Of a stretch of DNA of 44,363 nucleotides, positions 1 through 44,363 are shown piece by piece. A program made the translations under genes and the position numbers. The stretch lies in assembly GCA_944389495.1 (NCBI GenBank), contig CALXMN010000006.1, forward strand, positions 1 to 44,363, written 5' to 3'. Numbering within the stretch: position 1 is the stretch's first letter; every line of letters begins with the position of its first letter. This DNA is from an uncultured Alphaproteobacteria bacterium. GTDB taxonomy: Bacteria > Pseudomonadota > Alphaproteobacteria > Rs-D84. The notes beneath the pieces are model-generated. The model ran no database searches. It saw nothing but the letters and a program-made list of their open reading frames with translations, and was not told where the DNA came from.

Positions 1-1256
1 TCACGGTAATTTGCAGGGCACTGACTGCGCGTACTGGTTGAACCGTAATTCACCGTATGCGCACCCTTGTAATATCCCGTTCCGACGGATGTACACGCGG
101 CATTTGCGGTTGCAACATATGTTCCGCCCGCACAACTGGTTTTGCAATTATTTATATTCGCTGCGGCCGTACCATCGCGATAATTAGCCGGACACTGTGC
201 CTGTGCACTGTTGCTGGATTTATAATAACCAGCTTCAACCAGTTTGCACGTTCTTTGTCCCACCAGATTTTGATACTGCAAAGAATCGTCGCACGCTTTA
301 CGTTCGGCCGCTCCACCGGGACAGGCATATCCCTTCTGGCACTGGGTACAGGTTGTACCATTTACATACGAACCGGCGTCGGCATATAATGTCGATGATA
401 CCGTCGTCGTCCCCCATCTGGTTGCACTGGTTGCATTTTGCTTTAAAGTACCAGAGCGGCAATACTCACTGGCCGATGATGCCGAACGTGTTTGATTACA
501 CTGGGTATACGATGTCCACCCGGTACCAGTATTACGTGTCCATCCGGATGTTTGCGCCGGACAACTGTTCTGAACACCGCCACTGCAATACGTTGCACCC
601 GTGCATTGTGATTGACCGGTACAGCTATTACCACTGCTGTTGCATCCGGTTGTATAGTATCCGCTGGATACCGTTTTGCAAGACGACTGACCCGTCGAAT
701 TTTGATACTTTGTTCGCCCACTGCACGCACGGCACGATGCAGACGCCTGGGTGCCACTGCCGGCTTTATACGTACCGGCGGCACAGGCCGACCATACCGC
801 ATATACAGTATCATTTGCGTTAAATGTTATACTGGTTGAACCCGATGTCGCGGTACTGGACGTTGACCATCCCTTGAACACATATCCCGCACGATAGAAT
901 GATGTTGTTGCACCACTGGCCAAAGAACAAGATGTTCCCGGCGTACACGTCTTGGCACTTGGTTTTGTGCCCGATCCGCCATTCAAATTATATGTAATCG
1001 TAACCTCGTTCAACTCTGGGCACGACGTACCACCGGGACATGTATAATTTGACCCCATCAGCGAACACGGACGACACGCATTCCCGGCCCCGGGCGTGGT
1101 GTTACACGTTGTTGACGATGATGACGCCGTCATATAATACCCGCTATTACAGGATGTATATTGTTTATACGAAGGACACGAATACCCCGCGGCCAACGCA
1201 TTACCGACAAAAATCAACATAAACAAACACGCTAAATAACGCAGAATTCTTGACAT
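1..1256 (-). CDS. Cys-rich secreted/surface protein with InlB-type B-repeat (3' end outside window)
   Basis: The minus frame is open from ATG at 1256 to the window edge (about 418 residues, C-terminus missing). A GGAAG ribosome site lies just upstream of the ATG. Residues 1-21 form a signal peptide ending ALA before AGYSCPSY. Residues 24-77 are Cys-rich. Residues about 84-157 carry an InlB B-repeat/Listeria-Bacteroides type domain, with the hallmarks ITYNLNGGSGT, FYRAGYVFKGWST and YAVWSA. The rest is a series of short Cys modules of the form GxYxxxxxxxxCxxC, with CPGG and CQKGYACPGG elements, resembling GCC2/GCC3-like cysteine repeats. In characterised proteins B-repeats are extracellular structural or adhesive modules; the actual function here is unknown. 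It diverges from rnpB. Confidence 0.85.
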   Translation of the reverse strand, partial: MSRILRYLACLFMLIFVGNALAAGYSCPSYKQYTSCNSGYYMTASSSSTTCNTTPGAGNACRPCSLMGSNYTCPGGTSCPELNEVTITYNLNGGSGTKPSAKTCTPGTSCSLASGATTSFYRAGYVFKGWSTSSTATSGSTSITFNANDTVYAVWSACAAGTYKAGSGTQASASCRACSGRTKYQNSTGQSSCKTVSSGYYTTGCNSSGNSCTGQSQCTGATYCSGGVQNSCPAQTSGWTRNTGTGWTSYTQCNQTRSASSASEYCRSGTLKQNATSATRWGTTTVSSTLYADAGSYVNGTTCTQCQKGYACPGGAAERKACDDSLQYQNLVGQRTCKLVEAGYYKSSNSAQAQCPANYRDGTAAANINNCKTSCAGGTYVATANAACTSVGTGYYKGAHTVNYGSTSTRSQCPANYR

Positions 1257-1297
1257 AGAGCTCTTCCTACTTCTGTTTCTTTTTCCCTTTTAACCTT

Positions 1298-1327
1298 ATT
1301 TTATGAAAAATGCGGTATATGTTGCAA
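1298..1327 (-). promoter_or_regulatory. sigma70-like promoter for the InlB-repeat gene
   Basis: On the minus strand TTGCAA (1322-1327) and TAAAAT (1298-1303) are separated by 18 bases, with the start codon about 42 bases downstream of the -10. Confidence 0.5.
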
Positions 1328-1358
1328 GCAAAAAATCCGCTTGTTTATTTTATTTTAA

Positions 1359-1386
1359 TTGCAAAGCACCAAATCAATGATAAAAT
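1359..1386 (+). promoter_or_regulatory. sigma70-like promoter of rnpB
   Basis: TTGCAA (1359-1364), a 16-base spacer and TAAAAT (1381-1386) place the expected transcription start 7-8 bases later, exactly where the RNase P RNA P1 helix begins (1394). Confidence 0.65.
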
Positions 1387-1393
1387 ACACCCC

Positions 1394-1744
1394 ACAGATA
1401 AACAGGGCATAGCCATCGGCCGCGGTTTATTCCGCACCCACCGATGGAGGAAAGTCCGGACTGCAATGGGACGGCATACCGGCTAATGACCGGGCGGGGC
1501 AACCCGACGATCAGAGCAACAGTGACGAATCGATATGACAACATATCGGGTGAAACGGGCAATCTCTATGCGCAGCAACCTCAAATAGGTCCCTGATGCT
1601 GGGTCCCAGGCGATTTATGGGGACGGGTAGAGGGCTTGACATTTTGTGGCAACACATTATGCAGATTGATTATGCCCACTACCCCGGGATGGTTGGAAAC
1701 GACTGGTCCGGGGCAGTACAGAATCCGGCTTATCGTTTATCTGT
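1394..1744 (+). ncRNA. rnpB: RNase P RNA (catalytic RNA, bacterial A-type)
   Basis: RNA subunit of RNase P, which matures tRNA 5' ends. The conserved 5' core GGAGGAAAGTCCGG is at 1446-1459 and the conserved 3' element ACAGAATCCGGCTTAT at 1718-1733; these form the P4/J regions in known RNase P RNAs. The ends are fixed by a perfect 10-bp P1 helix: ACAGATAAAC at 1394-1403 pairs with GTTTATCTGT at 1735-1744. The resulting length of about 351 nt is normal for an alphaproteobacterial RNase P RNA. It has its own promoter and is followed directly by a strong terminator. ORFs crossing this stretch are spurious. Confidence 0.96.
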
Positions 1745-1776
1745 AAAAAATCCACCACACGGTGGATTTTTTATTT
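1745..1776 (+). terminator. rho-independent terminator of rnpB
   Basis: A-run, TCCACCA / TGGTGGA-type stem with a short loop, then six T, starting one base after the P1 helix. Confidence 0.9.
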
Positions 1777-1828
1777 CGCCCATCATAACACAAGTAACGA
1801 TTTACTTGTACGACATTTGCCTCCCCAC

Positions 1829-1872
1829 TTGTCATTGCGAAGGTGGGGGGGGGCACACGCCAATCTTCCCAC
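1829..1872. repeat. partial unit of the TTGTCATTGCG repeat family
   Basis: Begins with the family's end motif TTGTCATTGCGA and ends in CAATCTTCCCAC. A shorter related unit is at 2056-2093. Another copy of the end motif (TTGTCATTGCAAG) begins immediately after, at 1873. It looks like a half-element or truncated copy of the full 122-base repeats. Confidence 0.7.
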
Positions 1873-1907
1873 TTGTCATTGCAAGGGAGGACGCACGACA
1901 TCTTCTC

Positions 1908-2029
1908 TTGTCATTGCGAACCATCGCAGATGGCGTGGCAATCCAGTAAATAAAAAAGCACTGCGGACATCGCCCGCAGACATAATAAACCTGGATCGCA
2001 ACGGTCGTTACACTCCCCCGCGATGACAA
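1908..2029. repeat. MITE-like palindromic repeat, copy A (122 bp)
   Basis: It starts TTGTCATTGCGA and ends CGCGATGACAA, which are imperfect inverted termini. Inside lies a small hairpin (CTGCGG...CCGCAG) followed by CATAATAAACCTGGATCGCAA. It matches copy B (2094-2215) at nearly every position after the first 30 bases. No transposase or convincing reading frame is present. The ends resemble widely dispersed TCATTGCGAG...CGCAATGA-type palindromic repeats known from several bacterial genomes. Confidence 0.85.
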
Positions 2030-2055
2030 ATCTGTATGCAGTTCACACCCAATCC

Positions 2056-2093
2056 TTGTCATTGCGGGGGATGGCGCACAGCAATCTTCCCAC
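2056..2093. repeat. partial unit of the TTGTCATTGCG repeat family
   Basis: TTGTCATTGCGGGGGATGGC followed by GCACAGCAATCTTCCCAC; parallels the 1829-1872 unit and abuts full copy B directly. Confidence 0.7.
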
Positions 2094-2215
2094 TTGTCAT
2101 TGCGAGCCACGTCAGTGGCGTGGCAATCCAGTAAATAAAAAAAGCACTGCGGGCATCGCCCGCAGACATAATAAACCTGGATCGCAACGGTCGTTACACT
2201 CCCTCGCGATGACAA
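2094..2215. repeat. MITE-like palindromic repeat, copy B (122 bp)
   Basis: Second full copy in the same orientation as copy A, with the same terminal TTGTCATTGCGA / TCGCGATGACAA inverted ends and the same internal hairpin CTGCGGGCATCGCCCGCAG. The near-identity suggests recent duplication or homogenisation. Nothing else is seen between rnpB's terminator and the dnaK terminator. Confidence 0.85.
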
Positions 2216-2261
2216 GGAATTATGACATTACAAAAGAAACACAAGTTACAAGCCTCCCCCA

Positions 2262-2288
2262 AAAAAACGGGGCAATGCCCCGTTTTTT
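2262..2288 (-). terminator. rho-independent terminator of dnaK
   Basis: ACGGGGC / GCCCCGT stem with a tiny loop and A/T runs on both sides; its arm reaches the dnaK stop codon (2287-2289). Confidence 0.85.
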
Positions 2289-4182
2289 ACTTCTTTTCCG
2301 AGAAATCCGCATCACGTGCACCATCATCATTTGGCTTTGATTCACCATTTTCTGATTGTGCGGCGGCCTCTTGCGACGCTTTATAAACCGCCTCGCCCAA
2401 TTTCATTGACTTTTCGGTTAACGCATCTGTTTTTGCCTTTAAGCCTTCTGCCGTTGCATCGGCTTTTGCCAATTCATCGGACAATTCTTTCTTGGCATCT
2501 TCGATGGCCTTTTTATCATCCGCGCTGATTTTATCGCCGTGTTCCTTAAGCGCCTTTTCAACCGAGAATACCGCAGTTTCGGCATTGTTTTTTGCCTCGG
2601 CCAATTCGCGTTTTTTCTTATCCGCGTCGGCATTTGCGGCGGCTTCATCAACCATACGTTTAATTTCTTCTTCGGACAGTCCACCATCAGACTTAATAGA
2701 TATTGCCTGTTCCTTGCCGGTTCCCTTGTCCTTGGCCGACACGTGCACAATGCCATTCGCGTCAATATCAAAAGACACCTCTATCTGGGGCATACCACGC
2801 GGGGCAGGGGCGATACCTTCCAAATTAAATTGTCCCAACAATTTATTATCTGCGGCCATATCACGTTCACCCTGGAACACACGAATGGTCACGGCCGATT
2901 GGTTATCTTCGGCGGTACTGAACACCTGGGATTTTTTGGTCGGAATTGTTGTGTTTCGATCAATCAAACGTGTAAACACGCCACCCAATGTTTCAATTCC
3001 CAACGACAACGGCGTAACATCCAACAACAATACGTCTTTGACATCGCCCTTTAAAACACCACCCTGGATTGCGGCGCCCAACGCAACAACCTCATCAGGA
3101 TTTACACCCTTGTGCGGTTCGCGACCAAAGAACTCTTTAACCGTTTCTTGAACCTTGGGCATACGGGTTTGACCACCAACCAAGATGACTTCATTAATCT
3201 GACTTTTATCCAACCCCGCATCCTTTAACGCCTTGCGACACGGTTCAATTGTTTTCTGGATTAAATCGTCAACCAAAGATTCCAACTTGGCCCGGGTTAA
3301 TGTCGTGTTAAAATGCTTTGGTCCCGTGGCGTCCGCCGTCAAGAACGGCAGGTTAATATCAGCCGACGTCTTGGACGACAATTCTATTTTTGCCTTTTCT
3401 GCGGCCTCTTTCAAACGCTGCAGGGCCAATTTATCATTTGACAAGTCGATGCCTGTTTGCGATTTAAATTCGTCAATCAGATACTTTAACACGCGCGCGT
3501 CAAAGTCCGAACCGCCCAATGCGGTATCGCCATTTGTGGACTTAACCTCGAACACGCCGTCAACAATTTCCAGAATTGAAATATCAAACGTACCACCACC
3601 AAGGTCATATACGGCAATTGTACCATTTTTGCTCTTGTCTAATCCATACGCCAACGCCGCCGCTGTCGGTTCATTAACAATACGCAAAACATTTAATCCT
3701 GCAATACGACCGGCGTCTTTGGTTGCCTGGCGCTGGGAATCATTAAAGTATGCCGGCACAGTGATGACCGCATCCGTTACGGTTTCACCAAGATATGCCT
3801 CGGCATCTTTTTTTAACTTGGCCAAAATCATTGCAGAAATCTGGGACGGGGCATATTTTTTACCCTCTATTTCAACCCAGGCATCACCATTATCACCCGC
3901 AACAATTTTATACGGAACACGTTGTGCAATTTCACGCACCGCCGGACTGTCAAAGCGCAATCCCATTAAACGCTTGATTTCGTAAACAGTATTTTCTGGA
4001 TTGGTTACCGCCTGGTTCTTGGCCGTAATACCGACCAACTGTTCGCCACCGGTCGTCATCGCCACCACAGACGGTGTCGTACGTTGCCCTTCGGCATTTT
4101 CAATAATTTTTGGTTCCGAACCATCCATAAACGCCATTGCGGAATTGGTTGTACCCAAATCGATACCTAATACTTTTCCCAT
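2287..4182 (-). CDS. dnaK: Hsp70 molecular chaperone DnaK
   Basis: ATP-dependent cytosolic chaperone that binds exposed hydrophobic segments of client proteins, working with DnaJ and GrpE. All Hsp70 signatures are present: [11 protein letters not shown] near the N-terminus, [12 protein letters not shown] in the ATPase middle, and [14 protein letters not shown]. The beta-sandwich substrate domain and helical lid follow. At 631 residues it is normal length, with an acidic/lysine tail ending DFSEKK rather than the common EEVKD-like end. A clear AAGGAGTG ribosome site precedes ATG 4182. Neither dnaJ nor grpE is adjacent, whereas many proteobacteria have dnaK-dnaJ. A promoter with CTTGAAA upstream suggests heat-shock control. 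Confidence 0.97.
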
Positions 4183-4224
4183 TTTTTCACTCCTTGCAAA
4201 CTGAATTCTTTTTTACTGAATACC

Positions 4225-4253
4225 ATATAGTGAACACTAAATACCATTTCAAG
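4225..4253 (-). promoter_or_regulatory. promoter of dnaK, possibly RpoH-type
   Basis: On the minus strand CTTGAAA (4247-4253) and CTATAT (4225-4230) are 16-17 bases apart. CTTGAAA matches the -35 of heat-shock sigma32 promoters, and TTGAAA also fits sigma70. The -10 is not a clean match to the alphaproteobacterial RpoH consensus, so the sigma assignment is inference. Confidence 0.5.
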
Positions 4254-4271
4254 GCCACAGGAAAAAAATAA

Positions 4272-4300
4272 TAAAAAAAACCGGCAATAACGCCGGTTTT
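4272..4300 (-). terminator. rho-independent terminator of rplY
   Basis: AAAACCGGC / GCCGGTTTT stem with an AATAAC loop, followed on the minus strand by eight T. It separates rplY from the dnaK promoter. Confidence 0.85.
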
Positions 4301-4316
4301 ATATACGTACCAAAAA

Positions 4317-4943
4317 TTATTTTTTGGACGCATCCGCCGCCGGTGCCGCCGCAGCAGCCGCCGGTTTTGATGTATCTTCATCCGGCATTTTACCACCAAT
4401 TGTCGCAAATGCCAATTCCGCCTGGTGCAGGCCCAACTCAACGCCCGCCGGCAATACCAAATCTGAACCGTGCACAGAATCACCAATGTTCAAATTGGTC
4501 AAATCGATTATGATTTTTTCCGGAATATCGTGAACCAAACCACGCAACGCAACCTTGCGCACGGCAAAGTTCAAAACACCACCCAGTTTAATACCCTTGG
4601 ATGTTTCAACATTGATAACTTCGACCGGAACGCTGACGCTGACGGGCTTTTTAACATCGATACGTTTAAAGTCCGCGTGAATAACCCGATCGGTTACCGG
4701 ATGATATTGAATATCCATTAACATTGCATCTTCGTGACCGGCCGTGGTATCAATTTCAAACAATTTTGTACGCAAACCGGGTGTTTGCAACAACATTTCA
4801 AAATCGCGCCCGTTCAGTTCGATTGCAACAGGTGACTTTTTTTCACCATAGATAACAGCGGGGATATTTTTATTCTTGCGGATGCTGCGTGCGGCCCCCT
4901 TGCCAGCAACGTTGCGAATTTCTGCATTTAATTTAATTGCCAT
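4317..4943 (-). CDS. rplY: 50S ribosomal protein L25, long (Ctc/TL5-like) form
   Basis: 5S rRNA-binding protein of the large ribosomal subunit. The N-terminal beta-barrel domain is recognisable from GKGAARSIRKNKNIPAVIYG and the IELNGRDFEMLL segment. The C-terminal Ctc-like domain follows (SVPVEVINVETSKGIKLGGVL), making 208 residues, the two-domain form usual in alphaproteobacteria. The last about 25 residues are a low-complexity Ala/Pro/Lys tail. The start ATG at 4943 follows AAAAGGAC. It lies 98 bases downstream of rsmD on the same strand, with its own promoter in the gap. In many alphaproteobacteria L25 neighbours pth; pth is not seen here. Confidence 0.95.
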   Translation of the reverse strand: MAIKLNAEIRNVAGKGAARSIRKNKNIPAVIYGEKKSPVAIELNGRDFEMLLQTPGLRTKLFEIDTTAGHEDAMLMDIQYHPVTDRVIHADFKRIDVKKPVSVSVPVEVINVETSKGIKLGGVLNFAVRKVALRGLVHDIPEKIIIDLTNLNIGDSVHGSDLVLPAGVELGLHQAELAFATIGGKMPDEDTSKPAAAAAAPAADASKK

Positions 4944-5007
4944 TTTTTGTCCTTTTATAATAAATTTTTTATACTTGCGCGACCTCCAAGGGTGCCACGC
5001 GGACCAT

Positions 5008-5036
5008 ATTATTTACCAAAACAGTTGAAAAATCAA
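5008..5036 (-). promoter_or_regulatory. sigma70-like promoter of rplY
   Basis: Minus strand TTGATT (5031-5036), 17-base spacer, AATAAT (5008-5013), giving a leader of roughly 60 bases. Confidence 0.45.
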
Positions 5037-5041
5037 GGTTT

Positions 5042-5605
5042 TTATTCGTTTGTCCGCCGCAAAATCAAAAAACGTGCGCGACCATAGTTCTTATCACGTA
5101 AAACATCCCACCCGCGCGGCGCATCAATCAAATTCACCTTCTCTTGTTCCCAAATCAAAATTGCGCCATTTTTTGCACGCCGTGTCAGTGCCCGAACAAA
5201 ACTTACCCCTAAATCTGCGGCATCATATGGTGCATCTGCAAAGATTATATCTGCAACGGCGCCATACTTTTTAATGCCCATAAATGCATCAATCTGTTCT
5301 GTGGTTGCGGCACAACCTATATTTAACGCAGACAAATTTTTTCGCACGGTTTTTATTGATTCCGACGAAACATCTGTAAATATAACACGCGCATTTGGAT
5401 ACCGCGACAAACATTCGATACCGAACGCGCCGCTGCCCGCAAAGGCATCCCATACGGTAAAATCCGTATGACAGTCCACCAACCCAGACGCCATCATATT
5501 AAACAATGCCGCCCGTGCCCGATTCTGGGTTGGTCGTGCATTTGGCGGCAAATATAACTTGCGTCCGTGAAATCGTCCCGAAATAATTTGCAATTTTGAA
5601 TCCAT
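5042..5605 (-). CDS. rsmD: 16S rRNA (guanine966-N2)-methyltransferase RsmD
   Basis: SAM-dependent methyltransferase for G966 of 16S rRNA. The N-terminal IISGRFHGRKL and RPTQNRARAALFNMM segments are typical RsmD. SAM motif I is WDAFAGSGAFGIE (residues 52-64). Motif IV, usually DPPY/F, reads DAPY (residues 124-127), so the first conserved proline is replaced by alanine. Length (187) is normal. ATG 5605 is only 17 bases from the tadA start on the other strand, so the promoters of the pair must extend into coding sequence. Identity is well supported; full activity is less certain because of the motif change. Confidence 0.93.
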   Translation of the reverse strand: MDSKLQIISGRFHGRKLYLPPNARPTQNRARAALFNMMASGLVDCHTDFTVWDAFAGSGAFGIECLSRYPNARVIFTDVSSESIKTVRKNLSALNIGCAATTEQIDAFMGIKKYGAVADIIFADAPYDAADLGVSFVRALTRRAKNGAILIWEQEKVNLIDAPRGWDVLRDKNYGRARFLILRRTNE

Positions 5606-5615
5606 ACGATAAAGT
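5588..5615 (+). promoter_or_regulatory. weak candidate promoter for tadA
   Basis: TTGCAA (5588-5593), 16-base spacer, TAAAGT (5610-5615). It lies mostly inside the rsmD coding start. The predicted transcription start falls at or next to the tadA ATG. Confidence 0.3.
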
Positions 5616-5622
5616 GTACATT

Positions 5623-6078
5623 ATGAGATTTATGAAGCAAGCCCTAATTTCAGCCATTCGTGCAAAGTCACACGACGACGTCCCAATCGGTGCGGTAATC
5701 GTACACAATGACACAATAATTGCACGTGGTGAAAACCAGGTCCAGAAAAAAAAGAATCCAACATTACACGCAGAAATCGTCGCGATAAACCGTGCGTGCA
5801 AAAAACAAGGAACCAAATTTCTGGACGATTGCGACATTTACGTAACATTGGAACCGTGTGCAATGTGCGCGACGGCAATATCTTTGGCCCGAATTCGTCA
5901 CGTATATTATGCGGCCCCGGATGAAAAGGGCGGCGGCATAGCCCATAACGCACGCATATACGAAACAGACAAACACCTGTGGCGCCCAACCGTAACCCAG
6001 ATTCCCGAATACGCGGACGCATCGGCACAATTACTGCGCGAATTTTTTATCGCGCGCCGCGCCGCAAAAAAACAATAA
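5623..6078 (+). CDS. tadA: tRNA-specific adenosine deaminase TadA
   Basis: Converts the wobble adenosine of tRNA-Arg(ACG) to inosine. The cytidine/deoxycytidylate deaminase fold has its zinc site: H49 and catalytic E51 in LHAE, and C79/C82 in EPCAMC. The 151-residue product matches family length. I start it at ATG 5623, where MRFMKQALISAIRAK aligns with the first TadA helix. An upstream TTG at 5596 would overlap rsmD and add residues that are not conserved. No Shine-Dalgarno sequence is visible before 5623; ATG 5632 is a second possibility. It ends in a perfect palindromic terminator shared with secA. Confidence 0.95.
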   Translation: MRFMKQALISAIRAKSHDDVPIGAVIVHNDTIIARGENQVQKKKNPTLHAEIVAINRACKKQGTKFLDDCDIYVTLEPCAMCATAISLARIRHVYYAAPDEKGGGIAHNARIYETDKHLWRPTVTQIPEYADASAQLLREFFIARRAAKKQ

Positions 6079-6108
6079 ACCAAGTGCCCGTACGGGCACT
6101 TGGTTTTT
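6078..6108. terminator. bidirectional terminator between tadA and secA
   Basis: Perfect 28-base palindrome at 6078-6105: AACCAAGTGCCCG followed by its complement, with T-rich flanks on both strands. It sits between convergent genes. Confidence 0.92.
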
Positions 6109-6109
6109 A

Positions 6110-8719
6110 TTATTTTAATTTACCGTGACAATGCTTGTACTTTAATCCCGAACCACACGGGCAGGGTGCATTACGCCGCGCCTCGCCGGCATCATTTAAT
6201 GCGGCATCGTGTTCGGCCCGTTCGCGTTCTGTGGCGGCCACATCTTCATGTGTTAATTCCATACGACAGATATAAGACACAGACATAATTTTAAAATTAT
6301 TAATCGTGTTTTTGAACAAATCCAATGCTTCACGCTTGTATTCATACAACGGATTTTTCTGGGCATACCCACGCAGACCAATCGCCGTCTGCAGATAATC
6401 CATTTGTTGCAGGTGACGTTTCCACACAGAATCCAACGCCCCAAGCATCATCTGACGCGAAGCCATTTGCATCAATTCCGGACCGTATTTTTCTGCCTGT
6501 TGTGCATACCGACGCATTGCCAAGTTATACAACACCTCGTACGCACGACGTTCAGAAATAGTTTCGTCTGTTTTCCACTTTTCAATATCTGTTATATCCA
6601 GGGCAAACATACGTAACATAGTATCGTGAATACCGCGAATATTCCAATCCGCAGGATGTGATTTTTCTGGGATATTGTTTTCACAAATCATTTCGACAAC
6701 ATCGCCAATCATTTCACGTGCCAACGGCGACAAATCCTCGGAAACCATCAGGTCATCACGTTGTTTATATACAACGCCGCGCTGCTCATTCATAACGTCG
6801 TCATATTTCAGCAATTCTTTACGTGATTCAAAATATCGTGCCTCAACACGTTTTTGCGCCTTTTCCAGTGCCTTGGTTATCCACGGATGTGTAATTGCCT
6901 CGCCAGGTTTCAAGCCCAACGTGGTCAACATTCCTTGCAGACGCGCAGCACCAAAAATACGCATCAAATCATCGTCCAGCGCCAAAAAGAACTTGGAATC
7001 ACCGGGGTCGCCCTGGCGTCCGGAACGCCCGCGCAATTGGTTATCAATACGACGTGACTCGTGACGTTCGGTACCAATAACATATAATCCGCCCGCATCC
7101 AGCACTTGCTTTTTATTTGCCTCTATACGATCATAAATTTCTTTTTTCTTGGCATCAAAATCCGCATCCTCTGGGTCCAGTTCTGCAATTAATTCCTCTG
7201 CATTACCACCCAATTTAATATCCGTACCACGTCCCGCCATATTTGTTGCGATTGTTACGGCACCCGGCGCACCGGCCTGGGCAACAATTTTTGCCTCAGA
7301 CTCGTGATGTTTTGCATTCAACACCGCCGGATTAATTCCCAACTTTTTGCGCACTATTGCGGCCAATTCTTCTGATTTTTCGATTGACACCGTACCAACC
7401 AACACGGGTTGTTTACGTGACATACAATCTTCGATCTGTTTTATAATTGCATCATATTTTTCATCTTTATTGCGATAAATTTCATCGTGATGATCAATAC
7501 GTGCCACCGGTCGATTTGTTGGAATAGAAACCACCCGCAATTTATATATCTCTTCAAATTCTGCGGCTTCGGTCATTGCGGTACCGGTCATACCCGACAA
7601 AGTTGGATACAAACGGAATAAATTTTGATATGAAATACTGGATATAGTTTGATTTTCTGGTTGAACCTTGACGTGTTCTTTGGCCTCTATTGCCTGGTGC
7701 AGACCTTTACCAAAGCGTCGCCCGGTCATAACACGTCCGGTAAATTCATCAACAATCAGTACTTCGCCATTACGCACAACATAGTTTACGTTTTTCTGGT
7801 ACAAATGATGTGCCAACAATGATTGTTGGATATGCATAACCAATGCGGCATTTTCAGACGCATAAAGATTATCGCCAACCAACAATCCCGCATCTTTCAA
7901 CAATCGTGTTACCGTATCAACGCCACCTTCGGTCAACGTAACGTGACGATCCTTTTCATCTTTTTTATAATCATCCGCCCCCAATTGTGCGACAACGGCA
8001 TCGACCTTTTCATACAACTCGCTGGTATCTTCGGCCGGCCCAGAAATAATCAACGGGGTACGTGCCTCGTCAATCAAAATACTATCAACTTCGTCAACAA
8101 TTGCAAAGAACAGGGGACGTAAAACCTGCTGCGCTTTGGAAAACTTCATATTATCACGCAGATAATCAAACCCTAATTCGGAATTAGTCACATACGTAAT
8201 ATCACACGCATACGCATTACGACGTTCGTCATCGGTCATATCGTGCTGGATAATGCCGACACTCATCCCTAAAAAGCGATAAACCTGGCCCATCCATTGC
8301 GCGTCACGTGCCGCCAAATAATCGTTAACCGTAATCAAATGCGCCCCACGACCGTGTAACGCCTTAAGATACAGGGCCAACGTTGCGACCAATGTTTTAC
8401 CTTCACCGGTCTTCATTTCCGCAATTTGTCCATTGTTCAAAACCATACCACCAATTAACTGCACATTAAAGTGGCGCAATCCGATGGAACGCTTGGCCGC
8501 CTCGCGCACCAGTGCAAATGCATCTGGCAATATATTTTTTTCTTTTTCGCCATCGGCCAAACGCTTGCGCAGAACGTCCGTCTGTGCACGCAGTTCTTCA
8601 TCCGACATAGCGTGATATTTTGGTTCCAAATCATTAATCAGGGAAACGATTTTATCATACGACTTGACAATTCTGTCATTGGCCGAACCCAATAATTTTC
8701 CAATTACATTTTTTAACAT
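6110..8719 (-). CDS. secA: preprotein translocase ATPase SecA
   Basis: ATPase motor that drives unfolded preproteins through SecYEG. Walker A is in MKTGEGKTLVATL and the DEAD-type Walker B in VDEVDSIL; PTNRPVAR and GRSGRQGDPGDS mark the second nucleotide-binding half. The C-terminus is a SEC-C zinc motif (NAPCPCGSG...HCHGK) for SecB/lipid contact. The start is ATG 8719, giving 869 residues: AAGGAAT precedes it and MLKNVIGKLLGSANDR is the usual N-terminus. An in-frame extension to 8776 would cover the promoter. SecA serves the many signal-peptide proteins in this window. Confidence 0.97.
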   Translation of the reverse strand: MLKNVIGKLLGSANDRIVKSYDKIVSLINDLEPKYHAMSDEELRAQTDVLRKRLADGEKEKNILPDAFALVREAAKRSIGLRHFNVQLIGGMVLNNGQIAEMKTGEGKTLVATLALYLKALHGRGAHLITVNDYLAARDAQWMGQVYRFLGMSVGIIQHDMTDDERRNAYACDITYVTNSELGFDYLRDNMKFSKAQQVLRPLFFAIVDEVDSILIDEARTPLIISGPAEDTSELYEKVDAVVAQLGADDYKKDEKDRHVTLTEGGVDTVTRLLKDAGLLVGDNLYASENAALVMHIQQSLLAHHLYQKNVNYVVRNGEVLIVDEFTGRVMTGRRFGKGLHQAIEAKEHVKVQPENQTISSISYQNLFRLYPTLSGMTGTAMTEAAEFEEIYKLRVVSIPTNRPVARIDHHDEIYRNKDEKYDAIIKQIEDCMSRKQPVLVGTVSIEKSEELAAIVRKKLGINPAVLNAKHHESEAKIVAQAGAPGAVTIATNMAGRGTDIKLGGNAEELIAELDPEDADFDAKKKEIYDRIEANKKQVLDAGGLYVIGTERHESRRIDNQLRGRSGRQGDPGDSKFFLALDDDLMRIFGAARLQGMLTTLGLKPGEAITHPWITKALEKAQKRVEARYFESRKELLKYDDVMNEQRGVVYKQRDDLMVSEDLSPLAREMIGDVVEMICENNIPEKSHPADWNIRGIHDTMLRMFALDITDIEKWKTDETISERRAYEVLYNLAMRRYAQQAEKYGPELMQMASRQMMLGALDSVWKRHLQQMDYLQTAIGLRGYAQKNPLYEYKREALDLFKNTINNFKIMSVSYICRMELTHEDVAATERERAEHDAALNDAGEARRNAPCPCGSGLKYKHCHGKLK

Positions 8720-8747
8720 ACCAATATTCCTTGTCTTTTTCCTTGAT

Positions 8748-8776
8748 GGTATAGCAATTTTGCGCCTTGCGGTCAA
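8748..8776 (-). promoter_or_regulatory. sigma70-like promoter of secA
   Basis: Minus strand TTGACC (8771-8776), 17-base spacer, TATACC (8748-8753). The -35 overlaps the -35 of the divergent small-gene promoter by two bases. Confidence 0.6.
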
Positions 8777-8794
8777 GACACTTTATGATATAAT
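8767..8794 (+). promoter_or_regulatory. sigma70-like promoter of the 72-aa ORF
   Basis: TTGCGG (8767-8772), 16-base spacer, consensus TATAAT (8789-8794). The predicted leader to ATG 8856 is about 55 bases. Confidence 0.6.
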
Positions 8795-8855
8795 GCAAGA
8801 AAGAAAACAAACAAGTACGATTTTATAAAAATATTTTATCCAAGGGGGGGATTTT

Positions 8856-9074
8856 ATGCGCGAACCAACGGCCCGCCGGCTGAATCCGGCAAATATAACC
8901 AGCGAAGTTTTCATCATCGCACCAACACAAATCGAATACATTTCCCAGATTTTTGCCGACAACGTGGCAGACACATTAAATTTACGAACATTTGCCCAAA
9001 AAATACGCCAAATTGCAGAACAATCATTGCGTACGGCACTGTCTGCGGCCCGTCACCAGGGCGAACGCCAATAA
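8856..9074 (+). CDS. small conserved-looking protein of unknown function (72 aa)
   Basis: I do not recognise this protein. It is likely real because it has a consensus promoter, a strong GGGGGGG-type ribosome site about 5 bases before ATG 8856, and a terminator directly after its stop. The product is soluble, with no signal peptide or membrane segment. The first half is Pro/Ile/Asn-mixed and the second half (from about residue 34) is a predicted amphipathic helix rich in Ala, Gln and Arg. No cysteines are present. It sits alone between divergent secA and convergent gpmI. No function is inferred. Confidence 0.7.
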   Translation: MREPTARRLNPANITSEVFIIAPTQIEYISQIFADNVADTLNLRTFAQKIRQIAEQSLRTALSAARHQGERQ

Positions 9075-9105
9075 AAAAACGCCCCAATTCGCGGGGCATT
9101 TTTTA
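9074..9105. terminator. bidirectional terminator between the 72-aa ORF and gpmI
   Basis: A-run, GCCCC / GGGGC stem with a seven-base loop, then a T-run; placed between convergent genes. Confidence 0.85.
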
Positions 9106-10581
9106 TTAATCCACCAAACTATGTCCGGTCATATCCGATGGCTGTTCCATACCCAGCAAACGCAACATCGTTGGTGCGATGTCCGCCAAACCGCCGTTAT
9201 GCACAGAATACGATTTGTTTGATACAACAACAAAGTTAACCGGATTTGTTGTATGTGCGGTCCAAGGCAGATTATTTCTTTCGTCCCACATTTTCTCTGC
9301 ATTTCCGTGATCGGCGGTTATTAAAATCGTACCGTCTAAATCCAACACCGCCGGCACCAAACGCGCCAACTGGGAATCAAGAAATTCCATTGCCTGGATT
9401 GTGGCGGGCTCTTTCCCCGTATGTCCAACCATATCACCATTGGCATAGTTTAAAATAACGACATCAAACCTTGCCAATTCGGGTAATAACGCGTCTGTAA
9501 TTTCCCGGGCGGACATTTCCGGCTTTAAATCAAACGTTGCGACATCTGGTGATGGTACCAATATTTTTTTACCGCCATCAAAATCGACATTACGTTCTGC
9601 ATCAAAGAAATACGTTACGTGATTATATTTTTCTGTTTCGGCAATACGCAACTGTGTTTTGCCGTTTTTCGCCAAAACATCCCCCAAAGTATTAAGAATT
9701 TCTTCATCCGGCAACAGGGCGGGGCACAACTCGTTCAAGCCTTCGCCATATTGTGAAAAGCACAACATTTTTGCACCGGTGGCCAATATAGCCCGCACAA
9801 TTTGCCGCGCGCGATCACTGCGATAATTTCCGAACAAAAAACCATCTTTATCTGTAATCGGCACATCGCCATCAATAACCGTTGGGCGAATAAATTCATC
9901 TGTTTCACCACGTGCATACGCCGCATTCAATGCATCATCAATTGTTTTTACAACATATTCTGATTTTGCCCGTGCAATCGCATTAAACGCCAATTCCGTC
10001 CGATCCATATTTTGATTTCGATCCATCGCATAGTACCGCCCAGACAAAGTTCCAAAAAATGCGCGTCCATCGGCAAAATACGACGCCAAAGAATCCCGAA
10101 TTATTGCTATATATTCCGGCGCAGACTGTGGCGGTGTATCGCGTCCATCGGCAATAAAGTGAATACACAGTTTCAAACCTGAATCCAGCACACGCCTTGC
10201 AATTATCATCATATCACGAACATCCGCGTGCACCCGTCCATCTGACATCAGACCGGCCATATGTACAATTCCGCCCGCCGACCGCACAGAATCTATAAAA
10301 TCACACAAAGCCGCATTTTTATCCCAATCTTCCAACTGAAACCGCCGCAAGAATTGATTTACCACACGACCCGCACCAATGGTTATATGCCCAACTTCGG
10401 AATTACCCATTGTGCCATCTGGTAAACCTACGGCCGGTCCACTGGCATCCAGTTTTGCGTGCGGATATTTATTTAACAGTTCTGTAAAAAATGGCATTTT
10501 TGCCATTGCGACGGCATTATGTTCATCATTTTTTCCGATACCAACACCATCCATAATACATAAAACAAGCGGTTTAGTCAT
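9106..10581 (-). CDS. gpmI: 2,3-bisphosphoglycerate-independent phosphoglycerate mutase
   Basis: Interconverts 3- and 2-phosphoglycerate in glycolysis/gluconeogenesis through a phosphoserine intermediate with two metal ions. The alkaline-phosphatase-superfamily metal motif CIMDGVGIG is at residues 8-16 and the nucleophile Ser61 is in MGNSEVGH. The second metal site is near the C-terminus in TADHGNAEKMWD, and the HFIADGRDTPP substrate-domain block is present. The start is ATG 10581 (491 residues), preceded by GGAAGGGG. An upstream in-frame ATG five codons earlier would overlap this ribosome site. It is monocistronic and convergent with the 72-aa ORF. Confidence 0.97.
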   Translation of the reverse strand: MTKPLVLCIMDGVGIGKNDEHNAVAMAKMPFFTELLNKYPHAKLDASGPAVGLPDGTMGNSEVGHITIGAGRVVNQFLRRFQLEDWDKNAALCDFIDSVRSAGGIVHMAGLMSDGRVHADVRDMMIIARRVLDSGLKLCIHFIADGRDTPPQSAPEYIAIIRDSLASYFADGRAFFGTLSGRYYAMDRNQNMDRTELAFNAIARAKSEYVVKTIDDALNAAYARGETDEFIRPTVIDGDVPITDKDGFLFGNYRSDRARQIVRAILATGAKMLCFSQYGEGLNELCPALLPDEEILNTLGDVLAKNGKTQLRIAETEKYNHVTYFFDAERNVDFDGGKKILVPSPDVATFDLKPEMSAREITDALLPELARFDVVILNYANGDMVGHTGKEPATIQAMEFLDSQLARLVPAVLDLDGTILITADHGNAEKMWDERNNLPWTAHTTNPVNFVVVSNKSYSVHNGGLADIAPTMLRLLGMEQPSDMTGHSLVD

Positions 10582-10639
10582 ATTTTCCCCTTCCATAAAA
10601 TAATTTTAACGGGCAAAATGTAACACATCAGTTTTTTGA

Positions 10640-10668
10640 TTGCAAAAGAAAAAGAAAAATTGTATAAA
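10640..10668 (+). promoter_or_regulatory. sigma70-like promoter of the XRE regulator
   Basis: TTGCAA (10640-10645), 17-base spacer, TATAAA (10663-10668). Confidence 0.6.
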
Positions 10669-10714
10669 TTTATGTAATAGGAAGGATTTCATAATTAACC
10701 ACGGGAAAAAGAAA

Positions 10715-11128
10715 ATGAGTGGAAAACCTTTTCAACCAACTATTGTTGATGAACATATCGGCCAACGTGTGCAATTACGTCGTGTTATGATGGGACTGTC
10801 ACAAAAGGATTTGGCAAAAATTTGCGGCGTAACGTTCCAGCAAATACAAAAATACGAAAGTGCGGGCAATCGCATTTCCGCGTCGCGCCTGTTCGAACTA
10901 AGCAATGCATTAAACACACCTATATCGTTTTTCTTTGCGGGTCTGCCGGGATATACACCCGAACCAAACCGCAGCGGTCGCATAACCCACGTTGCAGAAC
11001 AGAACTCTAATGACCCATTATCCAAGAATGAATCATTACAGTTAATAAATCTTTATTGGAAATTGCCGACCGACGCCCAACGTAAATCCATTATGGATAT
11101 GCTACGCGCAATGAATTGCACAGATTAA
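10715..11128 (+). CDS. XRE-family helix-turn-helix transcriptional regulator
   Basis: 137 residues. An N-terminal Cro/CI-type HTH spans about residues 12-68: GQRVQLRRVMMGLSQKDLAK, then GVTFQQIQKYESAGNRIS and a third helix ASRLFELSNALN. The pattern VQLRR...QxQKYExxxNRIxAS is the one seen in a regulator family common across Alphaproteobacteria. The C-terminal about 65 residues, including SLQLINLYWKLPTDAQRKSIMDMLRAMN, probably dimerise. The start is ATG 10715; an upstream TTG-initiated reading includes the promoter and is not credible. The ribosome site is poor (GGGAAAAAGAAA). The gene is isolated, so its targets cannot be read from context. Confidence 0.92.
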   Translation: MSGKPFQPTIVDEHIGQRVQLRRVMMGLSQKDLAKICGVTFQQIQKYESAGNRISASRLFELSNALNTPISFFFAGLPGYTPEPNRSGRITHVAEQNSNDPLSKNESLQLINLYWKLPTDAQRKSIMDMLRAMNCTD

Positions 11129-11144
11129 TAAAATATTTAAAATA

Positions 11145-11170
11145 AAAACGGGGTAAAAGCCCCGTTTTTT
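11145..11170. terminator. bidirectional terminator after the XRE regulator
   Basis: AAAACGGGG / CCCCGTTTT stem with a TAAAAG loop and T-runs both ways, between convergent genes. Confidence 0.88.
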
Positions 11171-11185
11171 AACCCTATTTACAAA

Positions 11186-12469
11186 TCATTGTAATCTTTG
11201 TGCCGCAACACCGTACGAAGACGACCCCGACAACGACAAAGACGAGTTTCGTATCAACGCATTCTCTAATGCCTCTAAATCCGGCACCCCGTTTTTAACA
11301 CATTCTGCATACGCCTCGGCCTCTGCAATCATCCAGCATTGGCGATTTAACGGTGTTTGCTTGGATTGATTTGTACCATATTGCATTGCCGGTTTATCAT
11401 ATCCATCGGCCTGGATACAATAATTCACATTGGATGCCGTTTCATCAAAAATTTCACCAATATCACATTGTATACAAACCCCATTTTCCGGCGATGCACC
11501 ACCGCGCAGATTCTCGGTACACGGTTGGCACGTTCTGTCTGATGTGGATGGAAAGGCATATCCTTTTTCACGACATCTGTATTGAAAACAACCACGAATG
11601 TCATTAAATTCCAGCATCATTGTCGCCTCGTCAAAACCACCACTGGGCCAATCCGAACACGTCTGGGTCAGGTTACAGGTTGTTTCATCAATGGGTTCAC
11701 AATCATTACCCGCCGCATTTGCGGTATAACCATTTTTGCATAATAACGTTGCTTCGGCCGCAGGCCAGGCATCAATTCCGCCTCGTTTACTTTTCCAGCC
11801 CTCGCGCCGTGCACGAATAACATACGGTGCCGCCCAAACGCCGTGCCCACTGGCCAGCCAATCCGAAACCGCCAAAATCATATCGTGTTCCTGGCTTTTA
11901 TGCACACCACATCCGTTATTTTCGTTCCAATGAAACATCGGTATAGCATCTTCAAATTGCGGATCACGTGCCATAGTCAAATTGTTAAAATCATCACGGC
12001 GTATTGGCACAGAATCACATCCCGACACGGTTCCCTGACAACCTTCGCCACCAAATCCCGGCTTGCACAACCAATAACAGCCCTGAACACCTTGGGCAGG
12101 CTCCGAATACAAAGTCCACGCATTACCTTTTTTCTTGTGCTCTGCATAAATGGTGGTTGGGCAAAAGCGAGCACCATTTTCATTTACTTCGCGTGCAACC
12201 AACAGCAATATTCCCATATCATCACCCAACACGCATTGACCGGGCGAATTTGCATCAATTGCATAGTTTCCTTTACAAATATCTTTATCACGCCCAATTG
12301 TGGCATTTCCCAAATTAGACCCCATACAATAACTCATTATGGGGTTTTTCCAACTTGCCTTCAGATGATTTATTTGTACCCCACCACCAGCCAACGCAAT
12401 ACAGGGAAACAATTGCGCAACAAACAACGATAAAAATATTTTTCTTATATTCATTATCATATTACCCAT
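11186..12469 (-). CDS. Cys-rich secreted protein of unknown function (427 aa)
   Basis: Not recognised. A signal peptide is clear (NIRKIFLSLFVAQLFPCIALAGGG), so the protein is exported. I count about 23 cysteines, many in short spaced clusters such as CYWLCKPGFGGEGC, CEPIDETTCNLTQTC, CFQYRC, CQPC and CIQC, which imply a disulfide-bonded, EGF-like or knottin-like fold. The segment CTENLRGGASPENGVCIQCDIGE recalls the Cys modules of the 1-1256 protein. ATG 12469 lies 8 bases beyond the upstream gene's stop, so the two are probably translationally coupled; in-frame ATGs at 12460 and 12454 are alternative starts. Confidence 0.85.
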   Translation of the reverse strand: MGNMIMNIRKIFLSLFVAQLFPCIALAGGGVQINHLKASWKNPIMSYCMGSNLGNATIGRDKDICKGNYAIDANSPGQCVLGDDMGILLLVAREVNENGARFCPTTIYAEHKKKGNAWTLYSEPAQGVQGCYWLCKPGFGGEGCQGTVSGCDSVPIRRDDFNNLTMARDPQFEDAIPMFHWNENNGCGVHKSQEHDMILAVSDWLASGHGVWAAPYVIRARREGWKSKRGGIDAWPAAEATLLCKNGYTANAAGNDCEPIDETTCNLTQTCSDWPSGGFDEATMMLEFNDIRGCFQYRCREKGYAFPSTSDRTCQPCTENLRGGASPENGVCIQCDIGEIFDETASNVNYCIQADGYDKPAMQYGTNQSKQTPLNRQCWMIAEAEAYAECVKNGVPDLEALENALIRNSSLSLSGSSSYGVAAQRLQ

Positions 12470-12477
12470 TTCATCTA

Positions 12478-15000
12478 TTATGGTGCGACATAACATACAG
12501 AATTTTCGTAATATCCACCCATTAATTCTTCGCACTGTGCACGATACCACTCGTCGGTAAATGTACATTCATCACGCACCAAATCATATGATGCAACCGC
12601 CGTTGTCAACCCATCATTATACGCCAAGCATTGTATCATAGTCGTATTTTCAACACAACGTCCCCAAGATGTATTTTCATTACCACCGTAAACCTGGTTA
12701 TAAAATCCCACCAACAATGTTCCTTCACCTTGGATACGGCCATCGCGCGTATTGGTATAAGTATCATCATTATCCATCCAATACCCATCCAATTCTTCAC
12801 AGGCGTCCATCAATTGATAATCCAATTCATCACTTATATCAGAAATAGCACGATTTATTTGCTCGGTCACAGATGCAATAAATTGCGATGTATCATCACC
12901 GGTTGGATCCGCACAGTTTTGTTCCGCGAACGCCCAAATCATACCCGACAAAGTATCGTCATCTGCGTTTTGCGTTCCATCACCCGGCACCAGGTTTCTG
13001 CAATTCCACGGATAGCCCATTTCACCGCTATCGGGGGTACACAAATCCACCAGATAGTTTTCAATCGCGGCTTCGCATCCTTCGGCCACACGCACAGAAT
13101 CCACCGTATCCACAAACGCCAACAATTCTGTCAATCCGCATCTGTCATTTGCGGCTTGGCCTGTTAAACTTCCGCTATTATTTCCTGTGCCAACAACCAA
13201 TTGACCATTTCCGTCAAATTCACATCCTGATGTATCACCATATAACGACGCACAGGCAATAACCTTGTCTTGACACATAGAACGGGCGGCATACGCACTA
13301 ATGGCGCCTGTATACTGCGATGTGGTATCATCAAAATCCTGTAAAGCCCCGGTCTGGGTATTATAACATTCCGCCATTGTATCAACACAGGACATTTTTA
13401 CTTCTTCTATTTTTTCATCCTGGGCCTGGGCAATTTCGATTAATGCCTGGCGTTTAAATTCTTCCCATACAATATCAGAAATATCACGACAAGAATCCAA
13501 TGCCGTTTCCGCAAACATACGTTTGGTGTCCAAAAAGGCATTAAACTCTGGGTTGGCACCCAAAACATCACCCGTCGAACTGGAATTAACCCCCGGCAGC
13601 AATATCAAATCAGCCAATTGGAATAACCGCGGCGTATAATTCGGTTCCCCCGTGGTCGGATTTATATACGCCCCATCATAATCCAAACAACGTTGATAAT
13701 TCGCCCCACAGGCAACATCCGATTGTAATGCCGTACGCACATTTGCGATACATTCACTTACGTCGGCCGAGTTATGTGATTGATATTCTTCCAAACGTGC
13801 TTCGCGCAAATATTTTTCTGCGGTTCGCACAGTTTGTTCCAAATTTTCTTTCTGGGCATTTATACTTTTCTCATAAATATTACAATCCTGGGTAATCATA
13901 ATACTGTACGCACTGCGCGCCATTGTAAACACCGCATTATTTTCGCACGATTCCGCCACCAATTCCATACATTGTTTGCTGGCCTCGGTATACAAATCTT
14001 GTCCGACCAACGTGGACAAATCCACACCCGTGGACGTATCAAAAATAGACGTACCGCCATCACCCCAAATGTCGCCCAAATCAGATGTAAAATCTATACT
14101 TAAAATTCCCAAAGACGTTCCGCTGGTCCCCGATGAAGACGACGACCGATTGCCCGACAACAAATCGTTAATCTCTGACAACATCTCGGCGGCTGCGCTG
14201 GTATCACGCTTGATGGCGTTTTCACCCTCGGTTGCGGAATACATTGCGGTAACTTCCTCTGCACTAAGTCCAACCGCAGTTAAGTTGTTATCCTGAAATT
14301 GTGCCAATAAATTTAACGCTTCGTCAATGGCATTTTCTGTTTCACGAAATTCATCATATCGCGCACTGCAAACACATCTGCGATATTGGTCATTTGCATT
14401 TGCACAGAACTGGTCCATACAGGTTGCATACGCCTCGCGACATTGGGCATAACCGCCCCCAATTGCATTCAAATCTGTAAACACGGCCGTGGCACGCGCG
14501 TTTGATGCACGCGACGCCCCAACAACAGAATTTGTTGCCGCGGCACGCGCCGTTGATGCCGGATTATGCGTTGCCCCACGAACAACATTTGACGCCGCGG
14601 CACGTGCCGTTGTCGCGCTGCGCGCAACCGGCGCCGTCGACATTGCGGAAACCGTACTGCGCACTGTACCGCTGCGCCCAGTAACAACATTTGTTTTTGT
14701 ATCCGCACCCGTGGCCGAACGCGCAACCGTTGTGCTTGGGCGACTGGTCGCGCTGCGCGATACATTTGTCGTACCGGCACGTCCCGTCACAGATGATACG
14801 GCATTATCCGCCACAGCGGAATTAACACGAACCACCCGCCCACTGTTTGTACGCGATGTTGCGTTTGTTGTCGCCGTTCCACCGTTTGCATCCGTCCCAC
14901 CACCACGTGGATTCGGCGCCTGTGCCCCCCAGGCCGTCCCCACAGTAACGAACGCCACCGCCAGCATAAATGAAATTTTAAAAAGATTAACAATGCGCAT
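12478..15000 (-). CDS. large Cys-rich secreted protein with low-complexity Ala/Thr/Arg N-terminus (840 aa)
   Basis: Not recognised. Signal peptide at residues 1-26 ending TVGTAWGA. Residues about 30-160 are disordered Ala/Thr/Ser/Val/Arg repeats, with recurring ARSAT, TARAAA and VVRG/VVGA words. From about residue 180 the protein carries 28 cysteines in pairs, beginning CREAYATCMDQFC and RRCVC, then helical segments with CIANV...CGANYQRC, CQDKVIACASLYGDTSGC and a C-terminal CEELMGGYYENSVC. The architecture suggests a cell-surface or periplasmic disulfide-rich protein. The start is ATG 15000; a TTG two codons upstream is ignored. It heads a pair with the 427-aa gene. Confidence 0.88.
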   Translation of the reverse strand: MRIVNLFKISFMLAVAFVTVGTAWGAQAPNPRGGGTDANGGTATTNATSRTNSGRVVRVNSAVADNAVSSVTGRAGTTNVSRSATSRPSTTVARSATGADTKTNVVTGRSGTVRSTVSAMSTAPVARSATTARAAASNVVRGATHNPASTARAAATNSVVGASRASNARATAVFTDLNAIGGGYAQCREAYATCMDQFCANANDQYRRCVCSARYDEFRETENAIDEALNLLAQFQDNNLTAVGLSAEEVTAMYSATEGENAIKRDTSAAAEMLSEINDLLSGNRSSSSSGTSGTSLGILSIDFTSDLGDIWGDGGTSIFDTSTGVDLSTLVGQDLYTEASKQCMELVAESCENNAVFTMARSAYSIMITQDCNIYEKSINAQKENLEQTVRTAEKYLREARLEEYQSHNSADVSECIANVRTALQSDVACGANYQRCLDYDGAYINPTTGEPNYTPRLFQLADLILLPGVNSSSTGDVLGANPEFNAFLDTKRMFAETALDSCRDISDIVWEEFKRQALIEIAQAQDEKIEEVKMSCVDTMAECYNTQTGALQDFDDTTSQYTGAISAYAARSMCQDKVIACASLYGDTSGCEFDGNGQLVVGTGNNSGSLTGQAANDRCGLTELLAFVDTVDSVRVAEGCEAAIENYLVDLCTPDSGEMGYPWNCRNLVPGDGTQNADDDTLSGMIWAFAEQNCADPTGDDTSQFIASVTEQINRAISDISDELDYQLMDACEELDGYWMDNDDTYTNTRDGRIQGEGTLLVGFYNQVYGGNENTSWGRCVENTTMIQCLAYNDGLTTAVASYDLVRDECTFTDEWYRAQCEELMGGYYENSVCYVAP

Positions 15001-15029
15001 TGTCAAAACTTACATCTCTCTTGTTAAAC

Positions 15030-15059
15030 ATTTTATCATTTTTAGGGCAATTGAATCAA
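15030..15059 (-). promoter_or_regulatory. candidate promoter for the 840-aa gene
   Basis: Minus strand TTGATT (15054-15059), 18-base spacer, TAAAAT (15030-15035), in the 68-base gap between the 840-aa gene and the gene upstream. Confidence 0.45.
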
Positions 15060-15068
15060 CAACCAAAT

Positions 15069-15710
15069 TTACTCTATGCAACAATTTACTGCATTTTTTA
15101 CCCAATTTCCCAAACGCCGCACGGCGGAACGCGATTGAGCAACTTCATTTTTAGGTATTTCCTGTGATTTTTCCGCTTTTTCTGTATCATCCGCACATTT
15201 TGCATAGACATCTGGCGCAATTTTCTTGACACCTGTTAAATCTATCAAATCCATATTAATGCCCCAAAACAGCGAATACAGTTCATACGACTTGTTAAAT
15301 AAATCATATGCATCACGCGTATTTCCCGCCCCCAGTGCTTTGGTACCAACCTCCATCACGCGCATAGATGCCGCCAACAAATGTTTAGAAATACACCACA
15401 CTTCACCGTTTTCTGCAGTTGATTTTTTTACAATGCGCGCCATTAAATCCTTGCGCATATCGCGCACAGTATTAATCAAATCATAAAACCCAGTTTTTTG
15501 TGTTTTTGCGCCGCTAAAGAAAAAATGTTCTTCCAAAGAAATCAAATTCATCAACGCGATGGACAAATCTTGATCCGAAGATAAATCTAATGGATTAACC
15601 TTTTTGGACGCATCAACACGCGCCACCAATTCTTCCAGTGTTAATTTCTCGGATTTTTTTGTACCAACTTTTTTTGTTGACTTAACAACCTTATCTGATT
15701 TTTTTGCCAT
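15069..15710 (-). CDS. soluble helical protein of unknown function (213 aa)
   Basis: No signal peptide or membrane helix. The first about 28 residues are Lys-rich and the rest is predicted mostly alpha-helical. The most distinctive stretches are ISLEEHFFFSGAKTQKTGFY (helix then turn), RDMRKDLMARIVK, and EVWCISKHLLAASMRVMEVG followed by KALGAGNTRDAYDLFNKSYELYSLFWG, reminiscent of a TPR-like helical pair. A good AAGGAAGG ribosome site precedes ATG 15710. It starts 30 bases after the CPVC membrane protein's stop, so the two are probably co-transcribed. I have an unverified memory of similar proteins in Patescibacteria. No function is assigned. Confidence 0.85.
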   Translation of the reverse strand: MAKKSDKVVKSTKKVGTKKSEKLTLEELVARVDASKKVNPLDLSSDQDLSIALMNLISLEEHFFFSGAKTQKTGFYDLINTVRDMRKDLMARIVKKSTAENGEVWCISKHLLAASMRVMEVGTKALGAGNTRDAYDLFNKSYELYSLFWGINMDLIDLTGVKKIAPDVYAKCADDTEKAEKSQEIPKNEVAQSRSAVRRLGNWVKNAVNCCIE

Positions 15711-15740
15711 AATACAATTCCTTCCTTTCTTGGGGTTAAA

Positions 15741-16250
15741 TTACATAGTTATCAGCCAAAATACAACCGATGCCACAATTAAAAAAGACAATGGCACAAC
15801 AACCTTTTGGAATGCAAATTGCGCGTGCCCTCCATTTTTTTGCTTAATACGCACATACCAACGCGCCCCAAAATAAAAGGCAATTGTACCAACAATAATT
15901 CCCAACAAGAATTTATCTATTCCCCACAATGTGTTTGCACCAAAAACCACATCTGGCAAAGCATATACCGCGGCCAACAAACCATAGTACAACACGAACG
16001 GCAACACAATTTGCAAGAACATATTTTTTACCCCACGTTTTCTTAACCACGACACCGTCCACATAAACAAAGACAACGTTAATGCCCCGGCCCAAATTCC
16101 GGTGATAACATCATCAACCCCCAACAAACGCATCCCTTCCAATCCGGCACCAACGGCAACCGTACATACCGGACACACGGCCATTGCCGCCGGCATAATC
16201 AACACGGCGCCCAAGGCCACCATAACCATTGAAAACAAAAACTTTTTCAT
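15741..16250 (-). CDS. four-helix membrane protein with N-terminal CPVC motif
   Basis: 169 residues. An N-terminal hydrophobic signal-like helix ends PAAMA, followed at once by VCPVCTVAVGAG, with C26 and C29 forming a CxxC pair; these are the only cysteines. Four further hydrophobic helices lie at about 46-65, 77-98, 108-128 and 148-168. A CxxC at the start of a small polytopic protein is compatible with a thiol-redox or metal site on the outer face, but the arrangement does not match VKOR or DsbB, which carry more conserved cysteines. ATG 16250 follows GGGGG. It is upstream of the 213-aa protein and the two Cys-rich secreted proteins. Confidence 0.85.
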   Translation of the reverse strand: MKKFLFSMVMVALGAVLIMPAAMAVCPVCTVAVGAGLEGMRLLGVDDVITGIWAGALTLSLFMWTVSWLRKRGVKNMFLQIVLPFVLYYGLLAAVYALPDVVFGANTLWGIDKFLLGIIVGTIAFYFGARWYVRIKQKNGGHAQFAFQKVVVPLSFLIVASVVFWLITM

Positions 16251-16283
16251 AATTAAACCCCCGGGTTAAACTTGCTTTTCATA

Positions 16284-16313
16284 ATCGTACAAAAATTAAT
16301 ATTGTTCGGTCAA
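16284..16313 (-). promoter_or_regulatory. candidate promoter for the CPVC membrane protein gene
   Basis: Minus strand TTGACC (16308-16313), 18-base spacer, TACGAT (16284-16289). The -35 overlaps the stop codon of rsmH. Confidence 0.45.
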
Positions 16314-17158
16314 TATGATTTTATCACACCGCGCATATGTGCACTGCGGGCACGCGGATTATTACTTATTTCCGCATCTGTTGGCACCGCCATCTTTATT
16401 GGCGCAAATTTTGCGGCTGCAACCACGGGCAACCGCGGGTCGCCCACAGGCGTAACCCAATTTCTGAATGTATTTTTTACAATTCTGTCTTCTATTGAAT
16501 GAAATGTTACACAAATACACTTGCCACCCACCACCAATCGATTTGGCACCGCATCCAGTGCACGCGCCAGTTGTCCCATTTCATCATTAACCGCGATGCG
16601 CAATGCCTGGAACACAGGGGCGACATCCCGCGGATTACGAACCAATTCTTTTAATTCAAATGTTGTTTTGGGCCCAGCATCTTTGATTACGCGCGCCAAC
16701 CCGGCACTTTTTTTCACATCGCCATAATCACGCAAGATTTTTGCCAATTCATCAACGTCCAACCTTTGAATTAAATCCGCCGCCGAAATTCCATCGCCCG
16801 ACATACGCATATCCAAAGGCCCATCATATCGAAAGGAAAAACCACGTGACGCGACATCTATTTGCATAGAAGATATTCCCAAATCAAATACAATCGCATC
16901 ATATAATTCATCCAACTCGGAAATATATGAAAAAGGGCAGGGCACAAATTCAAATCGTTCCGAAAAATCGCGTTTCAATGCATCGGCATCCCCCAAAACA
17001 TTTGGATCACGATCAAACGCAACGACACGCCGCGCCCCGGCATCCAGAAAGGCCCGCGAATACCCACCGGCACCGAATGTTGCATCAACAATTGTGCGCC
17101 CCGACAAATCGCCCAATGCGCGCATCACAGCGTCCAACAACACAGGAATGTGTTTCAT
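16310..17158 (-). CDS. rsmH: 16S rRNA (cytosine1402-N4)-methyltransferase RsmH
   Basis: SAM-dependent methylation of C1402 in the ribosomal P site. The N-terminal HIPVLLDAVMRAL, SAM motif IVDATFGAGGYSRAFLD, AFDRDPNV, DLGISSMQID, RGFSFRYDGPLDMRM and the C-terminal NPRARSAHMRG all match RsmH. Length 282 is slightly short of the usual 300-315. Its ATG overlaps the dnaE stop codon as TAATG, so translation is probably coupled to dnaE. In most bacteria rsmH (mraW) opens the division and cell-wall cluster between mraZ and ftsL; neither is present here. Confidence 0.96.
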   Translation of the reverse strand: MKHIPVLLDAVMRALGDLSGRTIVDATFGAGGYSRAFLDAGARRVVAFDRDPNVLGDADALKRDFSERFEFVPCPFSYISELDELYDAIVFDLGISSMQIDVASRGFSFRYDGPLDMRMSGDGISAADLIQRLDVDELAKILRDYGDVKKSAGLARVIKDAGPKTTFELKELVRNPRDVAPVFQALRIAVNDEMGQLARALDAVPNRLVVGGKCICVTFHSIEDRIVKNTFRNWVTPVGDPRLPVVAAAKFAPIKMAVPTDAEISNNPRARSAHMRGVIKSY

Positions 17159-20100
17159 TATTCTATTTCAACCTTTATCCCCAAGTTAACAAAATCATTT
17201 GCGGTTGTCGCCCCCAGTTCCACCCCGCCTGGCAACGCCATTGCCGCGATTTTATCCCCCGCGTGCAGATTTAACACCACGTGTGTCATCCCCGGCCGCA
17301 AAGCCAACATTGCCTTTTTTACATCGGGTAATACCTTGCCATCAAATATATCAAGGGTAATTTTTTTTGCAATTTTTGCCACCCACTGCGTCAGTGGCAT
17401 AATTGAATCCACAAATACAGAAACCCGATCATCACGACACGATGTTTTTCCCGAAATAAGAACCAATGTTTCATTACTTAAAATCTGGGCAAATTCTATG
17501 GCCGATTGACCAAACGCAACGGCATCAACATTTCCGAAACTGTCTGACGCATTAATTGTAATCATTTCTTTGCCTGTCTTGGTACGTCGCCGCGAAAAAG
17601 AACTTACGGTCGCGGCAATTTGCACCTGTTTTCTGTCGCCAAGTTCCGCCAATGTCGCACTTGTTGCCAACTTGGCCCGCGTAATTAAATGCTTATATTG
17701 ATCCAGCGGATGTGCAGAAATATAGAATCCCAACGCCGATAATTCATTTTCCAATCTTTGTGCAAACGTCCACTGTGGCGTATTAGGCAAATTTTTCTTT
17801 AATCGATTTTCCGTAACATCGTCTTCAACCGTATTTGCAAACAGTGACAAAGAATTGACACCTTCACGTGATTTAGATGCATACGACAAAATCGCATCTG
17901 CGTTCATAAATACAGACGCCCGATTTGGTTCCAATGAATCCAGAACCCCAACCTTGGCGAACGCCTCGAGTATACGTTTATTTATTATTGGCGCGCATCG
18001 TTTTGCAAAATCGGTTAAATTTTTAAATTTACCATTTGCATTACGTTCTGCCACGATTGCATCGGTTGCAATGGTACCAACGCCTTTTATTGCGGCCAAT
18101 GCATAAATTATTTTTTCGCCCCGCACGGTAAACAAAGATTCACTCTCGTTTATATCTGGCGCGACAATTTGTATTCCAAAGTTAGATTTTGCATCATCAA
18201 CAAACAGCGCCAACTGATCCGTATCATTCAAATTACTGGACATAGCGGCCGCCAAAAATTCCGGTGTATAATTCGCCTTAAGATATGCGCATTGGTTTGC
18301 GACAATTGAATACGCAATTGCGTGCGATTTATTAAACGCATACTTTGCAAATTCTTTGAACTTTTCCCACAATTCTTTGGCCTGTTCACGATTTAATGTT
18401 TGTTCTTTTTCGCACCCATCATAGAATTTGCCTTCTAATTCATCCAACATCTTGGCGATTTTTTTACCCATCGCCTTGCGCACGTTATCTGATTGGCCGC
18501 GTGTAAATCCGGCCAACACACGTGTCAGTTGCATAACCTGTTCCTGGTATACAATGATTCCATATGTTTCTTTCAAGATTGGTTCTGCGCGCGGATGAAC
18601 ATATTCAACCTTTTCTTCGCCGTGCATACGCGCAATAAATTGCGGAATAAAGGCAATGGGCCCCGGTCGATTTAATGCATTCAATGCCGATATTTCCAAG
18701 AAACTGGTTGGATGCATTTTACGCAAAGTTTGCTGAACAAATGGCGCATCGAATTGGAATATACCTTCGGTCATACCCGATTGCCACAACTTCATTGTTT
18801 TTTCATCATCAACGGGGATTTTGTCTAAATCTATGTTAATTCCACGGGTTTGTTGAATTAATTTAATAGCGTACTTTAATATCGCCAGTGTTTCCAATCC
18901 CAAAAAGTCAAATTTAATCAACCCCGAAGATTCCAAATAGTGTCCATCAAACTGACACGACGGCAACGCATTTGCCGGATCACGATATACTGGGGCAATT
19001 TTTGTTGTCGGTCGATCACCAATAACAACGCCACACGCGTGCTGGCCCAGGTTGCGCAAAGCCCCCTCTAACTCCTCGGCGATTGTAACAACCTTGTTCA
19101 TATCTTCATCCGTCTGCAATATTGTCTGGATTTCTGGCGATGCATCAACCGCATCCTTTAATGTTTTCGCATCCTGGGGGATAAGTTTTGATAACCGATC
19201 TGACTTAGAATAGGGTATTCCATACACGCGTCCAATATCACGAATTGCGCCACGTGCCTGCAAACTGCCAAACGTGATGATACGACACACAGAATCGTGA
19301 CCATACTTATCACAAATATACGCCAACACGCGTTCAATTCCCGTCGGCTCGAAATCAACGTCGAAATCTGGCATAGATATACGATCCGGATTCAAGAAAC
19401 GTTCAAACAGCAACCCATACTGTAACGGATTTACGTGCGTAATCCCCAGGGCCCACGCCACAATAGATCCCGCACCCGATCCACGTCCCGGACCGGTCAT
19501 AATATCATTACGCCGGCACCAATCAATATAGTCTGCAACAATCAAGAAATATCCTGGGAACCCCATATTAATGATGACCCCCAGTTCAAATTCCGCCTGT
19601 TCATAATATGGTTTTGTATCAGCTATTCCGTGCTGGGCCAGATTTTTTGCCAACCCCGTCATAGTATGATCGCGCAGCATTTGACATTCTTGTTCCAAAT
19701 CATTACCAAATCGCGGCAACAACGGCTTTTCGTGAACATTAACCATAAAACCACACCGCTGAGAAATTACGACAGTATTTTGAATTGCCTCGGGCAGATC
19801 CGAAAATAATTCGGCCATTTCATCTGCGGTTTTGAAATACTGCTCTGACGATTTGCGTGGTCTGTCTGGGTCTATGACCTTGGTCTGCCCCAGCACACAA
19901 CTTAACGCATCTTCGGCCTCGTAATCACGTGCGGTCGCGAACTCAACATCATTTGTCGCAACAATCGGAATATTCATATCGACCGCGATTTTCAAAAAAT
20001 TTGGCTCTGTTTTTATTTCGTCCGCCAAACCGTGCCTTTGAATTTCCATATAGAAACGATCGCCAAAGATTTCCATAAACTGGACGGCATATTGACGCGC

Positions 20101-20568
20101 CTGGGCATCTTGGGCGTTTAATATCGCCATCCCAATTGGTCCGGTATGTGCACCCGACAAACAAATCAGTCCCGAACTGTGTGCACTTAATTCATCAAAT
20201 GTAATATATGGCCCTAAATGATGATTTTCCGCCCGCATATACATAATTCGACTTAATTCACACAGATTCAAATAACCTTCGTGATTTTGTGCCAATAAAA
20301 CTATGCGCGACAATGTTCCTGCACGTAAAATTTTCGGATCGGCATTATGCTGGTTCAACGTGATTTCAGTACCAATTATTGGTTGAACTTTATTTTTTGG
20401 CATAACATCGGAAAATTCTGCACATCCCGACATCATATTTGTATCGGTCAACGCACACGCGGTCATATTATTTGCAATGCACAATTCCGGAATTTGCTTG
20501 ATTTTCAGCGTTCCGGCACCAATAGAAATTCGTGAATGCGTACGAAGATGAACGAATTGATTTGCCAT
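17158..20568 (-). CDS. dnaE: DNA polymerase III alpha subunit
   Basis: Catalytic subunit of the replicative polymerase. The PHP domain occupies about residues 1-280 (FVHLRTHSRIS at the start). The palm carries the catalytic aspartates D401 and D403 in PDFDVDFE. GPGRGSGAGSIVAW lies before them, GQHACGVVI and a helix-hairpin-helix region (IKGVGTIATDAI) after. An OB-fold (VQIAATVSSFSRRRTKTGKEM) and a short tail complete 1136 residues, the DnaE1 length. The PHP start RTHSRIS differs from the common LHxHSxYS. The start at ATG 20568 gives the usual N-terminus, but no good ribosome site is visible. It overlaps rsmH downstream. Confidence 0.97.
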   Translation of the reverse strand: MANQFVHLRTHSRISIGAGTLKIKQIPELCIANNMTACALTDTNMMSGCAEFSDVMPKNKVQPIIGTEITLNQHNADPKILRAGTLSRIVLLAQNHEGYLNLCELSRIMYMRAENHHLGPYITFDELSAHSSGLICLSGAHTGPIGMAILNAQDAQARQYAVQFMEIFGDRFYMEIQRHGLADEIKTEPNFLKIAVDMNIPIVATNDVEFATARDYEAEDALSCVLGQTKVIDPDRPRKSSEQYFKTADEMAELFSDLPEAIQNTVVISQRCGFMVNVHEKPLLPRFGNDLEQECQMLRDHTMTGLAKNLAQHGIADTKPYYEQAEFELGVIINMGFPGYFLIVADYIDWCRRNDIMTGPGRGSGAGSIVAWALGITHVNPLQYGLLFERFLNPDRISMPDFDVDFEPTGIERVLAYICDKYGHDSVCRIITFGSLQARGAIRDIGRVYGIPYSKSDRLSKLIPQDAKTLKDAVDASPEIQTILQTDEDMNKVVTIAEELEGALRNLGQHACGVVIGDRPTTKIAPVYRDPANALPSCQFDGHYLESSGLIKFDFLGLETLAILKYAIKLIQQTRGINIDLDKIPVDDEKTMKLWQSGMTEGIFQFDAPFVQQTLRKMHPTSFLEISALNALNRPGPIAFIPQFIARMHGEEKVEYVHPRAEPILKETYGIIVYQEQVMQLTRVLAGFTRGQSDNVRKAMGKKIAKMLDELEGKFYDGCEKEQTLNREQAKELWEKFKEFAKYAFNKSHAIAYSIVANQCAYLKANYTPEFLAAAMSSNLNDTDQLALFVDDAKSNFGIQIVAPDINESESLFTVRGEKIIYALAAIKGVGTIATDAIVAERNANGKFKNLTDFAKRCAPIINKRILEAFAKVGVLDSLEPNRASVFMNADAILSYASKSREGVNSLSLFANTVEDDVTENRLKKNLPNTPQWTFAQRLENELSALGFYISAHPLDQYKHLITRAKLATSATLAELGDRKQVQIAATVSSFSRRRTKTGKEMITINASDSFGNVDAVAFGQSAIEFAQILSNETLVLISGKTSCRDDRVSVFVDSIMPLTQWVAKIAKKITLDIFDGKVLPDVKKAMLALRPGMTHVVLNLHAGDKIAAMALPGGVELGATTANDFVNLGIKVEIE

Positions 20569-20642
20569 AACGGCACAATAGCAAAAAATCATATGATGGG
20601 GCAACTGCAAAAATAAAAATATTTATTATGTGGATAAAATAT

Positions 20643-20672
20643 AAGATATGTAACATATTATGACATTGTCAA
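20643..20672 (-). promoter_or_regulatory. sigma70-like promoter of dnaE
   Basis: Minus strand consensus TTGACA (20667-20672), 18-base spacer, TATCTT (20643-20648); predicted leader about 70 bases. Confidence 0.55.
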
Positions 20673-20707
20673 AACGCACATCCACACCTTGGTAACGCGG
20701 CAATAAC

Positions 20708-20737
20708 AAACGGGGCATATTTTGCCCCGTTTTTTTT
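20708..20737 (-). terminator. terminator after tolA
   Basis: AAACGGGGC / GCCCCGTTT stem with an ATATTTT loop right at the tolA stop. The T-tract is stronger on the plus strand, but no plus-strand gene ends here. On the minus strand it separates tolA from the dnaE promoter. Confidence 0.7.
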
Positions 20738-21536
20738 ACATAACCTTGCCTTGGGTTGGATAAAACGTCAATTGAATTTTTTCCCACTTTTCAAATTCAC
20801 TTTCTGGTAACATACTGAAAGGCTGACAAACATTGATTGCACTGCGAATTGTATCCAACACATACGCAAATGCCGGATCTGTTTCTGCACGTGCGGCCGA
20901 TTCAAACCACACATCACGCACGGTGCCATTTCGCCGCATAGTCAAATGGGCCACCGCCCGAATATCAGCAATATCATCACGCGTTGTATCAATTGTCCAA
21001 CAACGTGTCATCGCAACACGCAACGCATCGATCACAGACACAGTTAACGTTCTGTCCAGTGACACCACCTCGCGATTAACACGAACAACTGTTTTTTTCT
21101 TTTTAGGCTTTTCAACCTCGGCATCCGCGTCGGGTACATCTGCATCTGGTTCAACCGTCTGGACAATCGGGTCCGGTATTTCTGGGGCGGCGGGCACGTC
21201 TTCAACCAAACTTGGTGCAACAATTGGTTCCGGTTCTGCATCATCTGGTTCTGATACCGTTGTCGGTTCAACATCACCGGAATCCACATCCGTTGGCGCC
21301 GGTTCATCTGGGCCATCTTCGGCTATATCTGCATTAACGTTATGCAGAATTGTTTCATCGCCACTGACGCGCACAGAATCCAGATCAATTTCCAATATTT
21401 CAATTCTGTCGGGCGCAACCAATGTTGCCCGATGCACCACAACCACAAACGAAGTTACCATTATTGCGGCCAACACCAGGTGTCCCAACACAGAAATCAG
21501 CATATTTTCCGATGAAAATCGTGTACCCAAATTCAT
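20736..21536 (-). CDS. tolA: TolA-like periplasm-spanning protein of the Tol system
   Basis: Inner-membrane anchored protein that transmits proton-motive energy from TolQR across the periplasm. One N-terminal transmembrane helix (about residues 13-34), then a linker, then a C-terminal domain (about 160-266) with the TolA-type features ALRVAMTRCW, AHLTMRRNGTVRDVWFES and a paired cysteine (C179, C237). The linker (70-145) is short, acidic and Pro-rich (EPEPIVAP, DADVPDADAEVEK), ending in a KPKKKK patch. Classical TolA has a long Ala/Lys/Glu helical linker instead. At 266 residues it is short. It follows tolR by 8 bases and is last in the unit; tolB and pal do not follow. Confidence 0.88.
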   Translation of the reverse strand: MNLGTRFSSENMLISVLGHLVLAAIMVTSFVVVVHRATLVAPDRIEILEIDLDSVRVSGDETILHNVNADIAEDGPDEPAPTDVDSGDVEPTTVSEPDDAEPEPIVAPSLVEDVPAAPEIPDPIVQTVEPDADVPDADAEVEKPKKKKTVVRVNREVVSLDRTLTVSVIDALRVAMTRCWTIDTTRDDIADIRAVAHLTMRRNGTVRDVWFESAARAETDPAFAYVLDTIRSAINVCQPFSMLPESEFEKWEKIQLTFYPTQGKVM

Positions 21537-21544
21537 AATATCTA

Positions 21545-21949
21545 TTATTCCATATCCAATTGTGTCCGCAACCCAACCCGTTGAAAGCCCGCATCTTTTA
21601 ATTTTCCCATAATGGACATTACCGCCCCATAATCCGCGGCGGCATCACCATTTATCATAATTGTTAAATCAGGATTTTCCCCACGCATTGCGATTACGCG
21701 ATTTACCGCCGCATCACGTGTTAACTGGGTCTTGCCAACAAAATAATTTCCCGCGGCATCGACACTGATTTGAATTGCGTGATCATTTCCCGACAATGCA
21801 GAATTACCGGCCCGCGGCAAATTTAAATCAATTCCCGTGGTCAGCATAGGCGTTGTCACCATAAACACCGCCAACAATACCGTCATAATATCAATCATCG
21901 GTGTCAGCGAAATATTTACATCTGTATTTCTGTATCTTCTGCGCGTCAT
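21545..21949 (-). CDS. tolR: TolR/ExbD family proton-channel component
   Basis: Single-pass inner-membrane protein that, with TolQ, forms the proton-driven motor for TolA. Residues 1-16 (MTRRRYRNTDVNISLT) are cytoplasmic. The transmembrane helix begins PMIDIMTVLLAVFMV, with the essential proton-carrying aspartate at D20. The periplasmic domain (about 40-134) ends GFQRVGLRTQ, typical of ExbD/TolR. Length 134 is normal. It is 10 bases from tolQ and 8 from tolA. Confidence 0.95.
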   Translation of the reverse strand: MTRRRYRNTDVNISLTPMIDIMTVLLAVFMVTTPMLTTGIDLNLPRAGNSALSGNDHAIQISVDAAGNYFVGKTQLTRDAAVNRVIAMRGENPDLTIMINGDAAADYGAVMSIMGKLKDAGFQRVGLRTQLDME

Positions 21950-21959
21950 TTGACATATC

Positions 21960-22466
21960 CTATTTACGTTTATCGTATTTTCCGGCCTTTAATTCTTTAA
22001 CTCGTTCTGTCAGAACATCATACAAATCGTCTGATTTTTTACTGAAATATTGATATGCAATCGCCGCCGGCACCGCCGCAATCAGCCCCAGCGCAGTTGT
22101 TCCCAATGCGGTTGCCAATCCCGGCGCAATAACCCCAATTGAAACAGACTGATTAACACCAATTGATGCGAACGAATCCATAACCCCCCATATTGTGCCA
22201 AACAAGCCAATAAATGGCGCGACATACGAAACCATCGACAAAAACCACAGGTTTTTATCAAACGGACGAATTAATTTATCCGCAATCAGTGACAAATTAT
22301 CACCATTTTTAACCTGGACCGGATTTTTCTTGTGATAGTGCCACAGACGTATTTTTTCAATAATCACCGCCCAAGAAACAACGCTGCCAAAAATCAAAAC
22401 CAATGAAATGAACAACGTCATCCAATCACCGGTAAACAATGTGGTCAAAGAAAAAGCATTTGTCAT
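21960..22466 (-). CDS. tolQ: TolQ/ExbB family proton-channel component, compact form
   Basis: Three-helix partner of TolR. TM1 is about 16-37 (TLFISLVLIFGSVVSWAVIIEK); TM2 and TM3 carry the conserved FIGLFGTIWGVMDSF and GLATALGTTALGLIAAVPA blocks. The product is only 168 residues, against about 220-235 in typical TolQ: the cytoplasmic loop between TM1 and TM2 is about 35 residues instead of about 90. The start is ATG 22466 after AGAGGAATA. An in-frame extension to 22586 would overlap ybgC and is not TolQ-like. It is 26 bases downstream of ybgC. Confidence 0.94.
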   Translation of the reverse strand: MTNAFSLTTLFTGDWMTLFISLVLIFGSVVSWAVIIEKIRLWHYHKKNPVQVKNGDNLSLIADKLIRPFDKNLWFLSMVSYVAPFIGLFGTIWGVMDSFASIGVNQSVSIGVIAPGLATALGTTALGLIAAVPAAIAYQYFSKKSDDLYDVLTERVKELKAGKYDKRK

Positions 22467-22492
22467 TATATTATTCCTCTTGTATTTTATTG

Positions 22493-22870
22493 TTAATCCC
22501 CGAACGGTGCCGCAACACAATCTGGGATACGTTTTGGCATCATATTTGCGCCAATATATGCAACAGATGCATTCAGTATAGCACAAATTTCGCCGTCTTT
22601 CACGAACTTTTGTTCGACATCCAATGAAACCGCCCCCAATTTTGTTATGGTTGATTCAACCACTATACAATCGGCCAAGAACAACGGTCGCATATATTTA
22701 ATGGATAAATTACGAATAACAAACCCCACATCTCTATCTGGGATATGTATTCCACGCATCATATCCATACGTGCACGTTCGGCTATTTCAACATACCGCC
22801 CGTGATACACAATTCCACCGGCATCTGTATCCGCATAAGCAATTGCGAACGGAAATTTATAAGTTTTCAT
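22493..22870 (-). CDS. ybgC: acyl-CoA thioesterase YbgC (hotdog fold)
   Basis: Hotdog-fold thioesterase usually encoded at the head of tol-pal operons, acting on short acyl-CoA or acyl-ACP. The signature YADTDAGGIVYHGRYVEIAERAR is intact, with the family's active-site aspartate in DTDAGG (residues 14-19). Its 125 residues match the family. The start at 22870 lies 2 bases after the HD gene's stop. Confidence 0.94.
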   Translation of the reverse strand: MKTYKFPFAIAYADTDAGGIVYHGRYVEIAERARMDMMRGIHIPDRDVGFVIRNLSIKYMRPLFLADCIVVESTITKLGAVSLDVEQKFVKDGEICAILNASVAYIGANMMPKRIPDCVAAPFGD

Positions 22871-22872
22871 TT

Positions 22873-23484
22873 TTATTTTCCCATAAACACACTTGAATCG
22901 ATACCTTGTTCTTTTAACAATCGTCCGGACACCCGACGCCTAATTTCATCAAAAACGTCACGCAATGCCGGTTCAAAATCGAATCCAGATGCTAAATTAT
23001 CTGAAAAAAATAATTTCCAATAAAAATTATCATCATATTCACCGACATATTTCAAATCTGCGGCACACAAATGTTGCAACGCCACATCCAAAACATCTAT
23101 TGCCTTGACCAATCGGGCTTCGTACGATTTACGTTCTTCATATTCATCCAACACATTACGAATTTTTTCATTGCCCAACAAATCCGTAATTTGTGAAACA
23201 GCCCCAGATTCCTGGGCACGTTTTTTCGCACGCACATCTGGTGTTTGTTTATGTAATGGCACATCGTGTATAATTGCCTCAGGCAAATCGTGCAAAGCGC
23301 ACATTTCCATTACCCGTTCCATATTCGGCCTTTGGGTCAAATGCGTTTGCAACGCGATTGCAATTATAATCATATTCCACGAATGCGACGCCACAGATTG
23401 TTGTGCCCCATCAGACATCCGTGTTATTCTGTATTCGCATTCCAATTTTTCTGCGATTGCAAAGAAATCTACTAACTTATTCAT
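22873..23484 (-). CDS. HD-domain hydrolase (YfbR/HDDC2-like nucleotidase)
   Basis: Predicted metal-dependent phosphohydrolase of the HD_3/YfbR group, which removes phosphate from deoxynucleoside monophosphates. Metal ligands are visible: H34 (QSVASHSWNM), H65-D66 (CALHDLPEAIIHD) and D130 (LVKAIDVLDVALQH). The canonical AEHSW before the first ligand is ASHSW here. The 203-residue length fits. It is inserted between ruvB (6 bases) and ybgC (2 bases), so it belongs to the same transcript. Substrate specificity cannot be read from sequence. Confidence 0.88.
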   Translation of the reverse strand: MNKLVDFFAIAEKLECEYRITRMSDGAQQSVASHSWNMIIIAIALQTHLTQRPNMERVMEMCALHDLPEAIIHDVPLHKQTPDVRAKKRAQESGAVSQITDLLGNEKIRNVLDEYEERKSYEARLVKAIDVLDVALQHLCAADLKYVGEYDDNFYWKLFFSDNLASGFDFEPALRDVFDEIRRRVSGRLLKEQGIDSSVFMGK

Positions 23485-23490
23485 TTCTGA

Positions 23491-24480
23491 TTATTTCACC
23501 AAACCCAAATGGGCATAGCCCGCATCGGTTACAATACGACCACGTGGTGTACGCTGGATAAACCCCAATTGCATTAAATATGGCTCTATGACATCTTCGA
23601 TGGTATCGGCCGGTTCCGACAACGCCGCCGCCAGATTTTCAATTCCCACCGGTCCACCTGCATAGTGCCGAATAATAGCGTTCATATATTCACGATCAAG
23701 TTCATCCAGACCACTTTCATCTATGTGTAACTGCACCAAAGTCGTTTTAATTGTATCGGCCGAAATCGTATCACGCCCCAGTGCGGTTGCGAAATCACGC
23801 GCACGCTTTAACAATCTGTTTGCGATACGTGGTGTTCCCCGCGCGCTGCGCGCCAACATTTGTGCACCATCAACATCAATTGACGTTCCCAATATATTCG
23901 CACTGCGCATAATGATTTTTGCCAAATCATCGGGCGAATAAAACGACAAACGTAAATCAATTCCAAACCGATCCCGCAAAGGATTGGATAATAACCCGGT
24001 ACGCGTTGTGGCCCCCACCAAAGTAAACGGGGGCAGGTCAATCCGCACACTTTTGGCCGACGGTCCTTCGCCCAGCATAATATCCAGTTTAAAATCTTCC
24101 ATCGCGGAATATAATACTTCTTCGATTGCGGTGGGCAGTCGATGAATTTCATCAATGAACAACACATCCATTGGCTCCAGCGCGGTCAATATCGCCGCCA
24201 AATCCCCTTGCTTGGTCAACATCGGCGCGGCCGTCGCCCGAAAATTTGTACCCAATTCATTTGCCACAATGTGTGCCAGTGTTGTTTTCCCCAGCCCCGG
24301 CGGTCCATATAACAACACGTGATCCATTGCCTCGCCACGCGATTTTGCCCCCGAAATAAACACCCCCAGATTTTGCTTTAAACCATCGTGCCCAACAAAA
24401 TCCGACAAAGACCGCGGCCGAATAGACGGGGACAATTCATCCGGAATATTTGGATCTAAAAATCTTTCTGTATTTTGCAT
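23491..24480 (-). CDS. ruvB: Holliday junction branch-migration helicase RuvB
   Basis: Hexameric AAA+ motor that drives branch migration with RuvA. Walker A is [10 protein letters not shown] (58-67), Walker [10 protein letters not shown], sensor 1 VGATTR and arginine-finger region NPLRDRFG. The C-terminal winged helix carries [15 protein letters not shown]. Length 329 is normal. ruvA and ruvC, which usually sit directly upstream, are not here; the upstream gene is an alpha/beta hydrolase 6 bases away. Confidence 0.97.
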
Positions 24481-24486
24481 ATTTTA

Positions 24487-25146
24487 TTACAGCAATCTGT
24501 TATCCGCATTCTCGCGCCCAACATAGGCCTTTAAATCATTATACATCTGGCGCAAATCGGCGGGCTGTGAATAATGTTCATCGGCATTTTTTACCCGTAT
24601 GGTTTCCAATTCTATCTGGGCCTGTTTTTTCAGCACCTGGGTCAAATGCGTTGCAAAGCCCTTGGCCTCATCTGATTCATTTACCCCCTGTAACAACAGT
24701 CCCCGATTTGGCCGCGGCGACAAAAACGCGAAATCAGACACCGACGGATCGGGCGACACCAGTGCGAAACCAGATACCTCGGGCCGACGCATCATCGCCT
24801 GTAACACGTACCAGGCCCCCAATTGATTCCCCGCCAGCCAGATACGATCGCTGTCTTCATTTCTATTTTGAATCCAATCGATTACGGTTGCAATATCCAG
24901 CATATTTTCCGTGGTGGTTCCAATTGCCCCCTCGGAATAATTAACGCCGCGATAATTAAAGCGCACAACCGAAAATCCCGCATCCATAAACGCACGAAAC
25001 ATTGCATATGAAACCCGATCATTCATATGATATTTCTGACGTGGATTTCCAGATAACACCACCGCCAACGGCGCGGCCGGCGCATCAGATTTGTGATAAA
25101 CCGCGTGCAACTTTCCTGCCTCGCCGGCAATCATAATATCAACCAT
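24487..25146 (-). CDS. alpha/beta-hydrolase fold protein lacking the serine nucleophile
   Basis: 219 residues with the alpha/beta-hydrolase order. FSVVRFNYRGVNYSEG (58-73) matches the strand and RG turn of the COG2945-like family, followed by IDWIQNRN and RIWLAGNQLGAWYVLQAMM. The nucleophile elbow, normally GxSxG, reads G106-N-Q108-L-G110: glutamine occupies the serine position. The usual HPHPxxGG segment near the N-terminus reads SGNPRQKYHM. A late histidine (H191) in NADEHYS remains. It may therefore be a non-catalytic binding or scaffold protein, or use different chemistry. AGGCGG precedes ATG 25146. It is first gene of the ruvB-tol unit. Confidence 0.85.
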   Translation of the reverse strand: MVDIMIAGEAGKLHAVYHKSDAPAAPLAVVLSGNPRQKYHMNDRVSYAMFRAFMDAGFSVVRFNYRGVNYSEGAIGTTTENMLDIATVIDWIQNRNEDSDRIWLAGNQLGAWYVLQAMMRRPEVSGFALVSPDPSVSDFAFLSPRPNRGLLLQGVNESDEAKGFATHLTQVLKKQAQIELETIRVKNADEHYSQPADLRQMYNDLKAYVGRENADNRLL

Positions 25147-25229
25147 ATTATCCGCCTTTCTTTCATTATATTATTTCTGTTGTTACTTATAGAACAAACC
25201 AGATGTAATTTTCAACAGAAATTTTTGCT

Positions 25230-25258
25230 TTGACATAGCGGCGACGAATGTTTTAAGA
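25230..25258 (+). promoter_or_regulatory. sigma70-like promoter upstream of the 308-aa secreted protein gene
   Basis: TTGACA (25230-25235), 17-base spacer, TTAAGA (25253-25258). Confidence 0.55.
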
Positions 25259-25286
25259 TTTATCAGAGAGAAAAAGGGCATTGAAT

Positions 25287-26213
25287 ATGGCTAGATTCAT
25301 TTTAACAACAATAATTGCCGCCGGTATTATGACGGGGGCGTATGCCGCCACCGAAGAAACCGTTGTTTATGACAACTTTCAAACAATATACACCGAAACG
25401 CCGGTTCAATCATACTATGCCTATCCGGACGATCCGAATTTTATCCCGGAAACAGAATTTATGAACCGCGCCGACAGTTTGGATTACGACCTGAACATAG
25501 AAGAGGCACGACAAATAGAATCACTTATGCATCCCGGTGTTACGTTTGCTGACCGGCCAATGATTATTTGTCGAAACTTTGGTTGCACCCGCCTGAATGA
25601 CCGCATTACACGTACATTTTTGTTTAACAGTTTGGCAAATATGTTTATGATGAACGAATATTCGCGCGTATATATATGCGAGGCGGATCCTTTTTCGCGC
25701 GATTGCCTGCAATCTGGGATTTCTTTCCCTGTGCGCAGTGGCATTGCAAACGCACTGGTTAAAATCCCCAAGGCCACTATATCCCAGGTAAACGTTTCAA
25801 CCGGCCTGTCCAAGGCAACGGTCAGTATGACTTATGAATTTCTGGTCAATGGCATCGCGCGCACGTGCGAACCAACAATTATGGACATTGTTGTTCCAAT
25901 TAATTCCCAGGCAACTTTATCAAACCGCGAATTCGCCTGCAATATGACCAGTGACGGCTTAAGCAACGTTTCATTATTGGTCAGCATTGATTACATCGAC
26001 CTGGACTATGGCATTTTGGGTGGTTATTATTCACTTGGGATGCAGGGTCCAACAATGGGCGGTGGTACGGGATACGCATTATTTAAAACCGAATTTACCA
26101 CGGGCGGTATGCAATTTCGCGCGGCGGTAACCGGCGAAGATGATTTGGCGGGCGCAAATTCTATGATGACAATACAGCCCGGCGAATACGCGGTCGAACC
26201 GCTTAAAAAATAA
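25287..26213 (+). CDS. secreted protein of unknown function (308 aa)
   Basis: Not recognised. A signal peptide spans residues 1-20 (MARFILTTIIAAGIMTGAYA) before ATEETVVYD. The mature part opens with a Tyr/Pro/Asp-rich stretch, then ICRNFGCTRLNDRITRTFLF and YICEADPFSRDC. The C-terminal half looks beta-rich, with a Gly-rich turn LGMQGPTMGGGTGYALF. Five cysteines remain in the mature part. The start is ATG 25287, preceded by AAAAGGGC; a TTG two codons earlier is less likely. It lies 10 bases before the response regulator, so it may belong to the same transcript and to the same envelope-sensing pathway. Confidence 0.85.
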   Translation: MARFILTTIIAAGIMTGAYAATEETVVYDNFQTIYTETPVQSYYAYPDDPNFIPETEFMNRADSLDYDLNIEEARQIESLMHPGVTFADRPMIICRNFGCTRLNDRITRTFLFNSLANMFMMNEYSRVYICEADPFSRDCLQSGISFPVRSGIANALVKIPKATISQVNVSTGLSKATVSMTYEFLVNGIARTCEPTIMDIVVPINSQATLSNREFACNMTSDGLSNVSLLVSIDYIDLDYGILGGYYSLGMQGPTMGGGTGYALFKTEFTTGGMQFRAAVTGEDDLAGANSMMTIQPGEYAVEPLKK

Positions 26214-26223
26214 ATTCGCACAT

Positions 26224-26895
26224 ATGAATAAAACTGTTTTAATTATTGACGACGATGATATGTTGCGCAAAACACTGGCACGTGGTTTGCGCGACAATGC
26301 ATTTAATGTACTGTCTGCATCCTGTGCGGCGGACGGCGACGAAATATTGTCACGCATAACGGTGGACGCAATTATACTGGATCGTATGATGGGCGGAATG
26401 GATGGCCTGACATTTTTACAAACATTACGGTCCCGCGGAATTACAACACCGGTTATAATGTTAACCGCGATGGGCGGTGCCGAAAACGCAATTGATGGTC
26501 TGGCGGGTGGTGCAAACGATTATCTGGCCAAACCATTTCAACTGCGCGAACTGATATTACGCCTGAACAATATCATCAAGAATACCCCACGAACCGACAA
26601 CACAACATTACCGAATGGGCTGATATACTCAGACGACGAATTTTTTATAAAAAATCCACACGTTTCAGACAAAACGCCACGAATACTGCCGTTATCGGGC
26701 GAAGAAAAGAAGTTACTGCGTAATTTAACAACCCCGATGGGCAATATTGCGCCGGCGGCCCCGATGGTTGCAAAACGCTTGCGCAATAAATTAAATGTTG
26801 TATTATCGGATACAGACATTATTACGGTACGTGGACGTGGATATAAATTAATCCATATTCAACCGGCCCAAGAAAACAACGGTGAAAAAAAATGA
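26224..26895 (+). CDS. OmpR-type response regulator with shortened DNA-binding domain
   Basis: Two-component response regulator. The receiver (1-115) has acidic residues D10-D12, phosphoacceptor D53 (AIILDRMMGG), T81 and K103 (LAKPFQ), so phosphorylation should work. The C-terminal half has winged-helix landmarks, LPLSGEEKKLLRNL and the wing IITVRGRGYKLI. Between the first helix and the putative recognition helix (VAKRLRNKL) only about 13 residues remain, where OmpR proteins usually have about 30; the SRxxL helix is missing. It overlaps the downstream kinase by 4 bases (ATGA), so both are made from one transcript. Confidence 0.92.
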   Translation: MNKTVLIIDDDDMLRKTLARGLRDNAFNVLSASCAADGDEILSRITVDAIILDRMMGGMDGLTFLQTLRSRGITTPVIMLTAMGGAENAIDGLAGGANDYLAKPFQLRELILRLNNIIKNTPRTDNTTLPNGLIYSDDEFFIKNPHVSDKTPRILPLSGEEKKLLRNLTTPMGNIAPAAPMVAKRLRNKLNVVLSDTDIITVRGRGYKLIHIQPAQENNGEKK

Positions 26896-28172
26896 GATTG
26901 ATTCCGCGCAGTTTCCTGTGGCGCACAATTTTGATGATTTTAATTCCCCTGATTATAGCAGAGGTTATTATTGCCAACGTATTTTTTGGCAACCACTGGA
27001 CACGTGTACACGCAACCCTGGCGCGCAGTTTGGCGGTGGAAATTGTCACTATGATGAATTTTATGGATAATGGCGAACTGAACACGGCCAAAACAATGGC
27101 GCGCGAGATGGGCATAAACATCACAGTTAACCCAAAGTTAAACCGCCCCAGCAAAAATGACAATAACTCGCGCGAGGCGGGATTACTTGCAACCGAACTG
27201 TCAAATCGCCTGAAACGCCCGGCCCAGATATATATTGACAAGGGCAAACGTCTGGTTTTTGTTGACGTTCCGACAAACAACGGCCAAATTGCAACGTTTG
27301 GCACATCTTTATATCGCATATATTCAACCAGTACCGAGGTATTTATTATATGGCTGATTGGGTCGATATTGATTGTATCCATATTAATCACGCCATTTAT
27401 CATTATGCACACACGCAGCATACGCCGCATCGCCAAGGCCGCGGGGCGGTTCGGACGCGGTCTGGACGCCCCAGGATTCCAGCCAACTGGCTCTAAAGAA
27501 ATACGCGAAGCGGCCACCGCAATGATTACAATGAAAGAACGCTTGAATCGTTACAACCGCACGCGCACCGATATGTTAAACGCGGTCAGCCACGACCTCA
27601 AGACACCATTAACCAGAATGCGCCTGGCGGTGGAAACAGATGCCGCATCGAAACAAGATTTATTACAAGACATCGACCGTATGACAGAAATGGTCAATGG
27701 ATACCTGGCATTTGCACGGGGCGAACTGCCTGAAATAGAACAGGCCACAGAATTACCGGCAATGCTGTTACGGATTGCGCGCGATGCCGCACCGAACAAA
27801 GATATTCAAACAAACTTTCCGGACGAACCGGCACAATTTTATGCCCGGCCAATGGCATTGGCACGCGCATTCGCCAACATAATTGAAAACGCGACCAGAT
27901 ATGCGAAAAAAACGATTCGCATAACTGAACGTGACACACCAGATCAGGTGGAAATTATTATCGAAGACGATGGACCGGGCATCCCCGATGATAAAAAACG
28001 CGATGCAATGCGTCCATTCGTTCGTCTTGATGAATCGCGCAGCGAAAAAACCGGTGGAACCGGATTAGGTTTGTCTATTGCCCAAACCGCAATTGAAAAT
28101 CACGGTGGCCAAATGTTCTTGGAAGACAGCGATTTGGGCGGACTGCGCGTACGCATTGTATTACCAATATAA
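26892..28172 (+). CDS. membrane sensor histidine kinase (EnvZ-like)
   Basis: Cognate kinase of the preceding regulator. TM1 is about 12-32, a periplasmic sensor loop about 33-148 and TM2 about 149-172, followed by a HAMP linker. HisKA has the phosphorylated histidine H234 in AVSHDLKTPLTRMRL. The ATPase domain has the N box FANIIENATRYA, G1 EDDGPGIPDD and G2 GGTGLGLSIAQ. At 426 residues it matches EnvZ/RstB-type kinases. The sensor loop (RVHATLARSLAVEIV...) resembles alphaproteobacterial EnvZ-like kinases, but the signal is unknown. The start overlaps the regulator's stop as ATGA. Confidence 0.95.
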   Translation: MRLIPRSFLWRTILMILIPLIIAEVIIANVFFGNHWTRVHATLARSLAVEIVTMMNFMDNGELNTAKTMAREMGINITVNPKLNRPSKNDNNSREAGLLATELSNRLKRPAQIYIDKGKRLVFVDVPTNNGQIATFGTSLYRIYSTSTEVFIIWLIGSILIVSILITPFIIMHTRSIRRIAKAAGRFGRGLDAPGFQPTGSKEIREAATAMITMKERLNRYNRTRTDMLNAVSHDLKTPLTRMRLAVETDAASKQDLLQDIDRMTEMVNGYLAFARGELPEIEQATELPAMLLRIARDAAPNKDIQTNFPDEPAQFYARPMALARAFANIIENATRYAKKTIRITERDTPDQVEIIIEDDGPGIPDDKKRDAMRPFVRLDESRSEKTGGTGLGLSIAQTAIENHGGQMFLEDSDLGGLRVRIVLPI

Positions 28173-28189
28173 TATTATGGACAGTTAAA

Positions 28190-29842
28190 ATGAATTTATA
28201 CAAATACGTATCCGAATCAATTAATGCTAAACTGGGGTTCGTTGCCAATCTGGAAATCCCGCGCAATCGCGCATTTGGTGACTTTTCAACAAATGCCGCA
28301 ATGGTTATGGCAAAGGACGCAAAAAAAAATCCGCGTGAATTGGCAAATGAAATCTTGCCAAAACTGCGCGAATTAGATTTTATATCGGACGTATCAGTTG
28401 CGGGCCCCGGATTTATCAATATCAAATTAAAAGATGATTTTATCTGGCACGCCGCCAATCAACCACATAACGCAAAATCAGAAAAACCAAAAAAAATTGA
28501 TTTGGATTACGGTGGCTATAATGTTGGCAAGGCCCTGCACATCGGCCATCTGCGCACATCTATTGTTGGCGATACATTTAATCGTATTGCAAAATATCTG
28601 GGACACACAACCAAAAGTTATAACCACATCGGCGATTGGGGGCGTCCAATGGGGCTGATTATTGCGTGGATTTTGGAATACGGTATGCCAAAAAATGCAG
28701 ATGAATTAAATAAAATATATCCTGCATCCACCGCCCGCGCCAAAAATGATGAAGAATGGATGTCACGTGCAAAACAAATCACCGCAGAATTACAGGCCGG
28801 AAATCCCGAATATCGCAAAATTTATGACGATTTTATGAAAATTTCATTGGCACAAATGGATACAGTTCTGCACAGATTAAATTTATTACCATTTGATGCA
28901 ACAATGGGTGAACGCGGTGTTGCACCATATGTGGCAGATACACAAAAAATTCTGGGAAATCGTGGGTTATTGGTTGAATCAGATGGCGCAATGGTTGTAA
29001 ACGTAAAAACAGATGACGATACTGCACCAATGCCGCCCCTGATGTTCCGCACCAGTTCAGATACGCAAACATATGCGGCGGCGGATTTGTCGGCAATTTA
29101 TTACCGCACAAAAACAGATAATCCGGATATAATTGGGTACTTCACAGACTCGCGCCAAAACCTGCATTTTCAACAGGTGTTCCGTGTTGCCAAAATGGCG
29201 GGCATTACAAACGCTGAATTGTTCCATACCGGATTTGGCACATTAACGGGCGCAGATGGCAAACCATTTAAAACCCGTGATGGTAATGTGGCGGAATTGT
29301 TAGAAATATTAGATATGGTAAATGATGCGGTACGTACACGCGTGGCGGACGCCGGCAAAGAACTGGACAACGAAACAATATCGTCCATCGCATTGGCGGC
29401 GGTAAAATTTAACGACTTGTTACACGACGTTCGTTCCGATTACGTATTTGACCCAAACCAAATTACCAGTTTTGAAGGACGCACCGGTCCATATATACTG
29501 TATACCGCGGTTCGCCTGAACAGCGTATTAAAACGAGCGGGGGATACATCAGACACCATCACATCAACATTAACAACCGACGAACGCAATCTGTTAATAG
29601 AAACATTGGATTTCGAACGCACTGTACAAAGTGCATTTGACAACCGCGCAACCGATATGATTGCAAATTACGCATATGATTTATGCCAGTTGGCAAATAC
29701 TTTCTATCATAACTGTCCGATTCTGCGCGATGATGTTGACGCCGCGACACGCGTCCAACGCCTTAACATCACACGCATTGCACGCGACACATTGTCAACC
29801 GCAATTGATTTAATGGGATTAAAGATACCGGACGAAATGTAA
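28190..29842 (+). CDS. argS: arginyl-tRNA synthetase
   Basis: Class I synthetase that charges tRNA-Arg. The N-terminal additional domain (1-95) includes RAFGDFSTNAAMVMAK. The HIGH motif is HIGHLRTSIVGD, preceded by LDYGGYNVGKAL. KMSKS is represented by the family's usual divergent loop GKPFKTRDGNV. The C-terminal DALR anticodon-binding domain ends LMGLKIPDEM, matching the family terminus. The 550-residue length is normal. The ribosome site is weak (GGA 8 bases before ATG). It begins 17 bases after the kinase stop and may be read from the same transcript; it ends at its own terminator. Confidence 0.97.
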   Translation: MNLYKYVSESINAKLGFVANLEIPRNRAFGDFSTNAAMVMAKDAKKNPRELANEILPKLRELDFISDVSVAGPGFINIKLKDDFIWHAANQPHNAKSEKPKKIDLDYGGYNVGKALHIGHLRTSIVGDTFNRIAKYLGHTTKSYNHIGDWGRPMGLIIAWILEYGMPKNADELNKIYPASTARAKNDEEWMSRAKQITAELQAGNPEYRKIYDDFMKISLAQMDTVLHRLNLLPFDATMGERGVAPYVADTQKILGNRGLLVESDGAMVVNVKTDDDTAPMPPLMFRTSSDTQTYAAADLSAIYYRTKTDNPDIIGYFTDSRQNLHFQQVFRVAKMAGITNAELFHTGFGTLTGADGKPFKTRDGNVAELLEILDMVNDAVRTRVADAGKELDNETISSIALAAVKFNDLLHDVRSDYVFDPNQITSFEGRTGPYILYTAVRLNSVLKRAGDTSDTITSTLTTDERNLLIETLDFERTVQSAFDNRATDMIANYAYDLCQLANTFYHNCPILRDDVDAATRVQRLNITRIARDTLSTAIDLMGLKIPDEM

Positions 29843-29845
29843 CAA

Positions 29846-29880
29846 AAACAATACGGTACAATAATACCATATTGTTTTTT
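29846..29880 (+). terminator. rho-independent terminator of argS
   Basis: AAACAATACGGTA pairs with TACCATATTGTTT around a CAATAA loop, then a T-run. Confidence 0.8.
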
Positions 29881-29881
29881 C

Positions 29882-29910
29882 TTGACTTTTCTGGTACGGC
29901 GGGGCATAAT
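29882..29910 (+). promoter_or_regulatory. sigma70-like promoter of rplM-rpsI
   Basis: TTGACT (29882-29887), 17-base spacer, CATAAT (29905-29910). Confidence 0.65.
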
Positions 29911-29942
29911 TGTCCCGCTAAATTAATAAAAAGGTAAAAATT

Positions 29943-30416
29943 ATGGCAGCAACAAAATCGTTAAAAAAGTGTGAATTGGATGCCAAATGGTATTTAATTG
30001 ACGCGACCGATTGTACACTGGGGCGTTTGGCGGCGTTTACCGCGAACATCCTGCGTGGCAAGAACAAGCCGACGTGGACACCCAATATGGACTGTGGCGA
30101 TCACGTTATCATTATCAACGCGGACAAGGTTGCACTGTCTGGTAAAAAAGCGGATAAAACCAAATTCTTTTGGCATTCTCTGTGGACCGGCAGCACCAAG
30201 GAACGCACCCTGGGCCAGATGCGCAGCGAGAAGCCGGAAAAACTGGTTACAAACGCGGTAAAACGTATGATGGGGCGTCGCACTGCGGTTGCACTGGCAA
30301 ACAAGCGTTTGACAAAACTGCACGTATATGCGGGCGCAGAACATAAACACGCGGCCCAGAACCCAATTGTTATCAATTTTGCCGAATTGAATCGTAAAAA
30401 TAAAAGGGGCGAATAA
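29943..30416 (+). CDS. rplM: 50S ribosomal protein L13
   Basis: Early-assembly 50S protein. [30 protein letters not shown] is the standard N-terminal half (residues about 17-45), followed by [20 protein letters not shown] and the C-terminal [17 protein letters not shown]. Length 157 is normal. AAAGG precedes ATG 29943. Its stop codon shares one base with the rpsI start (TAATG), the usual L13-S9 pairing. Confidence 0.98.
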
Positions 30417-30907
30417 TGACAGAAACAAAAAAAACGGCGACCAAGGCGGCCGCCAAAACAACAAAAAAGGCCGCCCCGGCAAAGGCAACCACAAAAAAGG
30501 CGGTTGCGGATGTAAAATTATCTAATGCAACATATGCCACGGGCAAACGCAAAGATTCCGTTGCACGCGTATATCTGATTGCAGGCAAGGGGCAAATTAT
30601 CGTCAACGGCGTACCGATGAACGAATATTTTCGTCGTCCGGTATTACAGATGATTATTGCACAACCATTCGGCATTACAAAGCGCGAAACCGCATACGAC
30701 GTACACGCAATTGTAATGGGTGGCGGTCTGTCTGGCCAGGCGGGCGCCGTAAAACACGGCATATCCAAAGCACTGGTTACAATTGAACCAGATTTACGTA
30801 AAACATTAAAGGCGGCCGGATTCTTGACCCGCGACAGCCGTGTTGTTGAACGTAAACACTTTGGTCGTCACAAAGCACGTCGTTCAACCCAGTTCAGCAA
30901 ACGTTAA
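30416..30907 (+). CDS. rpsI: 30S ribosomal protein S9 with Lys/Ala N-terminal extension
   Basis: The conserved S9 body begins near residue 40 ([16 protein letters not shown]) and ends with the invariant SKR tail that reaches the P-site tRNA. The first about 35 residues ([20 protein letters not shown] and onward) are a basic low-complexity extension absent from most S9 proteins of about 130 residues; alphaproteobacterial S9 is often extended, but usually less repetitively. It starts on the last base of the rplM stop and is followed by a terminator. Confidence 0.97.
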
Positions 30908-30922
30908 TTTGCCAAGAAAAAC

Positions 30923-30949
30923 AAAAATCCGCCATCTGGCGGATTTTTG
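30923..30949 (+). terminator. rho-independent terminator of rplM-rpsI
   Basis: AAAAATCCGCC / GGCGGATTTTT stem with a four-base loop (ATCT), then a T-run. The same stem-loop occurs at 38971-38998. Confidence 0.92.
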
Positions 30950-30972
30950 TTTTTTATCCCCTTAACTTTGTA

Positions 30973-31000
30973 TTGCGTTTATAAAAAAACTGTGTATAAT
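30973..31000 (+). promoter_or_regulatory. sigma70-like promoter of tig
   Basis: TTGCGT (30973-30978), 16-base spacer, consensus TATAAT (30995-31000). Confidence 0.6.
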
Positions 31001-31036
31001 CATTCGGCAATTTATTATTTCAATGGGGAAACACAA

Positions 31037-32347
31037 ATGTTCAAAAAAGAAAAAATCAAAGATTTACATTATTCAGTAAATGGCCTGATTTCCGCCGCCG
31101 AACTGCAGGATGCGGCCGATGAAATTTTAACAGAATATGGTAAAAAGGCCAAAATGCCCGGTTTTCGTCCGGGACATATTCCTTTAACAATCCTGCGTCA
31201 AAAATACAATGCATCTGCGATGGGTGAAGCAATTGACAAGTTGATTAACCGCGATTTAAATAATTACACAATCGATAAAAAAATTCGTCTTGCCGGCACA
31301 CCGCACGTTGATTTGGCCGGCTGGGAAATTGGCAAAGATGCAGAATACACATTGGAATTTGACATTTTACCAACATTACCGTCAATCGATTTGGAAAAAT
31401 TCACAGTGACCAAAAAAACGGCCAAATTGGACCCGGCCGAGGTTGAAAAATCACTGGAAAACATCCGTAAATCGCGCAGTGTTGCAGAAAAACAGGCAGA
31501 CGATTATGTTGCCCAAAACGGCGATACCGCAGTTATTGATTTCAAAGGATTCTTGGATAACCAAGAATTCGAAGGTGGCGCCGCGGAAAAACATCATCTT
31601 GTACTGGGCTCGGGCGCATTTATTCCGGGCTTTGAAGACCAAGTCATTGGCCACAAATCGGGCGATGAATTTGATGTAAATGTAAAATTTCCATCCGATT
31701 ACCACGCAAAAAATCTGGCGGGTAAAAATGCGCGTTTTGCAGTCAAAGTACACGAAGTACGCAAGCACAAGTTACCCGAATTGGATGACGAATTGGCCAA
31801 ATCTGTTGGTCACGAATCAGTTGAAAAGTTACGCGAACACATCGGTACAATTCTGACCGAACAATATGACGAGGCATCAAAACGCGATATGCGCAATGAA
31901 TTGCTGGATATATTGGCAGACAAGGTAAAATTAGACTTGCCGGAAACATTGGTCAACCAAGAATACAATTTGGCCAAACAAGAACACGATCGCGCACACG
32001 CAAGCTGTGATGGTGACTGTGGTCACGATCATAAATGGGACGAAAAGAAAGAACGTCGCGATGCAGAACGTCGCGTAAAACTGGGGTTAATCCTGGCCGA
32101 ATGGGGCACACAAAATAAAGTAGAGGTTACCCGTGACGATCTGCAACAGGCCATCTGGGCCGAGGCCGCACGCTATCCAGACCCCAAACAAGTTTTTGAA
32201 TTTTATAATAAAAATCAAAACGCTTTGGCAATGCTGCGTGGAATGATTTTCGAACGCAAAGCACTGGACGCGATGTTGACGCACGTAAAAACAAAAGACA
32301 AGGCTGTAAAGCCCGAAGAATTGTTTCAACAGGCCAATGTCCATTAA
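31037..32347 (+). CDS. tig: trigger factor, ribosome-associated chaperone/PPIase
   Basis: Binds at the ribosome exit tunnel and holds nascent chains. The ribosome-binding signature GFRPGHIP is at residues 42-49. The FKBP-type domain (about 155-245) contains DTAVIDFKGFLDN and LGSGAFIPGFEDQVIG. The helical chaperone domain follows to 436 residues. In its arm, just before ERRVKLGLILAEWG, lies an unusual cluster H321, C324, C328, H330, H332. The start is ATG 31037 (GGGGAAAC before it); an upstream in-frame TTG at 30947 falls in the rpsI terminator and is rejected. Confidence 0.96.
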   Translation: MFKKEKIKDLHYSVNGLISAAELQDAADEILTEYGKKAKMPGFRPGHIPLTILRQKYNASAMGEAIDKLINRDLNNYTIDKKIRLAGTPHVDLAGWEIGKDAEYTLEFDILPTLPSIDLEKFTVTKKTAKLDPAEVEKSLENIRKSRSVAEKQADDYVAQNGDTAVIDFKGFLDNQEFEGGAAEKHHLVLGSGAFIPGFEDQVIGHKSGDEFDVNVKFPSDYHAKNLAGKNARFAVKVHEVRKHKLPELDDELAKSVGHESVEKLREHIGTILTEQYDEASKRDMRNELLDILADKVKLDLPETLVNQEYNLAKQEHDRAHASCDGDCGHDHKWDEKKERRDAERRVKLGLILAEWGTQNKVEVTRDDLQQAIWAEAARYPDPKQVFEFYNKNQNALAMLRGMIFERKALDAMLTHVKTKDKAVKPEELFQQANVH

Positions 32348-32354
32348 ATAATCA

Positions 32355-32382
32355 ATACGCGCAATTTTTGCGCGTAATTTTA
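32355..32382 (+). terminator. probable weak terminator after tig
   Basis: TACGCGCAA / TTGCGCGTA stem followed by ATTTTAT; the T-tract is interrupted, so read-through into thyA is possible. Confidence 0.55.
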
Positions 32383-32400
32383 TCTATGGGGGATATTATT

Positions 32401-33357
32401 ATGCAGGCGTATTTAGATATTTTGGATAACATTATGACCAACGGCAAAGATTTGCGTATGAACCGCACAGGCGTTCCTGATATAGGTCTGTCGGCGGGCG
32501 CGGTATTTGAACACGATATGTCAACGGGCTTTCCATTGGTCACAACCAAAAAAATGGGATTAAAAAATATCGCAACTGAATTAGAGTTTTTTCTGAACGG
32601 AATAACCGATAAAAAATGGCTTCAGGACAGAAAGTGTCACATTTGGGACGAATGGGCAAATCCGGTAAAGGTTGAACAAAAGTACAGCATTGCAACCAGC
32701 AAACTGCCAAACCTGACCGATACAGAAAAAACGCAAATTCTTAATTCTATTATGGATTCAGAACGCGACTTGGGGCCAATTTACGGATTTCAATGGCGCC
32801 ACTTTGGCGGCGAATACGTATGGGAAGAAAATCACATCAACAAAAACCCAACCGACAATTTTAATCCGAACAACCCCGGCATCGACCAGGTCAAAGTTGC
32901 CATAGAAAAATTAAAAAACAATCAAAACGACCGCAGAATTTTGGTCAGCGCCTGGAATCCAATGGCGATTCCACAAATGGCATTACCACCTTGTCACGTT
33001 ATGCATCAATTGGTTGTACGCGATGGTAAATTATCCCTGATCTGGACCCAACGCTCGTGCGATATGTTTTTGGGCGTTCCTTATAATATTGCCAGTTACG
33101 CATTGCTGTTATTGCTGTATGCCAAAGAATCCGGCCTTAAACCCGGCACATTAAAAGGCGAATTACACGATGCCCACATATATCAAAACCATATCCCCCA
33201 GGTTCGCGAACAATTATCGCGCCATCCGTATCCTTTACCAACCGTTGAAATTCCGGACAAAAATTGGAACGGTATGTTAAAATGGTCGGCAAACGGCGGA
33301 TTTACACTTAAAAATTATATTTGCCACGAAAAACTGCGTGGCGACGTCGCACGATAA
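32401..33357 (+). CDS. thyA: thymidylate synthase
   Basis: Methylates dUMP to dTMP using methylene-tetrahydrofolate. The catalytic cysteine is C198 in MALPPCHVMHQ. RTGVPDIG, GPIYGFQWRHFGGEY, the dUMP-binding RSCDMFLGVPYNIASYA and the late DAHIYQNH are all present. At 318 residues it is the long form, with insertions around residues 85-115 and 142-165 (ENHINKNPTDNFNPNN) compared with the 264-residue E. coli enzyme. The start is ATG 32401 with GGGGGAT before it. No dihydrofolate reductase gene is adjacent. Confidence 0.97.
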   Translation: MQAYLDILDNIMTNGKDLRMNRTGVPDIGLSAGAVFEHDMSTGFPLVTTKKMGLKNIATELEFFLNGITDKKWLQDRKCHIWDEWANPVKVEQKYSIATSKLPNLTDTEKTQILNSIMDSERDLGPIYGFQWRHFGGEYVWEENHINKNPTDNFNPNNPGIDQVKVAIEKLKNNQNDRRILVSAWNPMAIPQMALPPCHVMHQLVVRDGKLSLIWTQRSCDMFLGVPYNIASYALLLLLYAKESGLKPGTLKGELHDAHIYQNHIPQVREQLSRHPYPLPTVEIPDKNWNGMLKWSANGGFTLKNYICHEKLRGDVAR

Positions 33358-33362
33358 AGTAT

Positions 33363-33390
33363 AAAAGCCCCAGGAATTGGGGCTTTTGTT
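33363..33390 (+). terminator. rho-independent terminator of thyA
   Basis: AAAAGCCCC / GGGGCTTTT stem with an AGGAATT loop and T-rich tail. Confidence 0.9.
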
Positions 33391-33404
33391 TAATAATAAT
33401 ATAT

Positions 33405-33432
33405 TTGACATATTATACAATGGTGCTATAAA
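33405..33432 (+). promoter_or_regulatory. sigma70-like promoter of the 163-aa gene
   Basis: Consensus TTGACA (33405-33410), 16-base spacer, TATAAA (33427-33432). Confidence 0.65.
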
Positions 33433-33466
33433 TTACAGGGTTTGGTTTTACCAAAGGATATAAATT

Positions 33467-33958
33467 ATGGAAAATAAATTATTGCCTATTTATGCATTGC
33501 GTATAAAATTACTGGAAAAAATCAATCCAGAATTTTTCATAAAAAATGCAGATATGATAAAACGCACATCTTTGGCCGCCCAAGATTATGTTCTGTCGGG
33601 CACATACAAAGAATACAATCGTTCAATGGGACGAACATTTAAAATATTGCCTGGATATATAAACGTGCATAAAAAGTACAATTTACCATACAGCCCGGAC
33701 ACATCCGCATTAATACCGGATATGCCTTTAAACCCCGGCCTGGTTATGGATTTGGCGTGGTCACTGACGACCGATAAAACAAACGGCATTGTTGATGCAA
33801 ATGGCGCATTAAAAGATGTATACCAAATGCCTGAATCCGAAGTGTTACGTGTATACCATAATTCGTCTGCATCCGGCACACCGATAAATGCATTATACCT
33901 TATGACGATTACCCAGGCACAAACATTATTAGAAAACTTAAATCAAAACACAAAATAA
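33467..33958 (+). CDS. hypothetical soluble protein (163 aa)
   Basis: Not recognised. It is an independent transcription unit with a near-consensus promoter, AAAGGAT ribosome site and terminator, so it is real. No signal peptide, membrane helix or cysteine is seen. The N-terminal third is helical and Lys/Ile-rich. The middle is Pro/Tyr-rich (PGYINVHKKYNLPYSPDTSA), and the C-terminal third has ESEVLRVYHNSSASGTP and a final helix TITQAQTLLENLNQN. A cytosolic location is likely; no function is offered. Confidence 0.8.
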   Translation: MENKLLPIYALRIKLLEKINPEFFIKNADMIKRTSLAAQDYVLSGTYKEYNRSMGRTFKILPGYINVHKKYNLPYSPDTSALIPDMPLNPGLVMDLAWSLTTDKTNGIVDANGALKDVYQMPESEVLRVYHNSSASGTPINALYLMTITQAQTLLENLNQNTK

Positions 33959-33986
33959 AAAACCCCGTTTAATCGGGGTTTTTATT
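33957..33986 (+). terminator. rho-independent terminator of the 163-aa gene
   Basis: AACCCCG / CGGGGTT stem with a short loop and T-run, placed directly at the stop codon. Confidence 0.88.
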
Positions 33987-34005
33987 TAAATAAAACAAAG
34001 ACGCC

Positions 34006-34034
34006 TTGCAAACAATCATTATACACGATATACT
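34006..34034 (+). promoter_or_regulatory. sigma70-like promoter of the Gly-zipper lipoprotein gene
   Basis: TTGCAA (34006-34011), 17-base spacer, TATACT (34029-34034). Confidence 0.6.
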
Positions 34035-34062
34035 TATCAACATAATTAATTGGGGGAAAATT

Positions 34063-34518
34063 ATGAAGAAATTTTTTATACTGACAACGGCAATTGCATT
34101 AACTGCGTGCGGTGCGAACCTGGACATTGACCGATATGAAACATCGGGCGCCGGTACTGTCAACACTGTATCCGAAGGGGTAATTATCAGTGCACGCCCC
34201 GTCACAATTGCGACCGAAAATGGCGATGTCGGTCAATTGGCGGGCGGAATCGTTGGCGGCGTTGCCGGCGGTATGGTAAGTGATAATACACTGGCCCAAA
34301 CAATTGGTGCTGTTGGTGGTGCGGTTTTGGGCGGATACCTTGGCGGAAAAGCGCAAGAGGGATTATCCGCACAAACAGGTCTTGAATATATTGTAAAACT
34401 TGATTCTGGCAAATCGGTAACATTAACCCAGGGCGACGATGTTAAATTTTCGGTTGGCCAACAGGTCTATGTATTGGATGCCGACGCCGGCGAACGCGCC
34501 CGAATAATCGCAAAATAA
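34063..34518 (+). CDS. outer-membrane lipoprotein with glycine-zipper (SlyB/Pcp-like)
   Basis: Predicted lipoprotein of 151 residues. The signal peptide MKKFFILTTAIALTAC ends in a lipobox with C16 as the acylated cysteine. The mature chain has a glycine-zipper hairpin at about 70-110 (GGIVGGVAGGMV...GAVGGAVLGGYLGG), then a small C-terminal beta domain (EYIVKLDSGKSVTLTQ...VGQQVYVLDA). This layout is that of SlyB/Pcp/17-kDa antigen proteins, which stabilise the outer membrane and interact with porins or LPS. The start is ATG 34063 after TGGGGG. It forms its own transcription unit. Confidence 0.92.
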   Translation: MKKFFILTTAIALTACGANLDIDRYETSGAGTVNTVSEGVIISARPVTIATENGDVGQLAGGIVGGVAGGMVSDNTLAQTIGAVGGAVLGGYLGGKAQEGLSAQTGLEYIVKLDSGKSVTLTQGDDVKFSVGQQVYVLDADAGERARIIAK

Positions 34519-34550
34519 AAATACGCCCAATTTGGGCGTATTTTTATTTT
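34517..34550. terminator. bidirectional terminator after the lipoprotein gene
   Basis: ATACGCCCAA / TTGGGCGTAT near-perfect stem with A- and T-runs outside, between convergent genes. Confidence 0.88.
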
Positions 34551-34558
34551 ATCCAGCT

Positions 34559-34981
34559 TTATCTGGACACTTGTTTCGCATTTCGGGCCATTTGAATATC
34601 ACGCAATTCACGTTCGTATCCCTTGGCCATCAAAACCCCAATTCTGCCACACGACATAGCACCAATCAACGCAGCAAAACCAATTACACCATATGTGAAA
34701 TATGGCGATGCCATATAACGTTTTTTTATTGGTTCCTCGGAATAAAACGCACTTTCAGAAAAATAATATTTATGTGATTCCGGCACATTAATACAATACG
34801 CCGTTTCAAAACGATTTTTCAAAGAATAATTACTTAAGTGCTCGTCACTTACAAATCTAACCCCGTGTGCAACCAATCCACACAAAGAAAACGCAATTGT
34901 TGTCGCCAACCCAGACACCGTTGCACCAAAAACGCCGTACTTGGTTCCCCACAAAACGCGTCTTAATTTATCTTTTGCCAT
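34559..34981 (-). CDS. hypothetical two-helix membrane protein (140 aa)
   Basis: Not recognised. Two hydrophobic helices lie at about residues 17-40 (FGATVSGLATTIAFSLCGLVA) and 93-115 (YFTYGVIGFAALIGAMSCG). The polar loop between them is Tyr/Ser/Glu-rich, and short basic tails at both ends predict N- and C-termini in the cytoplasm. GAGG precedes ATG 34981 at a good distance, with a strong promoter upstream, so the gene is credible. It is convergent with the lipoprotein and divergent from rpsA. Confidence 0.8.
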   Translation of the reverse strand: MAKDKLRRVLWGTKYGVFGATVSGLATTIAFSLCGLVAHGVRFVSDEHLSNYSLKNRFETAYCINVPESHKYYFSESAFYSEEPIKKRYMASPYFTYGVIGFAALIGAMSCGRIGVLMAKGYERELRDIQMARNAKQVSR

Positions 34982-35008
34982 AATATAGCCTCATTTAAAA
35001 CAGAAACG

Positions 35009-35037
35009 ATTATATTTATACATTTATTTTTTGTCAA
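35009..35037 (-). promoter_or_regulatory. strong sigma70-like promoter of the two-helix membrane protein gene
   Basis: Minus strand TTGACA (35032-35037), 17-base spacer, TATAAT (35009-35014): perfect consensus in both boxes. Confidence 0.75.
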
Positions 35038-35049
35038 CAAGATAAATTC

Positions 35050-35078
35050 TTGCAATTTCTAAAAAAATCCCGTATAAT
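35050..35078 (+). promoter_or_regulatory. sigma70-like promoter of rpsA
   Basis: TTGCAA (35050-35055), 17-base spacer, TATAAT (35073-35078). Confidence 0.7.
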
Positions 35079-35084
35079 CCGTCT

Positions 35085-35169
35085 GATTTTGCGGGTGGGC
35101 GCATAATCAATCCGACTAACCCCACAAGTCCTCGCATTTTCATCAAATATATGCGACGGCCAACTTTGT
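35085..35169 (+). promoter_or_regulatory. structured rpsA leader without Shine-Dalgarno
   Basis: About 85 bases between the predicted transcription start and ATG. GTGGG (35095-35099) can pair with CCCAC (35121-35125), and CGCAT (35133-35137) with ATGCG (35151-35155). The bases before the ATG (GGCCAACTTTGT) hold no purine-rich ribosome site. In E. coli rpsA a structured leader lacking a strong ribosome site is the target of autoregulation by S1; a similar role here is inference. Confidence 0.4.
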
Positions 35170-36870
35170 ATGAAATTCTTTATGAAAGATTTATCCAAAG
35201 ATTTGTATAATCCGTTATCCGGCGAAGATTTCGTCCAGATGTTCAACAAGGACTATGGAACCCAGGAAACTTTGCAGGGTTACGCAACCAAAGGCACAGT
35301 CAAAGATATTCGCGGCGATTTCGCGATTATCGATGTTGGCCTTAAATCCGAAGGTCGCATTCCATTAAAGGAATTTGGCGCATCTGTACCCGCAATTGGC
35401 GACATCATTGACGTTTTTGTTGAACGCTATGAATCCCGCGAAGGTACGGCCGTTCTTTCTTATACCAAGGCACGCGCAGAAAAGGCGTGGAAAGAACTGG
35501 AAAAAACTGTCGCCGAAGGCATCGACCCCGAAGGTACAATTATCGATGTTGTTCGTGGCGGATATACCGTTGACATCAATGGCGTATTTGCATTTATGCC
35601 TTCGTCCCAGGTTGATCATAAACCGGTTCGCGATCCAAAATCCTTGATTGGATTAAAAGACAAATTCCGTATATTAAAGATGGACGCACTGCGCACAAAC
35701 GCAATTGTTTCACGTCGCGCCATCCAGGCGGACACAATCGCCGCCGCACAACGCGAAGCGATGAAAAACATATCACTGGGCGCAGTTATCGAAGGTACGG
35801 TCAAGAACATTACCGATTACGGTGTATTTGTTGACCTTGGCGGAATTGATGGTCTGTTGCACGTAACAGATTTGTCGTGGAAACGTGTAAACCACCCACG
35901 CGAATTGGTTCACGTAGGTCAAAAAATCAAGGTCAAAGTCATCCAATTTGATCCGGAATCCCATCGTATTTCACTGGGGGCCAAACAATTGGAAGAAGAT
36001 CCGTGGGAAAATGCATCCCGTGCATTCAATGTTGGCGACACAGTATCGGGCAAGGTTTCATCTTTGACAGACTATGGCGCATTTATTGATCTGGGCAACA
36101 ATATCGAAGGCCTGGTTCATATGTCAGAACTGTCTTGGACAAACAAGAACATCCACCCAAGTAAAGTTTTACAAGTTGGCCAGGATGTAAATGTTGTTGT
36201 TCTGGGTATTGACCAAGAAAAACGTCGTATCTCGCTGGGGTACAAGCAATTGCAACCCAATCCGTGGAAGCAGTTTGCCGAAACCCATAACGTTGGCGAT
36301 GTTGTTACCGGTCCAATCAAGAACACAACAGAATTTGGTTTGTTTGTTGCATTGACGCCTGAATTAGATGGTATGGTTCACATTTCCGATCTGTCTTGGA
36401 ATAAACTGGACGAAGAAGAATTGAAAAAATTCGTTCGTGGCCAAGAAGTTACCGCAAAAATTCTGGACATCAACCCAGAAAAAGAACGTATCACCCTGGG
36501 CATCAAGCAATTGACCGAAGGTGCAGATAATAACAGCGCATCCCTGAAAAAGGGCGCGGTTGTTTCCGGCACCGTGTCCGAGGTTACACCCGACGAATTA
36601 ATTTTGGAATTACCAAACGACATTCGCGGTGTTATTCGTCGCACAGACCTGTCACGCGAAAAATCCGAACAAGATACCAACAAGTTCAAGGTTGGTGACA
36701 CGGTCGAAGCATCCGTTGTATCCGTTGACAACAATGTTGTCAAACTGTCTATCCGTGCGTTACAGGTAACGCTGGAAAAACAGGCGGTCAAAGAATACGC
36801 GAACCAGGCCGACAGTGGCTCGGTATTGGGCGATATTCTGGGTGCTGCAATTGAAAACAGCAAAAAATAA
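35170..36870 (+). CDS. rpsA: 30S ribosomal protein S1
   Basis: RNA-binding protein that brings mRNA to the 30S subunit. The 566 residues contain six S1 (OB-fold) repeats. Repeats 3-5 are the clearest: GTVKNITDYGVFVDLGGIDGLLHVTDLSW, then GKVSSLTDYGAFIDLGNNIEGL and GPIKNTTEFGLFVALTPELDGM (spaced about 85 residues). ATG 35170 gives an MKFF start; ATG 35182 (MKDLSK) is equally plausible. It has its own promoter and a terminator, with adk just downstream. Confidence 0.97.
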   Translation: MKFFMKDLSKDLYNPLSGEDFVQMFNKDYGTQETLQGYATKGTVKDIRGDFAIIDVGLKSEGRIPLKEFGASVPAIGDIIDVFVERYESREGTAVLSYTKARAEKAWKELEKTVAEGIDPEGTIIDVVRGGYTVDINGVFAFMPSSQVDHKPVRDPKSLIGLKDKFRILKMDALRTNAIVSRRAIQADTIAAAQREAMKNISLGAVIEGTVKNITDYGVFVDLGGIDGLLHVTDLSWKRVNHPRELVHVGQKIKVKVIQFDPESHRISLGAKQLEEDPWENASRAFNVGDTVSGKVSSLTDYGAFIDLGNNIEGLVHMSELSWTNKNIHPSKVLQVGQDVNVVVLGIDQEKRRISLGYKQLQPNPWKQFAETHNVGDVVTGPIKNTTEFGLFVALTPELDGMVHISDLSWNKLDEEELKKFVRGQEVTAKILDINPEKERITLGIKQLTEGADNNSASLKKGAVVSGTVSEVTPDELILELPNDIRGVIRRTDLSREKSEQDTNKFKVGDTVEASVVSVDNNVVKLSIRALQVTLEKQAVKEYANQADSGSVLGDILGAAIENSKK

Positions 36871-36898
36871 GATAAAAATATTTTTATCTTTTAAAACC

Positions 36899-36929
36899 AA
36901 ACCCGGCACTTGCCGGGTTATTTTTTTTA
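36899..36929 (+). terminator. rho-independent terminator of rpsA
   Basis: AACCCGGCA / TGCCGGGTT stem with a long T-run. A weaker AT-rich hairpin (GATAAAAA / TTTTTATC) precedes it at 36871-36890. Confidence 0.85.
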
Positions 36930-36938
36930 TGATAAAAT
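36910..36938 (+). promoter_or_regulatory. adk promoter embedded in the rpsA terminator
   Basis: TTGCCG (36910-36915, inside the terminator stem), 17-base spacer, TAAAAT (36933-36938). The start codon ATG is at 36945, 6 bases after the -10, so the transcript would begin at or within one base of the ATG. Confidence 0.5.
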
Positions 36939-36944
36939 GCCTGT

Positions 36945-37496
36945 ATGAAACAAATGATTGTACTTATGGGCGGCCAAGGCGTAGGCAAGGGCACATTTGC
37001 CCGTATGCTGGCCGAACGGCACGAATATAAATATATCGAAACCGGAAAAATGTTACGCGATGCGGCAACAACGAACCAAGCAATTGCGAACATTATGTCA
37101 CGCGGTGAATTATTATCATTTGATATGCTGATAAAACTTATCGCGGACAACATCGATATTAACCGCGATTTATTATTGGACGGATTTCCCCGCACATTGG
37201 ACCAGGCGAAATGGCTGGTCCAAAACTATGCGGATAAATTCAATATTCATATACTATATCTGAATGTACCCGAAGAAACAATGATTCAACGTATTCAAAA
37301 ACGTATACGCGACGGGGGCGGGCGCACCGACGATACCGACACCGCGGCCATTCGCAGACGTTTGGATATTTTCCGCGATGAAACAATGCCTGCGATTAAT
37401 TGGCTGCGCACGATACCAAAAATAAAATTCTCTGACATTGACGTAACCGGCCCGGTTGATAAAAATTTCAATAATATCCTGGCCGCATTAAAATAA
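36945..37496 (+). CDS. adk: adenylate kinase-family nucleoside monophosphate kinase, short form
   Basis: Phosphotransfer between ATP and AMP. P-loop GGQGVGKGT (9-17), the NMP-binding region ETGKMLRDAA and the signature LLLDGFPRTLDQA are present. The LID is the short type: RIRDGGGRTDDTDTAAIRRRL without the zinc-finger insertion. Length is 183 residues against about 215 for long-LID Adk. Because UMP/CMP kinases share these motifs, AMP specificity is likely but not proven. No ribosome site precedes ATG 36945; the gene appears leaderless or depends on read-through from rpsA. It ends at a terminator shared with corA. Confidence 0.9.
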   Translation: MKQMIVLMGGQGVGKGTFARMLAERHEYKYIETGKMLRDAATTNQAIANIMSRGELLSFDMLIKLIADNIDINRDLLLDGFPRTLDQAKWLVQNYADKFNIHILYLNVPEETMIQRIQKRIRDGGGRTDDTDTAAIRRRLDIFRDETMPAINWLRTIPKIKFSDIDVTGPVDKNFNNILAALK

Positions 37497-37524
37497 AAAA
37501 ACGCCAAATTGGCGTTTTTTTATT
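37494..37524. terminator. bidirectional terminator between adk and corA
   Basis: AAAAAACGCCAA / TTGGCGTTTTTT perfect stem, overlapping the corA stop codon, between convergent genes. Confidence 0.9.
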
Positions 37525-38404
37525 TTACACGTCGCCGAACAACACTGAACAGCGCAAACCCCAACAGTAAAATCATTATCAAAACAAATATAGCCGTTGC
37601 CGTTTGTTCGTTTTCTGCAAAAGGCAACTTCATATTCATTCCATAATATCCCACAATAACGGTTGGCACCACCAAGATAATATTCCACATTGTTAATCGA
37701 TTAATATAGGTATTGGAATCCATATTAATAACACTTTCAAACGTTTCCTTGATGGACTTTAACATTTTACTATAAGACGTAACAACCTCTATTCCCTGGG
37801 TCAATTCGATACGTGCATCTTCGGCCAATTCGCGTGTTTCATCGGTTTTAACAAACCCACGAACTTTCTCTAACTTATCCAGCACCGCGACATTACCCTT
37901 AAGCCCTGCCATATACAGTGTATAACTGTTTTCCACCTCTAATAACGCCATCAGTTCTTTTTTACGCACACGTTCCTGCAGCCCGCGTTTAGAGGCCAAA
38001 ACACGCTTATTCAATTCTTTTAAAAAACGTAAATAAGATTCTGCGATATAATAAATGATATTAAGCACAAATTCTTCACGCGAAGTTTTTTCATCTTTTT
38101 TAATTTTATCCAACAAATCACAACGTTTACGACAAACGGTAATAACACGATTTGTTGAATAAATAATAGACAAAGGTTCTGTATGCCATAACGTATCTGA
38201 TTCACGATTTATAATTGGAAATCGAACAATAATAACCTTGTAATCATCTTCGACTTCGAATCGTGGCTGTTCATCAGGATCAAGAATATCAGAAATCGTA
38301 TCTTCATCGATCTTGTACTCATTCTGCAGCCGTTCAAAATCATCGTGATCCGGATTACCAACGTTTATCCACGAAAATGTTTTCAGTTTTTCCGTCACGA
38401 ACAT
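37520..38404 (-). CDS. corA: CorA-type magnesium/divalent-cation channel
   Basis: Pentameric inner-membrane Mg2+ channel. A large cytoplasmic N-terminal domain (1-230, with ISDILDPDEQPRFEVEDDY and a long helical stalk) is followed by two C-terminal transmembrane helices. The invariant YGMNMKLPFAEN selectivity loop follows TM1, and the basic tail ends RRRVK. The start is ATG 38404 (294 residues), with GGGGGTG upstream; the longer reading to 38470 would cover the promoter. A 13-base inverted repeat lies in the predicted leader. Confidence 0.95.
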   Translation of the reverse strand: MFVTEKLKTFSWINVGNPDHDDFERLQNEYKIDEDTISDILDPDEQPRFEVEDDYKVIIVRFPIINRESDTLWHTEPLSIIYSTNRVITVCRKRCDLLDKIKKDEKTSREEFVLNIIYYIAESYLRFLKELNKRVLASKRGLQERVRKKELMALLEVENSYTLYMAGLKGNVAVLDKLEKVRGFVKTDETRELAEDARIELTQGIEVVTSYSKMLKSIKETFESVINMDSNTYINRLTMWNIILVVPTVIVGYYGMNMKLPFAENEQTATAIFVLIMILLLGFALFSVVRRRVK

Positions 38405-38419
38405 AACCGGCACCCCCTT

Positions 38420-38432
38420 GGTCAATTTGACC
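38420..38432. repeat. 13-base inverted repeat in the corA leader (possible operator)
   Basis: GGTCAATTTGACC is a perfect inverted repeat around a central base, at about +1 of the predicted corA transcript. It could be a regulator-binding site. Its role is inferred from position only. Confidence 0.4.
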
Positions 38433-38437
38433 CAGAT

Positions 38438-38466
38438 ATTGTAAAACACAATTACAAGAAAATCAA
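38438..38466 (-). promoter_or_regulatory. sigma70-like promoter of corA
   Basis: Minus strand TTGATT (38461-38466), 17-base spacer, TACAAT (38438-38443). Confidence 0.6.
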
Positions 38467-38543
38467 ACAAAGGCTGGGAATAAAAACAAATTTTTTTATA
38501 CCCAATTTATGCTAAGATTATAATAACGAACAGGGGGCACTCA

Positions 38544-38972
38544 ATGGCACTACAAACAAATTCTTTTCGTATTTCGCGATATATTTTATTGGCATTGGTT
38601 TTAATATTATGCATTGGAATAATTGTTTGGACATTTATTAATAACCGCGATCGGGCCGCCCAATCTGATACAACGGTTGATAATGTTATACACATAACCA
38701 ACAATGACCCGTGTGTCCAAAACATAAATAATGCTATATCACAACTTTGGGCATATACCCCGAACCAGATTCCACAAAAATACCAAGATATGATAACCCA
38801 ATATATGAATGAAAAAATCATAACCCGCCAAGACGGTTATTGTAACGATACAAAATTTACCTGTCGCCCGGGCCAGACACGCCGCGATTGCGATCCGTGT
38901 GCGGCGGGCTCTGCACGCCAATTTGCACAAGAACAACACATTGCCGACACAATTGCCCAAGAATGCAATTAA
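38544..38972 (+). CDS. single-pass membrane protein with Cys-rich C-terminus (142 aa)
   Basis: Not recognised. A basic N-terminus precedes one membrane helix (about residues 13-31, YILLALVLILCIGIIVWTF). The remainder is predicted periplasmic, with seven cysteines: DPCVQN, DGYCNDTKFTCRPGQTRRDCDPCAAG and a terminal QECN. The CRPGQTRRDCDPC segment resembles the short Cys modules of the secreted proteins elsewhere in the window. GGGGG lies 6 bases before ATG 38544. A TATAAT at 38519-38524 could be its -10, without a good -35. It ends at a strong terminator. Confidence 0.82.
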   Translation: MALQTNSFRISRYILLALVLILCIGIIVWTFINNRDRAAQSDTTVDNVIHITNNDPCVQNINNAISQLWAYTPNQIPQKYQDMITQYMNEKIITRQDGYCNDTKFTCRPGQTRRDCDPCAAGSARQFAQEQHIADTIAQECN

Positions 38973-38998
38973 AAAATCCGCCATCTGGCGGATTTTTT
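38971..38998. terminator. bidirectional terminator, identical stem to the rpsI terminator
   Basis: AAAAAATCCGCC / GGCGGATTTTTT with an ATCT loop, between the convergent 142-aa gene and acpS. Confidence 0.9.
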
Positions 38999-39374
38999 AT
39001 AATTTTTCAATAACGACCATTGCGACGGAATAATTATCCTGATCGGTAATAGACAAATGAACGGCCGCATTTCCACCGGTTAATTCTTTTAAAACCGCGC
39101 GTGCACCACCGGCCAACATCAGTTCTGGTCGTCCAGCATCATTATGCGACACCGAAACATCTGAAAAAGCAATATCATCACCAAACCCGGTTCCCAATGC
39201 CTTTAAAGCGGCCTCGCGCGCGGCCCAGAAATTCGCCAAATGCTTTTCTGCATTTGCATTATCTGCATCGGCATATTCCAATTCTTTTTTTGTAAAGATG
39301 CGTTGTTTTTTAAATGCAGACCAATCAAGAAACCGATCGCATTCGACCAAATCAATTCCAATACCTACTATCAC
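38997..39374 (-). CDS. acpS: holo-[acyl-carrier-protein] synthase
   Basis: Transfers 4'-phosphopantetheine from CoA to acyl carrier protein. The metal-binding signatures are IVGIGIDLVECDRF at the N-terminus and FWAAREAALKALGTG, with VHLSITDQDNYSVAMVV near the end. Length is 125. The start is GTG 39374, preceded by GGGAG. In proteobacteria acpS often follows pdxJ or precedes lepB; here it is alone, with its own promoter. Confidence 0.96.
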   Translation of the reverse strand: MIVGIGIDLVECDRFLDWSAFKKQRIFTKKELEYADADNANAEKHLANFWAAREAALKALGTGFGDDIAFSDVSVSHNDAGRPELMLAGGARAVLKELTGGNAAVHLSITDQDNYSVAMVVIEKL

Positions 39375-39408
39375 GGATGACTCCCTGGTTATGTTTATTG
39401 ATATGCGA

Positions 39409-39438
39409 ATACTAGTAACATTTTTCCGATTCGTGCAA
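39409..39438 (-). promoter_or_regulatory. sigma70-like promoter of acpS
   Basis: Minus strand TTGCAC (39433-39438), 18-base spacer, TAGTAT (39409-39414). Confidence 0.5.
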
Positions 39439-39453
39439 GTATAAAATATACAC

Positions 39454-39482
39454 TTGCATTTATTGTTTCATAATTGTATAAA
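39454..39482 (+). promoter_or_regulatory. sigma70-like promoter of tRNA-Pro
   Basis: TTGCAT (39454-39459), 17-base spacer, TATAAA (39477-39482); expected start about 5 bases before the mature tRNA. Confidence 0.6.
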
Positions 39483-39493
39483 TATGCGTACGT

Positions 39494-39570
39494 CGGGGCG
39501 TAGCTCAGCCTGGTAGAGTACTTGCATGGGGTGCAAGGGGTCGCAGGTTCGATTCCTGTCGCCCCGACCA
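39494..39570 (+). tRNA. tRNA-Pro (anticodon GGG)
   Basis: 77-base cloverleaf with encoded CCA. The acceptor stem CGGGGCG pairs with CGCCCCG. D-arm GCTC/GAGT, anticodon stem CTTGC/GCAAG with loop ATGGGGT (anticodon GGG at 39528-39530), and T-arm GCAGG/CCTGT with a TTCGATT loop. It reads CCC (and CCU by wobble) proline codons. Confidence 0.97.
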
Positions 39571-39582
39571 TAAATAACAAAT

Positions 39583-39612
39583 AAAAATCCCGCGACATCG
39601 CGGGATTTTTTA
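39583..39612. terminator. bidirectional terminator after tRNA-Pro
   Basis: AAAATCCCGCG / CGCGGGATTTT stem with an ACAT loop, A-run before and T-run after; it also ends the convergent 798-aa gene, whose stop is at 39610-39612. Confidence 0.9.
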
Positions 39613-42006
39613 TATCAATGGCGGGAAACAATCGCCACCATCCGCCGGACAGCAATTAAATCCCTGGTCACCCATATCTGTATATACCTCGCCCGGGCAA
39701 CATCCATTAACATCGGGTGCCGTTCCATCCGGACACATAGGCAAATTGGCGGCGGACTGTTCCCATACAACCGATGTTACAGCCTGGGGAACATATTCAT
39801 CCGTCACTGTATTTGTATTATTTCCTGAATCCGTATTTATATTCGTTGTCACAACCGTCCCCCCAGAGGTATTTACAACCGGCAAATTATCCTGGCGCAG
39901 GGTTTCCGTATCGTATTCTGGATCGGCAACAAACATATTTTCATTTTGTGAAACATTATATGCTGGCTTGCTGGCCAAAATTTCTTCTTCTGTTTCAATA
40001 ACAGGTTCCGGTTCTGGCTCGGGCGTTACAACGTTAATCGATTCGACAACAACATCCGCCACGGGTTCTGGCTCGGGCACGACAACCGGTTCTGGCTCGG
40101 GTTCTGGTTCTGGCACAACAACCGATTCCGTCACAGGTTCTGTGGACGCTGCGGGCTGCGGCTCCGGACTTGGAACCGGTTCTGATTCATCAATGGCCAC
40201 AGGTTCTTCTTCGACCACCGATAAAAATGGTCCATCAATATCTGTATCCGACGTCGCCACAGGCGTTTCAACCGCTGGCACCGTTGCCGTCAAATCCGGG
40301 ACTTTATCACTGGTATTTTTCTGATACAACCACAGTGTAAACACAGACAAACCAATTAACAATACCAGTAACAGATAATAAACAAACGTCGGCTTACGCG
40401 GGGCGGGATTTGTCGGCGCACCCGTACCGGTAATTGGCGAAACCGGACGTGCCGCCGCCGCGGTCGATGCCGCCGCCAATGTGGCGGCCGGCGGAACCGG
40501 ACGCGCCACATTATCATTAATCTTCGGTTCCGTATTTAACGCATCTGAATTCATCCCCGCCCCGGATGCGGCATTTTCCGCGCCCGTCATCGGTATATTG
40601 GTTGTCGGCGTCGCGTTTCCTTGTTCCACATTTGCCGCATCGGCCATACCTGTGGTCAATTCAGAATCCAACTGGGCCGATGTCGCATTTTGATCTTGCG
40701 CCTGCGGCACATCAACCGCCGTCAGCGTATCCAACACAGGGGCAGGGCGTTTTTCATCACTCTGGCCCACAGAATCATTTTCGGGTTGCGCCCGCACATT
40801 ATCAACACGTGGTGTCGGCGGTGTAAAAGACAAAGGTTTATCATCAATAATATTATCATAAACCTTTGCATTTTCATCCGAATCACTTGCATCATTTTTT
40901 TCAACCGGACTTGAAACGCCGAACTCAATCGGCTTAAACGCAATATTTTCATCCAGCACTTCGGGCTCTGTATCAAACAAAGGTCTTACTGATTCATTTT
41001 TGTTTTCATCGGCCATTATTTCCGCCTTTGGTTCATCGGTATCTTTATTTTCTATAAATGTTTCATCCGGGACGTTGCCATCCATATCCACAGGTTCACG
41101 CGCCACTTTGTCACCACTACGTGCCCCGGCGGCAACATTACCAACACGCGTTTTCCCAACAAATTCGGTTGTAAAATGAATATCTTCGTCCACAACATCT
41201 GAATTCGCATCTGATGCATTATCCGCATCATCCATCATATCATCATACGAAATATTATACGTTGTTACCACACCATCCGTCACCGCCCCAGATGCAACAT
41301 TATTATCGCGCGCATCACTTTTATCCGCATCACGTGCCAAAATTTTGCGTGCAATTTCTGCATCTTCGTCTGCCACAATCAAACGCCGCTGTGCGTTTGC
41401 CAAACGTTTTTTTGCCCGGCGCAATTTTTCATTTGTTGCATCAATTTGCGCATCTGTACGCAATATTTTGGATGCAGATTTTTTTGTTGGCTCGCGTCCA
41501 ACTTGTTTTTTCTGTTGCGCCAACTTCGATCGCAACGCACGTAATTTTATTTGCAATTCATCAATAGAATTTTTAGTACGCGAAATTGTTTCACGCGCCC
41601 GATCCGCATCAGATTCCGCGACCGCCAAACGTTCCTGCGCGGCCCGTCGCACAGACTCCTCACGAAATTCGGCCAACGCCGCCAATGCCGCGGTTAAATC
41701 CGCCCCCGAAACATATGCATTTATCAGATTATCGTATTCCGCCAAACCACTGTATTCAATATCCAATTTTTGATACTTGTTATTTTTCTTGGGCCGCACA
41801 GTTTCTAAATCAACCCCATAGTCATTTGCCAGAATATCGTCCCATTTTCTGTCCCCAACGGGATTAATCACCAACAAGGTATTCGGCTTTCTGCCGTCCA
41901 ATGTACTGTCCAGTACGAACACCAATTTACCATCGGCATCATAATATGCGCGCAGCACATTTCCGGCAATATTATATTCTCTGAACGTCAAAACAGAATT
42001 ATCCAT
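39610..42006 (-). CDS. membrane-anchored coiled-coil protein with Cys-rich C-terminal tail (798 aa)
   Basis: Not recognised. Layout in order: a globular N-terminus (1-100, including RAYYDADGKLVFVLDSTLDG); a charged coiled coil (about 105-225); a long acidic, Asp/Asn/Glu-rich disordered stretch (about 230-530); one transmembrane helix (about 539-559, YYLLLVLLIGLSVFTLWLY); a Pro/Glu/Val-rich external stretch with EPEPEP repeats; and a C-terminal motif with seven cysteines (CPDGTAPDVNGCCPGE, then NCCPADGGDC). There is no signal peptide, so the N-terminal two thirds should be cytoplasmic and the Cys tail periplasmic. GAGAGGG precedes ATG 42006. It follows gcrA by 35 bases, probably in one operon. 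Confidence 0.88.
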   Translation of the reverse strand: MDNSVLTFREYNIAGNVLRAYYDADGKLVFVLDSTLDGRKPNTLLVINPVGDRKWDDILANDYGVDLETVRPKKNNKYQKLDIEYSGLAEYDNLINAYVSGADLTAALAALAEFREESVRRAAQERLAVAESDADRARETISRTKNSIDELQIKLRALRSKLAQQKKQVGREPTKKSASKILRTDAQIDATNEKLRRAKKRLANAQRRLIVADEDAEIARKILARDADKSDARDNNVASGAVTDGVVTTYNISYDDMMDDADNASDANSDVVDEDIHFTTEFVGKTRVGNVAAGARSGDKVAREPVDMDGNVPDETFIENKDTDEPKAEIMADENKNESVRPLFDTEPEVLDENIAFKPIEFGVSSPVEKNDASDSDENAKVYDNIIDDKPLSFTPPTPRVDNVRAQPENDSVGQSDEKRPAPVLDTLTAVDVPQAQDQNATSAQLDSELTTGMADAANVEQGNATPTTNIPMTGAENAASGAGMNSDALNTEPKINDNVARPVPPAATLAAASTAAAARPVSPITGTGAPTNPAPRKPTFVYYLLLVLLIGLSVFTLWLYQKNTSDKVPDLTATVPAVETPVATSDTDIDGPFLSVVEEEPVAIDESEPVPSPEPQPAASTEPVTESVVVPEPEPEPEPVVVPEPEPVADVVVESINVVTPEPEPEPVIETEEEILASKPAYNVSQNENMFVADPEYDTETLRQDNLPVVNTSGGTVVTTNINTDSGNNTNTVTDEYVPQAVTSVVWEQSAANLPMCPDGTAPDVNGCCPGEVYTDMGDQGFNCCPADGGDCFPPLI

Positions 42007-42041
42007 TTTTCCCTCTCGCTTTGGTCCCAAACGCACATATA

Positions 42042-42599
42042 TCAAGCCGTTTTTTTCTTGGGCGGTGTAAATTGATATGCCTGTTTACAGTGTTCATAAC
42101 AATACGGCTTTCCCACAAATACCGGCGCCCCACAGAAATGAAAGTTTTCAGAATCAGGATCGCCAATCGGCCACCGACACTGATTCGGTTTCAAATTTGC
42201 CATTTCCAAAGAATGTTGAATAATACGCTGATGCATCGCCAGGTTTTTATTCAACGCTTTGGTTTTTGCCCCGGCGGCTGTTTTTTTATCCGCCCCAGCC
42301 CCCTTGGATTTTACCGTTTTTTTATCCACCCCACGCGCCACAAGGGGCGTTTTTTTTTCTGTGACCTTGGCGGCCGTTTTCTTGACGGTGGCTTTGGCCG
42401 TTTTCTTGGCATCCGACTTTTGTGTCTTATCTGCGGCGGCAACACCACCGGCCTTGGAATTCCAGCCCAATCGATTTAACTTTCCAACGACGGCATTTTT
42501 GCTCATCCCAAGGCGCTTGCCAATTTCGGATGTAGACAAACCTTTGCCTGTTAACGCCTTTAACTTTTTTAACGTTGCGTTATCCCAACCTTTACTCAT
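42042..42599 (-). CDS. gcrA: GcrA cell-cycle regulator
   Basis: GcrA is an alphaproteobacterial sigma70-binding transcription factor that recognises promoters with CcrM-methylated GANTC sites. The N-terminal homeodomain-like helices (WDNATLKKLKALTGKGLSTSEIGKRLGMSKNAVVGKLNRLGW) are clear. The conserved C-terminal block CRWPIGDPDSENFHFCGAP...GKPYCYEHCKQAYQ, which contacts sigma70, is also intact. Between them (about 50-120) lies a Lys/Ala/Thr-rich low-complexity linker that resembles histone H1-like tails and makes the protein 185 residues. AAGGA precedes ATG 42599. It is divergent from the prepilin peptidase and upstream of the 798-aa protein. Confidence 0.96.
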   Translation of the reverse strand: MSKGWDNATLKKLKALTGKGLSTSEIGKRLGMSKNAVVGKLNRLGWNSKAGGVAAADKTQKSDAKKTAKATVKKTAAKVTEKKTPLVARGVDKKTVKSKGAGADKKTAAGAKTKALNKNLAMHQRIIQHSLEMANLKPNQCRWPIGDPDSENFHFCGAPVFVGKPYCYEHCKQAYQFTPPKKKTA

Positions 42600-42613
42600 A
42601 TCAAAAAATCCTT

Positions 42614-42655
42614 GTTATATATAACACCATAATTGTAACATAATTTCGAATCGAA
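42614..42655. promoter_or_regulatory. palindromes in the gcrA/prepilin-peptidase divergent region
   Basis: The 73-base divergent gap holds a perfect 12-base palindrome GTTATATATAAC (42614-42625), which may double as a gcrA -10 on the minus strand. A second inverted repeat TTCGAATCGAA (42645-42655) contains GAATC (42648-42652), a GANTC site of the kind methylated by CcrM. Regulatory use is inference. Confidence 0.4.
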
Positions 42656-42672
42656 AGGCAAGGGGGAAAAAT

Positions 42673-43149
42673 ATGATTTCTTATATCTTTTTCATTATTC
42701 TGTTAATGGGTGCCGGCCTGTGTGCGTGGGGCATTTCCGTAACAGATTGGCGCCGCCGAATAATACCGGACGCATATTTATTTCCATTATTACTGATTGG
42801 ATTGGCCGTAACACATTTTTTTACTTGGCCGGTGTCACCCGGCGACGGCATTGTTGCCGCAATTTTCGGTTATATGTTGTCGGCAATCATAGGATACTCT
42901 TTTGAATACATCCAAACACGCCACCACACGCCATCTGCCACCCCGGCACCAATTGGTATGGGCGACATCAAGTTAATTGCGGTTGGCGGAATATGGTTGG
43001 GGTCTGTTGGACTATCAACCGCACTAATAATCGCGTGCATTGGCGGTCTTGTGTGGGGCAAACATAAAAAACAGAAATACATTCCATTCGCACCGTTTTT
43101 TATTTGTGGTGGAATTTTATCTTTAATTACAATGGCCTTTTTGATATAA
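42673..43149 (+). CDS. A24-family prepilin peptidase (CpaA/TadV-like)
   Basis: Aspartic membrane protease that cleaves type IV prepilin-like leaders. The two catalytic aspartates are D25 in SVTDWRRRIIPD and D98 in GMGDIKL, and about six hydrophobic helices fill 158 residues. There is no N-terminal zinc/methylase domain, so this is the small CpaA/TadV form, not full PilD. GGGGG precedes ATG 42673. No pilin, ATPase or secretin is in the window; the two secreted proteins directly downstream lack an obvious prepilin leader. Confidence 0.9.
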   Translation: MISYIFFIILLMGAGLCAWGISVTDWRRRIIPDAYLFPLLLIGLAVTHFFTWPVSPGDGIVAAIFGYMLSAIIGYSFEYIQTRHHTPSATPAPIGMGDIKLIAVGGIWLGSVGLSTALIIACIGGLVWGKHKKQKYIPFAPFFICGGILSLITMAFLI

Positions 43150-43186
43150 TACATAATAAAGCACCACAGGGATAATGGACCGAGAG

Positions 43187-44086
43187 ATGAAAATTCAATC
43201 ACTTTTTATCGCGAGCACATTAATCGTTATGACGACCACGGCGGTCACGGCAACAACATTTCCGACAACAACAACGCCGTTTTCTAAATACGGTCAAATT
43301 CAAAATGTACAAAATTACTCATCTAATCCATTCTGGGACCCCAGCAGTCCGTACAACCAACGTATGCCTGTTCCCGTATATGTCCAGGGCACAGATGTTG
43401 ACACATCCGATTGCACAACGATTGTTGGCGCATTGGTTTCTTCATTTTGTACATCACGTAATAATTGTGCGGGATTAAGTCTTGACGACGTGCGTCCAAC
43501 CATAATGGTCCAGTTGGCCAGTTTGCCAAACCATAACTATGTAACACCGTGTGCGGGCTATGTTGACAGTGAATTCAGCAAATACGTTGCCCAAAATACA
43601 TTGGCGGCCCCAACGGATACACCCGTTGCATTTCCAAACGCAACGGCACCAAATACAGACCTGAACAAACAGGAATACGAACTTCAAAACCCATATAACC
43701 CCAAACTGCCGACTTGGAATGGCGAACCGTGGATGCAGGATATGCTGGAACGAAAACAAGAATTACAAAATCTGCAATCTGCATCTGCCACATCAACCGG
43801 TGCAAAATTGGCATCGGCGGAATTTCCACAAACGGCCAACGATCTAACATTTTCCCAGCGTATTGAAAATGACGCGGCCGGTTATGCGCCGTACGCGGGC
43901 AAATCCGCATATCGAACAATCAAAATTGAAAACGAAGAAACATATAAACAACGCACCAATGCGTATTGCGGTCGGGAAATTGCGAAACTGTCTGTAATTG
44001 ACGCAGATTTGGCAACATTGCAAAAGTGTAAACAAGCAAACACACCGTTTAATGATTGCAAAAAACAGTTAAGAGGAATTTATTAA
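43187..44086 (+). CDS. secreted protein of unknown function (299 aa)
   Basis: Not recognised. A signal peptide (KIQSLFIASTLIVMTTTAVTA) is followed by a Thr/Pro-rich start. Cysteine segments SDCTTIVGALVSSFCTSRNNCAG and TPCAGYV come next, then a disordered Pro/Asn/Gln-rich middle (about 130-200) and a helical C-terminus ending NAYCGREIAKL...KCKQANTPFNDCKKQ. ATG 43187 is preferred because ATG 43175 would add DRE before the basic signal-peptide start; the longer form has a better-spaced AGGGAT. It starts about 37 bases after the prepilin peptidase and 3 bases before the next gene, implying an operon. Confidence 0.83.
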   Translation: MKIQSLFIASTLIVMTTTAVTATTFPTTTTPFSKYGQIQNVQNYSSNPFWDPSSPYNQRMPVPVYVQGTDVDTSDCTTIVGALVSSFCTSRNNCAGLSLDDVRPTIMVQLASLPNHNYVTPCAGYVDSEFSKYVAQNTLAAPTDTPVAFPNATAPNTDLNKQEYELQNPYNPKLPTWNGEPWMQDMLERKQELQNLQSASATSTGAKLASAEFPQTANDLTFSQRIENDAAGYAPYAGKSAYRTIKIENEETYKQRTNAYCGREIAKLSVIDADLATLQKCKQANTPFNDCKKQLRGIY

Positions 44087-44089
44087 ACT

Positions 44090-44363
44090 ATGCGAAAATG
44101 TGCAAAAATCTTTTCCTTGATGGCATCGTTACTGTTTACGATGAATACTGCAAATGCACTGATGTGGAACGATCCCGGTGTAAACCCGGTTCAAAGTATA
44201 TCCGATCACCGTTGGCGCGATGCAAATACGGGCCGTTTGATAAATGTAAGCGGAATGCCAACCCCGTGGGCCGAAAGCGCCCCGTCCGGCACCACCGCCC
44301 CCAGTGGGCCGGCCCCAGCCACCCCTGATTCAAATTCCAGTTCAAATTCCAGTTCAAATTCCA
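44090..44363 (+). CDS. secreted protein, 5' part only, with SNSS repeats
   Basis: ATG 44090 opens a frame that runs off the window (91 codons). AGAGGAAT precedes it by about 11 bases, and the previous stop is 3 bases away. Residues 1-23 (MRKCAKIFSLMASLLFTMNTANA) form a signal peptide. The mature start LMWNDPGVNPVQSISDHRWRD is followed by a Pro/Ser/Gly-rich stretch and then tandem Ser-Asn-Ser-Ser units cut by the window edge. Likely a surface or secreted protein; not recognised. Confidence 0.8.
   Translation, partial: MRKCAKIFSLMASLLFTMNTANALMWNDPGVNPVQSISDHRWRDANTGRLINVSGMPTPWAESAPSGTTAPSGPAPATPDSNSSSNSSSNS
44329..44363 (+). repeat. 12-base coding tandem repeat, continuing past the window
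   Basis: TTCAAATTCCAG is repeated at 44329, 44341 and 44353 without mismatch up to the last base, encoding Ser-Asn-Ser-Ser units. Confidence 0.9.

Follow-up and report, generated by a model that had tools for sequence, protein, structure and literature searches.

We analysed a 44,363-nt window (contig CALXMN010000006.1 of assembly GCA_944389495.1) from an uncultured alphaproteobacterium whose genome comprises 0.9 Mb in 10 contigs. Four consecutive genes lie on the minus strand of this window. The first (15741-16250), here called CPVC after its cysteine motif, encodes a 169-aa membrane protein with a signal helix and four transmembrane helices, as judged from its open reading frame (ORF), its hydropathy and a structure model. 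It is followed after 30 bp by SOL (15069-15710), which encodes a 213-aa predicted cytoplasmic helical protein. C28 (12478-15000) begins 68 bp further on and encodes an exported protein of 840 aa, counted from an ATG, with 28 conserved cysteines. C23 (11186-12469), separated from C28 by 8 bp, encodes an exported protein of 427 aa with 23 cysteines. Our analysis reproduced the order, coordinates, topology, cysteine counts and CPVC position of the original prediction, which had been made from this DNA alone. An intrinsic-terminator-like hairpin on the same strand 3' of C23 (11144-11169; 10 pairs, then a T-rich tail) is the likely end of the transcript. The original prediction had also named a candidate internal promoter at 15030-15059. 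This site was at chance level, as the region contains 14 promoter-like sites versus 14.8 expected in shuffles.

The Candidatus Enterousia intestinigallinarum chromosome carries the same gene block, as do dozens of metagenome-assembled genomes of gut Alphaproteobacteria (L040 and others). Enterousia has been assigned to the order Rs-D84; its genomes are reduced and have no respiratory chains (PMC12306168). We use "Enterousiaceae" as shorthand for the taxonomic family of the window. None of the four proteins matched a Pfam or NCBIfam model above cut-off; matches to cEGF, DUF3007 and YgaP were weak, fell under the curated scores and were rejected.

We assessed cysteine conservation in the two exported proteins. 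Cysteine makes up 3.3% of C28, compared to 0-2.5% of most other proteins in the window, and each of the 28 cysteine columns of the family was occupied by cysteine in 94-99% of ~70 aligned rows, as expected of structural disulfides. The C23 family was more divergent, with 12 cysteines invariant in 50 rows. Both proteins are probably clients in need of disulfides. At the window edge, a further minus-strand ORF (2-1256) has 31 cysteines in 418 codons and matches PF09479 (Listeria-Bacteroides repeat); it is a possible additional client.

The CPVC protein has just two cysteines, both inside the CPVC motif (residues 26-29; codons 16164-16175, minus strand) that follows MKK...PAAMA. C26, P27 and C29 were invariant in 36 aligned homologues, and a second conserved cysteine pair was absent from this alignment. 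Other alphaproteobacterial copies carry CAVC and similar motifs. Across the 36 homologues, the two inner loops contained on average 3.0 and 3.8 lysines plus arginines, compared to 0.3 and 1.0 in the outside loops. Together with hydropathy, these strongly positive-inside loops place the motif on the outer face of the membrane; a cytoplasmic location of the cysteines, which had been named as evidence against the predicted role, is thus not what the sequence analysis indicates. A structure prediction of CPVC alone gave four long helices besides the signal helix and a short one (27-42). Fold searches with this model gave no significant match in the PDB, and none to any known thiol oxidase. A PDB sequence match was at chance level and was discarded. 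No CPVC relative was found in the plasmid collection, and DsbB (PF02600) matched neither CPVC itself, by Pfam scan, nor any protein in 34 genomes. As far as the libraries searched show, CPVC and SOL form an undescribed family.

SOL, treated as incidental in the original prediction, proved to be the constant partner of CPVC. We scored neighbors by HMM, counting only loci on contigs long enough. CPVC was present in 108 of the 113 Enterousiaceae genomes, and SOL lay behind it in 72/75 loci. Among 240 sampled Alphaproteobacteria genomes there were 11 further ones with CPVC (SOL adjacent in 7/11 loci), and CPVC was found in 39 of 286 Patescibacteria genomes (SOL adjacent in 34/41 loci). SOL has no signal peptide, and its model shows a bundle of helices that ends in a flexible tail. 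A fold search with SOL gave no significant match; the best score against rubrerythrin/ferritin-like proteins (Z 5.9) was within background for helical bundles. Those proteins are four-helix bundles with paired ExxH di-metal motifs, whereas SOL has EEH and WCxxxH. The first of these, E60-E61-H62 (15525-15533, minus strand), is a near-invariant polar motif and a possible metal site (E60 in 121/121 and H62 in 117/121 aligned rows). The second, W105-C106-I-S-K-H110 (15381-15398, minus strand), is also near-invariant (C106 and H110 in 116/121 rows).

The C-terminal tail of SOL (15072-15122, minus strand) carries a vicinal dithiol and ends LGNWVKNAVNCCIE. The terminus reads V/I-D/N-CC-x-E in 112/121 aligned rows. 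Three fusion loci (L177, L190 and L204) have a shortened SOL, and immediately after it the tail alone is specified by an ORF of its own, 32-35 codons long, e.g. MKKEMKKKKAKKNDFWSKIGDVVKNAVDCCIE. These tail-only micro-ORFs, at L177 6780-6887, L190 6989-7087 and L204 5328-5429, have ribosome-binding sites that are strong in L177 and weaker in L190 and L204. The CC tail terminates a different, second ORF in L198. Among the 8128 ORFs of the loci searched, only these and the membrane protein of the copper-type operons described below, five non-SOL proteins in all, carried such a tail; across the fetched loci the CC tail thus goes with this operon. That the tail occurs free or on other proteins in these operons gives the strongest indication that it is the tail, rather than the SOL helix bundle, that meets the CPVC-type protein. 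Four degenerate SOL copies have lost H62, C106, H110 and the CC tail together. They belong to ruminant-gut relatives (L059, L061, L069 and L070) and stand beside an intact CPVC gene, so SOL is not always needed.

We observed thioredoxin-like candidate partners of CPVC in Patescibacteria. In ~20 of 42 loci, the gene directly upstream encodes a membrane-anchored protein of ~130 aa that carries CPHC or a motif close to it, plus a proline loop of the thioredoxin type. Its thioredoxin/glutaredoxin-like assignment rests on this motif, the layout and a weak Pfam glutaredoxin match of one representative (E 1e-4, just below cut-off). Such a protein is fused in frame to CPVC in L177, L190 and L204, where both motifs are predicted on the same side of the membrane. 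No thioredoxin-fold gene adjoined CPVC in the proteobacterial loci examined.

We determined the distribution of known thiol oxidases and their partners across genomes. DsbB was present in 201 of 240 Alphaproteobacteria genomes and in 0/14 CPVC-positive ones, which span 7 families (P = 9e-13, Fisher's test); this and the following exclusion counts are of species and ignore kinship, their P values overstate the evidence, the CPVC-positive Alphaproteobacteria may represent few lineages, and the main and second CPVC copies amount to just two clades. VKOR was found in none of the 16 CPVC-positive Alphaproteobacteria tested, the window genome included. Among Patescibacteria, VKOR was encoded by 4 of the 35 genomes that carry the main CPVC family, compared to 108 of 251 others (P = 2e-4); the four that hold both count against replacement. 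A DsbA-like protein was retained in 16/16 CPVC-positive Alphaproteobacteria tested. The window genome encodes a single one, a membrane-anchored protein with a CPFC motif (G000:C7:36302; DSBA match 8e-20). With the DsbA-like protein kept and DsbB and VKOR gone, the oxidase is left without a known recycler. No paper in our literature searches combined disulfide bond formation, DsbB and VKOR with Patescibacteria, and papers naming both Patescibacteria and disulfide bonds offered nothing relevant.

These data suggest that CPVC and SOL may form a two-gene extracytoplasmic thiol-redox module, in which CPVC is an unrelated analogue of DsbB/VKOR that recycles DsbA-like oxidases and SOL, or its CC tail, is the cytoplasmic partner. 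We give this reading a probability of about 0.5. The thiol-redox role suggested for CPVC in the original prediction gains support from the outward CxxC, the thioredoxin/glutaredoxin-like neighbors and fusions in Patescibacteria, the exclusion with DsbB and, more weakly, that with VKOR. CPVC would act as a membrane thiol oxidase whose outward CxxC accepts electrons from a thioredoxin-fold oxidase. This oxidase is likely the DsbA-like protein in the window genome, and in Patescibacteria it would be the adjacent or fused CPHC/CPYC protein. Because CPVC has one cysteine pair, the electrons must be handed on. From the single pair and the conserved, predicted cytoplasmic dithiol partner we hypothesize transfer to the cytoplasmic side via the vicinal CC tail of SOL, for which a respiratory quinone would be unnecessary. 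Counting against the module as a whole are the four loci with degenerate SOL, the absence of thioredoxin-fold neighbors in the proteobacterial loci examined, the missing fold match to any known thiol oxidase and the occurrence of distant CPVC relatives in copper operons, described below.

Electrons could also run the other way. A reductive relay resembling DsbD/CcdA would carry them from cytoplasmic thiols through the SOL tail and CPVC to an extracytoplasmic thioredoxin-fold protein, for isomerisation or repair of cysteine-rich proteins. A dithiol tail on a cytoplasmic partner suits a cytosolic electron donor, and the reductant is also missing in Enterousiaceae, where DsbD was found in 0/11 genomes tested and DsbD_TM had no match in the window genome. 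However, six CPVC-positive Alphaproteobacteria that lack DsbB do encode DsbD (G133, G159, G184, G264, G283 and G300). DsbD is therefore not what CPVC replaces there, and the oxidative recycler is the part missing throughout. CPHC, moreover, is an oxidising motif of the DsbA type. We consider the reductive relay unlikely.

Distant relatives of CPVC sit in copper operons with genes for CsoR-type repressors, DUF411 proteins, a copper-type P-ATPase and a cupredoxin-like protein (L169, L187 and L201-L203). L187 and L201-L203 encode DUF411-like proteins, a CPVC relative with the motif CPLC and a CC-tailed membrane protein; the last of these lies behind the CPLC gene and ends ...IIACCRDW or similar. 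CsoR-type repressors and proteins with CCGNS..DCNHG-like motifs occur in L201 and L169. The DUF411 protein of these operons likewise gave a weak glutaredoxin match. The window genome also contains a second, diverged CPVC-SOL pair (G000:C8:17620-18093, L097) that lacks C28 and C23. Divergent to it lies a gene for an ArsR-family regulator with two HTH stretches (L097 10248-10916, plus strand, contig C8), which suggests that this pair may respond to a thiol or metal signal. The copper operons, this regulator and the near-invariant E60, H62, C106 and H110 of SOL would fit a role in metal handling: the cysteines and the SOL residues would bind and relay a soft metal, for instance copper, at a site kept reduced by the thioredoxin-fold protein. 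Most main-family loci, however, are not near metal genes. VKOR is kept in 4/4 copper-type genomes, unlike the main family, so the two branches behave differently. A metal-handling function appears rather improbable.

We also weighed whether DsbB is absent for unrelated reasons, such as genome reduction or anaerobic life, with CPVC-SOL serving a function unconnected to disulfides. The CPVC-positive Alphaproteobacteria mostly have small genomes without complex I, and DsbB loss also accompanies genome reduction, which counts against CPVC as a DsbB analogue. Yet among genomes without complex I, DsbB was present in 12 of 19 CPVC-negative Alphaproteobacteria compared to 0/10 CPVC-positive ones. With complex I, it was present in 189/207 and 0/4, respectively, and the exclusion persisted upon stratification by complex I (P = 4e-7, Mantel-Haenszel). 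The fusion of CPVC to thioredoxin-like domains also argues against a function unrelated to disulfides, which we regard as quite unlikely.

The original prediction had tied CPVC to C28 and C23. In Enterousiaceae the common order is dnaE-rsmH-CPVC-SOL-C28-C23, followed by a convergent HTH gene and gpmI, and the four genes stayed adjacent in most main loci (C28 behind CPVC in 57/65, C23 in 42/54). This adjacency did not extend further: neither C28 nor C23 was found beside the second CPVC-SOL copy (0/5 loci), beside the pair in other Alphaproteobacteria (0/6 loci) or beside it in Patescibacteria (0/31 loci). The unit is thus CPVC-SOL, with the cysteine-rich pair a lineage-specific addition, and one inseparable four-gene system was set aside on these counts. 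That CPVC serves specifically to assemble C28 and C23 is therefore highly unlikely: the gene order is retained in most Enterousiaceae loci, and in L101 (6934-7425) and L102 (6511-7002) a second-type CPVC gene has replaced the main-type one at the rsmH-SOL-C28 locus while SOL and C28 remain of the main type, but all other lineages and the second copy have the pair without C28 and C23, and in L111 (on the same contig as L094) these lie away from CPVC-SOL in the opposite orientation. The in-place replacement in L101 and L102 indicates that the locus kept needing a CPVC protein.

In a tree of CPVC proteins, the Enterousiaceae main copy formed one clade and the second copy together with other Alphaproteobacteria formed another, both among Patescibacteria sequences; several backbone branches were weak. 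CPVC was likely exchanged at least two times between Patescibacteria and Alphaproteobacteria, in either direction. Joined with the thiol-redox module, this leads to a wider scheme that we put forward as tentative and somewhat doubtful. Exported proteins would give electrons to a DsbA-like oxidase, from which CPVC would take them across the membrane to a CC-tail module of 30 residues in the cytoplasm, mostly part of SOL, in a quinone-independent system that makes disulfides without a respiratory chain and has been exchanged at least two times between the two groups.

Some bacteria have a DsbA-like oxidase without DsbB or VKOR, and CPVC-SOL offers a concrete candidate recycler in two groups with reduced genomes. 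It is a strong candidate for the missing DsbB analogue, and a new family with an unusual shuffled dithiol tail that occurs in some bacteria without respiratory chains. DsbB and VKOR are described as reducing quinone (PMC11208910). Quinone is an unlikely electron acceptor for CPVC in the window genome, given that Rs-D84 genomes are reported to have no respiratory chains. If CPVC-SOL is quinone-free, it would alter the view of membrane disulfide oxidases as obligate feeders of the quinone pool.

The proposed module resembles known systems in part. Like DsbB (PF02600), CPVC is a small membrane protein of four helices whose CxxC faces outward, a presumed recycler of a DsbA-like oxidase with the same genomic role. 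Unlike DsbB, to which it has no sequence match, it has one cysteine pair rather than two periplasmic pairs, has a conserved cytoplasmic partner gene and occurs in genomes without respiratory chains. VKOR (PF07884) is also a membrane helix bundle, often fused to a thioredoxin-fold partner as CPVC is in L177, L190 and L204; CPVC differs in having neither a sequence match to it nor a second (loop) cysteine pair, and the two are distributed in a largely complementary manner in Patescibacteria. DsbD/CcdA (PF02683) would have in common with CPVC a transmembrane thiol relay that involves a thiol partner in the cytoplasm, provided SOL has the role proposed. However, there is no sequence match, the CPVC pair lies just after the signal helix whereas DsbD/CcdA has two intramembrane cysteines on separate helices, and CPVC coexists with DsbD in the six genomes above. 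The SOL tail itself recalls mercuric reductase, whose C-terminal CC tail is a flexible vicinal dithiol. Mercuric reductase is a different protein, and the SOL-type tail can be encoded as a free micro-ORF.
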